Shown piece by piece: positions 1-64,000 of a stretch of DNA of 64,000 nt; positions within the stretch are counted from its first letter, which is position 1; each line of letters starts with the position of its first letter. The notes beneath the pieces were generated by a model. That model had not been told where the DNA came from, did not search any database, and worked only from the letters and a program-made list of their open reading frames with translations. Position numbers and translations under genes: made by a program. Origin of the DNA: Elusimicrobiales bacterium (GTDB lineage Bacteria; Elusimicrobiota; Elusimicrobia; Elusimicrobiales; UBA9959); the NCBI GenBank assembly GCA_028713125.1, contig JAQTOU010000001.1:142273-206272 (forward strand), written 5' to 3'.

Positions 1-616
1 CGGCGTTCTCATGACCCACTGAATCCATATGGCCTATGACCAGAATGGACTTGGCGCCGGGCTGCGCGGCTTTGCGGCGCGCCACGACATTGCATTCCTT
101 ATCGGCCTTGCGGTCCTTGTAGCACTGGCGCTCAACGGCGTATCCCATATCCTTAAAGGCGCCGGCGATATAATCCATAGCCAGGCGGTTGCCGGACGCC
201 GCGGAGGCGTCGAGCTGGGAGGCGCTGCGCTTGCCGGTCATGGTTATTCCTTCCGTGTACCCCATAAGGCGGCGCCCGTCCACTTTTGAAGTGAGCTCAA
301 GCACGGCGGGATCGGCGGCTTTCTGTTCCCCTTTCGCTGCCGGTCCGTTGAAGACCTCGCCCGGCGAAACCGGGCGCAGCTTGGCGGCTAGTTCAGGGTC
401 AAGGCCCGCGAATGGAACGGAGAGTTTCACCAGGCGCGTGCGGCTGACTGAATAAACAGTGGTCGAGAAAGCCGAGATTTTTTCCAGGAAGGCCGGGTCC
501 TGCGAGAGCAGCAGGTAAGAGGAGCCGGAGGCTGCAGGGGCCTGGGCGAAAAGAGGCGCGAGGGCGCAGGTCAGGAACAGGGAGATAAGAGCGGAAAAGC
601 GGGCAGATATTCTCAC
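1..616 (-). CDS. Secreted M28-family zinc metallopeptidase, N-terminal part (cut by window edge)
   Basis: The first 205 codons are visible and the 3' end lies outside the window. A GTG start at 616 opens a clear signal peptide (hydrophobic residues about 6-20, then FAQA near 19-22), so the product is exported. After about 100 residues without a recognised motif comes a region typical of the M28 N-terminal fold (GNRLAMDYIAGAFKDMGYAV), then VIGHMDSVG with the first zinc ligand His196. M28 enzymes are co-catalytic zinc aminopeptidases or carboxypeptidases. The remaining metal ligands are off-window, so activity cannot be judged. There is no Shine-Dalgarno sequence. A strong promoter places the transcript start on the GTG itself. 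The family call rests on the GHMDS motif and the sequence before it. Confidence 0.8.
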   Translation of the reverse strand, partial: MRISARFSALISLFLTCALAPLFAQAPAASGSSYLLLSQDPAFLEKISAFSTTVYSVSRTRLVKLSVPFAGLDPELAAKLRPVSPGEVFNGPAAKGEQKAADPAVLELTSKVDGRRLMGYTEGITMTGKRSASQLDASAASGNRLAMDYIAGAFKDMGYAVERQCYKDRKADKECNVVARRKAAQPGAKSILVIGHMDSVGHENA

Positions 617-622
617 AGTTAG

Positions 623-651
623 ATTATAAAGGAAAGTCGGGATATGGTCAA
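623..651 (-). promoter_or_regulatory. Sigma70-type promoter giving a leaderless M28 transcript
   Basis: On the minus strand a -35 box TTGACC (651-646) is followed by a 17-bp spacer and a perfect -10 box TATAAT (628-623). Only six bases separate the -10 box from the GTG start codon at 616, so transcription should begin at or within a base or two of the start codon. Confidence 0.7.
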
Positions 652-774
652 GGGACCTTGGAACCGGATAGGATCAAGGAGTGAAGATCTTATCCGGGCT
701 GGACAAGAGGGTGGAACTCGCTTCGCGAATTCCAAGTGAACCAGGGAAGTTGGTTTAAGATTACCCCGCCCGGG

Positions 775-820
775 GAGCACAATTTAAAAACCCCCTTGCG
801 GGGGTTTCTAAATTGTGCTC
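775..820 (-). terminator. Nested-hairpin terminator directly after tRNA-Asn
   Basis: On the minus strand a stem CCCCC/GGGGG with a GCAA tetraloop (804-791) is followed by five T residues (790-786), a standard intrinsic terminator. It sits inside a larger 12-bp inverted repeat (775-786 and 809-820). The outer arm of that repeat reaches into the last three bases of the tRNA gene. Confidence 0.85.
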
Positions 821-889
821 GCCGGGCTGGACTTGAACCAGCAACCCTTCGGTTAACAGCCGAATGCTCCACCATTGAGCTACCGGCGA
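818..889 (-). tRNA. tRNA-Asn (anticodon GTT)
   Basis: The cloverleaf folds cleanly. The acceptor stem TCGCCGG/CCGGCGA has 7 bp, the D stem is GCTC/GAGC, the anticodon stem TTCGG/CCGAA carries loop CTGTTAA with anticodon GTT, and the T stem is GCTGG/CCAGC with loop TTCAAGT. The discriminator base is G, as expected for tRNA-Asn. The 3' CCA is not encoded (the next bases are CAC), so it must be added after transcription. Confidence 0.97.
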
Positions 890-902
890 ATCTGTTGTAT
901 AA

Positions 903-930
903 ATTATATCAAAAAAAAGTCCCGCTGCAA
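903..930 (-). promoter_or_regulatory. Promoter of tRNA-Asn
   Basis: On the minus strand TTGCAG (930-925), a 16-bp spacer and TATAAT (908-903) precede the tRNA by 13 bp. This agrees with a short tRNA leader. Confidence 0.7.
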
Positions 931-983
931 TGTTTATAGTTGCGCCCGGTGTCCGGACCGGCGTTTTTTTGTAGAATATCAAT

Positions 984-1355
984 ATGATCAAAAATATCCA
1001 GGAATATTACCAGTGCATACTGGATAACCTGACCGGCGGCCTGATAAGCGTGGACCTGAGGGGCAAAGTGGTCTACCTCAACCCTATGGCCGGAAAGATA
1101 TTGCGCATGGATCCTGAAACCTGCTGCCGCGATATGCAGTACGATGAAGTTTTCTCAGACTTCCCCGCCCTCAGGAGCGTAATAAAGGAAACCATGGAGA
1201 CCGGCAAATGCGTACGCAGGGCGGAGATAGCCATCATGCACGCAAATACCCCTCTTATAATCGGCTACAGCACTATGCTGGTAAAGAACCACGAAGGCCA
1301 GGAGCTCGGAGTAACCGTGATCTTCCAGGACATCTCTTTCGTCGAGAAAAAATAA
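984..1355 (+). CDS. Single-domain PAS sensor protein
   Basis: This 123-residue protein is essentially one PAS domain. The opening segment (YQCILDNLTGGLISVDLRGKVVYLNPMAGKIL) has the usual PAS start, and the end (GVTVIFQDISFVEKK) matches the last PAS strand where a kinase or cyclase would normally begin. No output domain follows, so it probably signals by binding a partner. The ATG at 984 has no obvious Shine-Dalgarno; a TAGAAT box at 972-977 lies 6 bp before it, so a leaderless start is possible but lacks a -35 box. A second short gene begins one base after its stop. The ligand is unknown. The family call is firm and the role open. Confidence 0.8.
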   Translation: MIKNIQEYYQCILDNLTGGLISVDLRGKVVYLNPMAGKILRMDPETCCRDMQYDEVFSDFPALRSVIKETMETGKCVRRAEIAIMHANTPLIIGYSTMLVKNHEGQELGVTVIFQDISFVEKK

Positions 1356-1356
1356 T

Positions 1357-1608
1357 ATGGCCAAAAACACCGATAAACGCCTGGAAACGCCGGAAACCCC
1401 CGCCCCCTCCCGGCCCCCGGAACCCCCGCCCTCGGAGCCGGTTTCTGCCGCCCGGATCTGGACCTTCTGGACCGCCGTCGCCCTCGCCGTAATCATCGCC
1501 AGGGCGCTCGACCATATGCTCCCCGGGATCCCCGAGGGACAGATAGAGCGCTGGGTGATGCTCGCTTTCGGCGCCTTTGTCGCCGCTTTCCTCTATACGT
1601 TGAAATAA
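1357..1608 (+). CDS. Small membrane protein, unknown function
   Basis: An 83-residue protein with a proline-rich N-terminus (residues about 9-26) and two hydrophobic segments (about 31-45, [14 protein letters not shown], and about 64-82, [17 protein letters not shown]). It is packed between the PAS gene (one base upstream) and the DnaJ-like gene (five bases downstream), so co-transcription is likely. No recognised family. Coding status is supported by tight packing and the membrane-like pattern, but the N-terminal composition is low-complexity. Confidence 0.6.
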
Positions 1609-1613
1609 ACCCC

Positions 1614-2555
1614 ATGGCAGAATTCATAGACTACTACACCGTCCTCGGCGTGCCTAAAACCGCCGGCGAGGGCGAGATCAAGTCGGCTTACCGCAAGCTG
1701 GCCATGAAGCACCACCCGGACCGGAACCAGGGCAACAAACAGGCCTCGGAATCAAAGTTCAAGGAGATCAACGAGGCGTACGAGGTTCTCTCCGATCCGA
1801 AGAAGCGGAAAATGTACGACCAGTACGGGAAAGACTGGGAGGGCGGACAGGGCTACCGCCCGCCCCCGGGCGGCGGCCACCAGCAGTACCGGCAGCCTGG
1901 CGGGTTCCAGTACCAGGGCGGCCAGGGCGCCGGCTACGAACAGTTCGGCGAATTCAGCGATTTTTTTAAATCGATGTTCGGCGGGTCCCAGGGCTTCGAA
2001 GGGTTCCCCGGCCAGGAGGAAGGCTCCGGCGGGCGCTCGCAGCTCGACATGGAAGCGGAACTACAGCTTTCAGTGGAAGACCTTATCCGCGGCGGCCATA
2101 AGCAGCTGTCTTTCAGTTACAGGGCAGGCCGCCGCACCGAGACGAAGGAAATAAATGTAAAGCTGCCCAAAGGCCTGCGCGACGGCGCCACCATACGGCT
2201 GCGCGGCCAGGGCAAAGAAGCCGGCGGGCGCGCCGGGGACCTCTACCTTAAGATCCGCCTGATGCCCGACCCACGCTTTGAAATAGACGGCGACGACTTG
2301 CGCGTAAAAGTGCAGGTTCTTCCTTGGGATGCCGCCCTGGGCGCCGAGATCCCGGTCCCCTCCCCCTCCGGGACAGTGACTGTTAAGCTGGCCCCCGGAA
2401 CTTCGGCCGGCCGCCAGCTCAGGCTTTCCGGCCGCGGCCTGCCGCGCAAAGACGGAACGCACGGCGACTTATACGCCGTTATTTCGCTCGCTCTCCCCCC
2501 GAAACTCTCCCCCCAGCAGCTTGAATTATTCCGCAAACTTAAAGAAACAGAATAG
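1614..2555 (+). CDS. cbpA: CbpA-type DnaJ co-chaperone
   Basis: A type II (class B) Hsp40 of 313 residues. The J domain covers residues about 4-70, with HPD in KHHPDRN. A Gly/Phe/Gln-rich linker runs about 75-145. Two C-terminal beta substrate-binding domains follow (about 150-310; [23 protein letters not shown] and the [14 protein letters not shown] region). The DnaJ zinc finger (four CxxCxGxG repeats) is absent, which separates it from DnaJ proper. Such proteins stimulate DnaK ATPase and deliver unfolded clients. No chaperone partner is nearby. It follows a PAS protein and a small membrane protein, so it may be part of a stress-linked operon, though only proximity supports that. Confidence 0.9.
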
Positions 2556-2632
2556 CGCGCCGGGACAAAAACGCTAAGCGCCGCGGCTTTATCCTGCCGC
2601 GCAGCTTTATGCGCGTCCGTAATATGACGAAA

Positions 2633-2663
2633 CCCCAGCGTCCGCTTTCTGCGGGCGCTGGGG
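2633..2663 (-). terminator. Hairpin downstream of the secreted-paralogue pair
   Basis: CCCCAGCG (2633-2640) pairs with CGCTGGGG (2656-2663). Reading on the minus strand it follows the stop of the 2690-3565 gene and is followed by TTTCGT. The T-tract is short, so the assignment is moderate. It may also serve the convergent DnaJ-like gene. Confidence 0.5.
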
Positions 2664-2689
2664 CGAAAAGGAGGCTGCTGCTTTCCTGT

Positions 2690-3565
2690 CTAGTTAAAGG
2701 CCGGGGCTATCTGCACGGCCGCGGCGTCAACCTTGTTCTTCGTCTTCATCTCCTGAGCGTTCTTGAAGGGCGTGCCGATCTCTTCCAGGACTCCGTCTCC
2801 CTGAACGTAGTAGATGGCCTTGGAGGTGATATCCTTCAGGGCGGTGTGGACGATCCACTTGAGCTGGACCTGCATCGAAGCCACGGGGTCCTCGTGCGTT
2901 CCGACATTGGCGATGGTGGAATCCGGTACTTCGGAGACCAGGGTCACTTTATAGCCCCAGGCGGTCACTATGTTGAGCGGCTCGATGGTGACGCCGGTGA
3001 GGAACTTGCCTTTCCCCTGGAAGTTGCCGCTGTGGGTGCGGTGCACCTGGTAGGTCACTTTCACAACTTCGGAGCCGAAGCCGTTCTTCATCGAGAAGCT
3101 GTACTTCTTGGTGGCCGGCTTGCTCCAGCCCTGCAGCTGGCTCCAGTGGCTGGTCCCGAAAGGTACGGCATTGGCGTAGTTGGTAGTTACGTTGACCACG
3201 GGCTGGTTCTTCTCTATGATGTTCCAGATCTTTTCCATCAGGTTGACTATATTGTCGATGGCGGCCACGGTGCCGTTCACTACGGCGACGCCGTTATTGA
3301 AGCCGGCCAGCGGGTCCACGGCTCCGGGCGTAGTTCCGGGGGTGGTTCCGGGCGTAACGAGAGGCGGGTTGATCTGCGGGCCCGAGGGCGGCTTGGGCAG
3401 TTCCTGGGGGCCGGGGATAGTCCCGCCCTTGTCCGTTATCTCCTCTATCATTATGGAGCTTTCGTCGATCGCGAAGTACCTGGGGTCCTGGGTGATATCG
3501 GCTGCCGATACCCGGCCCGCGAACAGCGTCGCTGCGGCTGCGGTTAGTGCGAGTAGTCTCTTCAT
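2690..3565 (-). CDS. Secreted protein of unknown family, copy 1 of a tandem pair
   Basis: A 291-residue exported protein. A signal peptide (residues 1-21, ending VSA) and a good Shine-Dalgarno (AAGGAGG) support the ATG at 3565. After a short N-terminal segment there is a Pro/Thr/Gly linker with TPG repeats (about 71-84), then a C-terminal region of about 200 residues shared with the neighbouring 3625-4479 gene. Shared motifs include GKGKFLTGV, VPDSTIANVGTH, DPVASMQ and YYVQGDG. The shared block looks like a beta-rich secreted domain; no Cys residues or catalytic signature are evident. I do not recognise the family. The two copies clearly derive from duplication, and the linker is specific to this copy. 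Confidence 0.8.
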   Translation of the reverse strand: MKRLLALTAAAATLFAGRVSAADITQDPRYFAIDESSIMIEEITDKGGTIPGPQELPKPPSGPQINPPLVTPGTTPGTTPGAVDPLAGFNNGVAVVNGTVAAIDNIVNLMEKIWNIIEKNQPVVNVTTNYANAVPFGTSHWSQLQGWSKPATKKYSFSMKNGFGSEVVKVTYQVHRTHSGNFQGKGKFLTGVTIEPLNIVTAWGYKVTLVSEVPDSTIANVGTHEDPVASMQVQLKWIVHTALKDITSKAIYYVQGDGVLEEIGTPFKNAQEMKTKNKVDAAAVQIAPAFN

Positions 3566-3624
3566 TTGTTACTTCCTCCTTTTCTATCGCCGCAGACTTT
3601 CGCCTGCGGGTACTGGACTGCTTA

Positions 3625-4479
3625 CTAAAATACTTTGGCGGCGTTCAGCAACGGGGCCGCGGAATTAACATATTCTATCGAGGGCTCGTACTTCCAGGGA
3701 TTGGCGATCTCTTCGTAGTAGCCGTCGCCCTGGACATAGTATACGCTGGTCCCGTCCACTTCTTTCAGGACGGTGGCCATTTTCCAGCTGAGCTTCATCT
3801 GCATCGCGGCGACAGGGTCGAGGTGCGTGCCTACATTGGCTATCGTGGAATCGGGCACGGCGGCCGACATGTAGAACTTATAGCCCCAGCCCACGCTTAC
3901 GGAAGCGGGGATCACGGCAACCCCGGTAAGGAACTTCCCTTTTCCTTTATAATTGCCGTTGTAGGTATAAGACATCTTATATTTGCAGTCTATCATTACA
4001 CCGCCGTAGAGGTTTTCCGCGTAGAAGCCGTAAACGTAGGACTTCGGCCTGGACCACTGCGCGAGCTGCGAGGCGGAGGTTATCCCCTGCGGGTAGGCGG
4101 TGGCGTACTTGGTGTCAATGTTCACTACCGGGGCATTGGCCTGGATGATGTTCCAGACTTTGGAGGCGATATTGACTATCTGGTCTATGGTGACTAGGAC
4201 CGAGTTGAGGTCCTTCGGGGGAGCTTCCTGCAGCTTAACGTAGGACATGTCCGGCTCGTCTTTGGTTTCGATGAGCTGCACCCTGATCGATTTTGGATTG
4301 ATGGTGAAGTAGGAGGGGTCCTGCCTGGCCACGTCCTCCTCGTATTTCGTGAATACGGGGACGGCCTCCTGAGCCTGTTTATCGTCGGAGCGGTAAGGGA
4401 CCTCGGCGCAGAAGGCCGGGGCGGCTACCGAGAACAAAACCGAGAAGAGCGCTGACAAGGAGGAGAGGTATAATTTCAT
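3625..4479 (-). CDS. Secreted protein of unknown family, copy 2 of a tandem pair
   Basis: A 284-residue exported protein starting at ATG 4479, chosen because AAGGAG lies 10 bases upstream and a signal peptide follows directly (KLYLSSLSALFSVLFSVAAPAFCA). Its C-terminal 200 residues parallel the downstream gene: GKGKFLTGVAVIPASVSVGWGYKF, VPDSTIANVGTHLDPVAAMQ and YYVQGDGYYEEI. It lacks the TPG linker of its partner. Both copies have a conserved IVN(L/I)..K.WNII helix-like segment before the shared block. It is the first gene of the pair, with 59 bp to the second. Function unknown; a periplasmic or surface location is inferred from the signal peptide only. Confidence 0.8.
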   Translation of the reverse strand: MKLYLSSLSALFSVLFSVAAPAFCAEVPYRSDDKQAQEAVPVFTKYEEDVARQDPSYFTINPKSIRVQLIETKDEPDMSYVKLQEAPPKDLNSVLVTIDQIVNIASKVWNIIQANAPVVNIDTKYATAYPQGITSASQLAQWSRPKSYVYGFYAENLYGGVMIDCKYKMSYTYNGNYKGKGKFLTGVAVIPASVSVGWGYKFYMSAAVPDSTIANVGTHLDPVAAMQMKLSWKMATVLKEVDGTSVYYVQGDGYYEEIANPWKYEPSIEYVNSAAPLLNAAKVF

Positions 4480-4515
4480 TTGTTGTTTACTCCTTAATAC
4501 ATCGGCTACATCTAA

Positions 4516-4521
4516 AGTATA
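4516..4521 (-). promoter_or_regulatory. Candidate -10 box of the tandem secreted-protein genes
   Basis: TATACT on the minus strand lies 37 bp before the ATG at 4479. No good -35 box was seen at the expected distance, so this is only a candidate. Confidence 0.35.
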
Positions 4522-4614
4522 GCCCAGCGCGCAATTTTCTATCAGCGCCAAAGGGCCCAGGAATTGAAACTATTAAGGCCTAGCCGCTGCTGGGCCTTTA
4601 GACCTATATCGAGG

Positions 4615-4636
4615 TTGACATGTAAAGGGCTGTCAA
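4615..4636. repeat. TTGACA-N10-TGTCAA inverted repeat, possible operator
   Basis: Perfect 6-bp arms separated by 10 bp lie in the 281-bp gap between nifJ and the secreted-protein pair. Each arm also reads as a -35 box on its strand, but no well-placed -10 box accompanies either. Its role is unknown. Confidence 0.4.
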
Positions 4637-4706
4637 GGTATGCCGGCGCCGTAACAAGCGCTATGCGCGTCAGACGGCCAAGGTTGCGGCCGGCGCCGGC
4701 CGGGGC

Positions 4707-4738
4707 AAAGAAAAAGGCGGGCCCTTTCGGAGCCCGCC
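4707..4738 (-). terminator. Intrinsic terminator of nifJ
   Basis: On the minus strand GGCGGGCTCC, loop GAAA, GGGCCCGCC forms a strong hairpin (4738-4716). It is followed by TTTTTCTTT (4715-4707), 23 bases past the nifJ stop codon. Confidence 0.9.
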
Positions 4739-4760
4739 CTCTTCTTTTACTCGCGGTTCA

Positions 4761-7700
4761 TCAGACCGCTACTTTCTCCTCAGCTTTCGGGACATCGCAG
4801 TTCATGGCGGCCAGCTGCTTGTAGACGCTCAGGCGCCACTTGTATTCTTCTTCGGCCAGCTTCATGAGCCTGGCGGCCACTTCCGGGTTGGTCTTGTGCA
4901 GTGAGCGGAACCGGTTCTCGCCCATCATGAATTCCGAGACCGGTATGCTGGGGCCGGTGCTGTCCAGGGTCAGCGGGTTCTTCCCCTCCGCTCTCAGCGC
5001 CGGGTTGAACCTGTAGAGCGGCCAGCGGCCGGAGGCCACGGCCTTCTTCTGCTCGTTCATTCCCGCGCCCATGTCGATGCCGTGCGCTATGCAGTGGCTG
5101 TAGGCTATGATTATGGAGGGCCCGTCGAAAGCCTCGGCTTCCGCCAGCGCCTTAACGGACTGCAGGTAATTAGCCCCCATTGCTATCTGGGCCACGTAGA
5201 TATTCCCGTAGGTCATGGAGATCATGCCCAGGTCTTTCTTGGGCAGCAGCTTGCCGCCGGCCGCGAACTGCGCGACCGCGCCCAGGGGCGTGGACTTCGA
5301 CATCTGGCCGCCGGTGTTCGAATAGACTTCGGTGTCGAGTACCATGACGCGGACCTTGCGGTTGCTCGCCAGCACGTGGTCGAGGCCGCCGTAGCCGATA
5401 TCGTAGGCCCAGCCGTCGCCGCCCAGGATCCAGACCGATTTCTTTATCAGGTAATCGGCGAGGCTGAGCATGCGGGCGGCCTGCTCTCCGCCGGTGGCGG
5501 ACAGGGCTTTCTTCAGCTCGGCAACGCGGCCGCGCTGCTGCTCTATGGCCACCCAGTCTTCCTGTTTGGCGCCGAGGATCTCGCCGGCGAGGGTCGCCTG
5601 CGCTTTCAGCTGGCCGCCCGTCATAGCGGTCAGGGTCTCGCGGGCTTCCTCGGCCATCTTGTCGTAAGCCAGGCGCATCCCGAGGCCGAACTCGGCATTG
5701 TCCTCGAACAGCGAGTTGGACCAGGCCGGGCCGCGGCCGTCCTCCCTGGTGCAGTAAGGCGTGGTGGGCAGGTTGCCGCCGTAGATGGACGAGCAGCCGG
5801 TGGCGTTGGCGATGGTCATATGGTCGCCGAACATCTGCGTCATCAGCTTCACGTAAGGCGTCTCGCCGCAGCCGGCGCAGGCGCCGGAGAACTCGAACAG
5901 GGGCCTTACCAGCTGGCTGCCCTGCACGGTATTGCGGTTGACCTTGGCCGAGCCCTGGTCCTTGAGGGACAGGAAGAACTTCCAGTTCTCGGGCTCCGTC
6001 GCGCGCAGCGGGAACTGGGGCGCCATATTAATGGCTTTCCGGCCGGTTTCTTTCCCTTCTTTCTTTTCTTTCGCGGGGCAGTTGTAGACGCAGGCGCCGC
6101 AGCCGGTGCAGTCTTCCACTGAGACCTGGGTGGTGAACTTAAGGCCTTTGAGGGCCGCGCGGCCGTCGGCCGACTTGAAGGTCTTCGGAGCTTTCGCAAG
6201 CTCCGCGCCGTCGTAAGCCTTCACGCGTATCACGGCATGGGGGCAGACGAGCGAGCAGATGCCGCACTGGATGCACAGCGCTTCGTCCCAGACCGGGGTC
6301 TCAAGGGCTATATTGCGCTTCTCGTACTGGGAAGTGGCGGTCGGGAAGGTCCCGTCCACGGGCAGGGCCGACACGGGGAGCTCGTCGCCGCGGAAGGCGA
6401 TCATCTCGCACAGGGTGTCGCGCACGAAGGGCGGGAAGCCCTCGACCGCGCAGGCGCGCTTGATCTTGGAGGTCAGGCCCCCCACTTTCACTTCCTGGAT
6501 GGCGGCCAGGGTCTGGTCGATAGCGGCGAAGTTCTTCTTCACCACTTCCTCGCCTTTGCTTGCGTAGGTCTTCTTGGTGGCTTTTTTTATGGCGTCGATG
6601 GCTTCGTCCTTGGGGAGCACGCCGGAGATGCCGAAGAAAGCGGTCTGCATGATCACGTTGATGCGCGCTCCCATGCCGGTCTGTTCGGCTATCTTGGAGG
6701 CGTTGATGACGTAGACCCGGATCTGCTTCTTTATGATGTTCTCCTGCACCTCTACCGGCAGGCGGTCCCAGACTTCGGAGGCCTCGACCGGGCTGTTAAT
6801 GAGGAAGATCGCTTTGTCCTCGGCCTTGTCGAGCATCTCGTATTTCTCGAGGAAGCTGAACTGGTGGCAGCCGATGAAGCGGGCCTTGTAGACCAGGTAC
6901 GGCGCCCGGATATAGTTCTTGCCGAAGCGCACGTGGGAGACGGTCATGGAGCCGGCTTTCTTGGAGTCGTATACGAAGTAGCCCTGCGCGTACTGGCCGG
7001 TCTCTTCGCTGATGATCTTGATGGTGTTCTTGTTCGCGCCGACGGTGCCGTCGGAGCCCAGCCCGAAGAACAGCGCGCGGAAGATGTCCGCGGGTTCGGT
7101 GGTCCAGCCGGCCTCGTACTTCAGGCTCAGGTTAGTCACGTCGTCGTTGATGCCCACCGTGAAGCCGTGCACGGGCTTGGCGGCGGAGAGGTTCTCGATG
7201 ACGGCTTTTGCCATGGCCGGGGTGAATTCCTTGGAGCCCAGGCCGTAGCGCCCCCCTATGATAGTCGGGAGCTCTTTGAGCGCGCCGGACTTGAAAGCGT
7301 TGGTGCAGGCGGTGACCACGTCCTGGAACAGCGGCTCGCCGATGGCGCCGGGCTCCTTGGTTCGGTCGAGCACGGCGATGCTCTTCACGGTCCTGGGGAG
7401 GGCCTTGATGAAATCGGCTTCCGAGTACGGGCGGTACAGGCGCACTTTGAGGACGCCAACCTTGGCGCCGCCCTTGACCAGGAAGTTGACGGTATCCTCG
7501 ACGGTGTCGGCGCCGGAGGCCATCACTATCACGATCCTGTCGGCATCGGGGGCGCCCACGTAGTCGAACAGACCGTATTTGCGGCCGGTCAGTTTCTCGA
7601 ACTGGCCCATGGCTTCCTTCACCATGGTAGGGACGGCGTCATAGAACTTGTTGCAGGCCTCGCGGGCCTGGAAGAAAACGTCGGGGTTCTGTGCGGTGCC

Positions 7701-8348
7701 GCGCAGCTGGGGGCGCTCGGGGTTGAGGCCGCGGGCCTTATGCTCGGCGATCAATTTCTCGCTGAGCATGCCGCGCATGATCTCGGGGGAGAGAACTTCC
7801 ACCATGTTCAGCTCGTGGGAGGTGCGGAAGCCGTCGAAGAAGTGCATGAAGGGTACGCGGGTCTTGAGCGTGGCGGCCTGGGCGATAAGGGCGAAGTCCA
7901 TGGCTTCCTGGGGATTGGCCGAGGCCAGCATAGCCCAGCCGGTCTGGCGGCAGGCCATTACGTCGCTGTGGTCGCCGAAGATGGAAAGGGCGTGGGTGGC
8001 TACCGCGCGGGCCGAGATATGGAAGACCGTGCTGGTAAGCTCGCCGGCGATCTTGAACATGTTCGGGATCATCAGCAGGAGGCCCTGTGAGCAGGTGAAG
8101 GTGGTGGTCAGGGCGCCGGCCGTGAGGGCGCCGTGCACCGCGCCGGAGGCGCCGCCTTCGGACTGCATCTCTATCACGGAAGGGATAGTTCCCCAGATGT
8201 TCTTTTCCCCTTTCGCGGACTTTATGTCCGAAAGTTCGCCCATAACGGAAGAGGGAGTTATCGGGTAAATAGCGATAACTTCGTTGGTGGCGTGGGCCAC
8301 GTGGGCCGCGGCGGTATTTCCATCCATAGCTGTCAGGTTTTTAGACAT
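4761..8348 (-). CDS. nifJ: Pyruvate:ferredoxin (flavodoxin) oxidoreductase
   Basis: A full-length 1195-residue single-chain PFOR, which decarboxylates pyruvate to acetyl-CoA and reduces ferredoxin in the cytoplasm. The domains appear in the usual order. The N-terminal pyruvate-binding domain (MDGNTAAAHVAHATNEVIAIYPITPSS) comes first, then the domain II/gamma regions. A two-[4Fe-4S] ferredoxin domain follows near residues 690-765 (CIQCGICSLVCPHAV and CTGCGACVYNCP). The ThDP domain has CAGCGETPY, the ATGCSSIYGGN motif, and GGDGWAYDIGYGG for Mg-ThDP. The length matches the family. It stands as a single transcription unit with its own promoter and terminator. Its reduced ferredoxin is the natural input for the Hdr-Mvh and NuoEF/NuoG-GltD systems downstream. 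AAGGAG lies 12 bases before the ATG, slightly far but unmatched. Confidence 0.97.
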   Translation of the reverse strand: MSKNLTAMDGNTAAAHVAHATNEVIAIYPITPSSVMGELSDIKSAKGEKNIWGTIPSVIEMQSEGGASGAVHGALTAGALTTTFTCSQGLLLMIPNMFKIAGELTSTVFHISARAVATHALSIFGDHSDVMACRQTGWAMLASANPQEAMDFALIAQAATLKTRVPFMHFFDGFRTSHELNMVEVLSPEIMRGMLSEKLIAEHKARGLNPERPQLRGTAQNPDVFFQAREACNKFYDAVPTMVKEAMGQFEKLTGRKYGLFDYVGAPDADRIVIVMASGADTVEDTVNFLVKGGAKVGVLKVRLYRPYSEADFIKALPRTVKSIAVLDRTKEPGAIGEPLFQDVVTACTNAFKSGALKELPTIIGGRYGLGSKEFTPAMAKAVIENLSAAKPVHGFTVGINDDVTNLSLKYEAGWTTEPADIFRALFFGLGSDGTVGANKNTIKIISEETGQYAQGYFVYDSKKAGSMTVSHVRFGKNYIRAPYLVYKARFIGCHQFSFLEKYEMLDKAEDKAIFLINSPVEASEVWDRLPVEVQENIIKKQIRVYVINASKIAEQTGMGARINVIMQTAFFGISGVLPKDEAIDAIKKATKKTYASKGEEVVKKNFAAIDQTLAAIQEVKVGGLTSKIKRACAVEGFPPFVRDTLCEMIAFRGDELPVSALPVDGTFPTATSQYEKRNIALETPVWDEALCIQCGICSLVCPHAVIRVKAYDGAELAKAPKTFKSADGRAALKGLKFTTQVSVEDCTGCGACVYNCPAKEKKEGKETGRKAINMAPQFPLRATEPENWKFFLSLKDQGSAKVNRNTVQGSQLVRPLFEFSGACAGCGETPYVKLMTQMFGDHMTIANATGCSSIYGGNLPTTPYCTREDGRGPAWSNSLFEDNAEFGLGMRLAYDKMAEEARETLTAMTGGQLKAQATLAGEILGAKQEDWVAIEQQRGRVAELKKALSATGGEQAARMLSLADYLIKKSVWILGGDGWAYDIGYGGLDHVLASNRKVRVMVLDTEVYSNTGGQMSKSTPLGAVAQFAAGGKLLPKKDLGMISMTYGNIYVAQIAMGANYLQSVKALAEAEAFDGPSIIIAYSHCIAHGIDMGAGMNEQKKAVASGRWPLYRFNPALRAEGKNPLTLDSTGPSIPVSEFMMGENRFRSLHKTNPEVAARLMKLAEEEYKWRLSVYKQLAAMNCDVPKAEEKVAV

Positions 8349-8407
8349 GTTATTATAGTTCTCCTTAAAGGTCTGCTTAGGAACCGAAATTTGCAGGGCG
8401 TTCCATC

Positions 8408-8416
8408 ATTATACCA
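8408..8416 (-). promoter_or_regulatory. Extended -10 promoter of nifJ
   Basis: TGGTATAAT on the minus strand has the TGn extension directly before a perfect -10 box and lies 60 bp upstream of the start codon. No -35 match is present, as is common for extended -10 promoters. The same nine bases precede the aminotransferase at 39025. Confidence 0.6.
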
Positions 8417-8515
8417 TTTTCCCCCGCCGGCTAGGGCGGGCGCGCGGCCCCGGTCTTTAACTGCGGCCGCCAAAAATGTAGAATGAGAGGCAACATTTTA
8501 ACTGGAGGCTACATC

Positions 8516-8968
8516 ATGGCTATTGAAAAAACTCTCATTCTGGTAAAGCCGGACGGCATGAAGCGGAAACTGTCGGGCATAGTGGTGGACAGGCTGGACA
8601 ATGCCGGCTTCGATATGGTCGCTTCAAAGATCGTCTCTGTCTCCGAGGAGCTGGCGCGGGAGCATTACGCCCTTCTCAAGGATATGCCTTTTTTTCCAAA
8701 CCTGATCCAGTTCATCAAGGGCGATTTCCACGGCGTCTCCGACCGCAGGGTCCTGGCCATGGTTTACAAGGGCGAGAACGCGGTGAAAGGCATCCGCGCC
8801 GTGGTAGGCGCCACTAACCCGGAGCAGGCGGCTCCCGGGACCATCCGCGGCTCTTTCGGCCGGATCTGCCAGGGAAATTTCGAGAACGTAGTTCATGCTT
8901 CCGGCAATGTCGAGGAAGCGGACCGCGAGATCAAGATCTGGTTCAAGCCGGAAGAAGTCGTGGGCTGA
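8516..8968 (+). CDS. ndk: Nucleoside diphosphate kinase
   Basis: A 150-residue Ndk that moves gamma-phosphate between nucleoside triphosphates and diphosphates through a phosphohistidine. The start at 8516 (MAIEKTLILVKPDG) is chosen because GGAGG lies 7 bases upstream and the mature family begins here; an earlier in-frame ATG at 8483 lacks both. The KPD segment, the loop GATNPEQAAPGTIRGSFG and the active-site region ENVVHASGN with the catalytic His fit the family. It is monocistronic and convergent with the next gene, six bases away. A TAGAAT box at 8479-8484 is a weak promoter candidate. Confidence 0.95.
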   Translation: MAIEKTLILVKPDGMKRKLSGIVVDRLDNAGFDMVASKIVSVSEELAREHYALLKDMPFFPNLIQFIKGDFHGVSDRRVLAMVYKGENAVKGIRAVVGATNPEQAAPGTIRGSFGRICQGNFENVVHASGNVEEADREIKIWFKPEEVVG

Positions 8969-8974
8969 AGCCGC

Positions 8975-9652
8975 TCAGCGCTTAAGAGCGCCTTTTTCGA
9001 TAAGCACCTGGTACCGGTAGCCCGAGCCGAAGTCTTTGTCTTTGGCTACCGTGCCGCGCGCCGTCACCGTCTCTCCGGGCTTGGCAATCTCGGAAGTTGT
9101 AATTATCAGATCGTGGGTTCCGGCCTTGGGATCGCCTGAGCCGTCCTGCAGGTGTACCCAGTTGCGGTCCATTATCCCTTCCGATACCTTTATCACCTTT
9201 CCCCTCACCGAGACCTGTTTGCCGTCCAGTTCTTTGCGCTTGGCGAAAACTTCGGCGACGGTATAAGCGTCCTTGCCTTCGGCTTTGGCAATTTTTACTG
9301 AGAGCTGGCTGGTAGCGGGCGCCCCGTGCTGGACGGCAACCTTCCCCGCCTTTCCGCCGTGTCCCGCGCTCGCGGGACCTTCCGAGAAGATCAGGGTCTT
9401 GAAAGTGCGGTTCAGGGTCTTGCTGTGGAAATCAGTCATCACCATGCCCTTGGCGAAGGAGACGTCGGTGCCTACTTTTACCGCCTGCTGGGGCACGGCC
9501 ACCCAGGTGGAATCTTTCCCCTCCTGGACCCTTACATAAGTGTACCCGCCGGAATCCATGGTTTCGGCGGCTTTTCCCGCCACTACGTCCTGCGCCCGCG
9601 CCGCTGAAGCGCAAAGCAGGGAAAGTCCGGCTGCGAATAAAAATCGGTTCAT
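8975..9652 (-). CDS. Periplasmic NrfJ-like/OB-fold protein
   Basis: A 225-residue exported protein. The start at 9652 is set by AAGGAGG 5 bases upstream and a following signal peptide (MNRFLFAAGLSLLCASAARA). The N-terminal part (KAAETMDSGGYTYVRVQEG, TWVAVPQ) resembles the NrfJ-type domain found beside multiheme cytochromes. The C-terminal half (RKELDGKQVSVRGKVIKVSEGIMDRNWVHLQDGSG to the end) looks like an OB-fold of the type loosely annotated 'nucleotide-binding' but probably not binding nucleic acid here. It ends the redox cluster, 70 bp after the receiver/GcvH-like gene. A role in cytochrome assembly or electron transfer is inferred from context. Confidence 0.7.
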   Translation of the reverse strand: MNRFLFAAGLSLLCASAARAQDVVAGKAAETMDSGGYTYVRVQEGKDSTWVAVPQQAVKVGTDVSFAKGMVMTDFHSKTLNRTFKTLIFSEGPASAGHGGKAGKVAVQHGAPATSQLSVKIAKAEGKDAYTVAEVFAKRKELDGKQVSVRGKVIKVSEGIMDRNWVHLQDGSGDPKAGTHDLIITTSEIAKPGETVTARGTVAKDKDFGSGYRYQVLIEKGALKR

Positions 9653-9722
9653 AAGTTCCTCCTTGGAGCTGCCGCTGAAGTGTAATTCTACCCCTCTATA
9701 ATACAAAAAATCAGCGCGGCGA

Positions 9723-10886
9723 TTATTTGCGGAAGAACTCCTTCACCATGTTCTCCCAATTCGCGTCGTCGAGGTGCTCCAGCTCCCCCGCGTAGACCGC
9801 GCCGTCGAGGCGGGCTTTCACCGCGCCGCTCCCGGCCAGCCGCAGCATGGCCGCCCGGAACTTCTCCAGGTCTTCCTGGAACAGAGCCACCGCGGATTTG
9901 CCGATCTTGAGCGCGGGAACTTCCGCGTCCAGATTGTCGCCCTCTATGACGCAGACCCAGTTTGCGTGGTAAGGAGTGAGTGCCAGCGCCCCGCAATCCT
10001 CGCCCAGCGCCTGGTTGATCTTTACGACTTTGCCGCTGATCGGAGCCTGGAACTGCGCGCTGCGGTTCTTCTGGCGGATATTGAACAGAGGCTGCCCGGC
10101 CTTTACCGTCATCCCTACGTTGGGAAACTCTATCTTGTCCACGGGGCCGATCAGCTTCCTGGCGAAATCGTCGAGGCCGACTTTTACCATCCCGTCCTGG
10201 GCGAGGCTGGCCCAGCAATGACCCTGGGAGAGGAAAACGCCGCCGGGGATGCTGAATTCCCCCGCCCGCGTGTCCTCGGCCGGCTGGGAATGGGTGACGC
10301 GGACCTGCGGCTTGAGCTGCCTGGCTATATTGTCATTGCGCTTGAACATGGCTTTCTTCACGAAAGCGAGCAACTCCTCTTCGGTAAAGGGTTTTTCCAC
10401 GTAATCCATCGCGCCGTATTTCATGCACTCCACCGCAGTCTCAACCGCGGCGTGCCCGGTGATTATGACCACGTCGATGTCGGGCCTCATGTGCTTTACC
10501 GACTTGACAACTTCCACGCCGTCCATCGCCGGCATTTTCAGGTCCGTGAAGACGAAATCGTAATGGTGCGTCTGGATAAGCCCCAGCGCTTCCTGCCCCG
10601 TCTGCACGGTGTCCACGCTGTAGCCGTCCATCACGAGGATCTTCCTGAAGCTGTCGAGTATGACCTGCTCGTCGTCGACGCAGAGTATCCTGGCCGCGCA
10701 GTCCTTGACCTCGGCGCGCGTAAGCGTTTTGGCTTCGCGGGTGAAATCCATCTGGAGGCTTTCGGAGAGCGCCGCCTCGCGCTCGCGCCGCTGCCTCTTG
10801 CGGGCGGCCTTTTCGAGAACCGCGCGCACCGCGATATCAGCCAGTATGAAAAGGGTGACAGAGAGCAGCACTATCAGAATAGCCAT
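9723..10886 (-). CDS. Membrane-anchored receiver protein with GcvH-like output domain
   Basis: This 387-residue protein has an unusual architecture. One N-terminal membrane helix (residues 1-25) is followed by a basic linker and a CheY-like receiver domain (about 65-185; acidic pair in CVDDE, phospho-acceptor Asp in VFTDLKMP, TGH, KPF). A C-terminal GcvH-like beta-barrel domain follows (about 210-345; GGVFLSQGHCWASLAQDGMV, FPNVGMTVKAGQPLF, APISGKVVKIN). There is no DNA-binding domain or enzymatic output. Aligned on the APISG motif, the site of the lipoyl-lysine in true GcvH is Asn, with a Lys one position earlier. It follows the 13-heme cytochrome by 36 bp. The protein could dock phospho-dependently on the quinone/cytochrome complex; that is inference. 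Confidence 0.8.
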   Translation of the reverse strand: MAILIVLLSVTLFILADIAVRAVLEKAARKRQRREREAALSESLQMDFTREAKTLTRAEVKDCAARILCVDDEQVILDSFRKILVMDGYSVDTVQTGQEALGLIQTHHYDFVFTDLKMPAMDGVEVVKSVKHMRPDIDVVIITGHAAVETAVECMKYGAMDYVEKPFTEEELLAFVKKAMFKRNDNIARQLKPQVRVTHSQPAEDTRAGEFSIPGGVFLSQGHCWASLAQDGMVKVGLDDFARKLIGPVDKIEFPNVGMTVKAGQPLFNIRQKNRSAQFQAPISGKVVKINQALGEDCGALALTPYHANWVCVIEGDNLDAEVPALKIGKSAVALFQEDLEKFRAAMLRLAGSGAVKARLDGAVYAGELEHLDDANWENMVKEFFRK

Positions 10887-10922
10887 ATGATATCTCCTTA
10901 AGTATTCAGGGAATCCGCTTCC

Positions 10923-12011
10923 CTATCCTTTGCCTACTATATGCCCCGGCTTATCCTTCGGGTATGACTTGTCGTGGCAGGCGGAGCAAGCCGGGGGAGC
11001 CAGAAATTCCTTATCGCCGTGACACGAATCGCAACCGAGCCCCGAGTGTGTTTCATCGAGCGCGAGGCCTGTTTTTTTATGTTCGAATTTTCCCTGCCAG
11101 TCTTTGTGGCATGACTGGCAGTCCGTGTTCAGTTTAGCAAACTTTCCGCCGGTATGGCAGCGCTGGCAGGCCAGGGCGTTATGGAAGCGGTTAAGGCGCC
11201 AGCCAGCGCTCTTCTCATGATTGAAGGTATCCATCGGTTTGCCGGAGTGGCAGGACGCGCAGTTATCCTTTGCGTGGCAGGAGAAGCAGGCCATGTGAGA
11301 GGCCTTCATCGGGTCGGAGTCCTTGACCGCGGCGCGCGGCGGGGCGCCGTTCATCCCCGAATCGTGGCAGCTGGAGCAGGTCTGGTCCTGGTGGCACCGC
11401 GCGCATTTCAGCCCGAAGCTCTTGACGTGGTCTGCATGCGTGAAAGTAACGATGCTGCCGCGGTTGTAGGCGGTCCTGAACGCTATTTTTTTCGGGAGAT
11501 CCGGATTGGGTATGTTCTTTTTGCCGTGGCAGGTGGAGCACTCGGCGGTGTGTCCCCACTCCTTGTGGCAGCCCACGCAAAGTTGGTGAAGCGCCCCTTT
11601 CAGGTCCGGGCTGGCCAGGTCGCTCCTCGCGCGGGTCGCGGAATGGCAGTTCCCGCACTTCTGTATCTCCCCCCCATGGTCATAATGGTGGCACTGGTAG
11701 CAGCCCCCGCCCATCTCCCCCATTTCGGCGTGCGCCTTATGGGAGAACTTCACCTGGCCGTACGTACCTTTGCCGGTGCCCAGCGTGATGGTCTGCGGCG
11801 CCTGCTGGGTGGAGCGCGCCAGTTTGTTCATCACGCGCTGACACTGCAGAAGGGAGGGTTTCTCCTTCGTCGGCGAGCCGCTTATGTGGCATAAACGGCA
11901 GTCTACCTTGGAGGGGACCGGCTCCGCGGGTATCTCGGTCTGCGCGAAAGCGCGGGTCGAGGCCGCCAGGCAGATCAATAAGGCGTAGATTGCTTTCATG
12001 GTTTTAGCCAC
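10923..12011 (-). CDS. Periplasmic 13-heme c-type cytochrome
   Basis: The protein has a signal peptide (AIYALLICLAASTRAFA) and 13 CxxCH motifs: CRLCH, CYQCH, CGNCH, CVGCH, CSTCH, CARCH, CSSCH, CFSCH, CASCH, CQRCH, CQSCH, CDSCH and CSACH. Extra His residues could serve as distal ligands. The start is either GTG at 12011, overlapping the preceding gene by 8 bases, or ATG at 11999; neither has a clear Shine-Dalgarno. As the cytochrome of a HybA-HybB-type unit it should accept electrons from the quinol pool through the Tat ferredoxin and pass them onward in the periplasm. No outer-membrane porin or lipoprotein cytochrome lies nearby, so the final acceptor is unknown. Cytochrome maturation genes are not in the window. 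Confidence 0.92.
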   Translation of the reverse strand: MAKTMKAIYALLICLAASTRAFAQTEIPAEPVPSKVDCRLCHISGSPTKEKPSLLQCQRVMNKLARSTQQAPQTITLGTGKGTYGQVKFSHKAHAEMGEMGGGCYQCHHYDHGGEIQKCGNCHSATRARSDLASPDLKGALHQLCVGCHKEWGHTAECSTCHGKKNIPNPDLPKKIAFRTAYNRGSIVTFTHADHVKSFGLKCARCHQDQTCSSCHDSGMNGAPPRAAVKDSDPMKASHMACFSCHAKDNCASCHSGKPMDTFNHEKSAGWRLNRFHNALACQRCHTGGKFAKLNTDCQSCHKDWQGKFEHKKTGLALDETHSGLGCDSCHGDKEFLAPPACSACHDKSYPKDKPGHIVGKG

Positions 12012-13245
12012 GGATGGTGTACCTCGCCCTGGGGGAAAGAGACCTGTCCGGGAGGCTGATCACCGGGAAAATTATGACCAGCGCCCTGTAGATGAGGACG
12101 AGGATGCAGATGAAGCCCACCGTCACCGAGATCTCGCCTATCGACGGGAAGTAGGACCCGAACGAATAGGGCGGGGTGTAGGCAACAAGGAAAGTGTTAA
12201 CGCGGTTCATGGCCACGCCCAGCACGGTCAGCGCGGCCGCGACGAACAGCAGGGGCGGCGATTTGACCGCCTCGCGGGAGAGGAAGATCCGCAGCGGGAT
12301 CACTACGCCGATCAGAAGCTCGAGGATGAACATCACGCTGGCCGTATTAAGCACGGTCAGGTAGACGAAGGTCTTGCGGATGAACATGTCACCGATCTTG
12401 AAAGCGAGATAGATCCCCAGCAGCGGAGCGGTCATGGTTCCCAGTTTCGAGAGGATATGCATTTCCAGCTTCAGGCCGAAGGAGCGGGCCGCCAGCATCG
12501 ATTCAAAGATCACCATCGGGAACCCTACCGAGATGGCCGACAGCAGGAAGAGGAGAGGCAGGACTGGCGTCTGCCACAGCGGGTGCATCTTCGGCCCGGC
12601 GATAACCATCAGCGTGCCGAGCGAGGACTGGTGCAGCGTCGAGAGCACGACGCCGGCGATTATAAAGATGAACATCGTCTTGGACAGCCCTCTCTCCAGC
12701 GCCCGCAGCAAGCGGTCGACGAGGCCCTTCAGGCCGGAGAGGAGCCCCGGGAGGTTAACGCGGCCGATGAACCGCTCCGTAACTACCGGGAGGAACTCTA
12801 TATAAAGGACGTTGACGTAGATAGTCACGCAGATGCCGACTTCAAAAAGCGCCGAGCTCCCGTTCCAGAAAACGAGAGGATGCCAGATATAATACCATCG
12901 GCCGATATCGATCATCACGCCGAGGGCGACGAAAGTGTAGCCCAGCATCGCGGTCAGCAGCGCGGGCCTTACCACGGCGTGGTATTCCTCGCGGTTCATC
13001 ACGTGGCCGAGCGCCGCGGTCACGAAGCCGCCGGCGGCCAGCGCCACGCCGCTGGCCACGTCGATCCCGATCCAGACGCCCCAGGGATACTGGTTGTTCA
13101 GGTTGGTTACGGCGCCGATGCCGGAGAAAAGCCGGATGGCCAGGAAGACGAGCCCGTTAAGGGCGAGCAGGAGCAGGACCGTCACGCCGGGGGTCAGGAA
13201 AGGCTTGTCGATCGGCGTCGGCTTCATGTAATGGTCCGCGCTCAT
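12004..13245 (-). CDS. HybB/NrfD-family membrane quinone-interacting subunit
   Basis: A 413-residue polytopic membrane protein with about ten hydrophobic helices. The opening (KPFLTPGVTVLLLLALNGLVFLAIRLFSGIGAVTNL, then NNQYPWGVWIGIDVASGVALAAGGF) is characteristic of HybB-type NrfD/PsrC proteins, which carry no heme and exchange electrons between quinones and a partner ferredoxin subunit. It overlaps the HybA-like gene by 4 bases and the cytochrome gene by 8, so these three form one translationally linked block. No hydrogenase or molybdopterin catalytic subunit lies in this cluster. The unit therefore looks like a quinol:cytochrome c module and not Hyd-2. The direction of electron flow is not fixed by the sequence. 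Confidence 0.88.
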   Translation of the reverse strand: MSADHYMKPTPIDKPFLTPGVTVLLLLALNGLVFLAIRLFSGIGAVTNLNNQYPWGVWIGIDVASGVALAAGGFVTAALGHVMNREEYHAVVRPALLTAMLGYTFVALGVMIDIGRWYYIWHPLVFWNGSSALFEVGICVTIYVNVLYIEFLPVVTERFIGRVNLPGLLSGLKGLVDRLLRALERGLSKTMFIFIIAGVVLSTLHQSSLGTLMVIAGPKMHPLWQTPVLPLLFLLSAISVGFPMVIFESMLAARSFGLKLEMHILSKLGTMTAPLLGIYLAFKIGDMFIRKTFVYLTVLNTASVMFILELLIGVVIPLRIFLSREAVKSPPLLFVAAALTVLGVAMNRVNTFLVAYTPPYSFGSYFPSIGEISVTVGFICILVLIYRALVIIFPVISLPDRSLSPRARYTIRG

Positions 13246-14165
13246 TTCGGCCCCCCCTCGTCCGAATTATTCTTGGAGACCCACATCAGCAGGCCCAGCA
13301 GTCCGTACAGCGCCACCGGCGGCACGAAGTAGGCGAAGATGCCGTGCTGGATGCTTTCGGAAACGCCCGGAGCCGGATTTTTGCCCAGCTTAGGGAACTG
13401 CAGGTCCGCGAAATCCCGGCCGGCCAGGTAGAGCCACGAAGTCCCGCCGACCTCGTATTCCCCGTACACATAATTCACGTAGCGCTGCGGGTAGCGCTTT
13501 ACCCGGTTGCGGGCGATGCGCACCAGCTCCTCGCGGGGGCCGTAGGTCAGCGCCTCGGCGGGGCAGGATTCGACGCAGGCCGGCAGCTTGCCGTCCTTGC
13601 GGCGCCCGGAGCAAAAGTCGCACTTCCTGATCTCGGGCTGGAGGGCCTGGTAGTATTCAAAAGCGGGGATCTGGAAAGGGCAGGCCACTATGCAGTAGCG
13701 GCAGCCGATGCATTTGCCGGTATCCCAGATGACGGAGCCGCTTTCCTCTTTTGAGAGAGCGCCTACGATGCAGGCCGAGACACAGGCGGGATGGTCACAG
13801 TGCATGCACTGGACTTTTACCGTATAAGGGGCTTTCGGGTCTTTAGGGTTCGGGTAGCTGTTAACTACCGTAAGCGCTTTATCGTCCGGGCGGCGCATTT
13901 TCTCGAAGACGGAGGCGTCCTCATAGGTTTCAAGGGGCGGGGTCGGGAGGCCATGAGACGTCTTGCAGCCCCACTCGCAGTTCCGGCAGCCTATGCAGAC
14001 GGTGGTATCTACGAGAACCCCCATCCTGTCCGGAGAGAGTATGTTCTCAGGTTTCGCCTGCGCCAGGGCAGGCAGGGAGGTAAGGCCCGCTGCGATGCCA
14101 ACAGTATTCTTGATGAAGGCCCTGCGGGTAAGTCCTTTCTCTTTATCACCTGAAGAGGAATTCAT
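13242..14165 (-). CDS. HybA-like Tat-exported [4Fe-4S] ferredoxin subunit
   Basis: A 307-residue protein with a twin-arginine signal (LTRRAFIKNTVGIAAG, residues about 13-30). Several [4Fe-4S] ligand sets follow: CIGCRNCEWGC, CMHCDHPACVSAC, CIGCRYCIVACP and CDFCSGR with downstream Cys. A C-terminal membrane anchor covers about 279-300 (FVPPVALYGLLGLLMWVS). This is the HybA layout: an extracytoplasmic four-cluster wire with a C-terminal helix that binds the NrfD-type partner encoded next. It starts the hybA-hybB-cytochrome block. The 175 bp upstream contain no convincing promoter, only a TATGAT box near 14189-14194. The hydrogenase subunits in this window (20-23 kb) are a cytoplasmic Mvh type and are unlikely partners. 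Confidence 0.9.
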   Translation of the reverse strand: MNSSSGDKEKGLTRRAFIKNTVGIAAGLTSLPALAQAKPENILSPDRMGVLVDTTVCIGCRNCEWGCKTSHGLPTPPLETYEDASVFEKMRRPDDKALTVVNSYPNPKDPKAPYTVKVQCMHCDHPACVSACIVGALSKEESGSVIWDTGKCIGCRYCIVACPFQIPAFEYYQALQPEIRKCDFCSGRRKDGKLPACVESCPAEALTYGPREELVRIARNRVKRYPQRYVNYVYGEYEVGGTSWLYLAGRDFADLQFPKLGKNPAPGVSESIQHGIFAYFVPPVALYGLLGLLMWVSKNNSDEGGPK

Positions 14166-14340
14166 AAGCGTTCACACAGAGGCGTAATCATATTGCTATT
14201 CCGCGCTTATCCTTAACATCAATAAGATTACTAAAATCCGGTGAGGCCTGACAGGCTGGCTGTTAATTGACTAGTTGATTTTAAATAAGTGCCGAAATGA
14301 CGTATATCAGAACCCGGCTCGGCGCTTTAAAAATGAACGG

Positions 14341-15141
14341 TCAGGGGGTGCCGCCGCCCGAAGCCGTAAGATGTCCCAGCTCAGCCTGGAGATTCGTCGG
14401 CAGCAGCCTGTAAAGCCAGCCTTCCAGGTACGGGTCCTTCACCGACAGGGCCGGGTCCGCGGCCGCGCGGGTATTTACCTCCGCGATCCTGCCGCTTATC
14501 GGGCACAGTACCGGGTGCCTGTCTCCAGCAGCAGAGATCGCGGCGGCGCAAGGAGCGCCCTGGAGCGTCTCTTCTCCGGGTTTCATAAGTTCTATGGTTT
14601 TAATAGGCTCTATAGCTTCCAGGAAGAGTCCTCCCGCCCCTACGACCACCGAACCTTCGCTCTCGACCTTCGCCCAGCTAAGGGAGCCCAGGCGGTAGTA
14701 GAGCGGCGGGCATGGCGCGCAGCTCGGCGGGAGCGCCCCTGGCGGGGCTGTCTCGCATTCCTGCTTAAGGCGGTCGCAGCTGATGGCCCGCCGCACCGCG
14801 GCAAGGAGTTCCTCGGCGGTAAAAGGCTTCGGGATAAAATCAATAGCACCGTGTGACAGGGAGATCACGGCGTTCTCGAGCGTGGCGTAGCCCGTGGCTA
14901 TAATTACCGGCGTGCGCACACCCATCCGCGCGGCCTCCGCCAGGAACTCCCCTCCCCCCACTCCCGGCATCATTAGATCGCAGATTATCAGGCGGTAGGA
15001 GGCGCTCTTAAGCCGGGACAGGCCCGCGGCCCCGCCTTCCTCTATGTCCACGGACAGGCCTTCCGCGGCGCAGACCTTCTGGACGGCCCGTGTGATAACG
15101 GGCTCGTCGTCAATTACCAGGATATCCATTTGTGCTTTCAT
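14341..15141 (-). CDS. Receiver protein with degenerate GcvH-like output domain (soluble)
   Basis: A 266-residue protein. Residues about 5-120 form a receiver domain with all key residues (VIDDEP, Asp in IICDLMMPG, ATGYA, PKPF). After a Cys/Pro-rich linker (about 132-147) a diverged GcvH-like domain follows (YYRLGSLSWAKVESEGSVVVGAGG, LCPISGRIAEVN, YLEGWLYRL). No Lys occupies the lipoylation position. Unlike the paralogue at 9723-10886 it has no membrane helix. Its start overlaps the kinase stop (ATGA), making it the presumed phosphorylation partner of that kinase. The absence of any DNA-binding or enzymatic domain implies output through protein contact. The whole domain pair is a paralogue of the distal cluster gene. 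Confidence 0.78.
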   Translation of the reverse strand: MKAQMDILVIDDEPVITRAVQKVCAAEGLSVDIEEGGAAGLSRLKSASYRLIICDLMMPGVGGGEFLAEAARMGVRTPVIIATGYATLENAVISLSHGAIDFIPKPFTAEELLAAVRRAISCDRLKQECETAPPGALPPSCAPCPPLYYRLGSLSWAKVESEGSVVVGAGGLFLEAIEPIKTIELMKPGEETLQGAPCAAAISAAGDRHPVLCPISGRIAEVNTRAAADPALSVKDPYLEGWLYRLLPTNLQAELGHLTASGGGTP

Positions 15142-17030
15142 GCGCTCACCGGGAGCCGGATTATGAAGGTGGTTCCGGCGCCCACTTTGCTCTCGACGCT
15201 TATCGTCCCGCCATGGTTATCGATTATGCCCCAGATGACCGCCAGCCCCAGGCCGGTTCCTTTCTGGCCCTTGGTCGAATAGAAAGGCTCGAATATCTTC
15301 TGCAAATTCTCCTGCTCGATGCCGCAGCCCGTGTCGCTGACCCTCAGCTCCACGAATTCCAGATGCCCGGCATCGTCCGCCCCCTGCCAGCGCTGCCAAC
15401 CGCAGCCTTTCACGGCGCAGCCTTCCAGAAGGCCCCAGGGCGGCGCCTCGAAAGCGTAGGTGGGCCCGCCGCAAGCCGGGCAGGGCACGCCCTTATTGTT
15501 CAGGGAAGTCCCGCACTCTGGACAGGCGAACTTATCCGGACCGGCGGCCCCGGACGGCAAATTGCAGAGCTGCCCGCCGGCGCCATACAGGGCGCTCAGG
15601 TGGAGGAAGCCTTCAGCGCCGCCCCCGGTAACTTTAAGCCGCACCGACGGCTTGCCGGCTATGGGCGTCCCCGCGTCGATAAGGCTGTGGCGTTTGGGGC
15701 AGAGCGCCTTCCTTACCTGAGCTACCGCCGAAGGCGGCAGCTTCAGCACGGAGGACGAGACGGTGATAACTCCGCCGGCCGGCCCGATAGCGTCCGCGGC
15801 GTTCACGAACAGGTTCATGAAAACCTGCTCGAGCTGGCTGGCGTCGGCTTTGACCTTCGGCAGGGAAGGGTCGAGCTCCCGGACCACTTTCACTTTATTA
15901 AGCGCGAGCTGGCTGTTTATCACGGCCTCGGTGTGGCCGATTATGCTGTTGATATCCGCCTCGGCTTTTCTCGGCACAGACTGCCGCGCGAAGTCCAGCA
16001 GGCTCTTTACTATCTCGCGGCTGCGTATCGCCTCGCGGACTATTATCTTGAGGTCCTCCTGGAGGTCGGGGCGGTCCTGGGTGTGCTTGAGCAGGAAGCT
16101 GCTGTAGGTGAGCACGCCGGTCAGAGGGTTGTTTATCTCGTGGGCGACGCCGGCCGCCAGCCTCCCGAGCGAAGCCAGTTTGTCGGACTGCACCAGCTGC
16201 AGGCGCGCCTCGGAAAGCTTGTGTGTCATATTGTTGAAGGACTTCGCCAGCAGCCCGAGCTCGTCGTCGGCCCGCTCGGGGATGGTATGCCCCAGCTCGC
16301 CGCCGGCTATCCGCCGCGTGGCTTCCACCAGCTCCGCTACCGGCGCGGCCACCAGGCGCCTTACGAAGAACCCTGTGATCAGGCTCAGCGCGAGGATCGC
16401 GCTCAGCGCGAAGACGGCTATCTCGAGCTGGCCGCGCCTTATGTCCTTGTCCACCTCCGCGAGAGGCATGGTGACGTCCAGCACCCCGAGGACAACTTTT
16501 TCCTTCGGGTGCGCGTGACAGGCGGCCGTCCAGCAGGACGGGGCGTTGTAGATGGGTGTGATGGTCCCGAGTATGCGCGAGGCGCCGGGCCCGGGCCGGT
16601 ATACGCGCGTGCGGTCCTTGATCTCGAGGCGCTCCAGCGGCCGGCCGGCGGCGTGGCACATATAGCAGCTCTCGCCCTTCTGGTCCACCATGCGCCCTAT
16701 CTCCGCGGCGTCGGACGAGTAGATGATCATTCCCGTTTTGTTCATCACCCGGATGCGCTGGATGCTGCGCTGGTTGCCGACGCGCCTGATGCTCTCGTGC
16801 AGGCGCTCCCTGTGGTTGAGGAGCATGTCGTATTCGGTGCTCAGGCGCACCGACTCGCTGAGCTGGTTGGCATGGCGCTCCACCTCCGCCAGCAGGCTGG
16901 CGCTGTGAGTGCGGATATTTACGTAAGCGAATATGCTTATAGTAAGCAGGGCGGTGGCGCAGACCACCAGGGTCAGCTTGAAGCCGGTCCCGGTGCTGAG
17001 CCAGATATTTTTCAGCCAGTTCTCTTTCAT
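15138..17030 (-). CDS. Heme-c-binding sensor histidine kinase with zinc ribbon inside its ATPase domain
   Basis: A 630-residue membrane kinase. A first transmembrane helix (about 18-40) leads into a periplasmic sensor region to about residue 195. That region carries CYMCH (Cys122-His126) and CWTAACH (Cys166-His172, a CX4CH variant), so one or two covalent hemes are likely. A second helix and a HAMP domain (about 200-265; VAAPVAELVEATRRIAGGELGH) follow, then the HisKA domain with His297 in VAHEINNPL. The ATPase domain has the N box (Asn410), G1 (DTGCGI, Asp566), F box (FEPFYSTKG) and G2 (GTGLGLAV). The N-to-G1 distance is 156 residues instead of roughly 30-40. The insert includes CPEC-x10-CPAC (503-520) and a GCAVKGCGW pair, a zinc-ribbon pattern. 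It overlaps the receiver gene by 4 bases. Confidence 0.88.
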   Translation of the reverse strand: MKENWLKNIWLSTGTGFKLTLVVCATALLTISIFAYVNIRTHSASLLAEVERHANQLSESVRLSTEYDMLLNHRERLHESIRRVGNQRSIQRIRVMNKTGMIIYSSDAAEIGRMVDQKGESCYMCHAAGRPLERLEIKDRTRVYRPGPGASRILGTITPIYNAPSCWTAACHAHPKEKVVLGVLDVTMPLAEVDKDIRRGQLEIAVFALSAILALSLITGFFVRRLVAAPVAELVEATRRIAGGELGHTIPERADDELGLLAKSFNNMTHKLSEARLQLVQSDKLASLGRLAAGVAHEINNPLTGVLTYSSFLLKHTQDRPDLQEDLKIIVREAIRSREIVKSLLDFARQSVPRKAEADINSIIGHTEAVINSQLALNKVKVVRELDPSLPKVKADASQLEQVFMNLFVNAADAIGPAGGVITVSSSVLKLPPSAVAQVRKALCPKRHSLIDAGTPIAGKPSVRLKVTGGGAEGFLHLSALYGAGGQLCNLPSGAAGPDKFACPECGTSLNNKGVPCPACGGPTYAFEAPPWGLLEGCAVKGCGWQRWQGADDAGHLEFVELRVSDTGCGIEQENLQKIFEPFYSTKGQKGTGLGLAVIWGIIDNHGGTISVESKVGAGTTFIIRLPVSA

Positions 17031-17085
17031 GCGGCGCGAACCCTTTGAACCGCGTCCAGACTGCCCCTGCCGGTATCATACAATA

Positions 17086-17448
17086 CTAGCGGATCCTGAT
17101 TCTCCTGATCTTTCCTCCCGCCAGTTGGCCGGCGATGTCCGATAGAACGAGGAGCGGGATCACCTTCCAGCCAAAACCGGAGTAGATCCTTAAAGCGATG
17201 ACAAAAGGGACCGGGACATGGATGGCCAGCATCCACCGCCTGGAGTAAACGGCGGCCTTGCTCCTCACATGCCCGAAAGGCAGGTTAAGGATGAAAACCG
17301 CAAGCATAAGCTCTTCTATCGACATCGCTATCATTCTACTTATTATCTGCCCAAAAACATAAGTGCTGAAGTGCAATCCGCCGATAAGCGCGCCCGCCTC
17401 CAATGCGGGGAGCAGGATAGTTTCAGCCCGCGCATAAAATTGTATCAT
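17086..17448 (-). CDS. Small polytopic membrane protein, unknown
   Basis: A 120-residue protein with about three hydrophobic stretches (residues about 12-35, 41-58 and 72-105) and a basic C-terminus (GGKIRRIRIR). It ends 55 bases upstream of the heme kinase on the same strand and could be the first gene of that cluster. The ATG has no Shine-Dalgarno. No family recognised. Its hydrophobic pattern and position argue for a real gene, but the missing ribosome site leaves doubt; the 17476 gene diverges from it 27 bp away. Confidence 0.5.
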   Translation of the reverse strand: MIQFYARAETILLPALEAGALIGGLHFSTYVFGQIISRMIAMSIEELMLAVFILNLPFGHVRSKAAVYSRRWMLAIHVPVPFVIALRIYSGFGWKVIPLLVLSDIAGQLAGGKIRRIRIR

Positions 17449-17475
17449 TGTGTCGAGAAAGACAATGGTCCCGTT

Positions 17476-17829
17476 ATGGAATTATTCCCCTTTAAAAAGA
17501 TCTCTCTGGCGCTGCTCCTGCTTGGCGCGCCGGGGTCATGCTGTTATTGCGCGGCCTGGACGCCGATAAAGCTGCAGGTATACGGGAGCATCGCGCTTCC
17601 GGACGCCGACACGGTAAGGGGGCTCAGTTTAGGCATAGTCGGGAATACTGAGAACATCCACGGCCTGCAGCTCGGCTTTTACAATTCCGCCCTCAACGTT
17701 CACGGGGTACAGCTCGGCCTGGTGAATATTTGCAGGAACACTCTTAAGGGCGTGCAGCTCGGCTTCGCGAATATCGGCGGGCGGAACGCGGCGCTCCCTG
17801 TCACTATCGGCCTTAATATAGGATTTTAG
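17476..17829 (+). CDS. Secreted VQLG-repeat protein
   Basis: A 117-residue protein. ATG 17476 is chosen because a signal peptide begins there (KKISLALLLLGAPGSCCYCAA); the reading frame is open further upstream but that part overlaps the opposite-strand gene. The mature part is a run of repeats on the theme (L/V)QLG(x)2N: LSLGIVGNTENIHG, LQLGFYNSALNVHG, VQLGLVNICRNTLKG, VQLGFANIGG. This resembles the surface-repeat family known from Leptospira and Bacteroidota (LA_2272 type), which probably forms a beta-solenoid or membrane-associated strand stack. The 17846 gene follows after 16 bases. Function unknown. Confidence 0.65.
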   Translation: MELFPFKKISLALLLLGAPGSCCYCAAWTPIKLQVYGSIALPDADTVRGLSLGIVGNTENIHGLQLGFYNSALNVHGVQLGLVNICRNTLKGVQLGFANIGGRNAALPVTIGLNIGF

Positions 17830-17845
17830 AAAGGACGGAGGAACT

Positions 17846-18277
17846 ATGAAACCAGTATATTACGCGATCCTGACGGCGGTCTGCTGGAGCGTCGGGGGGC
17901 TCTTTGAAAAGAAGGGGCTGCGCCTCGGGAACCTTTCCCCGGTAATGGGGATAACGGTCAGGACGGCCGCCGCGCTGGTGGTGCTTGCCGTCGCCAGTTT
18001 CCCCGGGTGGAGCACGATAGCCGCCGCCGGCGCCAGGCCGCTGCTCTATTTGGTGCTTGGCGGCGGAGTGCTGGCCGGTTCGCTCGGGATGCTCTCTTTT
18101 TATACGGGGATAGCTACAGGAGAACTGAGCAGGGTGATCCCGGTGGCCTTCGGGCTGACGCCGCTGCTGGGCTTCCTGCTGGGGGTATTCGTAATGAAGG
18201 AACCTGCTACGGTCCCCAAGCTGATCGGAGTGGTATTCACGTCGATAGGAGTGCTCTTCATCGCCGGCGGCCGCTGA
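17846..18277 (+). CDS. EamA-domain (DMT) transporter, half-size
   Basis: A 143-residue membrane protein made of one EamA domain with about five helices, from YYAILTAVCWSVGGLFEKKGL to PKLIGVVFTSIGVLFIAGG. The signature region FEKKGLRLGNLSPVMGITVRT and the terminal GVVFTSIGVLFI are typical. Ordinary DMT exporters have two such repeats; single-repeat proteins act as dimers, like small multidrug resistance proteins. Glu/Lys near the first helix (EKKG) is shared with the single-domain group. AAAGGACGGAGG precedes the ATG. Substrate unknown. It may be co-transcribed with the repeat protein 16 bases upstream. Confidence 0.85.
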   Translation: MKPVYYAILTAVCWSVGGLFEKKGLRLGNLSPVMGITVRTAAALVVLAVASFPGWSTIAAAGARPLLYLVLGGGVLAGSLGMLSFYTGIATGELSRVIPVAFGLTPLLGFLLGVFVMKEPATVPKLIGVVFTSIGVLFIAGGR

Positions 18278-18298
18278 GAACAGATCCGCCGCGGAACC

Positions 18299-19891
18299 TT
18301 ATTTTAATTCACCGTCGACGAGCCGGCGCACGGGGCGCGGGTTCTTTTCGCGCAGCTCCTCCGGCAGCGAGGAGTCCGGGAAACCCTGGAAGCATACCGG
18401 CCTGACATACCTGAAGATGGCCGCGGTCCCGACGCTGGTAAAGAAACTATGGGTAGTGGCCGGATAAGGCCCCCCGTGGTGCAGGCTTGCGCAGGGCTCG
18501 AGGCCGGTCGGGAAGCCGTTGAACACGATCCTTCCCGCCTTGCGCTCGAGCGCCCGCAAAAGTTCACCCTGCTTAAGCAGTTCGGCCTCGGTGCCGTGTA
18601 TGGTGGCGGTGAGGCTGCCCGGCATGGAGCGGGCTATTTCAAGCATCTGGGCGGCGTTCCGGCAGCGGTAAATAATGGAGGAAGGCCCGAAAACTTCGTC
18701 ATACAGTTCGGGACGGCGGGCGATAAGCCCGGCGTCGGCCGTCAATATTTTGCAGATCGCCGCTTTAGGCCCGGCTGCCTGCGCCGCGCCGGCGCCCGCT
18801 AATTTGACGCCTGGTATGGAAGAGAGCCGCTCCGTGCCGCGGTCATAAGCTTTCTGTATGCCGGCGTGCAGCATAGCGGCGGGGGCGACCGTTGACGCGT
18901 TCTCCAGGACGGCGCGGATGAATTTATCAAGCGCCGGCCCGGCCACGCCGAGGACCATGCCCGGGCTGGTACAGTACTGTCCCGCTCCCATATTCAGCGA
19001 GCGGACAAAACCTTCCGCGATCTCCTCCGCGCGCCCGGCTGCCGCCCCCGGCAGGATGAAGACCGGGTTGACGCTGCCCATTTCGGCATAGACCGGTATC
19101 GGTTCCGGCCTGGCGGCGGCGGCGTCGAAGAGAGCGCGGCCGCCCCGGAGAGAGCCTGTGAAGGCCACTACGGAGGTCAAGGGATGCTTTACCAGGGCGA
19201 GCCCCGCTTCGTAGCCGGAGGACTGGATCATCGAGAACATGCCCGGGGGCAACCCGGCCCAGGCTATCGATTCGGAAATAACGCGGGCCACCAGCTCGCA
19301 GGTTCCGGGGTGCGCCGGATGACCTTTCACTACCACCGGGCAGCGCGCGGCGAAGGCCGCCACTGTGTCGGTGCCTGCCACGGAAATCGCAAGCGGGAAA
19401 TTGCTGGCGCCAAAAACCGCCACAGGCCCGACGCCCATGAAAACCGTGCGGATATCCGGTTTCGGCAGCGGCAGGCGTCCGGGATTGGCGTGGTCTATGC
19501 GCGCCTGGGCCCAGGAGCCGTCGAGCGCGAGGGCGCCGAAAGCCCTGGCCTGCCCCGCGGTCCGGGTGAGCTCGGACCCCAGGCGTGCGAGCGGAAGCGC
19601 GGTTTCCTGGTGTGCCCGCGCTATAATGCCTTCCCCCTCGCTCTCAAGGCGGCACGCGATGCGCTCCAGCAGGGCGGCTATCTTCTCCGCGGGAACGGTC
19701 TGCAAAGCGTCGAAAGCCTTATCAGCCAGCTTCAGCGCAAGGTTAACATCTTTCGTTCCGGCCTCGCAGAACCAGGTCTCGAGCGGCATTCCCGTAGCCG
19801 GGTTCACGCCGCGGAATTTACGCCGGCAGGAGCCGCGATGTTTCCCGCCTATTAGATGTTTGCCCGTTAAAGTCGTTTCCGCCGTTCTCAT
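18299..19891 (-). CDS. Aldehyde dehydrogenase, alpha-ketoglutarate-semialdehyde type
   Basis: A 530-residue NAD(P)-dependent aldehyde dehydrogenase. Motifs are the cofactor-binding GPVAVFGASNFPLAISVAGTD, the TGSLRGGRALFDAAA segment, the general base Glu in YAEMGSVNPVF, and the catalytic Cys in GAGQYCTSPG. The NFPLA..VAG and EMGSVNP features place it nearest the 2,5-dioxopentanoate (alpha-ketoglutaric semialdehyde) dehydrogenases. That group acts in sugar-acid and hydroxyproline degradation, but no other gene of those pathways is nearby, so the physiological substrate is uncertain. It lies 6 bases downstream of the hydrogenase protease gene on the same strand and may be read through from the hydrogenase operon. 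Subfamily assignment is by motif memory only. Confidence 0.88.
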   Translation of the reverse strand: MRTAETTLTGKHLIGGKHRGSCRRKFRGVNPATGMPLETWFCEAGTKDVNLALKLADKAFDALQTVPAEKIAALLERIACRLESEGEGIIARAHQETALPLARLGSELTRTAGQARAFGALALDGSWAQARIDHANPGRLPLPKPDIRTVFMGVGPVAVFGASNFPLAISVAGTDTVAAFAARCPVVVKGHPAHPGTCELVARVISESIAWAGLPPGMFSMIQSSGYEAGLALVKHPLTSVVAFTGSLRGGRALFDAAAARPEPIPVYAEMGSVNPVFILPGAAAGRAEEIAEGFVRSLNMGAGQYCTSPGMVLGVAGPALDKFIRAVLENASTVAPAAMLHAGIQKAYDRGTERLSSIPGVKLAGAGAAQAAGPKAAICKILTADAGLIARRPELYDEVFGPSSIIYRCRNAAQMLEIARSMPGSLTATIHGTEAELLKQGELLRALERKAGRIVFNGFPTGLEPCASLHHGGPYPATTHSFFTSVGTAAIFRYVRPVCFQGFPDSSLPEELREKNPRPVRRLVDGELK

Positions 19892-19897
19892 GGTTCC

Positions 19898-20452
19898 TCA
19901 ATCCCTGCAGCCCCAGGCGCCAAGGATCTCCCTGGCCTTGGCCGCCATAGCCGGCAAAGCCTGGCTGGCTTCCGCCGTAAGGGTTTCCCTGAACACAGTA
20001 GGGTCGCCTACTTCCATACATATTACCTGAAGTTCCACGGGGAAAGCCATACCCAGCCTCTCCGCCAGTTCAAGGATCTGCGGCAGTCCGGCTGAATGCT
20101 GCGAGGGCGCTACGCAGCGGCGGAAGTCCTCGCGGTCCCAGAGGAGGATGGTTCCCGGCTGGCACTTGCCGGTGGCCGCCGCGTCAAGGATGAGCGCTCT
20201 GCCATAAGGCTCGAGGTAGTCCAGCAGCGGGAGGCCCGCTTCCCCCGTCTCGATCACGTCCACGCTCTGCGGGAATTCGGCGCGCAAAAGCCTGGCCGCG
20301 TGGAAAGCCACCCCGTCGTCGCCCAGGATATCGTTGCCCAGGGCGAGGACCAGCGCCGGGCGCGGCTTCCTCATCGCTATCCGGCGCAGGGCGCCTTCCG
20401 CTCTTTGCGGTGCGGCCGGGAGGGCGGGAGCGGGTTCAGCGGCGCAGTTCAC
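19898..20452 (-). CDS. Hydrogenase maturation endopeptidase (HyaD/HycI family)
   Basis: A 184-residue protease that removes the C-terminal tail of the [NiFe] large subunit once nickel is inserted. Family motifs are LALGNDILGDDGVAFHAARLL with the metal-binding Asp, the central LILDAAATG, and HSAGLPQILELAERLG. A GTG start at 20452 is chosen because GGAGG sits 8 bases upstream; a later ATG (20374) lacks a ribosome site. The start overlaps the end of the large-subunit gene by 17 bases, so the two are translationally coupled. The large subunit keeps a tail after its last Cys motif, so a dedicated protease is expected. Confidence 0.88.
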   Translation of the reverse strand: MNCAAEPAPALPAAPQRAEGALRRIAMRKPRPALVLALGNDILGDDGVAFHAARLLRAEFPQSVDVIETGEAGLPLLDYLEPYGRALILDAAATGKCQPGTILLWDREDFRRCVAPSQHSAGLPQILELAERLGMAFPVELQVICMEVGDPTVFRETLTAEASQALPAMAAKAREILGAWGCRD

Positions 20453-21950
20453 GGATAAGCCCTCCGTCCAGGGAGCGCAGGCTTACCACCAGCGGCATTT
20501 CGCCGGGCAGCGTGTGAGTGGCGCAGCCGAAGCACGGATCATAGGCGCGGAAGGCCATCTCCACCATGTTCAGGAGCCCGTCGTTCACCTTCCCTTCCTT
20601 GATGAGATGCCTTGCCGCCTTGTCCACGCTCATTGCTATGCGGGCGGAATTATTGGTGGTGGAAACTATCAGGTTGACCTTGCGGATAAGCCCCTTCTCG
20701 TCGGTCTCATAGTGGTGGATCAGGGTTCCGCGGGGCGCCTCCACTACGCCGATGCCTATCTTCGGCGTTTTAATAGGGATATTCCGGAACTCCCCGCTTA
20801 TTATCTCTGGGTCGTTCACCAGCTCCACCATGCGTTCGGCCGCCTGCAGCATCTCCACGACGCGGGCCCAGTGGTTGGCCAGAGTATGATGCACCGGCTT
20901 GCCGCCAAGTACTTTGAAATATTCTTCGTAGGCCTTCTGGGCTTCCGGAGTGGCCATGCCGTCGGCGGCGTTGAGACGCGCCATCGGGGCCACGGCGTAA
21001 ACGCCGCTGGAAACACCTTCTTCGAAACCTTTCCAGCCCACTTTCTTAAGGAAAGGGAACTTGATATAGCTCCAGGGCTCGACGTGCTCCGAAATATTCT
21101 CGAGGTACTTCTGCACCGGGAACCTGGACTGTTCCTTGCCCTCGCAGTCCACGACGCGGATGTCCCCGTCGTAGAAGTTCACTTTATTATTCTTATCCAC
21201 CAGACCCATATAGTGCGTCTTGTGCGTAAAGGCGCTCGAAGTGATGAGTTTCACATAGGCGTCGTTCTTCAGTACAATGTCGTGAAAAACCTGCAGGGTG
21301 AACTTCGCGAACTCCAGGCCGTCCTTGGCGATCTCTTTCAGCTTCGGCAGCTCGGAGGCGGAGATCCCCTTGGCCACCCCGCCGGGCAGGCCCATAACCG
21401 GGTGTATCACCTTGCCGCCGGCGTAGTTTATCACTTCGCGGATGCGGCGGCGCATGGAGATGACCCTTTTGCCGACGTCGAGGCCCACCTTCCCGATAAC
21501 CCCGACCACGTTGCGCAGTTCTTTCGGCGCGTCAGGGCCGACGATAAAGTCCGGGCCGCCGAGGATGTAGACGTGCAGGGCGTGGTCCTCGAGCATGAAG
21601 GCATTATAGACCAGCTCGCGTATCTTGCGTCCCGCCGGATGGCATTCCACGCCGTAGAGGTTATCCAGGGCTTTGGTCGCGGCCATGTGGTGCGCCGTGG
21701 GACACACGCCGCAGATGCGCGAGGTGAGCTGCGGCATGTCCTCGGAAGGGCGGCCCTGGCAGAACACCTCGAAGCCGCGCAGTTCCGGGATCTGCAGGTA
21801 GGCCCTGTCCACGTTCCCCTGGCCGTTAAGGAAGATCTCTATCTTGCCGTGGCCTTCAAGGCGGGTGATGGGGTCGATAGTGACATTGCGCCGGCCGGAG
21901 TTGGCCTGCTGATGCGCCTGGTTCCAGACTTTCTGAGCTGTAGTGTCCAT
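20436..21950 (-). CDS. mvhA: [NiFe]-hydrogenase large subunit, F420-non-reducing Mvh type
   Basis: A 504-residue catalytic subunit that splits or makes H2 at a Ni-Fe(CN)2CO site. The proximal Cys pair is RICGVCPTAHH (about residues 78-88). The C-terminal pair is DPCFGCATH, followed by a tail of about 25 residues (TLPGEMPLVV...) that the adjacent protease should remove. The N-terminal VTIDPITRLEGHGKIEIFL is typical of group 3 enzymes. Together with MvhG, MvhD and HdrABC in one operon this identifies a group 3c, Hdr-linked cytoplasmic hydrogenase. AAGGAAG precedes the ATG by 6 bases. The length is normal and no key residue is missing. Confidence 0.95.
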   Translation of the reverse strand: MDTTAQKVWNQAHQQANSGRRNVTIDPITRLEGHGKIEIFLNGQGNVDRAYLQIPELRGFEVFCQGRPSEDMPQLTSRICGVCPTAHHMAATKALDNLYGVECHPAGRKIRELVYNAFMLEDHALHVYILGGPDFIVGPDAPKELRNVVGVIGKVGLDVGKRVISMRRRIREVINYAGGKVIHPVMGLPGGVAKGISASELPKLKEIAKDGLEFAKFTLQVFHDIVLKNDAYVKLITSSAFTHKTHYMGLVDKNNKVNFYDGDIRVVDCEGKEQSRFPVQKYLENISEHVEPWSYIKFPFLKKVGWKGFEEGVSSGVYAVAPMARLNAADGMATPEAQKAYEEYFKVLGGKPVHHTLANHWARVVEMLQAAERMVELVNDPEIISGEFRNIPIKTPKIGIGVVEAPRGTLIHHYETDEKGLIRKVNLIVSTTNNSARIAMSVDKAARHLIKEGKVNDGLLNMVEMAFRAYDPCFGCATHTLPGEMPLVVSLRSLDGGLIRELRR

Positions 21951-21963
21951 AATTTACACTTCC

Positions 21964-22929
21964 TTAATTTAATTTGCGGCGCAGCAGTCCCTTAGAGAGA
22001 CCGTAGCGGTAGAAAGTCCCGATAGGGTCCGGGATGCCGTCCAGCATGGCGTCTATCTCTTTCTGCTCCTTCGGGGCGATATTCGAGAACACGGAGGAAA
22101 CGAACTTCGCCCCCTGGTCTTTCACCCGCGAAGTCGGGCCGAAGCAGCCCGTGCAGGGCATGTTCCCTCCCGGGCAGAGCGCTTCGCAGCCGGCGCGGGT
22201 CGCCGGACCCATGCAGACCAGGCCCTGCGCAAGGAGGCATTTCTCGGGATCGATGATAACCTGGTGAGGGCGCTTGAATTCCGTCAGCGCGAGGTCCGCT
22301 GGCTTGGAATCCTTCCGTTTGCACTCGTCGCAGAGCGCCATGTCCGGCGAGAGCACTGTTCCGACGGGAGGCAGCTTGCCGGTCAGGAGGGCCTGCACCG
22401 CGGCCATTATAAGCTTCGGCGTCGGCGGGCAGCCGGGCAGGTAGTATTCCACATCTATCACTTGGTCCAGGGAGCGCACCATCCCGTGCATAGACGGCAG
22501 GGTAAGCGTCCGCCCCTCGTCCTCGCATTCAGTCAGCGGGCGGGTTTTAGCCGGATTGTCGTTGCTGGGGGAGTCCTCATAGACATACTTCATTATGTCC
22601 TCGGTGGTGGACTGGTTCGCCAGGGCGGGGATGCCGCCGGAATTGGCGCAGGCGCCGAAAGAAACTACGACCTGGCTCTTCTTCCTCAGGAGCCGCACCC
22701 ATTCCTCCTGCTCGGAGGTCCGCACGGCGCCGTTGATGAAGGACGCAACTATCGACTTGTCGGGCCTGGCCTCTATGTCGGTTTTTTTAAAGTCCATCGC
22801 GACGGGCCAGAGCACTATGTCCACGGCTTCTACTACTTTAAGGATATCTTCGGCCAGGTCGACCACGGCTTCTTCGCAGCCGCCGCAGGAAGCGCACCAG
22901 TAAAAAGCAACCTTGGGCTTATCGGGCAT
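21964..22929 (-). CDS. mvhG: [NiFe]-hydrogenase small subunit, Mvh type
   Basis: A 321-residue iron-sulfur subunit that carries electrons from MvhA to MvhD. The start at 22929 (MPDKPKVAFYWCASCGGCEEAVVDL) is chosen for GAGGAGG 6 bases upstream; a frame extension upstream is not needed. Cluster ligands are WCASCGGCE, GACANSGG, YLPGCPP and the C-terminal Cys-rich region (CLLAQGLVCMGPATRAGCEALCPGG, MPCTGCFG). There is no Tat signal, agreeing with a cytoplasmic complex. It overlaps mvhD by 11 bases and is followed by mvhA after 13. An extra CDECKRKD pair near residue 195-200 is a possible additional metal site. Confidence 0.94.
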   Translation of the reverse strand: MPDKPKVAFYWCASCGGCEEAVVDLAEDILKVVEAVDIVLWPVAMDFKKTDIEARPDKSIVASFINGAVRTSEQEEWVRLLRKKSQVVVSFGACANSGGIPALANQSTTEDIMKYVYEDSPSNDNPAKTRPLTECEDEGRTLTLPSMHGMVRSLDQVIDVEYYLPGCPPTPKLIMAAVQALLTGKLPPVGTVLSPDMALCDECKRKDSKPADLALTEFKRPHQVIIDPEKCLLAQGLVCMGPATRAGCEALCPGGNMPCTGCFGPTSRVKDQGAKFVSSVFSNIAPKEQKEIDAMLDGIPDPIGTFYRYGLSKGLLRRKLN

Positions 22930-23419
22930 GAACGGCCTCCTCTTTCGGGGCGGACTGGTTGACATGCGCCTCGAGCTCTTTCAATTCTTTGTCCCATTCC
23001 AGGGTTTTCCCCGGCAGGTCCAGCGGGCCGAGCGCCCGCACTTTCTCGGTCATCTCGTTTATCACGGTCCTGACCTTTTCCCCCTCCGCGCCGGAGATCC
23101 ACTCCAGGCGGAAGCGGCCGTCGTGGATGCCCATGGCCTTCAGCATCCTCTCTAGCATGCGCATGCGGCGCAGGGTCTTATAGTTGCCCTCGGCGTAATG
23201 GCAGTCGCCGGGGTGGCAGCCGCCCAGCAGCACGCCGTCGGCGCCGCGCGCGAAGGCGTCCAGCACGAACTGCGGGTCCACGCGGCCCGAGCACATCACG
23301 CGGATGACGCTCACGTTCGGGGCGTACTTGAGGCGGGAGACGCCCGCCAGGTCCGCCGCGGTGTAGGTGCACCAGTTGCAGAAGAACGCCACTATCCTGG
23401 GTTCGAATTTTTCGGTCAT
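22919..23419 (-). CDS. mvhD: MvhD-type [2Fe-2S] electron-transfer subunit
   Basis: A 166-residue protein linking the hydrogenase to HdrA. The ATG at 23419 overlaps the hdrA stop (ATGA). The Cys set FFCNWCTYTAADL, VMCSGRVDPQFV and LLGGCHPGDCHY is the standard MvhD [2Fe-2S] ligand pattern, followed by the YAEGNYKTLRRMRML helix. In methanogens this subunit passes electrons from MvhA/G to the bifurcating FAD of HdrA. Length and motif order are normal for a free-standing MvhD. Confidence 0.94.
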   Translation of the reverse strand: MTEKFEPRIVAFFCNWCTYTAADLAGVSRLKYAPNVSVIRVMCSGRVDPQFVLDAFARGADGVLLGGCHPGDCHYAEGNYKTLRRMRMLERMLKAMGIHDGRFRLEWISGAEGEKVRTVINEMTEKVRALGPLDLPGKTLEWDKELKELEAHVNQSAPKEEAVHAR

Positions 23420-25416
23420 TTGGCCAGTACTCCTTCTATCTCGCTGAAGATCTCGTCGTCCTCGAACAGGTTCTGCCGTATCGAGCCCGACGGGCAGGCG
23501 GCGGCGCAGACGCCGCAGCCCTTGCACAGGACTTCGTTGATGATCGCTTTTTTCTTGTTTTCCTCGAAACTGATCGCCGAATAGGGACAGAGCGGTATGC
23601 ACGACTTGCAACCCGAGCACTCGTCCTCTATCACGTGCGAGGTATTGGGTTCCAGTTCCACGAAGCCCGCGTCTATCAGGGCCAGCGCTTCCGCCGCGGC
23701 CGCTCCCGCCTGCGCCACGGTGTCGGGAATATCGCGCGGCGCCTGGCAGGCCCCGGCGATATAGATCCCGTCGGTAAAGGTGTTCACCGGGGCCAGCTTC
23801 GGATGCCGCTCCTGGAAGAAGCCCTCGCTGCCGCAGCCGATGTTGAAGCGGCGGCGCACCTCCTGCGCGTCGTGCTGCGGCTCGAGTCCCGTGGAAAGCA
23901 CCACCATGTCGACCGGGATGCGCCGCACGAAGCCGGCCAGGGTGTCTTCCACCCGCATGACCAGCCGGCCTTCCTCCTCCGGCGTCACGGCCCAGTCCGT
24001 GACGTCGGACACCCGGCCCCGGATAAAGTGCACGCCCTCGCTCAGCAGCTTGTCGTAGAACTCCTCGTATCCCTTGCCCGGCGTGCGCATATCGATGTAG
24101 AAGTTATAGACTTCAGCGTCGGAATGCTCCTTGATGAGGTGGGCTAGCTTCAGGGAATACATGCAGCAGACGCGGGAGCACCATTTATTGCTCTTCGCGT
24201 CGCGCGAGCCTACGCAGTGGACTATCCCCACCGCCTTCGGCTTCTTCCCGTCGCGCAGCACCACCTCGCCCGAAGTGGGGCCCGAGGCGTTCACCAGGCG
24301 CTCTATCTCAAGCGCGGTGTAAACGCCCGGGTAGCGGCCATAACCGTACTGGTGGTCGCGCTTCGCGTCGTAGGCTTTGAAGCCGGTGGCCAGCACTATG
24401 GCGCCGACCTGGATCTCCTCGAATTTCTCTTTCTGTTCGAAGTCGAAAGCCTTCCGGTCGCAGACTTCGGCGCAGGATTTTTTGCATTTCCCGGTCTTGA
24501 GCTGGATGCAGGTCTGCGGGTCGAGCAGTACCACTTTAGGAGTGGCCTGCGGGAAGTCGATGTAGACCGGCTTGCGCTTGCCGAGCCCCTGGTTGAACTT
24601 GTCGGGGAACTTGGCCTCTTTAAAGACGCAGGCGTCTATGCACTCCATGCAGCCCACGCAGAGGTCCTCGTTCACATAGCGCGGCTTGCGCTTCACCTTT
24701 ACCTTGTAATTGCCCACATAACCTTCAACCTTCTCGACTTCGGAATAGGTCCAGAGCTTTATGTTGGGATGCGACTTGACGGCGGACATCTTCGGCGTCA
24801 GGATGCAGGCCGCGCAGTCCAGCGTGGGGAAGGTCTTGTCGAACAGCGCCATGTGGCCGCCGATGGTGGCCTCGCGCTCCACCAGCGTCACTTTCTTGCC
24901 CGCGTTCGCCAGGGTCAGCGCCGCGTGGATGCCGGCTATGCCGCCGCCCACGACGAGAACGTTCGGGTCCACGGGCACGCGCTTCTTCTCCAGCGATTGG
25001 TGATGCCGCACGCGCGCTACGGCCGCGCGGGCCAGGTCCATCGCCTTCTGCGTGGCGGCGCCCTTGTCGGTGTGTACCCAGGAGGCGTGTTCCCTGATAT
25101 TCACCATCTGGAAGAAGAAAGGGTTCAGGCCCCCTTTGGCCGCCGCTTTGCGGAAAGTTTCCTCGTGCAGGTTGGGCGAGCAGGCCGCCACCACCAGGCG
25201 CTCCAGCTTGTGGTCCTTGATATCCTGCGCTATCATCTCCTGGCCGGGGTCCGAGCACATATATTTGTACTCGCGCGACACCGCCACGCCGGGCAAACCG
25301 GACACGTATTTAGAGACTTCCACCACGTCTATCGTGCCGGCTATGTTGCTGCCGCAGTGGCAGATATAGAACCCGACGCGGGGCAGATCGGCCTGTTTAT
25401 TTTTATTGTCTGACAT
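23416..25416 (-). CDS. hdrA: Heterodisulfide reductase subunit A (bifurcating flavoprotein)
   Basis: A 666-residue FAD/[4Fe-4S] protein at the centre of flavin-based electron bifurcation. The N-terminal module has YICHCGSNIAGTIDV. The FAD-binding Rossmann fold has VLVVGGGIAGIHAAL and LVEREATIGGHM, followed by LDCAACILTPKM. An internal ferredoxin module carries CVGCMECIDAC plus CIQLKTGKCKKSCAEVC. The second dinucleotide half contains GAIVLATGF and GIVHCVGSRD. Two C-terminal [4Fe-4S] clusters are CSGCKSCIPLCPYSAI and CKGCGVCAAACPSGSI. GGAGGT precedes the ATG. It lies 3 bases after hdrB. All cofactor sites expected of canonical HdrA are visible, so it should pair H2 oxidation (via MvhD) with ferredoxin reduction and reduction of a disulfide-like acceptor at HdrB. 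Confidence 0.96.
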   Translation of the reverse strand: MSDNKNKQADLPRVGFYICHCGSNIAGTIDVVEVSKYVSGLPGVAVSREYKYMCSDPGQEMIAQDIKDHKLERLVVAACSPNLHEETFRKAAAKGGLNPFFFQMVNIREHASWVHTDKGAATQKAMDLARAAVARVRHHQSLEKKRVPVDPNVLVVGGGIAGIHAALTLANAGKKVTLVEREATIGGHMALFDKTFPTLDCAACILTPKMSAVKSHPNIKLWTYSEVEKVEGYVGNYKVKVKRKPRYVNEDLCVGCMECIDACVFKEAKFPDKFNQGLGKRKPVYIDFPQATPKVVLLDPQTCIQLKTGKCKKSCAEVCDRKAFDFEQKEKFEEIQVGAIVLATGFKAYDAKRDHQYGYGRYPGVYTALEIERLVNASGPTSGEVVLRDGKKPKAVGIVHCVGSRDAKSNKWCSRVCCMYSLKLAHLIKEHSDAEVYNFYIDMRTPGKGYEEFYDKLLSEGVHFIRGRVSDVTDWAVTPEEEGRLVMRVEDTLAGFVRRIPVDMVVLSTGLEPQHDAQEVRRRFNIGCGSEGFFQERHPKLAPVNTFTDGIYIAGACQAPRDIPDTVAQAGAAAAEALALIDAGFVELEPNTSHVIEDECSGCKSCIPLCPYSAISFEENKKKAIINEVLCKGCGVCAAACPSGSIRQNLFEDDEIFSEIEGVLAK

Positions 25417-25419
25417 AAG

Positions 25420-26280
25420 TTACCTCCCCGCCAGAACGGCTTCGGCGGAAATAATCCCGCGCTTTATCCCCAGTTCGGAAGCGCTCAGCCCCATTGCGAG
25501 GCCGAGCACCTGAGTGAAGTAAAGCACGGGCATATCTATTCTTTCGTATTTGGCGGCTATCTGGTCCTGGTAGCCGTCCAGGTTGAACTGGCAGAGCGGG
25601 CAGGGCGTGACGATAGCCTGGGCCCCGCGTTTTTTCGCTTCTTTCAGTATGATATAGGCCAGGCGCAGCCCGGCCTCCGGCACGGTGCCGGTGAGGCTGC
25701 CGCCGCAGCAGCGGGTCTTGAGCGGCCAGGTGACGCATTCCGCCCCGGCGGCCGCAATCAGCTTGTCCATGGTAACCGGCTCGTCCTGGTCGTCGAAAGT
25801 CGCGTAGGGGCGGACTACCTGGCAGCCATAGTAAGCCGCGAACTTCATGCCGCTCAGTGGCGCTTTCACATGCTTCTTTATCTTTTCGAGCCCCACATCG
25901 TTGACCAGCACGTCCAGGGGATGGCGCACTTTCGCCGTGCCCTTATAATCGAGCCCGGCCGACTTCAGCGCCCCGGTCACTTTGCGGTTCAGCTCGGTGT
26001 GCTCCTTAAGGCCGTTCATGGTTTTATTCAGTACGAGGTAGCAGGCGCTGCAGGGCGCTATGACGTCGCCGGCGTTCCTCTCGGCTATGGCCAGGTTGCG
26101 GCCCGCCAGCGCGTAGGACTTGGTCTCGTCCACGGACATATAGGCCGTCGCTCCGCAGCAGTTCCAATCCTCCAGCTCTTTGACCTCTACGCCAAGGGCG
26201 CGCGAGACCGCCAGGAAAGATTCCTCGTAGGCCTTGCCCATGCCTTTAAGCGAGCAGCCGGGAAAATATTGGTATTTCAT
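25420..26280 (-). CDS. hdrB: Heterodisulfide reductase subunit B (CCG-domain catalytic subunit)
   Basis: A 286-residue protein with two CCG domains that hold the noncubane [4Fe-4S] clusters for disulfide cleavage. The N-terminal domain has SLKGMGKAYEESF, DWNCCGATAYMSV and APCSACYLVL. The C-terminal domain has YYGCQVVRPYATFDDQDEP, TRCCGGSLTG and TPCPLCQFNLDGYQ. All Cys of both Cx(n)CCGx(n)CxxC motifs are present, so it should be catalytically competent. Bacteria do not make CoM-CoB, so the real acceptor is unknown. The start overlaps the hdrC stop (ATGA). Confidence 0.95.
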   Translation of the reverse strand: MKYQYFPGCSLKGMGKAYEESFLAVSRALGVEVKELEDWNCCGATAYMSVDETKSYALAGRNLAIAERNAGDVIAPCSACYLVLNKTMNGLKEHTELNRKVTGALKSAGLDYKGTAKVRHPLDVLVNDVGLEKIKKHVKAPLSGMKFAAYYGCQVVRPYATFDDQDEPVTMDKLIAAAGAECVTWPLKTRCCGGSLTGTVPEAGLRLAYIILKEAKKRGAQAIVTPCPLCQFNLDGYQDQIAAKYERIDMPVLYFTQVLGLAMGLSASELGIKRGIISAEAVLAGR

Positions 26281-26870
26281 TTCACTTCCTCCTTCTTCTC
26301 TTCGGCGTCGATAGCGTCCAGGACCTTGCGCAGTTCGCCCCTGCGCTTTATCGAATCCGGCATGAGCGAGAGGCGGCCTGTGCGCATGAGGTTGAAGCCC
26401 AGCCCCGTCATGGTGAGGAACTTGAACCAGTTGGTGCGCAGGAACAGGTCCGTGACGAGCAGCGTTTCATTGATGCGGCCGAACATGAAGATCATCCGGC
26501 TGAATTCGCGGGCCAGCACGGGGATGGGGAAGCGGCGCGGGAACACCCCCTCCTCTATGGCCTTGCGCTTGAGCATGTACATGATGTCCGTGACCTTGAT
26601 CTCTTTCGGGCATTCCGAGCGGCAGGCGTAGCAGCTGGCGCAGAGCCAGATAGTGAAGGAGCTCAGGACCTCTTTCTTGAAGCCTTCGCGGGCCAGGTTG
26701 ATAAGCCGGCGCGGCGTATAATCCATATATAAGGAGAGCGGGCAGGTGGCGCTGCAGATGCCGCATTGTATACAGTGGCGCAGGTTCTCGCCGCCGGTCT
26801 GGCTGGTGACCCAGGTGGCGAACTCTTTGTCGCAATCGCTTTCGTATTTTACTTTCTGTTCTAGTGGCAT
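26277..26870 (-). CDS. hdrC: Heterodisulfide reductase subunit C
   Basis: A 197-residue ferredoxin-like protein wiring HdrA to HdrB. It has two [4Fe-4S] sites, RHCIQCGICSATCPLSLYM and WLCASCYACRSECPKEI, with the helical C-terminal region typical of soluble HdrC. Of two in-frame ATGs (26876 and 26870) the second is preferred: AGGAGG lies 7 bases before it and only 1 base before the first. It is the first gene of the hdrCBA-mvhDGA operon. The 226 bp upstream hold a palindromic candidate operator. Confidence 0.94.
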   Translation of the reverse strand: MPLEQKVKYESDCDKEFATWVTSQTGGENLRHCIQCGICSATCPLSLYMDYTPRRLINLAREGFKKEVLSSFTIWLCASCYACRSECPKEIKVTDIMYMLKRKAIEEGVFPRRFPIPVLAREFSRMIFMFGRINETLLVTDLFLRTNWFKFLTMTGLGFNLMRTGRLSLMPDSIKRRGELRKVLDAIDAEEKKEEVK

Positions 26871-26946
26871 GAGCATTCCTCCTGAAGAACTACTGTTAGG
26901 ATATCATGCGGGTATCTGACGCAGCCAATAAATTCTTATTATGCAA

Positions 26947-26965
26947 CTATTAGCTAATCTAATAG
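26947..26965. promoter_or_regulatory. Inverted repeat upstream of hdrC, candidate operator
   Basis: CTATTAG-CTAAT-CTAATAG has perfect 7-bp arms and contains the 10-bp palindrome ATTAGCTAAT. It lies 77 bp before the hdrC start, in the only AT-rich part of the gap. TTGACG-like and CATAAT-like boxes flank it on the minus strand without clean spacing. It does not match known FNR or Rex consensus sites. Confidence 0.45.
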
Positions 26966-27102
26966 CGCGTCAAATCCTCCTATGAGGCGACCGGAGGACT
27001 GTTCGTTGGTCAGGTAACGGCGCCCGCGCCGGACTTAGTCCGGGCGCAGGTGCCGTCAGGTTGAGGTTTGGTTCGGCCGCTTGCGCGGCGGTCAGGCGCG
27101 GC

Positions 27103-27693
27103 TTATTCTTTTACGGCTTCCACGGAGAGGTCTATCTTCACGTCGTTGCTTACGACCAGGCCGCCGTTGTCCATCAGGTTGCTCCAGTTTATGCCGTAAT
27201 CCTTGCGGTTCAGGGACAAGCCGCCTTCGACGCCGATGCGCATTTTCTTCCAGGGGTCCATGGCTTTCTCCATGGTAAAAGGTATGCTTATTTCTTTCGA
27301 AACGCCGTGCATGGTGAAGGTCCCGGTCGCGGTATAGCCGCCCTTGGTCTTTTTAACCTGTTTGCTCTTGAAGGTCAGGGTCGGGAATTTTTCCACGTCG
27401 AAGAAATCGGCGGTCTTGAGATGGGCGTCCCGCTTCTCATTGTCCGTGCTTATGCTGTCGGCTTTGATCTCGACTTCCACCGAGCAGTTGGCGAGGTTCT
27501 TTTCATCCGCCATGATGAACCCGGAGAAGACGCCGAATTTCCCTTTTACCTTGCTGATGCCGAGGTGCTTTACGGAAAAGCCGATATTGGAATGCGCGGT
27601 GTCGATCACGTACTTGTCGGCGCTGAAGGCCCCTCCGGCCGAGAAGAGCCCGGCGGCGGCGGCCAGAAGAACTGTTTTAAATGCTGCTTTCAT
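27103..27693 (-). CDS. YceI-family periplasmic lipocalin-like protein
   Basis: A 196-residue exported protein. The start at 27693 has AGGGGG upstream and a signal peptide (AAFKTVLLAAAAGLFSAGGAFS). The mature protein is a standard YceI domain (KYVIDTAHSNIGFSVKHLGISKVKGKFGVFSG to the C-terminal EVSNDVKIDLSVEA-like strands), an extended lipocalin barrel that binds polyisoprenoids or amphiphilic molecules. It is a single-gene unit with its own strong promoter, between the Hdr-Mvh operon and the NuoEF-type operon. In other bacteria YceI proteins are often linked to quinone or isoprenoid handling; nothing here confirms the ligand. Confidence 0.92.
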   Translation of the reverse strand: MKAAFKTVLLAAAAGLFSAGGAFSADKYVIDTAHSNIGFSVKHLGISKVKGKFGVFSGFIMADEKNLANCSVEVEIKADSISTDNEKRDAHLKTADFFDVEKFPTLTFKSKQVKKTKGGYTATGTFTMHGVSKEISIPFTMEKAMDPWKKMRIGVEGGLSLNRKDYGINWSNLMDNGGLVVSNDVKIDLSVEAVKE

Positions 27694-27724
27694 GATTTCC
27701 CCCTTGTTACGGCTGTAGTCCCGG

Positions 27725-27738
27725 GATACCCGGGTATC
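27725..27738. promoter_or_regulatory. 14-bp perfect palindrome at the yceI transcription start, candidate operator
   Basis: GATACCCGGGTATC covers about +1 to +14 relative to the predicted start of the yceI transcript. That is a usual position for a repressor site. Confidence 0.5.
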
Positions 27739-27745
27739 TAGGGCT

Positions 27746-27774
27746 ATCATATGACTGTAAGCGGGAGCTGTCAA
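27746..27774 (-). promoter_or_regulatory. Near-consensus sigma70 promoter of yceI
   Basis: On the minus strand TTGACA (27774-27769), exactly 17 bp, then TATGAT (27751-27746). The predicted start is near 27739, giving a leader of about 46 bases. Confidence 0.85.
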
Positions 27775-27859
27775 GGTTCCTGGACGCCAGAACGCTGCAA
27801 CTCCCCCGCAGCTTGCGCCGATCTGCGCCAGTTCAAAATAGGGTAATACGTCTTTTTAG

Positions 27860-27865
27860 TATAAT
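27860..27865 (+). promoter_or_regulatory. Candidate -10 box of the NuoEF-type operon
   Basis: A perfect TATAAT lies 62 bp before the ATG at 27927 in an AT-rich stretch (TTTTTAGTATAATTAAT). No clear -35 box sits at the right distance. Confidence 0.45.
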
Positions 27866-27926
27866 TAATCGACACAAAGATAAGGCTGCGCGACAACCGG
27901 CGCGCGAATTTAAGGACTGCTTTTTT

Positions 27927-30266
27927 ATGGACACAAAAGCCATTATAAAGGAAGTTGATTCTATAGTAGCGAAGCACGGGGACAAAAAAGGCTCGCTTAT
28001 CCCCCTCCTTCAGTGCATACAGAACCATTTAGGCTACCTGCCTAAACCGGCCGTTGAGCGCCTGGCCGAGAAGCTAGGAGTAGCCCCCGCAGAGATAATA
28101 GCCGTTTACTCTTTCTACGCCCAATTCAGGACCACCCCGGTGGGCAAGCAGCACATCAAGGTCTGCCACGGGACCGCCTGCCACGTCTCCGGCGCCGACA
28201 AAGTAAGCTACGCCCTTAAAGAAGACCTCGGTATCGGCCACGGCCAGACCACCCGGGATGGCGAATTCTCCGTCGAGGACGTAGCCTGCCTGGGCTGCTG
28301 CAGCCTTGCCCCCGTGGTAATGATACAGGATGAAACCTACGGCGGGATAAACTCCGACAAGATCAAGAGGATTGTCAAAGACAGGCGCGCGGCCGCGGCC
28401 GGGTCCCAGGGCGCGGCTAAAGCCGGCGAAAGCGAGAAAAAAATATCCGCAGGCCTGAAGCCCGCTCCCGGCATAACGCTGCTCCGCCTCGGCATGGGCT
28501 CGTGCGGCGTAGCCGCGGGGGCCAGAAAAACCCTGGCCGCGATAACCGCCAAGGTCCGGGAGAGAGGACTGGCCCTCGAAGTTCTGTCCACCGGCTGCAA
28601 CGGAATGTGCCACGAGGAGCCGCTCCTGGAAGTGGTGCAGTCGGGGAACTCCTATTTCTACGCGAAAGTAACCCCGGAGGCCGCCGGGCGCATCATCGAA
28701 GAACACGTTATTAACGGCAGGCCCGCCGCGGAAAACCTGATAATTTCCCCCGAAAAACCCGTGCACAAGCACCCTTATTACGCCAAGCAGCAGCGCATAG
28801 TCCTGAGGAATTGCGGCGTTATCGACCCCGACTCCATAGAGGCCTACGAGAAAGCCGGTGGCTACGGCGCCCTGCGCAGGGCGCTGACCGCCCTGCAGCC
28901 GGAGCAGGTGGTTTCTGAAATTTCAGCCTCGGGCCTGCGCGGCCGCGGCGGTGCCGGGTTCCCGACCGGGACCAAATGGAAATACGCTTCGGCCGTAAAG
29001 GACGCCGAGAAGTACGTCGTCTGCAACGGCGACGAGGGCGATCCCGGCGCTTTCATGGACCGGAGCGTGCTTGAAAGCGACCCTCACGCCGTCCTCGAAG
29101 GCCTTATGCTTTCGGCTTACGCCGTAGGCGCGACAAAAGGCGTTTTCTACGTCCGGGCCGAATACCCGCTGGCCGTCCGCCGGATCACCCGCGCGATCGA
29201 GCAGGCCAAGGCTAAAGGTTTGCTTGGAGACAATATCCTCGGCACGGGTTTTTCTTTCACCGCCTACCTCAAAGAAGGCGCAGGCGCTTTCGTCTGCGGA
29301 GAGGAAACGGCGCTGATAGCTTCCGTGGAGGGCAAGCGCGGCATGCCGCGCATAAGGCCCCCCTACCCGGTCCAGAGCGGCATCTTCGGCCATTCCACTA
29401 CTATCAATAATGTCGAGACCCTGGCCTGCGTGCCTTGGATACTCGCCAACGGCGCGGCCGCCTTCAACAAATTCGGAACCGAGAAGAGCAAGGGCACCAA
29501 GGTTTTCGCGCTCGCGGGCAAAATAGTCCGCGGCGGCCTGGTGGAAGTCCCGATGGGCCTGACGCTGCGTGAAGTCATCAACGACGTAGGCGGCGGCGTT
29601 CCCGAGGGCAGGAAGTTCAAAGCGGTGCAGATGGGCGGGCCCTCCGGCGGGTGCATCCCTGAAACCCTGCTCGATACCCCTATCGATTACGATTCCCTAA
29701 ACGCCACCGGCGCCATCATGGGCTCCGGCGGCATGGTGGTCATGGATGACAGCACCTGCATGGTGGACGTCGCGCGCTTCTTCCTTAAATTTACGCAGAA
29801 CGAGTCTTGCGGAAAATGCACGTTCTGCCGCGTGGGAACCAAAAGGATGCTGGAGATACTCGAGCGCATCTGCGCCGGCAAGGGAAAACCTACGGACATG
29901 GACACCCTCCGCGAGCTCGGCGAGAGCATAAAGAAATCCTCTCTCTGCGGCCTGGGCCAGACCGCGCCCAACCCCGTGCTCACCACGATGCGCTACTTCG
30001 AAGAGGAGTATAAAGCGCATATCCTGCACAAGAGCTGCCCCGCCGGGGTCTGCAAGCCGCTGATCTCGTATAAGATAAATTCAAAATGCACCGGCTGCAC
30101 CCTTTGCGCGAAGCGCTGCCCCGTGTCCGTGATAAGCGGCAGCCCTAAAAAGCTGCACACGATAGACTCGTCAAAATGCACCCGCTGCGGCATCTGCAGG
30201 GACGTCTGCCGCTTCAAGGCGGTCGACATCATACCCGGCCCCGCCGCAGAAGGGAGGCCGGCATGA
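27927..30266 (+). CDS. Fused NuoE-NuoF-ferredoxin, NADH-oxidising flavin subunit
   Basis: A 779-residue fusion. Residues 1-150 are NuoE: a [2Fe-2S] thioredoxin-like fold with ligands Cys80, Cys85, Cys121 and Cys125. Residues about 185-280 are a second thioredoxin-like [2Fe-2S] module as in HydB/HndC proteins (GMGSCGVAAGARK, STGCNGMCHEEP); one of its usual four Cys is absent. The NuoF body follows: NADH/FMN motifs GLRGRGGAGFPTGTKW and CNGDEGDPGAFMDR, a SLBB region, and the N3 cluster SCGKCTFCRVGT. The C-terminus adds two [4Fe-4S] clusters (CTGCTLCAKRCP, CTRCGICRDVC). This is the layout of electron-bifurcating NADH-ferredoxin enzymes. ATG 27927 has AAGGA upstream. It overlaps the next gene by ATGA, so the two proteins should form one complex. 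Confidence 0.9.
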   Translation: MDTKAIIKEVDSIVAKHGDKKGSLIPLLQCIQNHLGYLPKPAVERLAEKLGVAPAEIIAVYSFYAQFRTTPVGKQHIKVCHGTACHVSGADKVSYALKEDLGIGHGQTTRDGEFSVEDVACLGCCSLAPVVMIQDETYGGINSDKIKRIVKDRRAAAAGSQGAAKAGESEKKISAGLKPAPGITLLRLGMGSCGVAAGARKTLAAITAKVRERGLALEVLSTGCNGMCHEEPLLEVVQSGNSYFYAKVTPEAAGRIIEEHVINGRPAAENLIISPEKPVHKHPYYAKQQRIVLRNCGVIDPDSIEAYEKAGGYGALRRALTALQPEQVVSEISASGLRGRGGAGFPTGTKWKYASAVKDAEKYVVCNGDEGDPGAFMDRSVLESDPHAVLEGLMLSAYAVGATKGVFYVRAEYPLAVRRITRAIEQAKAKGLLGDNILGTGFSFTAYLKEGAGAFVCGEETALIASVEGKRGMPRIRPPYPVQSGIFGHSTTINNVETLACVPWILANGAAAFNKFGTEKSKGTKVFALAGKIVRGGLVEVPMGLTLREVINDVGGGVPEGRKFKAVQMGGPSGGCIPETLLDTPIDYDSLNATGAIMGSGGMVVMDDSTCMVDVARFFLKFTQNESCGKCTFCRVGTKRMLEILERICAGKGKPTDMDTLRELGESIKKSSLCGLGQTAPNPVLTTMRYFEEEYKAHILHKSCPAGVCKPLISYKINSKCTGCTLCAKRCPVSVISGSPKKLHTIDSSKCTRCGICRDVCRFKAVDIIPGPAAEGRPA

Positions 30267-33200
30267 ACAAGATAACGATAACTCTGGACGGAATACAGGT
30301 AAAGACCGCGCCGGGCTCGACGCTGCTCGAGGCGGCCAGGTCGCAAGGGATAGAGATCCCCACTCTCTGCTTCGACCCCCGCCTCCCGCCGTACGCCTCC
30401 TGCTTCATCTGCATCGTCGAAGTAGAAGGACGCCGCGGGATGATCCCCGCCTGCGCCACCCGCTGCGAGGAAGGCATGGTGGTGCGCACCAATACCGACA
30501 ATATCCGGAAGCTCCGCAAGCTCGGCCTCGAGCTGCTCCTCTCCAACCACCACGGCGACTGCATCGCCCCCTGCAATATGGCCTGCCCCGCGGGCATCGA
30601 CATACGCGCATACCTTTCTGAAGCGATCCGGGGGAACTTCTCCGATTCGCTGCGCATAATAAAAGAGCGCAACCCTTTCCCCTCCGTCTGCGGACGGATC
30701 TGCCCGCATCCCTGCGAGGATAACTGCCGCCGCAAGCTGGTGGACGACGCCGTCTCCATAAACCAGGTCAAGCGCTTCGTCTCGGACAGGGACCGCTGTT
30801 CCGTCGACGCCTGGAAGCCCGAGGTCGCGCCGGCCAACGGGAAAAAGATCGCCGTGATCGGCGGCGGCCCCGGCGGAATGAGCGCCGCGCATTACCTGGC
30901 CGTGCTCGGCTATTCAGTCACCGTTTTCGAAGCCATGGAGAAAGCGGGCGGGATGCTGCGCTACGGCGTGCCGGATTACCGCCTGCCGCCGGTGGTCATT
31001 GACGCCGAGATAGAGCAGATACAGGCCCTCGGCGTGGAGCTGCGCACCAGCATGGCCTGGGGCAGGGATTTCCACCTGGCCGACCTCCGCAAGAAAGGTT
31101 ATGCCGCGACGGTAGTGGCCATCGGCGCCTGGACGGGCCAGGCCATGGGCGTGGAAGGCGAGGACCGCGACGGAGTATGGTCCGGCATCGCGATGCTTGA
31201 AAGGGCCAATAAAGGCGAGAAGCTCAAGCTGGGGAAGAGAGTGGTGGTGGTGGGCGGCGGGAATACCGCTATAGACTGCGCCCGCACCGCGCTCCGCCTG
31301 GACGCCGAAGAAGTTTCAATCGTCTACCGCCGCAGCCGCGCCGAGATGCCGGCCAACCCCGAGGAGATCCACGAAGCCGACGAAGAGGGCGTGAAGATGC
31401 TTTTCCTCACCGCCCCCGTTAGCTTCTCCGGCTCCGGCAAAGTCATAAATATGCACTGCGTGAAGATGCAGCTCGGCGCGCCCGACGCAAGCGGCCGCCG
31501 CCGCCCGGAACCCGTGCCCGGCTCCGAGCATGTGATCGCCGCGGATTCGGTGATCGCCGCTATCGGCCAGAAAGTGCGGTGGGAAGGCTTCGACGGCGAC
31601 GGCCTCGCGCTCACGAAATGGGGCACGCCGGAGGCCGATCCGAAAACCCTGCGCTCTACAAATAACCCCGAAGTTTTCGTCTGCGGCGACTGCTTCACCG
31701 GCCCGGCTACCGCCATAGAGGCGATCGCCGGAGGCCGCAGGGCGGCGCTGTCCATCCACGCCCAGTTGACCGGGACGCCGCAGGACCTCTCCCCCCACGC
31801 TTTCAATATACGCAAAGGAGCGCTCAAGGACCTGTCTCCTGCCGAATACGCCCACCACCCGAAAAAGCCGAGGACGAAAACCCCGCAGCTCGACGCTTTC
31901 AGCCGCGCCCGCACCTGCAGCGAAGTTTCCAAGACCCTGGCGGAGAGCGAGGCGGTGGAGGAAGCCCGCCGCTGCCTCCTTTGCGGCTGCCAGGAAGTCG
32001 ACACCTGCCAGCTGCGCCGCTACTCCGGGCAGTACGGCGCGAAAGGCGAGCTTTACGCCGGCGAAAAGACTTCGGGCGTCAAGATGCCCAAGCACCCTTT
32101 CATAGACCGGGACCACCAGAAGTGCATATTGTGCGGGCGCTGCGTCCGCGTCTGCGTCGAGCTGCAGGGCTCCGGCGCGATCGGCCTGGCCGGCCGCGGC
32201 TTCGTCACCGAGGTCTCCTCCGCCTGGAGCTCCAGGCTTCCCGAATACGCCTGCAAATCCTGCGGCCAGTGCGTGGCTGCCTGCCCCGCCGGCGCTCTTT
32301 CGGCCAGGTTCCAGGGGACGACGGTTCCGGCCTGGCGCGCCTCCGCGCAAAGCGCCCTCTGCCCTTATTGCGGCGCCGGCTGCGTGCTCGATTTCTCCAC
32401 TGCCGACGGGAAGATACAGCGGCTCAATAACAAGCTGGACGGCAAGCCGGGTAACGCGATGGTCTGCTCTCGCGCTTTCAGCGGTTTCGACCTGCTTGAG
32501 ACGGACTGCCGCCTCAAAACGCCGATGATAAAGGAAAAGGGTTCCTGGCACAAGGCAAAATGGGATGAGGCGATGAGGGCCGCGGCGGAGGGTCTGAAGA
32601 AGACTTCGGGCAAGCCTGCCGCCGTGCTTGGCTCCCCCCGCCTCTCGAACGAGGCGCTCTACCTGCTCCAGAAAATAGGCCGCGCCGCCCTTGGCACAAA
32701 TAACCTCGGCGGCCCCGGAGTCGGCGGAGATCTGGCTGCCGCCGCCCGCGCTTTCGGCTTTAACGCCTCCACCGCCGCCCTGGAAGACATAGGCAAAGCG
32801 GATTTTATCCTGTCCGCCCTTCCCGACCTGGAAGCCTTTTACCCGTCCGTCGCTGCCGTCCTGCGCGAAGCCGCGATCAGGGGCGCAAAGGTCCGCCTCA
32901 ACCCCGGCAGCCGCGAGGTTTACGGACGCTGGCTTAAATCAGCCGTCGAGGAACGCGCCGACTCCAAGCTGGAAGGCTTGAAGGAACTTTCCGCTTCGCT
33001 CAAGAAGCAGAAAAGCGCGAAACCTCCCTCGGTCCCGGACAGCGCCTTAGCGGAACTCCTGGCCGCGAAGCATCCGGTGATAATAGCGGATCCCTCTCTT
33101 ATCCCCGGCGCCGAGCTGGCCGCGCTCTGCGATCTCCTGATACTCCTCGGCAAGCCCGGCGGCCTGCTCCTGCTGCGCGCCGGCTCGAACTCCCAGGGAG

Positions 33201-33892
33201 CCATAGACCTGGGCCTGGACGGCCGCTGGCTGCCCGGGCACCTCCCCGTCTCTAACGCCGGGGCCCGCGCGGCGCTCGAGAAGCTCTGGGGGCATAAACT
33301 GCCTTCCTGGGACGGCCTTAGCGGCCCGGGTATCATAGAGGCCGCCCGCGGCGGCGCGGTCAAGTCGCTGCTGACCTGGGGCGACACAGGCCTGGACGGC
33401 CTGGACCTGAAGGGCGCTTTCGCCGTCTCCGGCGAGTGGGTCCTTCCTTCGCAGCTGCACCCCGCCTCGGTGGTCTTTCCCGCCGCGCTTTTCTCCGAAG
33501 ACGCCGGCTCCTTTACCTCCTTCGACAGGAAAGTAAGGCAGGCGCCAGGCTGGAGGCCCCAGGGCGCGCCCCAGCCCAACTGGATCGTCCTTTCCGACCT
33601 CGCGAAGCACCTCGGCCTCGAAAGGCATGAGGCTATTTCAGGGCTGCGCCATGAGATAGGCGCGGCGAACGCGCTTTATCACAAGCTCGGCTGGGAGAAG
33701 TGGAAGGGCGGCGTTCATTCCTCCGCCTGGAAAGGGGAACTCTCCCCCGTCCTGCTGGACCCGGAGAAAGAGGAAGCTCTCCCCTCCCCCCGGCTGCCGG
33801 GCTATTTGACCGGCGGGGATATGCCGGAGAAGTTTATACAGGCGCGCCTCAGGGAAGCGGCTTTCCAGCGCGCGCTAAAAACTACGGATTAG
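30263..33892 (+). CDS. NuoG/GltD/formate-dehydrogenase-like fusion, NAD(P)H-ferredoxin oxidoreductase subunit
   Basis: A 1209-residue fusion. An N-terminal [2Fe-2S] domain (CFDPRLPPYASCFIC) comes first. A GltD/NfnB-type module (about 95-560) follows, with Cys-rich CIAPCNMACPAGIDI and CGRICPHPCEDNC, FAD motif VIGGGPGGMSAAHYL, and NAD(P)-binding VVVGGGNTAIDCARTAL with a downstream YRRSR typical of NADPH binding. A two-cluster ferredoxin is next (CILCGRCVRVC, CKSCGQCVAACP). The C-terminal molybdopterin-like region begins with its [4Fe-4S] motif CPYCGAGC. Where formate dehydrogenases carry Sec/Cys (xHGPSVAGL) this protein has LGGPGVGGDL (Leu815-Gly816), and the terminal dinucleotide-binding domain is absent. 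The Mo domain is therefore probably non-catalytic, as in NuoG. GGGAGG precedes the ATG. With the NuoEF fusion it resembles Sporomusa-type (Stn) bifurcating transhydrogenases; that identity is inferred. Confidence 0.87.
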   Translation: MNKITITLDGIQVKTAPGSTLLEAARSQGIEIPTLCFDPRLPPYASCFICIVEVEGRRGMIPACATRCEEGMVVRTNTDNIRKLRKLGLELLLSNHHGDCIAPCNMACPAGIDIRAYLSEAIRGNFSDSLRIIKERNPFPSVCGRICPHPCEDNCRRKLVDDAVSINQVKRFVSDRDRCSVDAWKPEVAPANGKKIAVIGGGPGGMSAAHYLAVLGYSVTVFEAMEKAGGMLRYGVPDYRLPPVVIDAEIEQIQALGVELRTSMAWGRDFHLADLRKKGYAATVVAIGAWTGQAMGVEGEDRDGVWSGIAMLERANKGEKLKLGKRVVVVGGGNTAIDCARTALRLDAEEVSIVYRRSRAEMPANPEEIHEADEEGVKMLFLTAPVSFSGSGKVINMHCVKMQLGAPDASGRRRPEPVPGSEHVIAADSVIAAIGQKVRWEGFDGDGLALTKWGTPEADPKTLRSTNNPEVFVCGDCFTGPATAIEAIAGGRRAALSIHAQLTGTPQDLSPHAFNIRKGALKDLSPAEYAHHPKKPRTKTPQLDAFSRARTCSEVSKTLAESEAVEEARRCLLCGCQEVDTCQLRRYSGQYGAKGELYAGEKTSGVKMPKHPFIDRDHQKCILCGRCVRVCVELQGSGAIGLAGRGFVTEVSSAWSSRLPEYACKSCGQCVAACPAGALSARFQGTTVPAWRASAQSALCPYCGAGCVLDFSTADGKIQRLNNKLDGKPGNAMVCSRAFSGFDLLETDCRLKTPMIKEKGSWHKAKWDEAMRAAAEGLKKTSGKPAAVLGSPRLSNEALYLLQKIGRAALGTNNLGGPGVGGDLAAAARAFGFNASTAALEDIGKADFILSALPDLEAFYPSVAAVLREAAIRGAKVRLNPGSREVYGRWLKSAVEERADSKLEGLKELSASLKKQKSAKPPSVPDSALAELLAAKHPVIIADPSLIPGAELAALCDLLILLGKPGGLLLLRAGSNSQGAIDLGLDGRWLPGHLPVSNAGARAALEKLWGHKLPSWDGLSGPGIIEAARGGAVKSLLTWGDTGLDGLDLKGAFAVSGEWVLPSQLHPASVVFPAALFSEDAGSFTSFDRKVRQAPGWRPQGAPQPNWIVLSDLAKHLGLERHEAISGLRHEIGAANALYHKLGWEKWKGGVHSSAWKGELSPVLLDPEKEEALPSPRLPGYLTGGDMPEKFIQARLREAAFQRALKTTD

Positions 33893-33909
33893 GAAAAGGC
33901 CGCAACCGA

Positions 33910-35832
33910 ATGCAAAAAAAAAGAAGCGACCAGCTGAGATCCGCCGCGGCACTGCTGTTCCTGTCTCTTCTGCTCTTCCCGCGGCAGGCCGCCGCTATTA
34001 CCCCCGAAAAAAATCTCCAGCGCCTGGCCCTCAGGCAGGCCGCCGTAAAGACCCAGGCCTGGAAAAGCGACTACTGGCTGAAGCTGCTTTATTACAAAAA
34101 GAAGCTGCTCGGCCGCGAGCGCAGCCTTTCGGAGAACCCGGAGTTCTTTCTCGCGAAGTGGGGCAGTATAAGTCCCCGCCTCGAGCTGGAAGCGGCCCTG
34201 GACGGGCTTTTCTTCGATGGAGACCCCGGCGTCAGCCCGGAATGCCGCTTTCCGGAGCGCTATCGGTGGCTGAGGGAAAAGTTCAGCATCCCCTCTTCTT
34301 CCTTCCCCCCGCCCGAGTGTAAAGATTTCGAAGCCTGGAAAGCCGGGCTCGACACTGAATCGGTAAGCCTGGTTTTCGCCGCCGGCACGCTCGATACTCC
34401 TTCCGCTTTTTACGGTAACACATTCCTGCGCCTGCGCAAGCGCGGCGCCGCCGACGGTCTCGCGGACCAGGCCGCCGGCTACTCCGCGGCCGCGGACGCG
34501 GAGCGCGGTTTTTTCTTCGCTCTTAAAAGCGCCGCCGGCGCCTACCCGGCGCGGTTCTCCGTCCTGCCCTACGAAGAGAAACTGGGTCAGTACAGTGATA
34601 TAAAGAACCGCGACCTCTGGGAATTCCCGCTCGAGCTGGACCAGGACGGGATAGACCGCCTGCTGCGCCACGCCTGGGAGCTGCGCGGCGCTCCTTTTTC
34701 CTATTACTTTTTTACCCGGAACTGCGCCTGGCAGCTTATGCCGCTGCTGGACATAGTCAAGCCGGAGCTCAAGCTCTCCCGGCGTTTTTCCTCCTGGGTT
34801 CTTCCGCAGGATACGGTGAAAGCCGCCCTCGCGGGTTCCGCCGCTCCGGCCTGGCGGCCTTCCTTATGGAGGACGGTAGACTGGAAAAGAGGGCAGCTCA
34901 CCGAGGAGGAAAAAGCCTCCGTGCTCAGGCTTTCGCGCGGCTACCAGCCCGCGGAATTGAACAGGCTTGAAGCCGGAGATCCTATCCGCAAGACGGCAGT
35001 CCTGGAGACCGCTTCCGACTATCTGAACTGGAATTTCTATTCAGGGCGCATCGGAAAGCCCGAGTTCGAGAGCCGCGGCGCGCCGCTCCTCGCCGCCCTC
35101 GCGCCGCTGAACGGACGCTCGGTTTTCGCCGGCGGGCCCCCGCGCCCGCCCAGCGTCCTGGAAGGCCACAAAAGCCTCAGGCTGGGCGCCGGGCTGGTTT
35201 CATTGCGGAACGGGCCGGCCTACGAACTGCAGGCCCGCTTCGCCCTCCAGGACCTCCTGGACGCTCCCGAAGGCTATCTGCCCGACGCGGCGCTAGAGTC
35301 GGGCTCCTTCCGCCTGCGTTATGAGAAACACTATAACAGGCTCTATATGAAAGAGGCCAGACTGGCGCATATAATGAGCCTTAGCCCCTGGGACGAATGG
35401 ACGCGCCGCCAGTCTTGGGAGCTCTCGGCCGGCCTGGAGCAGGCCGGAGAAACCGGGCGGCAGAGCGGCCGGTCGGCCATCTGGGACATGAGCGCGGGCT
35501 CGGGGCTTGCCGTGGAATGGCGCGGCCCCGTGAGGCAGCTCTGGTACGCCATGGTACAGGCCGACAGCGGCTTCGGCCCGGCGCTGAACGCGAACTGGCG
35601 CGCCGGCGCGGGCCTTAAAGCGGGACTGCTCGCCGAGAGAGGGCCGGTCCGCGCCCTGTTCGAGGCCCGCTATATCAGCTACGCCATAGGCGACACCCGC
35701 CCTCTCTGGGCCGGCTCGCTCGCGGCCTCGCTGCGCCTTGACGCGAACAGCTCGGCGCGGCTTGAGTACTCCTGGCGCGGGGAAGAGAAAGAGGCCGGGC
35801 TCTATTTTTACCAGTTCCTTTCCGCCCCGTAA
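33910..35832 (+). CDS. DUF4105 (Lnb-like) secreted or outer-membrane protein
   Basis: A 640-residue exported protein. ATG 33910 starts a signal peptide (RSAAALLFLSLLLFPRQAAA); only a weak ribosome site is seen. The central region has the DUF4105 signature: VFAAGTLDTPSAFYGNTFLRL, the polar PYEEKLGQYSDIKNRDLWEFPL segment and SYYFFTRNCAWQLMPLLD, with the conserved Asn-Cys that gives these proteins a papain/NlpC-like look. The last 150 residues alternate hydrophobic strands and end LYFYQFLSAP, like a small outer-membrane barrel. It starts 17 bases after the NuoG/GltD fusion and may share its transcript, though the function looks unrelated. Substrate unknown. Confidence 0.8.
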   Translation: MQKKRSDQLRSAAALLFLSLLLFPRQAAAITPEKNLQRLALRQAAVKTQAWKSDYWLKLLYYKKKLLGRERSLSENPEFFLAKWGSISPRLELEAALDGLFFDGDPGVSPECRFPERYRWLREKFSIPSSSFPPPECKDFEAWKAGLDTESVSLVFAAGTLDTPSAFYGNTFLRLRKRGAADGLADQAAGYSAAADAERGFFFALKSAAGAYPARFSVLPYEEKLGQYSDIKNRDLWEFPLELDQDGIDRLLRHAWELRGAPFSYYFFTRNCAWQLMPLLDIVKPELKLSRRFSSWVLPQDTVKAALAGSAAPAWRPSLWRTVDWKRGQLTEEEKASVLRLSRGYQPAELNRLEAGDPIRKTAVLETASDYLNWNFYSGRIGKPEFESRGAPLLAALAPLNGRSVFAGGPPRPPSVLEGHKSLRLGAGLVSLRNGPAYELQARFALQDLLDAPEGYLPDAALESGSFRLRYEKHYNRLYMKEARLAHIMSLSPWDEWTRRQSWELSAGLEQAGETGRQSGRSAIWDMSAGSGLAVEWRGPVRQLWYAMVQADSGFGPALNANWRAGAGLKAGLLAERGPVRALFEARYISYAIGDTRPLWAGSLAASLRLDANSSARLEYSWRGEEKEAGLYFYQFLSAP

Positions 35833-35879
35833 GCCTCCCGCCCATTGCTGAGAGCCGCAGTATTTCATAGTATTATCCC

Positions 35880-36329
35880 ATGCTTGAAACCATCCCCCCG
35901 CAGTATGTCTGGATAATCGTAGGCCTGGCGATAATGAGCATGGAGCTCTTCCTGCCCGGCTTCATACTCTGCTTCTTCGGCCTGGGAGCTGTGCTCACCG
36001 GCCTGCTCAAGATCTTCCTCCCGATGGGCGTCAACACCCAGTTGGTTATCTTCGCCGTGCTCTCCATCGTGCTGCTGGTTTCCTTCCGGCGCTACGCCCA
36101 GGGCTATTTCACCGGCAGGGTATCCAACCAAAACCCGACCGGCCGCCCCATGGAGACGCATACCGGCGAAACCGCCATCGTGACGGAGGACATAATCCCT
36201 AATTCCCCGCGCGGCAAGGTGGAGTTCCACGGAACCTCCTGGAACGCCGACGCCGACGTGGAAATAAAGACGGGCGTGAAAGTCACTATCGTGGAGCGCC
36301 ACGACCTCACTCTCAAAGTAAAACCTTAA
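35880..36329 (+). CDS. NfeD-like membrane protein with OB-fold
   Basis: A 149-residue protein with about three N-terminal helices (WIIVGLAIMSMELFLPGFILCFFGLGAVLTGLL and VIFAVLSIVLLVSF) and a C-terminal OB-like domain (TGETAIVTEDIIPNSPRGKVEFHGTSWNADADVEIKTG). This is the short NfeD1b form without the ClpP-like protease domain. NfeD proteins pair with SPFH/stomatin proteins in membrane microdomains, and a stomatin-like gene follows after 19 bases, so the pairing is conserved here. Confidence 0.92.
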   Translation: MLETIPPQYVWIIVGLAIMSMELFLPGFILCFFGLGAVLTGLLKIFLPMGVNTQLVIFAVLSIVLLVSFRRYAQGYFTGRVSNQNPTGRPMETHTGETAIVTEDIIPNSPRGKVEFHGTSWNADADVEIKTGVKVTIVERHDLTLKVKP

Positions 36330-36348
36330 GCCAGCCAAGGAGAAAAAT

Positions 36349-37380
36349 ATGGATCCAGTTTCTACCTCTACTGTATTCCCCCTCGCAACAGTCGTTATCG
36401 GCGCCTTTATATTATTCATCATTACGGTGCTCGCCAACACCGCCAGGATCGTGCCGCAGAAGACCGTCTTTATTATAGAGCGGCTGGGTAAATATTACGC
36501 CACGCTCGAAGCCGGCTTCCATATCCTTATCCCCTTTGTTGATAAGGTGGCCTACAGGCACAGCATGAAGGAAATGGTGATGGACGTTCCGCCGCAGGTC
36601 TGCATCACCAAGGATAACATCTCCGTCGAGGTGGACGGTATCCTCTACATCCAGATCGTGGACCCGACCAAGGCCTCCTACGGCGTGACCAACTACGAGT
36701 TCGCCACCACCCAGCTTGCGCAGACCACCATGCGCAGCGAGATCGGCAAGATAGAGCTGGACCGCACTTTCGAAGAGCGCGAGAAGATCAACATGGAGAT
36801 CGTGGCGGCCGTGGACAAGGCGTCCAGCCCCTGGGGCATCAAGGTGACGCGCCACGAGATCAAGAACATCACTCCTCCTGAAAGCATCAAGGGCGCGATG
36901 GAAAAGCAGATGCGCGCCGAGCGCGAGAAGCGCGCGATCATCGCCGAGTCTGAGGGCGAAAAGCAGGCCAAGATCAACCGCGCCGAGGGCGACAAGCAGC
37001 AGGCTATCGCGCTCTCCGAGGGCGAGAAGATGAAGCGCATCAACGAGGCCGAGGGCCGCGGGCAGGAGATCGAGCGCATCGCCTTCGCGACCGCGAAGGG
37101 TATCCGCGAGATAGCCAACGCCATCAGCGAGAAGGGCGGCTCCGACGCCGTGAACCTGCGCATAGCCGAGCAGTACCTGCAGGAGTTCGGTAAGCTGGCG
37201 CAGCGCAACAATACCATGATCATCCCGTCAGACCTCGGGAACGTGGCCGGGATGGTCGCTTCGATCGGTAAAGTCCTGACGACCACCCGCGGCAATAACG
37301 CGCCGGAACCTGCCGTTGCCGCCGCGCAGGTGAACACGCAGTTCCCCCCGCAGCGTCCGCCCCAGCAGCGCCCCGCTTAA
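36349..37380 (+). CDS. SPFH-domain stomatin/paraslipin-like membrane scaffold protein
   Basis: A 343-residue protein. One N-terminal membrane helix (about 10-30) is followed by the SPFH domain (VPQKTVFIIERLGKYYATLEAGFHILIPFVDKV through TRHEIKNITPP). A long charged coiled coil (about 180-250) has AEREKRAIIAESEGEKQAKIN and EGEK repeats. A C-terminal oligomerisation region and a Pro/Gln-rich tail (FPPQRPPQQRPA) follow. It assembles ring-like membrane complexes with its NfeD partner encoded upstream and may regulate proteases or lipid domains. GGAGA precedes the ATG. A strong terminator follows the stop. Confidence 0.95.
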   Translation: MDPVSTSTVFPLATVVIGAFILFIITVLANTARIVPQKTVFIIERLGKYYATLEAGFHILIPFVDKVAYRHSMKEMVMDVPPQVCITKDNISVEVDGILYIQIVDPTKASYGVTNYEFATTQLAQTTMRSEIGKIELDRTFEEREKINMEIVAAVDKASSPWGIKVTRHEIKNITPPESIKGAMEKQMRAEREKRAIIAESEGEKQAKINRAEGDKQQAIALSEGEKMKRINEAEGRGQEIERIAFATAKGIREIANAISEKGGSDAVNLRIAEQYLQEFGKLAQRNNTMIIPSDLGNVAGMVASIGKVLTTTRGNNAPEPAVAAAQVNTQFPPQRPPQQRPA

Positions 37381-37400
37381 GCCAAGCGGCCAAATAAAGA

Positions 37401-37425
37401 ACCGGGAGCCCTCTCCCGGTTTTTT
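37401..37425 (+). terminator. Intrinsic terminator of the NfeD-stomatin operon
   Basis: ACCGGGAG/CTCCCGGT hairpin (37401-37420) with a CCCT loop, then TTTTT. Confidence 0.93.
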
Positions 37426-37429
37426 ATTT

Positions 37430-37885
37430 ATTGGACATAAAAGAAGACCCTTAGGGTTGCGACGAAAAACACGTTCGGCCACACCGCGCATTCGATAGGC
37501 GGCTGGGCGGCCTACCGTGCGGGCCGGAACGCAAAACGCGTTCGGGCACACCGTGCCCTCACTCCGTGTTCGCCCGCCGGGCTATGCAACCGGCGGGCTC
37601 TCCGAGGGTTTTGCTAACCCGGCCCGCTCGGTCTCCGCCCAGATTGTTCGCCTTAACGCAACCTCGCCGACTATTCAAGTGAGCGGAGGGGCGGCAAGGG
37701 TATGGGTTCGGAGCGACCTCTCGGAGGCCCGAGCTTGCATAAGCGCGAGGGCCGAGAGAGGAGGCGCGGCCACGGTGTGGCCGACGCCGTGAGCGACGGG
37801 CCCATACCCTTGCCGCCCCGACTTCGCATCCTGTTAGATACAGTTGAATTGTGTCGCTTCGCTCCACCCGCGGCTCTTCTATTAA
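37430..37885. other. 456-bp non-coding stretch packed with inverted repeats
   Basis: No convincing gene: short frames exist on both strands, but they overlap each other and have no ribosome sites or family motifs. The stretch has a 9-bp hairpin (37572-37580 with 37590-37598) and a pair of diverged direct repeats (CGTTCGGCCACACCG near 37472 and CGTTCGGGCACACCG near 37539). The largest structure is the inverted repeat listed at 37688-37819. Base composition is as GC-rich as the genes. It may be a structured RNA, a non-autonomous repeat element or gene remnants. Confidence 0.55.
37688..37819. repeat. Long inverted repeat with nested hairpins
   Basis: Perfect 19-bp arms (GGGGCGGCAAGGGTATGGG at 37688-37706 and its complement at 37801-37819) enclose 94 bases. 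Inside are a second stem (CCTCTCGG at 37717-37724 with CCGAGAG near 37752) and a third (CGGCCAC/GTGGCCG, 37767-37783). The fold is a multi-branched cruciform or RNA. There is no T-tract, so it is not a simple terminator. Confidence 0.75.
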
Positions 37886-39025
37886 TTAGTATTTCCAGGC
37901 GGAGAGGCGGCGGAGGGCTTCGTCCAGGGTGGCGTCTTTTTTGGCGAAGCAGAAGCGGACGATGCCGCGCTGCGGGTTCTCGGAGTAGAAGGCGCTGACC
38001 GGGATGGCGGCTACGCGCGCTTCTTTGACCATGCGCGCGCAGAAGCCGGCGTCGTCCCCGGCGGGACCGAGGTCCACGCTCAGGAAATAGGTGGCCTGGC
38101 TCGGAAGCACTTTGTAGCCCGCGCCCGTAAGGCCTTTGGCGAAGCGGTCATGCGAGGCGCGCAGGGAATCTTTCAGGCCTTCGTAATAAGTGTCGCCGAG
38201 CCCAAGGCCGTAGGCGACGGCCGACTGCAGGTTGGGCGGAGTGCAGAAAGTGAGATATTGGTGAGCCTTAGAAAGGACTTTCATAAGCTCCGGCGCGGCG
38301 CAGACCAGGCCGACTTTCCAGCCGGTGAGGGAAAAGATCTTGCCGGCGGAGCCGATCTTTACACAGCGGTCCCGCAGGCCGGGAAGAGCCATCAGCGGGA
38401 TATGCCGCGGTCCGTCGAAGACAGTGTGCTCCCAGACCTCGTCGCAAATCGCTATAGCGTTGTATTTAAGGACGTAGCGCCCGAGCAGCTCCAGGTCCTC
38501 GCGCGGGAAGGCCGTGCCTGCAGGGTTGAGCGGATCGTTAAAAAGCACGGCGCGGGTCTTCGGCCCGAAAGCGCGCTTAAGGTCCTCTTCGTTAAGCCGC
38601 CAGCCCGGGGAGCGGAGGGTTACGAAGCGCGGTATCCCGCCGGCCCTGCGGACTAGCGGAAGGTAGGCGTCGTACATCGGCTGGAACAGGACCACCTCGT
38701 CCCCCGGCTCCAGGATAGCCATAAGCGCGCCGGCGAGCGCTTCAGTGGCGCCCGACGTCACCATCACTTCCTTCTCCCAATCCAGGTCCAGTCCCTGGAA
38801 GCGTTCGTAGTGCACGGCCGCCGCCCGGCGCAGCTCGGACAGCCCCATCATCGGCGCGTACTGGTTCCAGCCGCCCAGAACGTTTTCCGCCGCCTTGCGC
38901 CTGACCTCCTCCGGGCCAGGGTCGTCGGGAAAGCCCTGCCCCAGGTTCACGGCGTCATTGGCCGCGGCCAGCCGCGACATGCTTTCGAAAATAGTGGTGG
39001 CTGAGTCCGAAAATACGCTGTTCAT
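37886..39025 (-). CDS. PLP-dependent class I/II aminotransferase
   Basis: A 379-residue fold-type I aminotransferase. Motifs are the N-terminal VNLGQGFPDDPGP, WNQYAPMMGLSELRRAAAVHY, VTSGATEALAGALMAILEPGDEVVLF, FNDPLNPAGTAFPREDL with the PLP-ring Asn, CDEVWEHTVFDG with the Asp to N1, and the Schiff-base Lys in GSAGKIFSLTGWKVG. The LGQGFPD start and the Lys loop match the KAT/YbdL group, which transaminates methionine, aromatic amino acids or kynurenine with 2-oxo acids. The substrate is not decidable here. It has its own extended -10 promoter and a leader of about 120 bases with two hairpins. Confidence 0.93.
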   Translation of the reverse strand: MNSVFSDSATTIFESMSRLAAANDAVNLGQGFPDDPGPEEVRRKAAENVLGGWNQYAPMMGLSELRRAAAVHYERFQGLDLDWEKEVMVTSGATEALAGALMAILEPGDEVVLFQPMYDAYLPLVRRAGGIPRFVTLRSPGWRLNEEDLKRAFGPKTRAVLFNDPLNPAGTAFPREDLELLGRYVLKYNAIAICDEVWEHTVFDGPRHIPLMALPGLRDRCVKIGSAGKIFSLTGWKVGLVCAAPELMKVLSKAHQYLTFCTPPNLQSAVAYGLGLGDTYYEGLKDSLRASHDRFAKGLTGAGYKVLPSQATYFLSVDLGPAGDDAGFCARMVKEARVAAIPVSAFYSENPQRGIVRFCFAKKDATLDEALRRLSAWKY

Positions 39026-39051
39026 ACGCTGTCCTTGCGCCGTTAAATGAA

Positions 39052-39113
39052 CGACCCCGGCCGCATTGGACCAAGGTCGGTGTTCGCTTTAGGCCTGGAA
39101 GGCCAAGTTGAAC
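39052..39113 (-). promoter_or_regulatory. Structured 5' leader of the aminotransferase gene
   Basis: Two stem-loops can form in the transcript. In the first, GTTC...GAAC encloses GGCCT-TCC-AGGCC (39113-39082). In the second, CGACC...GGTCG spans 39079-39052. They lie between the promoter at 39152-39160 and the start at 39025. I do not recognise a riboswitch class. Confidence 0.4.
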
Positions 39114-39151
39114 TTTAAAGTCCCGCCCGCGGGCGCCTGCCCGATAATTAA

Positions 39152-39160
39152 ATTATACCA
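39152..39160 (-). promoter_or_regulatory. Extended -10 promoter of the aminotransferase
   Basis: TGGTATAAT on the minus strand is identical to the nine bases upstream of nifJ. The predicted start is near 39145. Confidence 0.6.
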
Positions 39161-39178
39161 AATGGCCCTCCGCGGTCC

Positions 39179-42100
39179 TTACCTGGCGGGGACCTCTCCC
39201 AGTTCCTTCAGCGCTGTCTCTACGTCCTCCTCATGCCTGGAGCTTTCCAGGTTCGAGAACAGGCTGTAGGCGCAGGGGACCACGAGCAGGGTAAGCGCCG
39301 TGGAGAAGATCACTCCGCCTATGACCACCAGCGCCATCGGGATGCGCGTTTCGGCGCCGGGCCCGATGCCGAGCGCGGGCGGAACGGCCGCCGCTATGGT
39401 GGCGAAGGAGGTCATAAGTATCGGCCGCAGCCGTATCGGGCAGGCCTCGAGCAGCGCGTCGCGGACGTTCATCTTCTTTTCGCGCCGCCGGGTATTGGTG
39501 AATTCCACCAGCAGGATGGAATTCTTCTTCACGATGCCCATGAGCAGGATCATGCCTATCATGCTGTAGATGTTCAGGGACTGGTGGCCGATAAGAAGCG
39601 CTATGAAAGCGCCGGTGATGCTGAACGGCAGCGCCAGCAGCACCGTCACCGGGTGTATGAAGCTGTTGAACTGCGAGGCCAGCACCATGTACGCCACGAA
39701 GATGCCGAACACCAGGGCGGTCAACAGGCTGCCGAAAGAATCCTTGAAGGTCTGGGAGCTGCCGGAAAGCACTATGCGGTAGCCGTCGGGGAGGAGCTCC
39801 TTCGCCAGCTTCTCTACCTCGGCGATCGCGTCGCCCTGCGAGACGCCGGGGGCGGGGTTGGCGAAAACGCCGATAGCGCGCTCCCTGTTGCGCCGGGAGA
39901 TGGAGAGAAGGGTGTTCTTTTCCACCACTTTCATCACTTCGGACAGGCGGATGAGTTCCCCCCGGTTGTTGCGCACCCAGATCTTGCCGATATCGGACGG
40001 GGTCCTGCGGTCCTTATCCACCAGGCGGATACGGATGTCGTAGCGCTTGCCGTTCTTCGTGAACTTGCCCACTCGCACGCCGCCGATCATCGAATTGACC
40101 GCGTCGCCTATAGTGGCGATGTTGATGCCGCGCGCGGCCGCTTTTTCCCTGTCCGGGATGATCTGCACTTCCGGCATGCCGGCCTGGTAGTCGGTGTCCA
40201 CGTCCACCATTTTCCCGGAATCCGTCATCCGCTTCATCAGCGCCTGGTCCAGCTCGGCCAGCTTGTCCCAGTCAGGGCCGCGCAGGCTTATCTCTACCGG
40301 GTAGCCGCGCTTGGCGGTGAAACCGGACTGCGACGGGTCCTGTATCGAAACCCGGTCCAGTTCCTTTATCTGCTTGAGGGCCTTGCGCGTATAGGCCATC
40401 AGGTCCTGCTGGGTGGGTTTTTTTCCGCCTTCTTTCAGCGGGACGCGGTCCTTGGGCTGTTTCAGCGTGACGAACAGCATGCCGCCGTTAACGCTGCCCC
40501 CGCCGCCGACCGCGCCGAAATAACGTTCGATGTTCGGCTGCGTCATCGCCCAGGCTTCCACCTTTCTGAAGGCCGCGTCGGTATAGTCGAAAGAGGACCC
40601 TATGGGCGTCTGCAGGCGCACCATGAACTGGCTCTGGTCCTGCGACGGGGTGAATTCCGTCGGCAGTTTGAAGGCTATCAGGAGCGAAGAGGCGAAAACA
40701 AGTACCGAGGCCCCTATGGTCTTCCAGCGGTGTTCCAAAATGGTCCCGAGTAGGCTTCTGTAGGACTCCGCGACCCTGTGGAAGGCCTTGTCCATCCAGA
40801 TCCCGACGGCCGTAGTGCGCCCGGAATCCACGAACTGGGAGCAGCGCATCGGTGAAAGAGTGAGGGCCTCGAGCAGCGACAGGAGCACGGCGGCGGTCAT
40901 GGTGACGCCGAACTGGAAGAAGAACTTTCCAATGATGCCCTTCATGAAGATGACGGGGATGAAGATCGCCAGTATGGCTACGGAGGCGGCCATGGCCGGG
41001 AAGGTTATTTCCCTCGCCCCGGCCAGCGCCGCCTTGACGCGGCTGTAGCCCATCTCGTTGTACCGCACGATGTTCTCCAGCATCATGATGGCGTCGTCGA
41101 CCACAATGCCTATAGCGAGCGACAGGCCCAGCAGCGTGAAGGTGTTAAGCGTGAAGCCCATGAAATAAAGTATCAGGAAAGCGCCTATAATGGACGTGGG
41201 GATGGCCAGCAGCACGTTGAACGTCGAGGACCAGGAACCCAGGAACAGCCAGCAGACCACGCCCGTCAGGAGGGCGGAGAGTATCAGCGTGAAGTTCAGC
41301 TCGTGGGTCGAATCCTCGATGAAGCGGGTGGAGTCGTTGACCACGGTAAGGTACATGCCTTGGGGAAGGCTTTGCTGCAGTTCGGCGACCTTTGCCCGCA
41401 CCGCCCGGGCCACTTCGACGGCGTTGGAGCCGCGCTGCTTCATTATCCCCAGGCCTACCGAAAGCCTGCCGTTGGTGCGCGCTATGCGCCGTATGTCGTT
41501 CAGCCCGTCCTCTACGGTCGCGACATCTTTTATCCTGAACGTCTTCCAGATGGCCGCGCCGCCGCGCCCGGTTATCACCAGGTTCTCGAATTGCCCGGGG
41601 GTGGCCGCTTCGCCCATTACGCGGACGTTCATTTCCTTGTTGCCGGAGCTGATATAGCCGGCCGGGGTCTCGGCGTGCTGGTTGCTCACCGTGTTCATCA
41701 CGTCGTCGATCGTGAGCTGCTTCGAGTTGAGCTGGTCGGTGTTCACCCAGATGCGCAGGTTCGGATCCACGAACCCGCCCATATCCACGTCGCCCACGCC
41801 GGCTATGGTCGTGAACTTGTCTTTAAGGAAATCGTTGGCAAAAGCCATCAGGTCTTTGACCGGCCTGTCGCCGTTAAGGGACACGCGGATGATGGGCTGG
41901 TCCTCGGGGTTGGACTTCCTTATCGTCGGAGGGTCGATATCGCGGGGGAGGTCGTGGGCGGCCTGGGAGATCTTTGACTGCACTTCCTGCATGGCCACGT
42001 CTATGTCCCGCCCGAGTTCGAACTCGATTGTTATATTGCAGGAGCCGCGCTTGGAAGAGGAGGAGACGTCCTTGATGCCCTGGATGCTCATCACCGCGCC

Positions 42101-42304
42101 TTCCAGCACGTCGGCCACCTGCGTCTCCATAACTTCGGGAGCGGCCCCCTCCAGCGAGACGGACACGTTCACTACGGGGTAGTCCACGTCCGGCATCTGG
42201 CTTACGCCCATGCTGCTGAAACCTATCCAGCCGAAGACTATCAGGCCAAGCATCAGCATCCAGGCGAAAACCGGGTTCTTTATAGAAAGGTCGGACAGTG
42301 TCAT
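39179..42304 (-). CDS. RND-family efflux pump inner-membrane protein (HAE1/AcrB type)
   Basis: A 1041-residue proton-driven transporter with 12 helices in two repeats. The start (MTLSDLSIKNPVFAWMLMLGLIVFGW) and porter segments (MPDVDYPVVNVSVSLEGAAPEVMETQVADVLEGAV) are typical. Helix 4 has GIVVDDAIMMLENI with the paired Asp residues of the proton relay. The second repeat has GMILLMGIVKKNSILLVEF and RRRLRPILMTSFAT-like signatures. The protein is full length and intact. The ATG follows the TolC-like gene stop directly, with GGAGGGG as ribosome site. The two genes form an operon, but no periplasmic adaptor is encoded nearby. The substrate range cannot be read from the sequence. Confidence 0.95.
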   Translation of the reverse strand: MTLSDLSIKNPVFAWMLMLGLIVFGWIGFSSMGVSQMPDVDYPVVNVSVSLEGAAPEVMETQVADVLEGAVMSIQGIKDVSSSSKRGSCNITIEFELGRDIDVAMQEVQSKISQAAHDLPRDIDPPTIRKSNPEDQPIIRVSLNGDRPVKDLMAFANDFLKDKFTTIAGVGDVDMGGFVDPNLRIWVNTDQLNSKQLTIDDVMNTVSNQHAETPAGYISSGNKEMNVRVMGEAATPGQFENLVITGRGGAAIWKTFRIKDVATVEDGLNDIRRIARTNGRLSVGLGIMKQRGSNAVEVARAVRAKVAELQQSLPQGMYLTVVNDSTRFIEDSTHELNFTLILSALLTGVVCWLFLGSWSSTFNVLLAIPTSIIGAFLILYFMGFTLNTFTLLGLSLAIGIVVDDAIMMLENIVRYNEMGYSRVKAALAGAREITFPAMAASVAILAIFIPVIFMKGIIGKFFFQFGVTMTAAVLLSLLEALTLSPMRCSQFVDSGRTTAVGIWMDKAFHRVAESYRSLLGTILEHRWKTIGASVLVFASSLLIAFKLPTEFTPSQDQSQFMVRLQTPIGSSFDYTDAAFRKVEAWAMTQPNIERYFGAVGGGGSVNGGMLFVTLKQPKDRVPLKEGGKKPTQQDLMAYTRKALKQIKELDRVSIQDPSQSGFTAKRGYPVEISLRGPDWDKLAELDQALMKRMTDSGKMVDVDTDYQAGMPEVQIIPDREKAAARGINIATIGDAVNSMIGGVRVGKFTKNGKRYDIRIRLVDKDRRTPSDIGKIWVRNNRGELIRLSEVMKVVEKNTLLSISRRNRERAIGVFANPAPGVSQGDAIAEVEKLAKELLPDGYRIVLSGSSQTFKDSFGSLLTALVFGIFVAYMVLASQFNSFIHPVTVLLALPFSITGAFIALLIGHQSLNIYSMIGMILLMGIVKKNSILLVEFTNTRRREKKMNVRDALLEACPIRLRPILMTSFATIAAAVPPALGIGPGAETRIPMALVVIGGVIFSTALTLLVVPCAYSLFSNLESSRHEEDVETALKELGEVPAR

Positions 42305-43546
42305 TTATTTCCCCTCCATGCCGCCGGCGACTTCCAGCTGGAGCAGCGTCAGCCTCTCCCGCACTTTCGCCTGCGACAAGCTCAGCCTGGCCTGCTGTAC
42401 CGAGTTCAGGGCGCTGAGCACGTCCAGGTTGGTCACGAGCCCGAGTTTGTAGTCGTCTTCCTGGTAGTTCGCGTTCTGCGCGGCAAGGGCCAGGGCGGTC
42501 TCGAGGCTGGCCGTCTGGAGCGCGGCATATTTAAAATTCTCGTAGGCCGCCCGCACTTCGGTAAGCGCCTGGCGCTCCGCCAGCTGCAGGGTCAGTTCGG
42601 CAGCGCGTTTCCCCGAATAGGCGGCCTGCCGCTGGGCCTGCGCCGCCCCGCCGTCATATAAAGGTATGTTGACCGCGAGCGCGCCATCCCAGCGGTTCAC
42701 CGGCTTCGGCATCGGGTTTCGTATCACGTAATAATCCGCTGAAAGCGTAACGGAGGGCCAGAGGTTGCGGTCCTGCACGTCCAGCAGGTACCCGGAGGCT
42801 TCCAGCGACTTTCTCCTCGCGTTAAGGTCGGGCCGCGAAAGGGCGGCTTTGAGATAGGTTTCAAGCCCGGTCTCGCCGCGCACCGGCAGAGTTTCCGGGA
42901 CAAGGTCGGTATCGAGGCCCGTCAGGAACATAAGGGCCTGCTGGGCCAGGCGCTCTGAAGCCTCGGCGCTGAGGTAAGCGGCTTTATCCTGCGCCTGCTG
43001 CGTCCTTACGGCTACGACCTCGCTTTTTCGGGACCGGCCTATATCCACGCGGGCCTGGAGCTCGGCTATGCGTTTCTCGGTCACGTCCAGCTGCTCGCGG
43101 CGGATGAACACTTCGCGCTGGGCCGAGTCAAGGGTGAAATACGCGTCCGCCACGCCGAGGTAGAGCTCCTGGCGGGCGCGTGCCAGGTCAAGTTCCGCGG
43201 CTTTGGTCCTGGCCGAGGCGGCCTTAAGGGAGATATAGTCGCGCATCCCGGAGAATATGGAATAGCTGCCCGAGAGGAAGCCTTTCGTAGAGGAGGGCGC
43301 GTTCTGCTGTTTGGATTGCGAGGCGCTCAGGCCGAAGGAGGGACGGAAGCCGGCGTTGATAAAGCGTTCGGCCGCCTCGAGCTGTTTTATCCCTTCAGCC
43401 TGCTGGGCCAGCAGCTCGCTTTTGGCCAGGGACAGCGCATACGCCTCCCCCAGGCTGACAGGCCGCATCGTCGCGGTGGAGAATTCCTGCGCCATGAGTC
43501 CGCAGGGAAGCAGCGCGAGCAATACCGGCATCAAAATAAATTTCAT
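42305..43546 (-). CDS. TolC-family outer-membrane efflux protein
   Basis: A 413-residue protein. The start at 43546 (MKFILMPVLLALLPCGLMAQ) follows AAGGA by 7 bases and gives a clean signal peptide; upstream in-frame starts are less likely. The body consists of two outer-membrane-efflux repeats: long heptad-rich helices (YALSLAKSELLAQQAEGIKQLEAAERFINAGFRPSFGLSAS; second repeat around LKAALSRPDLNARRKSLEASGYLLDVQ) and NIPLYDGGAAQAQRQAAYSGKRAAELTL. It forms the trimeric exit duct for the RND pump encoded directly downstream. No lipobox Cys is visible, so it is probably not a lipoprotein. Confidence 0.92.
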   Translation of the reverse strand: MKFILMPVLLALLPCGLMAQEFSTATMRPVSLGEAYALSLAKSELLAQQAEGIKQLEAAERFINAGFRPSFGLSASQSKQQNAPSSTKGFLSGSYSIFSGMRDYISLKAASARTKAAELDLARARQELYLGVADAYFTLDSAQREVFIRREQLDVTEKRIAELQARVDIGRSRKSEVVAVRTQQAQDKAAYLSAEASERLAQQALMFLTGLDTDLVPETLPVRGETGLETYLKAALSRPDLNARRKSLEASGYLLDVQDRNLWPSVTLSADYYVIRNPMPKPVNRWDGALAVNIPLYDGGAAQAQRQAAYSGKRAAELTLQLAERQALTEVRAAYENFKYAALQTASLETALALAAQNANYQEDDYKLGLVTNLDVLSALNSVQQARLSLSQAKVRERLTLLQLEVAGGMEGK

Positions 43547-43618
43547 TTTCTTTTCCTTCATAAAGCGCGGAAGCCGTCCTGAATGCCTCCGCGCTCCAGC
43601 GCGGCAGGCCTGCAATTC

Positions 43619-44713
43619 TCAACTGGCTTTTACCAGTTGAGAGACGATCTCCGCCGCTTTGGCAAGATGCTCCAGCAGGATATACTCTTCGTTCGGCTTT
43701 GGGCTGCGGGCCCCGATGCCGAAGCTGACCGCGGCCAATCCTTTGGCGTTAAGCGCGTTAGCTTCGCTGCCTCCGGGTGCGGCGACCGGCGCCGGGTCGA
43801 GTTTCGCGTCCCTGAGCGCCCATTCGGCCAGGCGCAGCACCTCCGCGCCGGCGGCGTGCCGGTAGGGCTGATAGTCCCAGTACCATTTGAAGGCGACAGC
43901 CCCCCCCGCGGCCGCCGCGGCTTTCTCGAATTCGGCCTTGAACTGGTCCAGGAGCGGCGGTGCCTTGGAGGCGTCCAGAACCCGCACCTGGCCCCTTACA
44001 AGCGCCGCGAGCGGGACGAGGCCGGGATTTACGCCGCCGGCTATGGTGCCTATGTTCGAAGTGGTGTCCGGGTCGTGCCGGCCAAGCTGCAGGGCCGCGA
44101 TGGCCTTCGCCGCTATGGCGATGGCCGATATCCCGCCTTCCGGATCGGAGGCCGCGTCGGAGGTCCGGCCGAGTATATCGGCCGAGAAAAGGGCTATCCC
44201 GGGGGAAGATGCCGTATAAGTTCCCGGGTCCAGCTCGGACCCGAAGACGAAAGCGCAGCGCGTTTTCGGCGGCAGGACCAGGTTTTTAACCCCCGCCATA
44301 TTGCCTTTGGCGCGGGTGGTGAGGGCGATGGTGAAGGGTTTGAGAGGCAGCCCGCTGTTGACCGCGCGCTCCAGCGCGTAGAGGATGGCGGCCATCCCGG
44401 CCCGGCCGTCTACGCCAAGCGGGCCCTTCCCGCCTGAAGTTATCCTGTCGGCCGTCATTTGCGGTTCGGTCCTGGAAGTAGGATGGAGCGTGTCCATATG
44501 GGCCAGCAGCGCGAAATCCCCGCCGCCGCCGACCTGGCAGAGGACGTTGCCGGTATTGGAAAGCGCTGCCGCGGCCGAGCCGTCCACCTGGACCGGCAGC
44601 CCGAGGCCCCTTAAGAACGACACGGCGTAATTCGCTACCGGCGCTTCTTTGCCGGGGGGGCCGTCGAGGCGGGCCAGCTCGGTGAAAAGGGTTACGAGTC
44701 TCCTGCTCGCCAT
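43619..44713 (-). CDS. M20/PepT2-like protein lacking catalytic residues (probable pseudo-peptidase)
   Basis: A 364-residue protein with the full M20 fold but altered active site. The first metal-binding motif LLAHMDT (His72, Asp74) is kept. The second, normally GADD(x)AG, reads GVDGRAG (Asp102). The catalytic Glu-Glu of FTxxEExGxxGAK is replaced by Ala135-Lys136 (LTTRAKGNMAGVK). The last His ligand (GYxNxHTxxEYI) is Lys339 in GARSPKPNEEYI. So the general base and at least two metal ligands are gone, while the frame and fold residues are intact (FGSELDPGTYTASSPG, GGSEANALNAKG). It lies one base after PepT on the same strand and may bind peptides or modulate PepT. Loss of hydrolytic activity is inferred from family alignment by eye. 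Confidence 0.82.
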   Translation of the reverse strand: MASRRLVTLFTELARLDGPPGKEAPVANYAVSFLRGLGLPVQVDGSAAAALSNTGNVLCQVGGGGDFALLAHMDTLHPTSRTEPQMTADRITSGGKGPLGVDGRAGMAAILYALERAVNSGLPLKPFTIALTTRAKGNMAGVKNLVLPPKTRCAFVFGSELDPGTYTASSPGIALFSADILGRTSDAASDPEGGISAIAIAAKAIAALQLGRHDPDTTSNIGTIAGGVNPGLVPLAALVRGQVRVLDASKAPPLLDQFKAEFEKAAAAAGGAVAFKWYWDYQPYRHAAGAEVLRLAEWALRDAKLDPAPVAAPGGSEANALNAKGLAAVSFGIGARSPKPNEEYILLEHLAKAAEIVSQLVKAS

Positions 44714-44714
44714 C

Positions 44715-45947
44715 TTACTCCGCCCACTTGCGCGCCAGGTTGATAAGGACTTCGGCGGATTTGTTCATGCCGTCCAGGGAGACCCACTCGTAGCGGCCGT
44801 GGTAGTTGTAGCCGCCTGTAAAGACGTTGGGCGCCGGCAGGCCCATAAAAGACAGCCTGGCGCCGTCGGTCCCTCCGCGCACCGGCTTCACCCGCGGCTC
44901 GAGCCCGGCCTGTCTTACCGCGGCCTTCAGGTTTCCCATGACGGCGGGATGCCTGACGATGACTTCCTTCATGTTCCGGTACTGCTCGGTGAAAGTAACT
45001 TCTATCTTTGCCAAAGGGTATTTCAGCCGTTTCGCGGCCACGATGGCCTCGAGCTGCCTCTCCATCGCTTTCAGCTTCTTCATATCGTGATCGCGGACGA
45101 TGCCGGAGACCTCGCCCTTCTCCGTCCCGCCGGTGATATCCGTGAACATGATGAAACCTTCGCGGTGCTCGGTGGTCTCAGGCAGCATATTCTCCGGCCA
45201 GGAAGCGACGATATCGGCGGCGACTCGCGCGGCGTTGGCCATCGCGTTCTTGGCCGTGCCGGGATGCACGCTTTTCCCCTCTACCGCTATCTTCAGGCCG
45301 TCGGCGTTGAAATTCTCTTCCTCGATGGAGCCGGCCACGTCCCCGTCAAAAGTGTACGCGAAGTCGGCGCCGAACCCTTTGACGTCGAAATATTTCACAC
45401 CCTGCCCGACTTCTTCGTCGGGAGTGAAGCCTATCTTCAGAACGCCGTGCGGTATCTCCCTGTGCGCGAGAAGGTATTCGGCCGCGGTCATGATGACCGC
45501 TATTCCCGCCTTATCGTCGGCGCCGAGCAAAGTATCCCCCGAGGCGGTGATTATGTCGTCGCCCCTGCAGACGGCCAGCTCGGGGCAGTTGCCGGTGTTA
45601 AGGATGACGCCGTGCTTGCGGCTGATCACGATATCCCCGCCCTTCCAGCCTTTGTGAAGCTGCGGCTTTACGTCCTTCCCGGAAGCGGCGGGCGAGGTAT
45701 CCATATGCGCGAGAAAAGCTATCACGGGCTTCCGGGCCTTGACCGTGGCCGGTATTTCGGCCGTCACGTAGCCGTACTTATCCAGCCCGACCTTTTTAGC
45801 TCCTATCGCTTTCAGCTCGGAAACCAGGAGCCTGGCGAGAGCAAGCTGCTTCTTTGTCGACGGGAAGGTCCGGGAGTTGTCGTCGCTCTGCGTGTCTATC
45901 CTGGCGTAGCGCTCGAAACGCTTGTAAATGGCGGCTTTAAGATCCAT
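44715..45947 (-). CDS. pepT: Peptidase T (tripeptide aminopeptidase)
   Basis: A 410-residue cytoplasmic M20B di-zinc aminopeptidase that releases the N-terminal residue of tripeptides. The start at 45947 has AGGAGG 5 bases upstream and matches the usual N-terminus (LKAAIYKRFERYARIDTQSDDNSRTFPST). Active-site motifs are complete: AHMDTSP, LLGADDKAGIAVIMT, IGFTPDEEVGQGVKYFD, YTFDGD and the final FTGGYNYHGRYEWVSL with the His ligand. The intact motifs contrast with the degenerate paralogue downstream. Confidence 0.95.
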   Translation of the reverse strand: MDLKAAIYKRFERYARIDTQSDDNSRTFPSTKKQLALARLLVSELKAIGAKKVGLDKYGYVTAEIPATVKARKPVIAFLAHMDTSPAASGKDVKPQLHKGWKGGDIVISRKHGVILNTGNCPELAVCRGDDIITASGDTLLGADDKAGIAVIMTAAEYLLAHREIPHGVLKIGFTPDEEVGQGVKYFDVKGFGADFAYTFDGDVAGSIEEENFNADGLKIAVEGKSVHPGTAKNAMANAARVAADIVASWPENMLPETTEHREGFIMFTDITGGTEKGEVSGIVRDHDMKKLKAMERQLEAIVAAKRLKYPLAKIEVTFTEQYRNMKEVIVRHPAVMGNLKAAVRQAGLEPRVKPVRGGTDGARLSFMGLPAPNVFTGGYNYHGRYEWVSLDGMNKSAEVLINLARKWAE

Positions 45948-45988
45948 GTATCCTCCTGGTGCATGCGCTGTTAAATCTTTAAAAAGGA

Positions 45989-45994
45989 TATAAT
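45989..45994 (+). promoter_or_regulatory. Candidate -10 box of the DUF47 gene
   Basis: TATAAT 31 bp before the ATG at 46026, in an AT-rich stretch; the -35 region is poor. Confidence 0.4.
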
Positions 45995-46025
45995 TAAAGC
46001 ATCTCAAGGTTCAAGGAGCTCTCAA

Positions 46026-46652
46026 ATGGCCATAAACTTCATACCCAGGGAAGTAAAATTCTTCGACTTCCTGAATCTGCAGGCGGAAAATATAGTGAAG
46101 GCCGCGGACTGCTTTAAAAGCGCCGTGAAAAAAGGCGTCTTCGACGAGGAGACCGTAAAAACCATAAAGAACTTCGAGCATGAAGGAGACACTCTCTCCC
46201 ATGAGATCGTGGACATGCTTAACCGCACCTTCATAACGCCCATCGACCGCGAGGACATCTTCTCCCTGACCAATACCCTGGACGATATCCTTGATATGGT
46301 AAATTCCATGGCCAACCGCATCAGGCTGTATAAGCTCGACGCCAACGAGGATTACATGGTGCAGTTCGCCGACACGATAGACCAGTCCGCCCACGCCCTG
46401 TCCAACGCCGTGAAGCACATGCACGACACCAAGCGGAGCCGCCGCGTCCTGGACCACTGCATCGAGGTGAACCGCCTCGAGAACCTGGGCGACCAGATAA
46501 GGGAGAAAGCCATAAGCCACCTGTTCGACTCCGAGAAAGATCCCATCATGGTCATAAAGTGGAAGGAGATCTATGAAGTGGCCGAAGGCACGCTGGACAC
46601 CTGCGAACATGTGGCCAAGGTTATCGAGGCTATTTTAGTCAAGAACGGATAG
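46026..46652 (+). CDS. DUF47 family PhoU-like protein
   Basis: A 208-residue all-helical protein of the PhoU-like DUF47 family (FIPREVKFFDFLNLQAENIVKAADCFKSA at the start, TLSHEIVDMLNRTFITPIDREDIFSLTNTLDDILD in the middle). The two E/DxxxD-type metal-binding helices (FEHEGDTLSHEI and NRLENLGDQIREKAI) are present. DUF47 proteins accompany Pit-type phosphate transporters and probably regulate them, but no pit gene is next to it here. AAGGAG precedes the ATG. A bidirectional terminator follows. Confidence 0.93.
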   Translation: MAINFIPREVKFFDFLNLQAENIVKAADCFKSAVKKGVFDEETVKTIKNFEHEGDTLSHEIVDMLNRTFITPIDREDIFSLTNTLDDILDMVNSMANRIRLYKLDANEDYMVQFADTIDQSAHALSNAVKHMHDTKRSRRVLDHCIEVNRLENLGDQIREKAISHLFDSEKDPIMVIKWKEIYEVAEGTLDTCEHVAKVIEAILVKNG

Positions 46653-46675
46653 GCGGCCGGCCCGCCCGGCAGCGC

Positions 46676-46716
46676 AAAACAGGAGAGCCGCGTTATAAGC
46701 GCGGCTCTCCTGTTTT
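46676..46716. terminator. Bidirectional intrinsic terminator
   Basis: A perfect 17-bp inverted repeat (AAAACAGGAGAGCCGCG, loop TTATAAG, complement). It ends in TTTT on both strands, between the convergent DUF47 and flavoprotein genes. Confidence 0.95.
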
Positions 46717-46732
46717 CTCGTCATGTCCCCCG

Positions 46733-47995
46733 CTATTTTTCGGAGGCCGCCCGGCCTGCCAAGATGCCGGATGTCCAGGCCAGGTGCAGGTTGTAGCCCC
46801 CGGAGTCCCCGTCCAGGTCCAGAAGCTCCCCCGTAATATAAAGGCCCTTGATCTTTTTCGAGGCGAAGCTGGCCGGGTCCACCTCCGACAGAGCACAGCC
46901 GCCGGCGGTGATCATCGCGTCCTCGAAGCCCAGAGAGCCGGTGATCTCCAGCGAGAACGATTTAAGCGCGGGAACTAATTCCCGGCCGCAATCCGGCGGC
47001 AGGATGGCGCTCCAGGCGATCCCGGCCCTGCCGGCGGCCGCCCGGATAACTTTTTCGTTCAGGAGGCCGGTTGCGAAATGGGAGAAAGCCCTGCCGTCGA
47101 AAGCGGCCGCCCGCTCCGCCAGCAATTCCTCGAGCGCGGCCGGCTTATACTCCGGCATGAAATCAGCTTCGATGAAGACCGGCCCCTTCCCTAGAGCGGA
47201 AAGAGCGGCCCGGCTCAGGTCCAGCACCGCCGGACCGGAGACGCCGTAAGAGGTGAAAAGGATTTCCCCCTCGGTCTCCTGTATAACCCTCCCGCCCGAG
47301 ACCAGCTTCAATACTGAGTTCAGCCTTACTCCGTCGAGCTCTTTGGTGTCGTTCCCCCGGACTTCCAGCGGAACTACGGAAGGAGAAAGAGGCGAGACGG
47401 AATGCCCCAGTGCTTTAAGCATGCCATAGCCGCCGGAGCTTCCGCCGATCTGGGGATAGCCGGCGCCGCCGGCCGCGAGTATGACCCGCGCCGCGCTGTA
47501 AATTTTCTTTTCGCCCGCCGCGGCTTTCTTGTCCCATTTGGGCTGCACTTTCACGGCTTCTATCGAAAAGCCCTCCTTGCCTTCGGAGACGGAAAGCGCC
47601 TCGGTGAGGGTATGTATCGGAACCCTAAGCAGGTCGAGCTCATGAAGCAGGACGTTCACGACGTCCTGGGCCTTGAAGGACCTCGGGAAAAGGCGGCCTT
47701 TTTCTCCGCTGACCCAAAGGAGTCCCAGCCTCTTGAAAAAACCGAGAACTTCGGCCGGAGGCAGGGCCGCGAAGGTTTTTTTCAGGAAAGCCGGGGAGGC
47801 CGGGTGGTAGGAGGCAGGAGTTACTTTCTGGTTGGAGAAATTGCATTTCCCCGAGCCGGTGGAAAGTATCTTGCGGCCGGGGACGTGGTTTTTTTCCAGC
47901 ACGATGACGGAGGCCCCCCCGCGGGAGGCTTCCACCGCAGCCGCAAGTCCGGACGCTCCGGCACCGATTATTATGACGTCGGATTTGTTTTCCAT
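46733..47995 (-). CDS. BaiN/HI0933-family NAD(P)/FAD-dependent oxidoreductase
   Basis: A 420-residue flavoprotein. The FAD-binding GxGxxG is DVIIIGAGASGLAAAVEASRGG, followed by VLEKNHVPGRKILSTGSGKCNFSN, the hallmark of the HI0933/YhiN family. Later motifs are VILAAGGAGYPQIGGSSGGYGMLKALGHSV and the C-terminal VDPASFASKKIKGLYITGELLDLDGDSGGYNLHLAW. BaiN acts on bile-acid intermediates in gut clostridia, but most family members have unknown substrates, so no specific reaction is assigned. It is a single gene. Confidence 0.92.
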   Translation of the reverse strand: MENKSDVIIIGAGASGLAAAVEASRGGASVIVLEKNHVPGRKILSTGSGKCNFSNQKVTPASYHPASPAFLKKTFAALPPAEVLGFFKRLGLLWVSGEKGRLFPRSFKAQDVVNVLLHELDLLRVPIHTLTEALSVSEGKEGFSIEAVKVQPKWDKKAAAGEKKIYSAARVILAAGGAGYPQIGGSSGGYGMLKALGHSVSPLSPSVVPLEVRGNDTKELDGVRLNSVLKLVSGGRVIQETEGEILFTSYGVSGPAVLDLSRAALSALGKGPVFIEADFMPEYKPAALEELLAERAAAFDGRAFSHFATGLLNEKVIRAAAGRAGIAWSAILPPDCGRELVPALKSFSLEITGSLGFEDAMITAGGCALSEVDPASFASKKIKGLYITGELLDLDGDSGGYNLHLAWTSGILAGRAASEK

Positions 47996-48010
47996 AAATT
48001 AAAGGGGACA

Positions 48011-48059
48011 GGCTACTTTTCCGGAGAAAGATCCCCCGCAATAAGCAGCCTGCCCCCCT
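48011..48059 (-). terminator. Weak hairpin after the aldolase gene
   Basis: GGGGGCAGGCT and AGCCTGTCCCC on the minus strand can pair across about 30 bases, followed by TTTAATTT. The long loop makes this a tentative terminator. Confidence 0.35.
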
Positions 48060-48074
48060 GTTCTCCCTGCGCGG

Positions 48075-49070
48075 CTAGACCCTGCCGGCCGAACCCAGGA
48101 CGGTCTGGTTCTTGTCCATGTACATCTTGATCAGTTCTTCGCGGGCGGGGCCCAGGTACTTGCGCGGGTCGAATTCGCCGGGCTTTTCCGCGAACACCTT
48201 GCGGATGACGGCCGTCATCACCAGGCGCCCGTCGGAGTCGATGTTGATCTTACAGACGGCGGACTTCGCGGCCTTGCGCAGCTGGTCCGCGCTCACCCCG
48301 ACGGCGTTCTCCATCTTGCCGCCGTACTTATTGATCATGTCGATGTAGCTGGTCAGCACCGAGGAAGCCCCGTGCAGGACGATGGGGAAGCCGGGGATCC
48401 GGCGCTCGCATTCCGCCAGTATGTCGAAGCGTAGCGGGGGCGCGCTCTCGCCGGGCTTTACCTTGAACTTAAAGGCGCCGTGGCTGGTTCCGATGGAGAT
48501 GGCCAGCGAGTCCACGCCTGTGCGCTTTACGAAGTCCTCCACCTGCGCGGGGTCGGTATAGTTGGAATGCTCGTGGGAGACCTCGTCCTCGATTCCGGCC
48601 AGCACGCCGAGCTCGCCTTCCACGGTCACATCGAACTGGTGCGCGTATTCTACGACCTGCTTGGTGAGCTTTATGTTCTCCTCGTAAGGCAGGTGCGAGG
48701 CGTCTATCATCACGGAGGAGAAGCCGTTCTCGATGCAGGACTTGCACAGCTCGAAAGAATCGCCGTGGTCCAGGTGCAGAGCCACGGGCACGGGCCCCTC
48801 CTTCATTTCTTTTATCATTTCCATCGCGCCCATGGCCATCCAGCGCAGCAGGGTGGCGTTGGCGTAGTCGCGCGCGCCCTTGGAGAGCTGGAGTATCACC
48901 GGCGAGCGGGACCGCACGCAGGCGGTCAGGATGGCCTGGAGCTGCTCCATATTATTGAAATTATAGGCCGGCACGGCGTAGCCGTCCTTCATCGCGTTCT
49001 TGAACATCTCGCGCGTATTGACGAAGCCGAGTTCTTTGAAAGTTACTGTTTTTGTGGCGGTGGTTGTCAT
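48075..49070 (-). CDS. fba: Class II fructose-1,6-bisphosphate aldolase
   Basis: A 331-residue zinc aldolase of glycolysis and gluconeogenesis that interconverts fructose-1,6-bisphosphate with DHAP and glyceraldehyde-3-phosphate. Motifs are YAVPAYNFNNMEQLQAIL at the N-terminus, the catalytic Asp and zinc His in ALHLDHGDS, SVMIDASHLPYEENI, the zinc ligands in EHSNYTDP and SIGTSHGAFKF, and the phosphate-binding FPIVLHGASS. Sequence details (GTSHGAFKFK, LRFDILAECERRIPG) fit the class IIB lineage. It has GGGAGGA as ribosome site and a good promoter. It is divergent from the transketolase-like gene, with 121 bp shared between them. Confidence 0.95.
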   Translation of the reverse strand: MTTTATKTVTFKELGFVNTREMFKNAMKDGYAVPAYNFNNMEQLQAILTACVRSRSPVILQLSKGARDYANATLLRWMAMGAMEMIKEMKEGPVPVALHLDHGDSFELCKSCIENGFSSVMIDASHLPYEENIKLTKQVVEYAHQFDVTVEGELGVLAGIEDEVSHEHSNYTDPAQVEDFVKRTGVDSLAISIGTSHGAFKFKVKPGESAPPLRFDILAECERRIPGFPIVLHGASSVLTSYIDMINKYGGKMENAVGVSADQLRKAAKSAVCKINIDSDGRLVMTAVIRKVFAEKPGEFDPRKYLGPAREELIKMYMDKNQTVLGSAGRV

Positions 49071-49097
49071 TGTATCCTCCCGTTAGCTGTCCTTTTC

Positions 49098-49126
49098 ATT
49101 ATATTAATTAATGGCGACAATACAAA
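49098..49126 (-). promoter_or_regulatory. Promoter of fba
   Basis: On the minus strand TTTGTA (49126-49121), 17 bp, TATAAT (49103-49098). Predicted start near 49091, about 21 bases before the ATG. Confidence 0.55.
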
Positions 49127-49191
49127 CTTACTATCTCATTGGGTAATTTGCTAAAATATTATATTCCGTTCGTTATTACGCGCGGAACAGA

Positions 49192-51564
49192 ATGAACGCA
49201 ACAATTAATTTCAACACTGTTAAGCCCTCCAAATTCACGCTCAGCCAGCGGCGCGCTTCCTACTACGACGTTTCAGACATCATAATGGCCTCCCGGTTCA
49301 AGGTGGAAGACGCCGAAGTCAAGGCGCTGGAAGATATAGACCTCATTTACCGCGCGCTCTGCGCCGTCCTCTACAACTTCGCCCCTCTTTCCGGCCACCC
49401 GGGAGGCAGCGTCTCCTCGGGCCGCATAGCCCAGGCCCTGCTTTTCTCAACGATGGACTATGATTTTAGCGATCCCCAAAGGAAAGAGGCCGATATAATT
49501 TCCTATGCCGCCGGCCACAAAGCGCTGGGCCTGTACGCCCTCTGGGCGCTGCGCAACGAGCTCCTGCGCTCGGCCGGCGCCGACCTGCCGGAAGAGAAGT
49601 ACCAGCTGCGCCTTGAAGACCTGCTCGGCTTCCGCCACAACGCCGTCACGGGAACGCCGCTTTTCAGGAAGTTCGGCTCAAAGGCCCTGGACGGTCATCC
49701 GACCCCGTTCACCCCCTTCCTTAAACTGGCTACAGGGGCTTCAGGCGTAGGCGTAGGAGCCACAGCGGGACTGGCGCTCGCGGCCGCGGATGTTTACGGA
49801 GCGAACTGCCCGCGCGTCCATATGATAGAAGGCGAAGGCGGTCTTACCCCCGGCCGAGTCTCCGAGGCGCTCGCGGCCGCCGCGACGGCGCAGCTTTCCA
49901 ATTTGGTCATGCATGTCGACTGGAACCAGTCCTCCATAGATTCCAATAATGTCTGCTCCGAGAAGTCCAGGCCCGGCGATTACGTGCAGTGGAACCCCGG
50001 CGAACTGGCCTATCTGAACGACTGGAACGTTATCCACGTGGCCAACGGGCACGACTTCTTCCAGATCCTCAGCGCCCAGCAATTCGCGCGCGGCATTAAT
50101 TCGCAGCCTACGGCCATAATCTACCGGACGGTCAAGGGCTGGAAGTACGGGATAGAGGGCAGCCCCTCCCATGGCGCCGGCCACGCCTTCGCCTCCGACG
50201 GTTATTACGCCACTCTGAACGATTTCGAGGCCCGCTTCGGGGTCAAGGTCCCGCGCTACTGCGCGGCGAAGCCGTCGCCCGAGGCCGTCGAAGCCTGCTT
50301 CTACGAAACTCTTCTGGCGGTCCGCAAAGCCGTAGAAAACGCCCCCTCTACGGCCGCTTTCGCGCTGCAAAAGATAAACGAAGCGGCATCCAGGCTTTCA
50401 GCCGCGGGCAGGAACCCTCTCGAAAAAGCCCCCTCTCCAGAAAAAGCCTATGAGCTGGACCCGGCGGAAGTTCCTGCCGCTCTTATCCTAGAGCCGGGCA
50501 AGCAAGCGACCTTGCGCGAAACTTTAGCCGAAGTGCTCAACCACGCGGGCCGCGTTACCGGAGGGGCCGTCATGGCCGCCTCCGCGGACCTTTACGGCTC
50601 CACCAGCGTAAGGCTGGCAGGCAGGGGCTTCGGTGAAGGCTTTTTCAACGCCGTTACGAACCCTGGCGCGCGGCTCGTTTCCGCCGGCGGCATCTGCGAG
50701 GACGGGATGGGCGCTTTAATGTCCGGCCTTTCCTCTTTCGGGTCCCACATAGGGGTGACGTCCTCGTACGCGGCTTTCATCGCCCCGCTCGAGCATATTT
50801 CCGCGCGCATGCACGCTATAGGCCAGCAGGGCCGCCGCGACCTTGACGGGAAGCCCTTCGACACTTTCATAATGATAAACGCCCACTCCGGGCTGAAAAC
50901 CGGAGAGGACGGCCCGACCCACGCGGACCCGCAGGCGCTGCAGCTGCTCGAGGGGAATTTCCCGAGGGGCTCCATGATAACGCTGACCCCCTGGGAACCG
51001 CAGGAGATCTGGCCGCTTATGGCCGCGGCGCTTAACGCCCGCCCGGCGGTCATCGCGCCTTTCGTCACCCGCCCCGCCGAAAAAATACTCGACAGGGAAG
51101 CGGCCGGCCTTCCCCCGGCCGCTAAAGCCGTCAAGGGCCTGTATCCCCTGCTCAAGGCCGGCCGCGGCCAGCGCCACGGCACGATAGTTCTCCAGGGCAA
51201 CGGCGTCACCACCATCTTCGTGAACGAAGTTCTGCCGGAGCTGAAAAAACTGGCCCTCAACCTTAATATTTTCTATGTTGCCAGCAGGGAGCTTTTCGAC
51301 CTGCTGGGCGACGCCGAGAAGGAAAAGATCTACCCCGCGCGTCTCGCCGGCGAAGCGATGGGAATAACCGATTTCACCGCGCCCACCATGCATTACTGGG
51401 TCAGCTCGGCGGAGGGCAGGGCCCGCACGCTCCACCCTTTCCGGAACGGGCGCTATCCCGGCTCGGGCAGGTCGGCGGACGTGATGAAAGAAGCCGGTCT
51501 TGACGGGCCGGCGCAGCTGGAGGCGGTCAAAAAGTACGCGGAGTTCACAGCTTTACAAAAATAA
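49192..51564 (+). CDS. Transketolase-family ThDP enzyme of uncertain specificity
   Basis: A 790-residue ThDP enzyme, longer than typical transketolase (about 660). The N-terminal ThDP half has APLSGHPGGSVSSGRIAQALLF, AAGHKALGLYAL and a Mg/ThDP region that reads EGEGGLTPGRVSEA ... MHVDWNQSSID in place of the common GDG...N form. The pyrimidine half has the transketolase-type GEDGPTH and SSYAAFIAPLEHISARMHAI. The C-terminal third contains GTIVLQGNGVTTIFVNEVLPEL. The combination could be a transketolase or an E1-like 2-oxoacid enzyme; the divergent PP domain prevents a firm choice. It begins divergently from fba, consistent with sugar-phosphate metabolism. There is no strong Shine-Dalgarno (GGAA only). 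Confidence 0.78.
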   Translation: MNATINFNTVKPSKFTLSQRRASYYDVSDIIMASRFKVEDAEVKALEDIDLIYRALCAVLYNFAPLSGHPGGSVSSGRIAQALLFSTMDYDFSDPQRKEADIISYAAGHKALGLYALWALRNELLRSAGADLPEEKYQLRLEDLLGFRHNAVTGTPLFRKFGSKALDGHPTPFTPFLKLATGASGVGVGATAGLALAAADVYGANCPRVHMIEGEGGLTPGRVSEALAAAATAQLSNLVMHVDWNQSSIDSNNVCSEKSRPGDYVQWNPGELAYLNDWNVIHVANGHDFFQILSAQQFARGINSQPTAIIYRTVKGWKYGIEGSPSHGAGHAFASDGYYATLNDFEARFGVKVPRYCAAKPSPEAVEACFYETLLAVRKAVENAPSTAAFALQKINEAASRLSAAGRNPLEKAPSPEKAYELDPAEVPAALILEPGKQATLRETLAEVLNHAGRVTGGAVMAASADLYGSTSVRLAGRGFGEGFFNAVTNPGARLVSAGGICEDGMGALMSGLSSFGSHIGVTSSYAAFIAPLEHISARMHAIGQQGRRDLDGKPFDTFIMINAHSGLKTGEDGPTHADPQALQLLEGNFPRGSMITLTPWEPQEIWPLMAAALNARPAVIAPFVTRPAEKILDREAAGLPPAAKAVKGLYPLLKAGRGQRHGTIVLQGNGVTTIFVNEVLPELKKLALNLNIFYVASRELFDLLGDAEKEKIYPARLAGEAMGITDFTAPTMHYWVSSAEGRARTLHPFRNGRYPGSGRSADVMKEAGLDGPAQLEAVKKYAEFTALQK

Positions 51565-51584
51565 ACGGGGTCAACGGAGGGAAC

Positions 51585-52034
51585 ATGCAAACTCAGGAAA
51601 AGCCTTATCTTACCGGCAGGACGTTCTTGTTCAGTATTTACAAGGGCGAGGACCTGCTGCAGGCGATACAGTATTTCTGCCACCACCACCAGGTGCGGTG
51701 CGGAATGATAAGCGCGATCGGCGCGGTGGAGAAGGCCGTTTTCACGGTCTACGATCAGAAGGCCAAAAAATACCACAAGATAACTATCGAGAAGGAACTC
51801 GAGATCCTTTCTCTTACCGGCAATGTCAGCCTTTTCGACGACAAGCCGATGGTGCACGCCCACGGGATGTTCGCCGACTCGGAGGGCAAGGCCTTCGGAG
51901 GTCATCTGGTGGCCGGAAGCCGGGTCTTCAGCTGCGAGGTTTACATCCAGGAGCTGACCGGGGACATCAAGGTGCGCAAGCTTGAAAAAGCGACGCAGCT
52001 CCCGCTCTGGGCCAACCCGGTCTGCCTGAAATGA
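51585..52034 (+). CDS. PPC (DUF296) domain protein
   Basis: A 149-residue single-domain protein of the PPC/DUF296 family. Signature segments are TFLFSIYKGEDLLQAIQYFCHHHQVRCGMISAIGAV, LTGNVSLFDDKPMVHAHGMFAD and FGGHLVAGSRVFSCEVYIQEL. The His residues (VHAH, GGHL) are the family's metal-binding set. PPC proteins form trimers; in plants they are fused to AT-hooks, while bacterial stand-alone forms have no settled function. It lies 20 bases after the transketolase-like gene (GGAGG before the ATG) and overlaps era by ATGA. Confidence 0.9.
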   Translation: MQTQEKPYLTGRTFLFSIYKGEDLLQAIQYFCHHHQVRCGMISAIGAVEKAVFTVYDQKAKKYHKITIEKELEILSLTGNVSLFDDKPMVHAHGMFADSEGKAFGGHLVAGSRVFSCEVYIQELTGDIKVRKLEKATQLPLWANPVCLK

Positions 52035-52945
52035 CGGCTGAACTGCCGGCGGGTTTCAGGTCGGGCTTCGTTCCTATTACGGGCCTTCCCAACGCCGGCA
52101 AGTCCACGCTGATGAACTCGCTCTGCGGCACGCGGCTGTCGATCATCTCGGACAAGCCGCAGACTACCAGGAACAACATCCTGGGCATACTCAATACCCC
52201 GGACTTCCAGGCGGTTTTCGTGGATACCCCGGGCTTCCTGCGCGGGCGCAACATGTTCGAGCGCAGCATGGTCAACGCGATCAAGCGGGCGGCCGCGGAG
52301 GAAGGCGACCTGTGCATACTTATCGCGGAGCCCGGCCTGCCGCCGGACGACAAGATCGCGCTCTTCGAACCGCTCAAGCAGGTCCGCTGCCCCCTTTACC
52401 TGGCTATAAACAAGCTGGATAAAGAAAAGACGGACGTCCGGGTAAAAGCCGCCGAGGAGTTTTACGGAAAGCTGCTCCCGATCAAGCAGGTCTTCCATAT
52501 TTCCGCTCTTACCGGCGGCGGGCTGAAAGAGCTGCGCGCGGCCATCAAAGCCGCCCTGCCGGAGCATCCCCCCTACTATCCCCAGGACCAGCTGACCGAC
52601 CGCTGGGAGAAATTCTACGCGGCGGAAATAATCCGCGAGCAGATCTTCAAGATCTACAGCCAGGAGATCCCCTACGCTTCCGCGGTGGAGATAGAGGTTT
52701 TCAGGGAGACCCCCGGCGAGAACGACGAGATACTGGCGAAGATTCACATCGCGCGGGAAAGCCAGAAATCCATAATCATAGGCAAGGGCGGCAATATGAT
52801 AAAGATATTGCGCGAAGCCTCGGCTAAAGCCCTGGCGGCTTTTCTCCGGCGCCCCGTAGAGCTGCACCTTACCGTCAAGGTAAGCCCCGGCTGGCAGGAC
52901 AATCCCGCTTTCCTCAAGGAAATCGGCTTTTATGAAAAGAAGTGA
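52031..52945 (+). CDS. era: GTPase Era
   Basis: A 304-residue ribosome-assembly GTPase that binds the 3' end of 16S rRNA. G motifs are G1 GLPNAGKSTL (usually GRPNVGKST), G2 region KPQTTRN, G3 DTPG, G4 NKLDK and G5 SAL. The C-terminal KH domain follows at about 205-300 (IAEIHIARESQKSIIIGKGG-type GxxG loop at IGKGGNMIKILREAS). Length and order are normal. It overlaps both neighbours (ATGA with the PPC gene and 14 bases with the next), so the three are translationally linked. Confidence 0.95.
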   Translation: MTAELPAGFRSGFVPITGLPNAGKSTLMNSLCGTRLSIISDKPQTTRNNILGILNTPDFQAVFVDTPGFLRGRNMFERSMVNAIKRAAAEEGDLCILIAEPGLPPDDKIALFEPLKQVRCPLYLAINKLDKEKTDVRVKAAEEFYGKLLPIKQVFHISALTGGGLKELRAAIKAALPEHPPYYPQDQLTDRWEKFYAAEIIREQIFKIYSQEIPYASAVEIEVFRETPGENDEILAKIHIARESQKSIIIGKGGNMIKILREASAKALAAFLRRPVELHLTVKVSPGWQDNPAFLKEIGFYEKK

Positions 52946-53402
52946 GGAGGCGGCCCTTCTTTACTCTCTGGCCGCCTATTTAGGCGCCTCCATGCTGGCG
53001 ACCGTGCTCCTTCTCCTCGGCGCGCTCGCGGTCATGAAGGCTTTTTTCGCTTCCGCCGGGTTCCTCTTCGGCCCCCGGGGAATTTACTGGCTTAAACCCC
53101 TGCTTCAGGATTCCATCGGCTTCGCCGCGGCCGCCTCCGGCACGGCGCTGGCCCAGTACTACCTGGCGGGCCTGTTCCGCTTTTCCGGCATAGACAGGTC
53201 CGAGCTGGCCGTCATTGTCTCTTTCACTGCCCTCTTCTGCGGCCTGCTCTTCTGGCGCGGCGCTCTCCTTTCCAGCCTCGGAGCCTACGGCTTTTCCGGG
53301 CTGCCCGTCACGCTTGCCGCGCTCCTCGGCGGCCTGGAGGCGGTATTCCAGGAGCCGGGAAAAATCTCCCGGCCCAGGTGGCTCTCCTTATTTTTCGGTT
53401 AG
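52932..53402 (+). CDS. Hypothetical integral membrane protein
   Basis: A 156-residue protein with about four hydrophobic segments (residues about 10-38, 60-82, 93-110 and 118-138) and a polar C-terminus. It overlaps the end of era by 14 bases, and the downstream gene converges two bases after its stop. No family recognised. Placement in the era operon and the membrane pattern support it as real. GGAGGCGG-like purines lie within the coding overlap. Confidence 0.72.
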   Translation: MKRSEEAALLYSLAAYLGASMLATVLLLLGALAVMKAFFASAGFLFGPRGIYWLKPLLQDSIGFAAAASGTALAQYYLAGLFRFSGIDRSELAVIVSFTALFCGLLFWRGALLSSLGAYGFSGLPVTLAALLGGLEAVFQEPGKISRPRWLSLFFG

Positions 53403-53403
53403 T

Positions 53404-54429
53404 TCAGGTCCAGACGCCGGGGATCTTACGGCCGCAGGGGCAGCCCCCCGTCTTTCCAAGCAGGTTCTTCTTTACGGTAAACCCTTCCCTTTCTATCACC
53501 GAAAGGCCGCAGGCCGGGCATAAAGTGTCCTGCCCGGCGGCCCCATGGATGTTCCCCGTGTACACGTAGCGCATTCCGGCGGCGCGCGCGACGTCCCGCG
53601 CGGGGTAAAGAGTGTCCTGCGAAGTGGGCGGGGTTCCGGTCCTGAGGTGGTCGGGGTGGAAGGCTGTGAGGTGCCAGGGTATATCCTTGGACAGCCCGGC
53701 CAGGAATTTAGCCATCGCCCCTATCTCCTCTTCAGAGTCGTTGAAGCCGGGAATGACCAGCGTTACGACTTCCACATAGAAGCCGGCGGCCAGTATCATC
53801 TTCAGCCCTTCCAGGACCTTGGACAGTTCCGCGCCGCAGACCTTGCGGTAATTCTCCTCGTTGAAGCATTTGAGGTCCACCTTCCAGAAGTCGAGAACGG
53901 GCCTGAGGAAAGCCACCGTCTCCTTCGTGGCATAGCCGTTGGAGACGAAAGCCGTGCGCAGCTTCTTCTCCTTGGCGGCGGAGAAGACCGCGGCGGACCA
54001 TTCCGCGGTTATCAGCGGCTCGTTATAGGTGGAAACTACGACTTTGGCGCCGGTTTCCACGGCCGCGGCGGCCAGCTCTTCCGGTGTGGTTCTAAACGGA
54101 CTGAGTCCCGCGGCGGCTTTGATATCGGCCATCTGCCAGTTCTGGCAGAAATCGCAGCGGAAGTTGCAGCCGAACATCCCGAAAGAGAGCGTGCGCGCGC
54201 CCGGCAGGACATGGAAGAAAGGTTTTTTCTCTATAGGGTCGGGGGAGGCGCTGGAAACGTAGCCCCAGGGGGCCTTAAGCGTCCCTTCGTCGTTAAAGCG
54301 GACGCCGCAGCGGCCCGCTCCCCCCGGCGCCGTAACGCAGTAATGCGCGCAGGCCAGGCAGCGCACCTTGCCGCCGCCCAGTTCAGCGGAGAGGGCGGCT
54401 TCGCGGGCAAGCTCGGGAAGGAAGGGCAT
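53404..54429 (-). CDS. amrS: AmmeMemoRadiSam-system radical SAM enzyme
   Basis: A 341-residue radical SAM protein. The [4Fe-4S]/SAM motif is CNFRCDFCQNWQ (about residues 89-100). It is preceded by the family's Cys-rich head (CLACAHYCVTAPGGAGRCGVRFN) and followed by VVSTYNEPLITAEW, FVSNGYAT, VDLKCFNEENYRKVCGA and the proline-rich HPDHLRTGTPPT. A C-terminal zinc-ribbon-like tail has CPACG and CPCGRK. AmrS is usually encoded with AmmeMemoRadiSam proteins (AMMECR1 and Memo homologues), which are not in this window. The chemistry is unknown. It ends one base before the lipid-kinase start on the same strand. Confidence 0.92.
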   Translation of the reverse strand: MPFLPELAREAALSAELGGGKVRCLACAHYCVTAPGGAGRCGVRFNDEGTLKAPWGYVSSASPDPIEKKPFFHVLPGARTLSFGMFGCNFRCDFCQNWQMADIKAAAGLSPFRTTPEELAAAAVETGAKVVVSTYNEPLITAEWSAAVFSAAKEKKLRTAFVSNGYATKETVAFLRPVLDFWKVDLKCFNEENYRKVCGAELSKVLEGLKMILAAGFYVEVVTLVIPGFNDSEEEIGAMAKFLAGLSKDIPWHLTAFHPDHLRTGTPPTSQDTLYPARDVARAAGMRYVYTGNIHGAAGQDTLCPACGLSVIEREGFTVKKNLLGKTGGCPCGRKIPGVWT

Positions 54430-54430
54430 A

Positions 54431-55327
54431 TTATCTCTCCTGCAGGCTCTGTTTCGGGGCGATAACTTTCAGGCTCGCCGGGAGGGCGCTGAACTTCAGC
54501 TTCCCGTCCTCGGAAAAAAAATCCTCGCCGTCGAGATGGTACCAGGCGCCGCCGCCGCAGTCCAGCTCTATGACCTTGGCCTGGAAGGAGGAATAGATGT
54601 CGGAATGCTTGTGCAGCGTCCCTTTAAAAAGGGCTGGCACCGCCGTCAGGAGGCGCAGGAAAGAAGCCTTGCGCACCGAAACCAGGTCCAGCAGGCCGTC
54701 GTCGATGTAGGCGCCGGGCGCCATCCGGGCGCCGCCCCCGTACTGAACGCCGTTGAGCACGGCGTTCACCAGCCCGAGCAGTTCTACGCGGCGCCCGTCT
54801 ACCAGGGCGGCTACCTTTGAGGGCTTGAAAGCGAGAATGCGCCGGGCCGCGTGCCAGACGTAGGGCAGTATGCCGCGGCGGCTGCTCAGCGAATTGAAAT
54901 CGTGGGCCACCTCGGCGTCCAGCCCGACTCCGGACGCGCAGAAGAAGGGGCGCGAGTTCACCAGCCCGCAATCTATCAGGCGCGGGCCCCATTTAACCAG
55001 CCCGGCGAGCGCGGCGTCGAAATCGAGCGGGATATAAAGGTTGCGCGCCAGGCCGTTACCGGAGCCGCAGGGCAGAATGCCGAGGGCGGCTTCCTTCCCT
55101 ATGAGGGGGATGGCCGTTTCGCGGATGGTTCCGTCCCCGCCGGCGGCGACGATCCTGGCGAAGCCGGCCATCTCGGCGCGGGCGGACAGCTCGGAGGCGT
55201 GTTCCCTGGCCTTCGTAAATTCTATTTCGTAGCGCAGCTTCCTGCCGGCGAAGAAACGCTGTATGCGCTCGCGGATATCGCCGTACTTGCGCCCGGCTTT
55301 AGGGTTTATGATGAAGAAATAGGACAT
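54431..55327 (-). CDS. Diacylglycerol/lipid kinase family protein (YegS/BmrU type)
   Basis: A 298-residue soluble lipid kinase. It opens FIINPKAGRK and carries the nucleotide-binding VAAGGDGTIRETA, the LGILPCGSGNGLARNL loop and the downstream GVGLDAEVAHDFN and Asp-rich DGEDFF motif near the C-terminus. It would phosphorylate diacylglycerol or a related lipid in phospholipid turnover. It is packed between AmrS (1 base) and the anchored protein 55331-56008 (3 bases), so the three probably share a transcript. Confidence 0.92.
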   Translation of the reverse strand: MSYFFIINPKAGRKYGDIRERIQRFFAGRKLRYEIEFTKAREHASELSARAEMAGFARIVAAGGDGTIRETAIPLIGKEAALGILPCGSGNGLARNLYIPLDFDAALAGLVKWGPRLIDCGLVNSRPFFCASGVGLDAEVAHDFNSLSSRRGILPYVWHAARRILAFKPSKVAALVDGRRVELLGLVNAVLNGVQYGGGARMAPGAYIDDGLLDLVSVRKASFLRLLTAVPALFKGTLHKHSDIYSSFQAKVIELDCGGGAWYHLDGEDFFSEDGKLKFSALPASLKVIAPKQSLQER

Positions 55328-55330
55328 TGC

Positions 55331-56008
55331 CTATTCTACCGCGGACAGGCCGGTGGCCCAGGCCGCCTTCCCCCCCGTAGGCGCTATCGCCCTGAGGGTA
55401 TTGCCCGCGGTGGCTTCGCCTTTAGTGGAGAGGAAGCGCACTTTGTAGACGTAGCCTATACGCAGGTCGGGCTTCTCTCCAAGGACCTCGTTATCCTCTA
55501 CATAAAGGTACTCCGTTCTTTTTTCAGGGCTGGTGTAAACCAGGTTTACGCGCCAACCGCGGGAAGACCTTTTGGCCGTTATCATCTGCAGGTCCATCTC
55601 CACCTCCCGGCCCTCGTAGTCAGCCGGGTTCCTGAAAAAATCATACGGCGCGCTCCTGGCCGGCGGGCGCTTGGCGGCACGGGCTTCGCCGGAAGAGGGC
55701 GTCGCCTCGATGACGAGCGCCTCCCGGGTTGAAAGAGGCGCCTCCTCGCTGGCCGTCTCCGCCGCGGCGCGCCTGGAGGAGGGGCCGGCTTCGGCTTCCG
55801 GCACCGTATAAGGTTCGTCAGCAGGCTCCTCCGGCTCCGGCTGGACGGCGGGAGGCGCTTCCGCGGGAGCCGGGTCCGGGGCCTGGTAGATCGACCGGGC
55901 CGGCGAAGCCGGGGACGGGGAAAATTTCTCCTTCAGGATGAAGCCCAGCACGGTTCCTATCAGGAACAGGAGGAAGGTATTTATTACCCGCAGGCGGAAA
56001 AAATTCAT
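55331..56008 (-). CDS. Single-pass membrane protein with Pro/Glu/Ala-rich linker, unknown
   Basis: A 225-residue protein. An N-terminal membrane helix (residues about 7-26) is followed by a low-complexity Pro/Glu/Ala linker (about 30-120) and a folded C-terminal domain of about 100 residues (DFFRNPADYEGREVEMDLQMITAKRSSRGWRVNLVYTSPEKRTEYLYVEDNEVLG). That last part has the look of an OB-like or periplasmic beta domain. No family recognised. It is the first gene of the lipid-kinase/amrS unit. Confidence 0.65.
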   Translation of the reverse strand: MNFFRLRVINTFLLFLIGTVLGFILKEKFSPSPASPARSIYQAPDPAPAEAPPAVQPEPEEPADEPYTVPEAEAGPSSRRAAAETASEEAPLSTREALVIEATPSSGEARAAKRPPARSAPYDFFRNPADYEGREVEMDLQMITAKRSSRGWRVNLVYTSPEKRTEYLYVEDNEVLGEKPDLRIGYVYKVRFLSTKGEATAGNTLRAIAPTGGKAAWATGLSAVE

Positions 56009-56011
56009 AGC

Positions 56012-56040
56012 TTGATTTTATAATATTTACCGTATATTGT
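56012..56040 (+). promoter_or_regulatory. Candidate promoter of the FecR-domain gene
   Basis: TTGATT (56012-56017), 17 bp, TATTGT (56035-56040), in the AT-rich gap between divergent genes. Confidence 0.45.
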
Positions 56041-56079
56041 ATATTTATCTTGCATGAAGGAAGGGATCCAGGAGAACAG

Positions 56080-56814
56080 ATGAAAAATATATTGCTGTCC
56101 TTAGCGCTGCTTTGCTCGGCCCTCCCGGCCATGGCCGGGGAAACTGGCTGCATTTACGACCTTAAAGGGTCCATAGAAATACTGAAGAGCGGGCGGAAGG
56201 CCTGGGAGCCGGCCCTTAAGGGCCGCGCCGTCGCCGAAGGCGACAGTATAAAGACCGGCCCCGGAGCCTGGTGCGAGATACTTTTCAAGGAAGGAACCTT
56301 CGTCAAGATGGAGGAAAATTCCGAGGCCGCTGCGGAATCTTTAAAGACTTCGCCGGAGGGAAGGGAGTTCTCCTTCTCTTTCCTTAAGGGCAAAGCGCTC
56401 TGGATGGCGGCCAAGCTGAAAGGGAAGCTGCTCTCTAAATTCTCAGTGCGCACCCCTACGACCGTCTGCGCGGTGCGCGGCACCGACTTTTCCATCATAG
56501 TCTCGACCTCCGGAGGGACTACGGTGGGCCTCTTCGAGGGCAAAGTGGCGCTTACCGGCGGCGATGCGGAAAAGGAGCTCCTGGCCGGCGGCGAGGCCAC
56601 GGCTGACGCCGGCGGCCTGACGGTCCAGAGCAGGCTTTCGAAGCTGATGAAAAAAGAGGAGCTGCGCTATTCCAAAGTTAAGAACCGGGTGGAGAACCTC
56701 AGGAAAAGGCTGGAGGAGCGGGACGCTTTTATCGACGAATACATAAATCGCCAGCAGAAGAAGCTCTCTGATTTCGACGCGCGCAGGGAGGAAAAGCTGA
56801 AGAACAGGAAATAG
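56080..56814 (+). CDS. Secreted FecR-domain protein
   Basis: A 244-residue exported protein. ATG 56080 has AGGAGA 6 bases upstream and a signal peptide (KNILLSLALLCSALPAMA). The FecR domain covers about 25-180: GSIEILKSGRKAWEPALKGRAVAEGDSIKTG, FVKMEENSEA and FSVRTPTTVCAVRGTDFSI, the usual 'V.T..a..avRGT.F' core. The last 60 residues form a charged helix or coiled coil (KLMKKEELRYSKVKNRVENLRKRLEERDAFIDEYI). Unlike classical FecR it has no membrane anchor for sigma-factor control, so it is a secreted or periplasmic FecR-like protein that may bind sugar or peptidoglycan. Confidence 0.88.
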   Translation: MKNILLSLALLCSALPAMAGETGCIYDLKGSIEILKSGRKAWEPALKGRAVAEGDSIKTGPGAWCEILFKEGTFVKMEENSEAAAESLKTSPEGREFSFSFLKGKALWMAAKLKGKLLSKFSVRTPTTVCAVRGTDFSIIVSTSGGTTVGLFEGKVALTGGDAEKELLAGGEATADAGGLTVQSRLSKLMKKEELRYSKVKNRVENLRKRLEERDAFIDEYINRQQKKLSDFDARREEKLKNRK

Positions 56815-56842
56815 CGGACGGCGCATAGAGCCGCCGCGAAGC

Positions 56843-56884
56843 ATAAAGAAGAAAGCCCGGGGAATCCCGGGCTTTCTTCTTTAT
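56843..56884. terminator. Bidirectional intrinsic terminator
   Basis: A perfect 19-bp inverted repeat (ATAAAGAAGAAAGCCCGGG, loop GAAT, complement) lies between the convergent FecR and lipoprotein genes. A T-rich tail reads out on both strands. Confidence 0.95.
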
Positions 56885-56900
56885 CCGGAACTTGCCGCCT

Positions 56901-57956
56901 TTACTGCAGCTCGGCGTCCAGGTCGTAGGAGGAAGTGCGGTTCACTTTCACCGGGCGCTTCGAATTCTTCATGAGGAGCTGCGACAGGTCCGCCGCGCCG
57001 CCCTTGTGCATGCCGACGTCTATCGTCGCCACGCCGCCGCTGTAGCCGCGCACCCACGAGGCGCGGACCGCGGGGATATTGCGCAGCAGCTTGGTAAATT
57101 CGCTCAAGTCGTTCATGGTCGCCACATTGGCCAGGTTCAACCTGACTATCGATTTTTCCCTGAGCGCCTTGAGGATCCTTTCCTTGAAAGGGTCCGCGGC
57201 TTTCTTTGCGGCGTTAATAATAGAGGCGCGGGCGGCGGCCGTGTCGTTGAGGTCGATGCCGCCGGCAGACTCCTGCGCCGAGGCCAGCGTTTCCAGCGAG
57301 CCCTGTTTGACGGCCGAGACGGAAATACCCGCGCGATAGGAGACGAAGCCTCCCAGCCCCTCCCTGGTATTGAACGAGGTCTGCGCCTCGCCCGTGATCA
57401 GGATATCGGCTTTGTCCTTCTCGCCGGTTATAAACCCGGCTTCGGAGAACCTGTTCTTAAGCTCCAGCTCGGCGTATCTGGTCTGCTGCGGCTTGGAGTC
57501 GGCGGATTCTTTTATATCGAAGCCGATAACGGGATTCCCCAGCTTCTGCGGCTCGGTTTCCAGGTTGCGCAGCTTGGCGGCCAGGTCTTCCTTGCGCACG
57601 TGGGCGCGGATGCGGGTCTTGAAGAATTCCCCGTCCCGCCATTCCTTCAGGGTCTCGTACTTCTCGATATAGCCTTCGCTCTGGGAGGTGATGCTTTCGT
57701 CGATAAGGATGGATTTGGAGACGAGCGCGTCCTGGGAGACATAAACGCCTACCACCAGGCCCAGCGCGTTCTTCATCGCCTCGCCCTGGGAGGTCTTGCG
57801 CGCTCCCTCTACGTCGCCGTTGACTATCGGCGCCATGCCCTCGGCTTCAACCACTTCGGTTTCGTAGGCCGGGTTCAGGGCGCTCTTACGGGTTCCAGAG
57901 CAGCCCGCGGCGGCGAAGAGCGCCGCCGCAAGCACCAGTGAAAGGCTTTTCATCAT
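56901..57956 (-). CDS. Lipoprotein with FlgT-N-like domain
   Basis: A 351-residue lipoprotein. The signal peptide ends in a lipobox (LFAAAGCSG, Cys19). A FlgT N-terminal-like region follows (about 47-125; GDVEGARKTSQGEAMKNALGLVVGVYVSQ, GYIEKYETLKEWRDGEFFKTRIRAHVRKEDL). The middle (about 135-245) has DILITGEAQTSFN and resembles the CsgG/TolB-like accessory regions of FlgT. The C-terminal part (about 255-345) has a repeat like VRLNLANVATMNDLSEFTKLLRNIPAVRASWVRGYSGGVATIDV. The protein probably sits on the outer-membrane inner leaflet. No flagellar genes are in the window, so a flagellar role is not implied. It lies 12 bases after the LPP20-like gene. Confidence 0.8.
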   Translation of the reverse strand: MMKSLSLVLAAALFAAAGCSGTRKSALNPAYETEVVEAEGMAPIVNGDVEGARKTSQGEAMKNALGLVVGVYVSQDALVSKSILIDESITSQSEGYIEKYETLKEWRDGEFFKTRIRAHVRKEDLAAKLRNLETEPQKLGNPVIGFDIKESADSKPQQTRYAELELKNRFSEAGFITGEKDKADILITGEAQTSFNTREGLGGFVSYRAGISVSAVKQGSLETLASAQESAGGIDLNDTAAARASIINAAKKAADPFKERILKALREKSIVRLNLANVATMNDLSEFTKLLRNIPAVRASWVRGYSGGVATIDVGMHKGGAADLSQLLMKNSKRPVKVNRTSSYDLDAELQ

Positions 57957-57968
57957 TTGTCGCCGGGC

Positions 57969-58418
57969 CTATTCCGCGATCTTCAGGCCGGCTTCCTTAA
58001 GGACTTTTTTTGGCAGCCGGAGGACCACCACGCAGCCGTCGTCGGAAGTCCATTCAGTGCGCACTACCTGCGCGCCTTTAATGACCGCGTTGATCTTCGT
58101 CGCCAGGACCGAGTCGGTTTCGATAGCTTTCTCCACGGTCACGCCGCCCTCGAGGCTGACGCCCTTCACGAAGGAGAGCATATTGTACTGCCCGTTAACG
58201 ATGGCGGCGTTGCGGGAAGTGGCCATGCGCTGGGTTTTGTTCTCCAGGGTCTGGTCGGCGGCGCCCATGCCGCGCGCGAAAACGTAATTCTTGGTCACGC
58301 CTTCCTCCACCCATTCCCGCTCTATTTCGCCCTTATTAGAGACGGTGCTTTTGTCCGGGGACGAGGAACAGCCCGCGGCCAGCAGCGCAGCAACCGCGAT
58401 AAAAAGTGCCTTTTTCAT
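57969..58418 (-). CDS. LPP20-like lipoprotein
   Basis: A 149-residue lipoprotein with lipobox LLAAGCSSS (Cys17). The mature part matches the LPP20 family style: YVFARGMGAADQTLENKTQRMATSRNAAIVNGQYNMLSFVKGVSLEGGV, then a beta strand region ending VVVLRLPKKVL. LPP20 and FlgT-N domains are related, so the two adjacent lipoproteins may share ancestry and act together. AAGGAGG precedes the ATG. No known partner beyond its neighbour. Confidence 0.8.
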   Translation of the reverse strand: MKKALFIAVAALLAAGCSSSPDKSTVSNKGEIEREWVEEGVTKNYVFARGMGAADQTLENKTQRMATSRNAAIVNGQYNMLSFVKGVSLEGGVTVEKAIETDSVLATKINAVIKGAQVVRTEWTSDDGCVVVLRLPKKVLKEAGLKIAE

Positions 58419-58551
58419 TGTAAACCCTCCTTATAGAACTATCCTTGAATTGTATAAACAATACCCCGCAGTGTCAATTTGCGTTTCGCCGGCAAATACC
58501 GGGCCATAAGCGGGAGAAAATCCGCCTATGGCTTAAAGCCGGAGCCTGTTC

Positions 58552-59772
58552 TTAGTAGATCCAGAAGAAGTCGGAATCTTTTTTCTTTTCGGGCGCGCCC
58601 TTGGCGGGCTTCCGCTCCTGCCTGGCGGGCTTCTGCTCCTGCACGGAGGGCTTTTTGACGGCGTCGTCCTGGCCGGCTTTCCGTGTTTCAGGATCCTTGA
58701 AATTCATCTTCTTCTTGTATTCGCCGATGGTTACGCCGCTGAACCTGTAGGAGAAAGCCAGCTGCTTGGCATTGTAAACCTCGTTGCCCATAGCGCTGGA
58801 GAAGTCCAGCGACATGTCATTGTAGTGCAGCCCCAGGCCCATGGTCATGCCCTTATTGTCCTCGGCCGCCTTATAGCCCAGGCGCAGGTTGAAAACCTTC
58901 TCAAAGTGATACTCGAGCCCGAAGCGCAGGCTTTTCTCCCCCTCGGCCATGTAGAAGTCCCCCTCCGTGGCCAGCAGGATGGACTGGTCCATTACCGTGG
59001 GCTTTTCCCAGGAAGCGCCCACCCGCAGGATTGAGGGAAGTTTCGTCTGCTCGGTGCCGTATTTCAGCCCGGAGCCGTAATTCGATATGGAAGCCCCCAG
59101 GGAAAGTCCGAGGTTCGGCTCCAGCATAAGCCAGCCCCCGTCGAAGGCGAAGGCGGTAGCGGAATAATGCTCGAGCATCGTGGATTTGAGATACTTCAGG
59201 TTCAAGCCCAGATATTGTTCTATCTTGGCGTTATAGCCTTCCAGGTTTACCTCTCCGGAGTAGACTTTCTCTCCGTAGCCGAAAGTGAGCGCCACGTCCT
59301 TCTGCGCGTCGTACGATTTGGAGGTCGTGTTGAACTCCCCGATATGGGCCGGGGCCGTGTTCGGGATCCGCTGCCGGTAACTGAAGGAGCCCGCGTCGGA
59401 AAGCATAAGGGAGATCCCGAAACCGGGCTTGGCCAGCCCGCCGAGCCCGATAAAAGGCAGGGGCAGGCCGAAAGAGATATTGTTCATCGAAGAATCGTCG
59501 AACCCCGACTGGTGCAGGACGGCAGAGGCCTCCGGGATATAGAGCTGCCCCAGGCCGGCCGGGTTGTAGGACATCGTATAGATGTCGTCGGCCACGGCGA
59601 CGAAGGCTCCGCCCATGCCGGCGGCGCGCGGGCTCATGTCGCTTTTAAGGACCTGCATGCCCGCGGAACCGGGCCCGCCCGCGGACGCGGGGACGCCGAC
59701 GCCGAGAATGGCGGCCGTGATGAAAAGCGCCGTGACAGCGCCGCCTCCCTTAATGTGTTTTCTGGTGTTCAT
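58552..59772 (-). CDS. PorV/PorQ-family outer-membrane beta-barrel protein
   Basis: A 406-residue exported protein. After a signal peptide (ALFITAAILGVGVPASA) it has the PorV start GMQVLKSDMSPRAAGMGGAFVAVADDIYTMSYNPAGLGQL. A FadL/UPF0164-like barrel follows, with alternating strands up to about residue 345. The tail (about 350-406) is a Lys/Pro/Gln-rich region (QEQKPARQERKPAKGAP) ending DFFWIY. PorV proteins in Bacteroidota deliver substrates of the type IX secretion system, but members occur widely without it. It lies 13 bases after the FlgD-like-tailed protease gene, so it could be its export or anchoring partner; this is inference. Confidence 0.85.
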   Translation of the reverse strand: MNTRKHIKGGGAVTALFITAAILGVGVPASAGGPGSAGMQVLKSDMSPRAAGMGGAFVAVADDIYTMSYNPAGLGQLYIPEASAVLHQSGFDDSSMNNISFGLPLPFIGLGGLAKPGFGISLMLSDAGSFSYRQRIPNTAPAHIGEFNTTSKSYDAQKDVALTFGYGEKVYSGEVNLEGYNAKIEQYLGLNLKYLKSTMLEHYSATAFAFDGGWLMLEPNLGLSLGASISNYGSGLKYGTEQTKLPSILRVGASWEKPTVMDQSILLATEGDFYMAEGEKSLRFGLEYHFEKVFNLRLGYKAAEDNKGMTMGLGLHYNDMSLDFSSAMGNEVYNAKQLAFSYRFSGVTIGEYKKKMNFKDPETRKAGQDDAVKKPSVQEQKPARQERKPAKGAPEKKKDSDFFWIY

Positions 59773-59785
59773 AGTAGCCGCCGGT

Positions 59786-62700
59786 TCATCTGATCACCGC
59801 TACTTTCACTATTTTATCCACTCCGGGCCCTTTTACCTTAACAAAATATATTCCGCTGGCCACCTTTCCATTAACGGAATTACGCCCGTCCCACGACTCT
59901 TCGCCTGAACAGGTGGTTCCGCAGTTAGGGACGGAGGGAATGGTCTTTACAAGCGTGCCGGTCTGCGTATAGATCTTGATCGTAACGGCGCCCGCCGAGC
60001 CGGCCACATAATGGATTATCGCCTTATCGTGGAACCCGGAGCCTATTATATTGTTATAAGCCACGGTGGTATCGGAACCGCCGGCGGAAAGATTGATGGG
60101 GTTGGAGACGCCGAGAGAAAGGACCTGCCCCAGGTGGTTCCGGCCGAAGATCTCGAGGTACACCGTGCCGGTCCAGGGATACGCCTGGGCATAGCCCGGC
60201 AGCAAGTGGACGCGGCCGGACAGGAGAGGCCTGCCCAGGGCATCGGAGTTATTGTAGTTGAGGGAATTAGCCACTTTCTGCATGTAGGCGCCAGTAAGGT
60301 CCGTGCGGGTCTTCGTAAGCGGCTCGAATTTATAGTCCCGCAACTGGGCGTACTCGAAAAGGAGCTCCGCTCCACCGGGGGTATCGATGACGGTAGCCGA
60401 AGACAGCGAGCCCGCCATAGGGAACTTAGTATAAGGCACGTCGAAAGCGATCTCGTCGTTGTCAAAAAGAGCGGCCGTGAAGCGCGCGCTGGCGGTGCCC
60501 TGCGGAGCGTGGGACAGCGTAAGAGTGTAAGGCAGCGGGGAATTAACTTCGGAGTTGCCGTAATACTGGTTCGGCGCGCCCGCCACGACCAGATAATAGC
60601 GGTCCCCGACCGGGACAGTGTAATTAAGGATGACGGAAGGCGCGAGCGTCTTGCACTGGCCGGAGTCGGGGCAGTAATCCGAGCCGCTGCCGTAGATGTC
60701 CGGAACGGCGATCACCCCGTTGCCTGCCGGGTCGAGCGCGAGACCGCGGTTAGAATCGAAAAGGAACATCGCGTAGGCGAAATAAACGCCTTCCTGGCCC
60801 GTTATCCCGGGGAGGTCGAGCTTCGCCGTGAAATTCCCGGCGGAGAGAGGCAGGGAATAATAGTCCACGTCGCCCACCGGGGAAATTGTGGCGGAGAGGG
60901 CGGTAAAGCTGCTCACGTCGGTGGCGCATTCCGGCCCGTTATTGTTCTTGCACAGGCCGGAGGAGGCGGCGATATCGTAGGAGTCCTCGCCCCTGGCCAC
61001 GCCTATCCCCTGGAAGTCGAAAGCGGCGCCGATATTTGCCACCGCCGCGGCGTCGCACTGTCCCCAGTTGAGGTCGAACTGGGCGCAGGCGTCCAGCATC
61101 GCCTCGTAAAAGTTGCTGAAGTTGTCCGGGAAATAGAACAGCGCGGCGTAAGTCAGCACGTCCGCCTTGGACTGGCCGCTGAAAGTCCCGGCCGTGAAAG
61201 TGCCGAGATAATTAGAACCGGAGGGATTTCCCAGCCTGTAGAGCGCCTGTGAAAGTATCAGGCTGTCGTCGTGAACCTCGCCGTACCAGCTGTAAAGAGG
61301 ATCGGCGTCGCTGACTGGCATCTTCCTGAGTCCGGTCGGGCTGCCGGAGGCGGAGATGTCGCGCGCGGCGCCTTCGCCGGCGCCGACGAAATTGCCAAGG
61401 GTCTTCTGGGCCGTATAGCCTTCGCGCCAGAAGGAAGCCATCGCCAGGTAATCGGCTACGGCCTCGCTCAGCGCGCCGAATTCGCCTAAATTTATTATGG
61501 GGTAGATCCGCGCCATCACCAGGTGCATATACTCGTGCCGCACGATCGTCCCGTCGAGGGCGAAGGAGCGGTATATATTATGGTTATCCATCTGGCCGTC
61601 GCCTATCACGATATAATCTTTTTCAAGGTCATAATAAGCGTTGAGCATCCCGTGGCAGGAGACGCTGCAGGTGGTCATCGAGTCCGGGTCGCCGGAGGCG
61701 TGGACCATCACCGCTACCTGCTTGGTGAGGTCCGCGGCGACCCCGCCGGAAGTCTTGATATTAATAGGGTCGAAAAAGCGGCGAGCCTTGTTCAGGTGGT
61801 AGAAAGCGTTGACCTCGGACAGCGCGTTGGCGTCGCCGAGGGCGCGGTCCATATAGACCCCGGTGGGGGCGGTCGACCAGGCTATCGGGACGGAAGCCGT
61901 GGACCAGATCACATTGCCCGGGTTGACGCTTGCCGTGGGGGCGGTCGTAAGAACAAGGTAGTAGGACTTGTCGATATTGAAGCCGTAGGCATTTCCGACG
62001 GAGTCCGCCTCAAGGGTGACCCCGAAGGAAGGCTTTTCAACGGCGGCGCCGAAGAACGGAGAGGTCCGGGTACCGATATAGGCGCCCATGACGGCGTCCC
62101 CGTCCTTTATATAAACTTGGTCCGCGTCGTTGACATTGCCGTTATTGTCCAATTCGCCCGCATGGAAATCGGTGAACCTTGGCATGGCCTTGGCGAAAGT
62201 ATAATTTTTCGCCGACCAGGTATCCGGTACCGTGATGCTATAAGGATAAGCCTGGGTATAGGAAAAAGAAGGGGAATTGGAATAGGGATGGGGTGTCTGT
62301 ACCACGGTGGTAGCCTGGTTCCATACGCCGCCGCCATTGTCGTAATGGGCGCTGGCGTTCCTGAAATTGGTTACCGCGAAATAAGGACCCTTGAGAGAGG
62401 AATACATTTTCCCGGACTTTTGCGCGCAATAATCGCCCGAGGCGTTGGTGACGGTCATGCTGGAATAGTCCCGGACCCAGACATACTGGTCGCGCAGAGA
62501 AACTTTTGCCGGCTGCACCCACAGGTCCTCTGTTTTTGTTACGCTCAGGCCGTCATAAACGGGCAGCGGGGAAATTGCGTAGACCGTGCCTGAAGATGTC
62601 CCGTACGTAGTGTAGGCATTATTGTCACAGTAGCGGCGCAGATCGTCGTATTTAAGGAGAACGGCCCCGTCCGCGGCGTTTATATAATAGACCCAGAGGC

Positions 62701-63364
62701 CGTTGCCGCGGCCGCGCAGTTTCCAGGCCAATTTAAGAGCGCCGTCGTTCTCGTCGGGATAGATGACCAGCTCGGCCCTGGTAACGCTTAGCTGGCGGCC
62801 CAGGTCCGCGGCGGCGGCCTGGACGGCGGCCTCGGCGGTAATGGAGGGAGTGGTGTTTAAAGATATTTCGGGTTCGAACTTGCCCTGGTAGCCGGACACC
62901 TGCCCGTTCGCGGCCACGTGCACGCGGGCATAAGAAAATTCTACCGGGATGCCATCCTTGTACTGCTGGTACTGGAGATGTGTGATTCCTGCGAACTCTT
63001 TATTAAGGACCAGGCGCAGCGCTGAAGGCTCTACTTTAAGGAAAGCTTTGTTTTCTTCCAGAAAAGCGGCGGCGGCTTGCTCAGGGGTTCCGGGGTAGCG
63101 CGCAGTGCGCCCGCCGGTCAAAGCCTCGGGGAGGGCCGTGCGGGGATTATAGCGGACGTTCCAGCCTTTGCCCTGCTTCCTGGAAAATTCGCGGAAGGCC
63201 TCGCGCGCCGCCAGGGCGGGCGTCTTGCGGACCTGGCGCATCGAATCCGCCAGCGGGGAAGGGCGGCGGGCGCCGGCTTTAGGGGCCGCCAACAACTCCC
63301 CCGCCCAGGAGGAAAGCAGCAGCGCGGCGGATAAAAGGATATATTTCCTGTTCATAATTATCAT
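59786..63364 (-). CDS. Large secreted thermolysin-like (M4-type) metalloprotease with FlgD-like C-terminal domain
   Basis: A 1192-residue secreted protease. The signal peptide (residues 5-26) is followed by a pro-region with FTP and PepSY-like features (about 80-230; AAAAFLEENKAFLKVEPSALRLVL, GITHLQYQQYKDGIPVEFSYARVHV). A gluzincin catalytic domain has zinc motif HEYMH (His610-His614) and Glu634 in GALSEAVADYLA, 20 residues on as in thermolysin. A HDDSLILSQALYRLG segment matches the thermolysin His231 region. A pre-peptidase-like beta domain follows around 800-920. The last 85 residues are an FlgD Ig-like/sorting domain (AVTIKIYTQTGTLVKTI, SGIYFVKVKGPGVDK). The start overlaps the HEAT gene stop (ATGA). 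All catalytic residues appear present. Confidence 0.9.
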   Translation of the reverse strand: MIIMNRKYILLSAALLLSSWAGELLAAPKAGARRPSPLADSMRQVRKTPALAAREAFREFSRKQGKGWNVRYNPRTALPEALTGGRTARYPGTPEQAAAAFLEENKAFLKVEPSALRLVLNKEFAGITHLQYQQYKDGIPVEFSYARVHVAANGQVSGYQGKFEPEISLNTTPSITAEAAVQAAAADLGRQLSVTRAELVIYPDENDGALKLAWKLRGRGNGLWVYYINAADGAVLLKYDDLRRYCDNNAYTTYGTSSGTVYAISPLPVYDGLSVTKTEDLWVQPAKVSLRDQYVWVRDYSSMTVTNASGDYCAQKSGKMYSSLKGPYFAVTNFRNASAHYDNGGGVWNQATTVVQTPHPYSNSPSFSYTQAYPYSITVPDTWSAKNYTFAKAMPRFTDFHAGELDNNGNVNDADQVYIKDGDAVMGAYIGTRTSPFFGAAVEKPSFGVTLEADSVGNAYGFNIDKSYYLVLTTAPTASVNPGNVIWSTASVPIAWSTAPTGVYMDRALGDANALSEVNAFYHLNKARRFFDPINIKTSGGVAADLTKQVAVMVHASGDPDSMTTCSVSCHGMLNAYYDLEKDYIVIGDGQMDNHNIYRSFALDGTIVRHEYMHLVMARIYPIINLGEFGALSEAVADYLAMASFWREGYTAQKTLGNFVGAGEGAARDISASGSPTGLRKMPVSDADPLYSWYGEVHDDSLILSQALYRLGNPSGSNYLGTFTAGTFSGQSKADVLTYAALFYFPDNFSNFYEAMLDACAQFDLNWGQCDAAAVANIGAAFDFQGIGVARGEDSYDIAASSGLCKNNNGPECATDVSSFTALSATISPVGDVDYYSLPLSAGNFTAKLDLPGITGQEGVYFAYAMFLFDSNRGLALDPAGNGVIAVPDIYGSGSDYCPDSGQCKTLAPSVILNYTVPVGDRYYLVVAGAPNQYYGNSEVNSPLPYTLTLSHAPQGTASARFTAALFDNDEIAFDVPYTKFPMAGSLSSATVIDTPGGAELLFEYAQLRDYKFEPLTKTRTDLTGAYMQKVANSLNYNNSDALGRPLLSGRVHLLPGYAQAYPWTGTVYLEIFGRNHLGQVLSLGVSNPINLSAGGSDTTVAYNNIIGSGFHDKAIIHYVAGSAGAVTIKIYTQTGTLVKTIPSVPNCGTTCSGEESWDGRNSVNGKVASGIYFVKVKGPGVDKIVKVAVIR

Positions 63365-64000
63365 TTCTTGGCAGCTCTTTTAAGCGTCTGCAGGGCGCCT
63401 GCCAGCTTTACGCCGGTGTCCGGGTCTTCCAAAGCCTGGGCCAGCAGCGGCAGGGCCTCGGCATCGCTGAAAGCGGCCGCCACTTCCACCGCCTCAAGCC
63501 GTATTTCAGGGGTGGCCGCGCTCATCGCGTCCTGGGCGACCTTCAGGTCAGCCGGGACGCCGGAAAGTATCAGCCCCCTCTGCACGGTAATTTTCGTCCT
63601 TATATCGGAAGCCCCCGCGGCGAGGGCGGCCAGTTTCTCTTTTACCCCGGCGCTCTTGATCCCGCAGAGCGCGGAAACGGCCTTGTATTTTATGGTCGGG
63701 TTCTGGTCGTCCGCAAGCTGGATGAGCACTTCCGCGGCCTCATCCTTTGAAGGCGAGCACTTAAGCGCGTCCAGCGCGGCCATACGCACCCTTACGGATT
63801 TCTCCGCGGAAAGCAATTTGGCCAGGGGCCCGGCCGCGGCCCCGCTGCAGATCTTCGACAGGCCGCTCGCTCCTTCGTAGCGGATCGCCTCGTCCTCGGC
63901 TCCCAGGGCCTCTATGAACTGTGAGAGCTCCTCGCCGTGCCCGAGGCGGGCCAGCTCCCTGGCGGCGGCGTCGCGCACGGGCCCGTAATTGTCGTTCTTA
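63361..64000 (-). CDS. HEAT-repeat protein, C-terminal part (5' end outside window)
   Basis: At least 212 residues of tandem HEAT/PBS-lyase-type repeats (for example VRDAAARELARLG, VRMAALDALK, IKYKAVSALCGI, IRLEAVEVAAAF). The reading frame stays open to the window edge (KNDNYGPVRDAA), and that edge sequence continues the repeat pattern. The real start is therefore probably beyond the window and not at the internal GTG 63978. HEAT arrays are protein-binding scaffolds. It overlaps the protease gene by ATGA, suggesting a linked role, but no specific function is recognised. Confidence 0.8.
   Translation of the reverse strand, partial: KNDNYGPVRDAAARELARLGHGEELSQFIEALGAEDEAIRYEGASGLSKICSGAAAGPLAKLLSAEKSVRVRMAALDALKCSPSKDEAAEVLIQLADDQNPTIKYKAVSALCGIKSAGVKEKLAALAAGASDIRTKITVQRGLILSGVPADLKVAQDAMSAATPEIRLEAVEVAAAFSDAEALPLLAQALEDPDTGVKLAGALQTLKRAAKK

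What the first reader, a model, noticed from the sequence alone, without database searches (positions are those of the whole stretch)
37430..37885. Non-coding region with a 19-bp-arm branched inverted repeat
The region between a terminator and the 3' end of the aminotransferase gene has no gene but holds a perfect 19-bp inverted repeat with nested stems, another 9-bp hairpin and diverged direct repeats. It could be a structured RNA, a non-autonomous mobile element or a hot spot of gene loss.
Basis: seen in the sequence. Interest (0 to 1): 0.57.

Follow-up and report, generated by a model that had tools for sequence, protein, structure and literature searches.

The report
Shuffling DNA hairpins between bacterial genes
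The stretch is one copy of a family of long hairpin-forming DNA repeats, about a hundred per genome, whose inner parts are swapped and flipped between species while the outer stem stays in place, pointing to an undescribed kind of mobile or recombining DNA in a group of uncultured bacteria.

Summary
In detail: the 19-bp inverted repeat is exact and folds far beyond chance (z -10). It is half of a dimeric repeat. Unit A (37510-37636, +) and unit B (37689-37818, -) are inverted copies of one ~127-nt structured unit, 52 bp apart. The genome holds 94 such units in 73 places: 52 solos and 21 pairs, every pair in the same inverted arrangement. All 32 genus genomes carry it, and 13 of 27 others in the family; elsewhere in the phylum (apparently Elusimicrobiota) one weak match. 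33 of 39 base pairs show changes on both sides; G.U pairs are rarer than in tRNAs, suggesting a DNA hairpin rather than an RNA. No unit lies in a gene; units sit downstream of genes without strand preference. At 25 sites shared with a relative (24 occupied), 9 of 30 units are >=96% identical, 4 are inverted, most others have a replaced core, often inside the same locus-specific arms. Best reading: a non-autonomous palindromic mobile element family (REP/MITE-like in behaviour) with exchange of hairpin tips. The enzyme is unknown; a resident RAYT is not required. No cellular function is shown.

The parts
37462..37486 (+). truncated remnant of a third unit core, part of the left outer end; source of the 'diverged direct repeat'
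   Evidence: matches cores of other copies at 92-100% over 25 nt
37503..37510 (+). X end, left arm CTGGGCGG of unit A's extended stem (partner CCGCCCAG 37635-37642)
   Evidence: read; recurs next to unit A-type copies
37510..37636 (+). unit A, 127-nt structured unit (core type called alpha in this report)
   Evidence: covariance model R1, 149.6 bits, E 2.9e-27
37514..37527 (+). outer stem of unit A, left arm (right arm 37619-37632)
   Evidence: inverted repeat I4, 93%; compensatory changes across copies
37544..37558 (+). first inner hairpin GGGCAC-ACC-GTGCCC of unit A
   Evidence: read; helix 4
   Evidence: read; helix 6
37637..37688 (.). 52-bp spacer between the two units
   Evidence: spacers of 52-55 bp in 16 of 21 pairs of the genome
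37689..37818 (-). unit B, second unit in inverted orientation, different core type
   Evidence: covariance model R1, 60.4 bits, E 6.3e-10
37688..37706 (+). left arm of the 19-bp inverted repeat (outer stem of unit B)
37801..37819 (+). right arm of the 19-bp inverted repeat
37820..37830 (+). Y end GACTTCGCATC, interrupted
   Evidence: 31 copies of the Y-end motif in the genome (up to 1 mismatch) against 0 for the backwards control
37831..37868 (.). small nested hairpin insert that splits the Y end (CATC | CGCGG)
   Evidence: the same insert splits the Y end in L147 and L168, and a related one lies inside a unit in L125

Best explanation
The region is one dimeric copy of a lineage-specific family of non-autonomous, intergenic, hairpin-forming mobile DNA elements. 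SHOWN: the unit is repeated about a hundred times, is confined to intergenic space, pairs in one fixed geometry, folds with copy-specific complementary arms, and its cores are replaced, inverted or nested at sites shared between species. INFERRED: a trans-acting enzyme that recognises the extruded or single-stranded DNA hairpin (perhaps strand-selectively, as hinted by the recurring C.T mismatch in the outer stem) moves units into spacers downstream of genes, and recombination or template switching between hairpins exchanges the part of a hairpin distal to a given stem height, so both arms change together and pairing is kept. Selection removes insertions in genes and promoters.
For: 94 units in own genome in 73 clusters, all 21 pairs '+-', spacers 52-55 bp in 16 of 21. 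Present in 32 of 32 genus genomes and 13 of 27 other family genomes. 0 of 73 clusters inside a called gene; convergent spacers 19/73 vs 59/522 background (p 0.0013), divergent 6/73 vs 95/522 (p 0.03), 37 of 48 tandem cases nearer the upstream stop. Covariation: 21 of 39 pairs on the unfitted alignment, 33 of 39 on 94 distinct rows of the fitted one; arms pair with their own partner (14.7/18) better than with other copies' (9.8/18), solos n=42. Copy pairs with cores >=95% alike but outer stems <65% alike (161 pairs) still pair 0.91 own vs 0.63 cross. G.U 66 of 3403 standard pairs against 38 of 686 in tRNAs. 25 shared sites with relative G019: unit identities bimodal, 4 inversions, 1 site without element. 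The SPFH site carries a unit in 2 of 17 relatives, another hairpin in 2, none in 12, cut off in 1, read by eye.
Against: No clean target-site duplication was found; the one unoccupied site (L143) keeps half an arm and may be a deletion. No autonomous parent or transposase was found next to the element and none of the 31 Y ends bounds a longer element. 24 of 25 shared sites are occupied in both species, so insertion is slow or old; the relative's stretches were partly chosen because they hold elements, which biases this upward. Nine units are more conserved than their flanks, which pure parasitism does not predict.
Confidence: 0.65

Rival explanations
1. Old, now immobile repeats kept alike by ectopic gene conversion, with arms kept complementary by palindrome correction (template switching during replication); no transposition in recent time.
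For: 24 of 25 compared sites occupied in both species; core types swap among sites and are mosaic; complementary changes with few one-sided intermediates.
Against: The SPFH site is without a unit in 12 of 17 relatives read and L143 lacks it in G019, so gains or losses occur; fixed dimer geometry suggests a replicative unit; copies with near-identical cores have unrelated arms.
Confidence: 0.25
2. A functional cis element at the RNA level: transcribed hairpins that end transcription or protect mRNA 3' ends, as proposed for REP and BIME sequences; spread is secondary.
For: Position just downstream of stop codons and enrichment between convergent genes; 9 of 30 units >=96% identical between species although flanks differ by 4-16%; strong structure conservation. 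A long palindrome would fold from either strand.
Against: G.U pairs are rarer than in tRNAs of the same genomes; no strand preference (17:19); whole units inverted or cores replaced at shared sites; in the window the SPFH gene already has its own terminator-like repeat at 37392-37429; no Rfam family.
Confidence: 0.17
3. REPIN-like element mobilised by a RAYT (Y1 transposase).
For: Inverted doublets of palindromes with a spacer, intergenic, high copy, as in REPINs (PMC3116915, passages); Y1_Tnp was found in 27 of 32 genus genomes.
Against: Y1_Tnp was not found in 7 of 45 carriers and occurs in 11 of 14 non-carriers; its only copy in the own genome is flanked by a different palindrome (by eye); the units are several times larger than REPs.
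Confidence: 0.08

Closest known systems
REP / REPIN / BIME (RAYT-associated palindromes)
   Same: Intergenic, high copy, palindromic, inverted doublets with a regular spacer, mosaic composites.
   Different: Unit ~127 nt with a branched fold against the 20-40 bp stated for REPs (PMC3733652, start of abstract in the search listing); no consistent RAYT association; exchangeable cores inside locus-specific arms.
ERIC / IRU (127 bp, enterobacteria)
   Same: Length 127 bp, intergenic, proposed non-autonomous mobile sequence (PMC2229807, section 5 part 1).
   Different: No dimer geometry or core exchange is described in the part read; unrelated lineage. Sequence relation to ERIC was not tested directly.
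Caulobacter CIR elements
   Same: Two long inverted repeats forming two arms joined by a linker, about 110 bp, intergenic only, mechanism of mobility unclear (PMC2229807).
   Different: Here each arm is a full 127-nt branched unit and most copies are single units; the CIR GANTC motif was not looked for.
MITEs such as Correia/NEMIS and RUP
   Same: Small, non-coding, structured, dispersed, apparently without their own transposase; two copies seen with inverted Y ends at both sides (L121, L160).
   Different: No consistent terminal inverted repeat or target-site duplication; no parent IS found.
Mitochondrial double-hairpin elements of chytrid fungi (recalled; one search found no paper)
   Same: Recalled: mobile double hairpins with compensatory stem changes.
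   Different: Bacterial, longer, intergenic; the comparison rests on memory only.

Membership tests
REP/REPIN (RAYT-mobilised) | inverted doublet of palindromes with regular spacing, in intergenic DNA | tested here: met
   21 of 21 pairs inverted; 16 of 21 spacers 52-55 bp; 0 of 73 clusters in genes; but 52 of 73 are solos
REP/REPIN (RAYT-mobilised) | cognate RAYT in the genome, flanked by the palindrome | tested here: not met
   own Y1_Tnp locus L041 shows no unit; Y1_Tnp not found in 7 of 45 carrier genomes
REP/REPIN (RAYT-mobilised) | conserved tetranucleotide tag (GTAG/CGTC) at one end of the hairpin | tested here: inconclusive
   GGTAG or GGAGACC lies at the ends of pair-type units, but solo units have other ends
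MITE | terminal inverted repeats bounding the element | tested here: inconclusive
   outer ends X and Y differ; Y at both ends seen in L121 and L160; solo units end in copy-specific arms
MITE | target-site duplication / clean empty site | tested here: not met
   no consistent duplication seen by eye in flanks; the L143 unoccupied site is not clean
MITE | parent IS with matching ends | tested here: not met
   31 of 31 Y ends belong to hairpin elements; no recurring mobile gene among 366 flanking proteins; the four recurring families, judged by eye, look like ordinary genes
Known structured RNA family (Rfam) | match to a covariance model | tested here: not met
   none over the element at gathering score; only a 15-bit match at E 0.33, far below its gathering score of 74
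Functional structured RNA | compensatory base changes | tested here: met
   but also expected of a DNA hairpin
Functional structured RNA | transcription of a fixed strand | not testable with these tools
   no expression data; strand relative to genes shows no bias
Integron attC sites | cassette arrays next to an integron integrase | tested here: not met
   copies are dispersed among ordinary genes, no recurring integrase among neighbours

The most novel reading that the evidence does not exclude
A hairpin-tip exchange system: a dedicated structure- or site-specific recombinase (serine recombinases are one lead) swaps and flips cassettes inside conserved, locus-specific DNA hairpins across a whole bacterial lineage, so the outer stem acts as a standing attachment site and the core as the mobile cassette.
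Probability: 0.18. Interest if true: 0.86.

Novelty: new variant of a known kind. Interest (0 to 1): 0.62.

Why it matters
Small palindromic repeats occur in many bacteria, but how they spread and why their stems stay paired is mostly open. Here roughly a hundred copies per genome and dozens of species give direct before-and-after views: the same outer stem with a different or inverted core. That makes rules of hairpin exchange and the DNA-versus-RNA question testable by sequence alone.

Tried and rejected
RAYT as the current mover: the own Y1_Tnp gene is not flanked by the unit and Y1_Tnp is uncorrelated with carriage.

A lead only.

Coding region: the mechanical ORFs over the element were not taken as genes; the codon-based caller found none there.

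Known RNA: Rfam gathering and permissive searches.

Parent transposon: sought as recurring neighbour proteins and as Y ends away from units; none found.

Inverted duplication of random target sequence as the source of the arms: rejected because solo arms share composition, a partial consensus and a recurring C.T mismatch.

Target-site duplication: looked for by eye, none consistent.

Literature: Elusimicrobi* with palindromic/repetitive/intergenic, miniature inverted, serine recombinase, interspersed repeat; nested palindrome exchange; double-hairpin elements. No description of this family was seen in those listings; most subscription papers are not in the library.

Full report
WHAT IS THERE. 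The 19-bp inverted repeat is exact and the 151-nt stretch folds with z -10 against shuffles. A DNA search of the window's own genome (3.48 Mb, 39 contigs) with 37430-37885 returned 50 matches, many covering only one of two parts. Alignment of 17 longer copies showed that the part with the 19-bp repeat, read on the minus strand, has the same plan as the part before it: a long outer stem, conserved bases near GGAACGCAAAAC, a hairpin around CACACCGTG, a second hairpin, then GTTTTGCTAACC and the other half of the stem (clearest in L007, L009 and L012).

ONE STRUCTURED UNIT. From 25 units (A1) a consensus fold with 39 pairs was derived; 21 pairs show changes on both sides, against 1 to 5 when partners are slid by 1-3 columns. 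A covariance model (R1) finds both units in the window (37510-37636 +, 149.6 bits; 37689-37818 -, 60.4 bits). In the own genome it finds 94 units. They group into 73 places: 52 solo units and 21 pairs; every pair is inverted in the same sense, with spacers of 52-55 bp in 16 of 21 and 5, 28, 36, 38 and 70 bp in the rest. Some solos have a diverged partner that the model missed (for example L101 and L125), so the number of solos is an upper bound. Counted on 94 distinct rows (A3, fitted to the model), 33 of 39 pairs have changes on both sides and 95.4% of cells pair.

COPY-SPECIFIC ARMS. Printing all copies shows that solo units share cores but have different outer stems, each complementary to itself. 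In 42 solos the arms pair with their own partner at 14.7 of 18 positions and with other copies' arms at 9.8; 32 of 42 do best with their own (71 of 94 units passed the arm motif filter, 69 of them with full-length arms: 42 solo and 27 pair units). For 161 copy pairs with cores at least 95% alike but stems under 65% alike, own pairing is 0.91 and cross pairing 0.63. A C.T mismatch recurs in the solo stems; C.T is the commonest mismatch type (54 cells).

DNA OR RNA. Among standard pairs of the units 66 of 3403 are G.U (40 of them in one column), 0.8% without that column. In 31 tRNA predictions from the same sequences it is 38 of 686, 5.5% (some predictions look doubtful and ARAGORN's stems held no mismatch, so this is a rough control). 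Scarce G.U intermediates fit pairing kept at the DNA level. Rfam has no family.

WHERE IT SITS. With a simple codon-usage gene caller trained on the window, 0 of 73 places lie inside a gene. Convergent spacers hold 19 of 73 places against 59 of 522 background gene pairs with a gap of at least 30 bp (p 0.0013); divergent spacers 6 of 73 against 95 of 522 (p 0.03); in tandem spacers 37 of 48 are nearer the upstream stop. Solo units in tandem spacers are 17 sense and 19 antisense. The background pairs come from the window and the G019 stretches. No mobile gene family recurs among 366 flanking proteins.

WHO HAS IT. All 32 genomes of the genus match, and 13 of 27 others of the family (hits per genome were capped at 59 scored candidates). 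Of 294 genomes drawn over the phylum 35 match, 34 of them in the family and one elsewhere in the class at E 3.9e-4, not followed. The rest are titled Elusimicrobia, Elusimicrobiota, Elusimicrobiales or unnamed bacterium. That the window is from Elusimicrobiota is an inference from this. The relative G019 seems to be the record set JAJZPF (isolate SKS1.bin115), since contig C1 and L246's contig are both 52415 bases long.

WHAT HAPPENS AT SHARED SITES. The first look was the SPFH gene: of 17 relatives read downstream of it by eye, 12 show no element, 2 a solo unit, 2 a different long hairpin, and 1 is cut off. Then own loci were matched to 1.136 Mb of G019; 25 of 73 have both flanks there, at 75-96% nucleotide identity. 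One (L143) has no element in G019, but the site is not clean: half an arm remains. In the other 24 sites there are 30 own units. Nine are at least 96% identical (L112 unit 1, L114, L126, L130 unit 2, L139, L140, L144, L169 unit 1, L172). Four are inverted (L113, L115, L138, L146). L137 holds a different element. Most of the rest have a replaced core or tip: in L167 and L145 the same locus-specific arms enclose another core type; in L150, L129 and L130 the outer X or Y ends stay and cores differ; in L136 and L149 the tips differ. Greek core names and the words 'replaced' and 'tip' are my reading of the alignments, not a tool's call. Read in the unit's own direction, the arms of L115 are carried along in the inversion, so the whole hairpin flips, not only its core (inference). 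Stem changes between species are often paired: L167 GTCGCC/GGCGAC to GTTGCC/GGCAAC, L145 and L136 likewise, and several in L112 unit 2; unpaired changes also occur (L139, L126, L172). Small further hairpins are nested in the units, including 37831-37868 in the window, which splits the Y end.

HOW IT MOST LIKELY WORKS. The copy number, intergenic confinement, fixed dimer geometry and presence or absence among relatives are those of a non-autonomous mobile palindrome. Exchange of everything above a given stem height keeps pairing automatically, and would explain why near-identical cores sit in unrelated arms and why one arm pair holds different cores. Whether exchange comes from ordinary gene conversion, from template switching at hairpins, or from a dedicated recombinase is not settled. 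A resident Y1 (RAYT) enzyme is not required by its distribution. Serine recombinases track carriage (36 of 45 against 1 of 14) but so do phylogeny and genome size.

COMPARISON. In REPINs, doublets of REP palindromes are inverted with a spacer and are thought to be the replicative unit, singlets being remnants (PMC3116915, passages). Here singlets outnumber doublets and many are not evidently decayed, and the unit is far longer. CIR elements have two arms and a linker; ERIC is 127 bp (PMC2229807, outline and section 5 part 1). A survey of stem-loop families in 40 genomes exists (PMC2267715, abstract and outline); its family list was not read. I found no description of this family in the searches named under Tried and rejected.

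VERDICT. Observation confirmed and extended; interpretation partly supported; a new variant of a known kind, of real interest because of the tip exchange and inversion inside lasting stems.

Noticed in passing
L041 (own genome C11, around 519591-519818): A Y1 transposase-domain gene is surrounded by several copies of the palindrome CTATTGAGGTTGAGCCTCAATAG or close variants, probably a separate REP-like family; a related copy lies beside an element in L118.
   Followed up: partly
window 37886-39025: The aminotransferase gene between the element and the RND transporter gene was not found at this place in the relatives examined; in several the SPFH gene is followed directly by the RND gene.
   Followed up: partly
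L180 (G030), L393, L134: A further long hairpin core, not matched well by the model, carries the same Y-type outer end, so the family has more core types than modelled.
   Followed up: partly
L043 (G019), L156, and the G019 counterparts of L144 and L145: A small nested hairpin CAAGAAAGTGG...CCACGC is inserted at different tips in different units and species, with its own variable inner stem.
   Followed up: no
family of 59 genomes: Resolvase-domain (PF00239) genes, many with frames over 500 aa, occur in 36 of 45 element carriers and 1 of 14 non-carriers.
   Followed up: partly
genome G294: One genome of another family of the same class has a single weak match to the unit (E 3.9e-4); not examined.
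   Followed up: no
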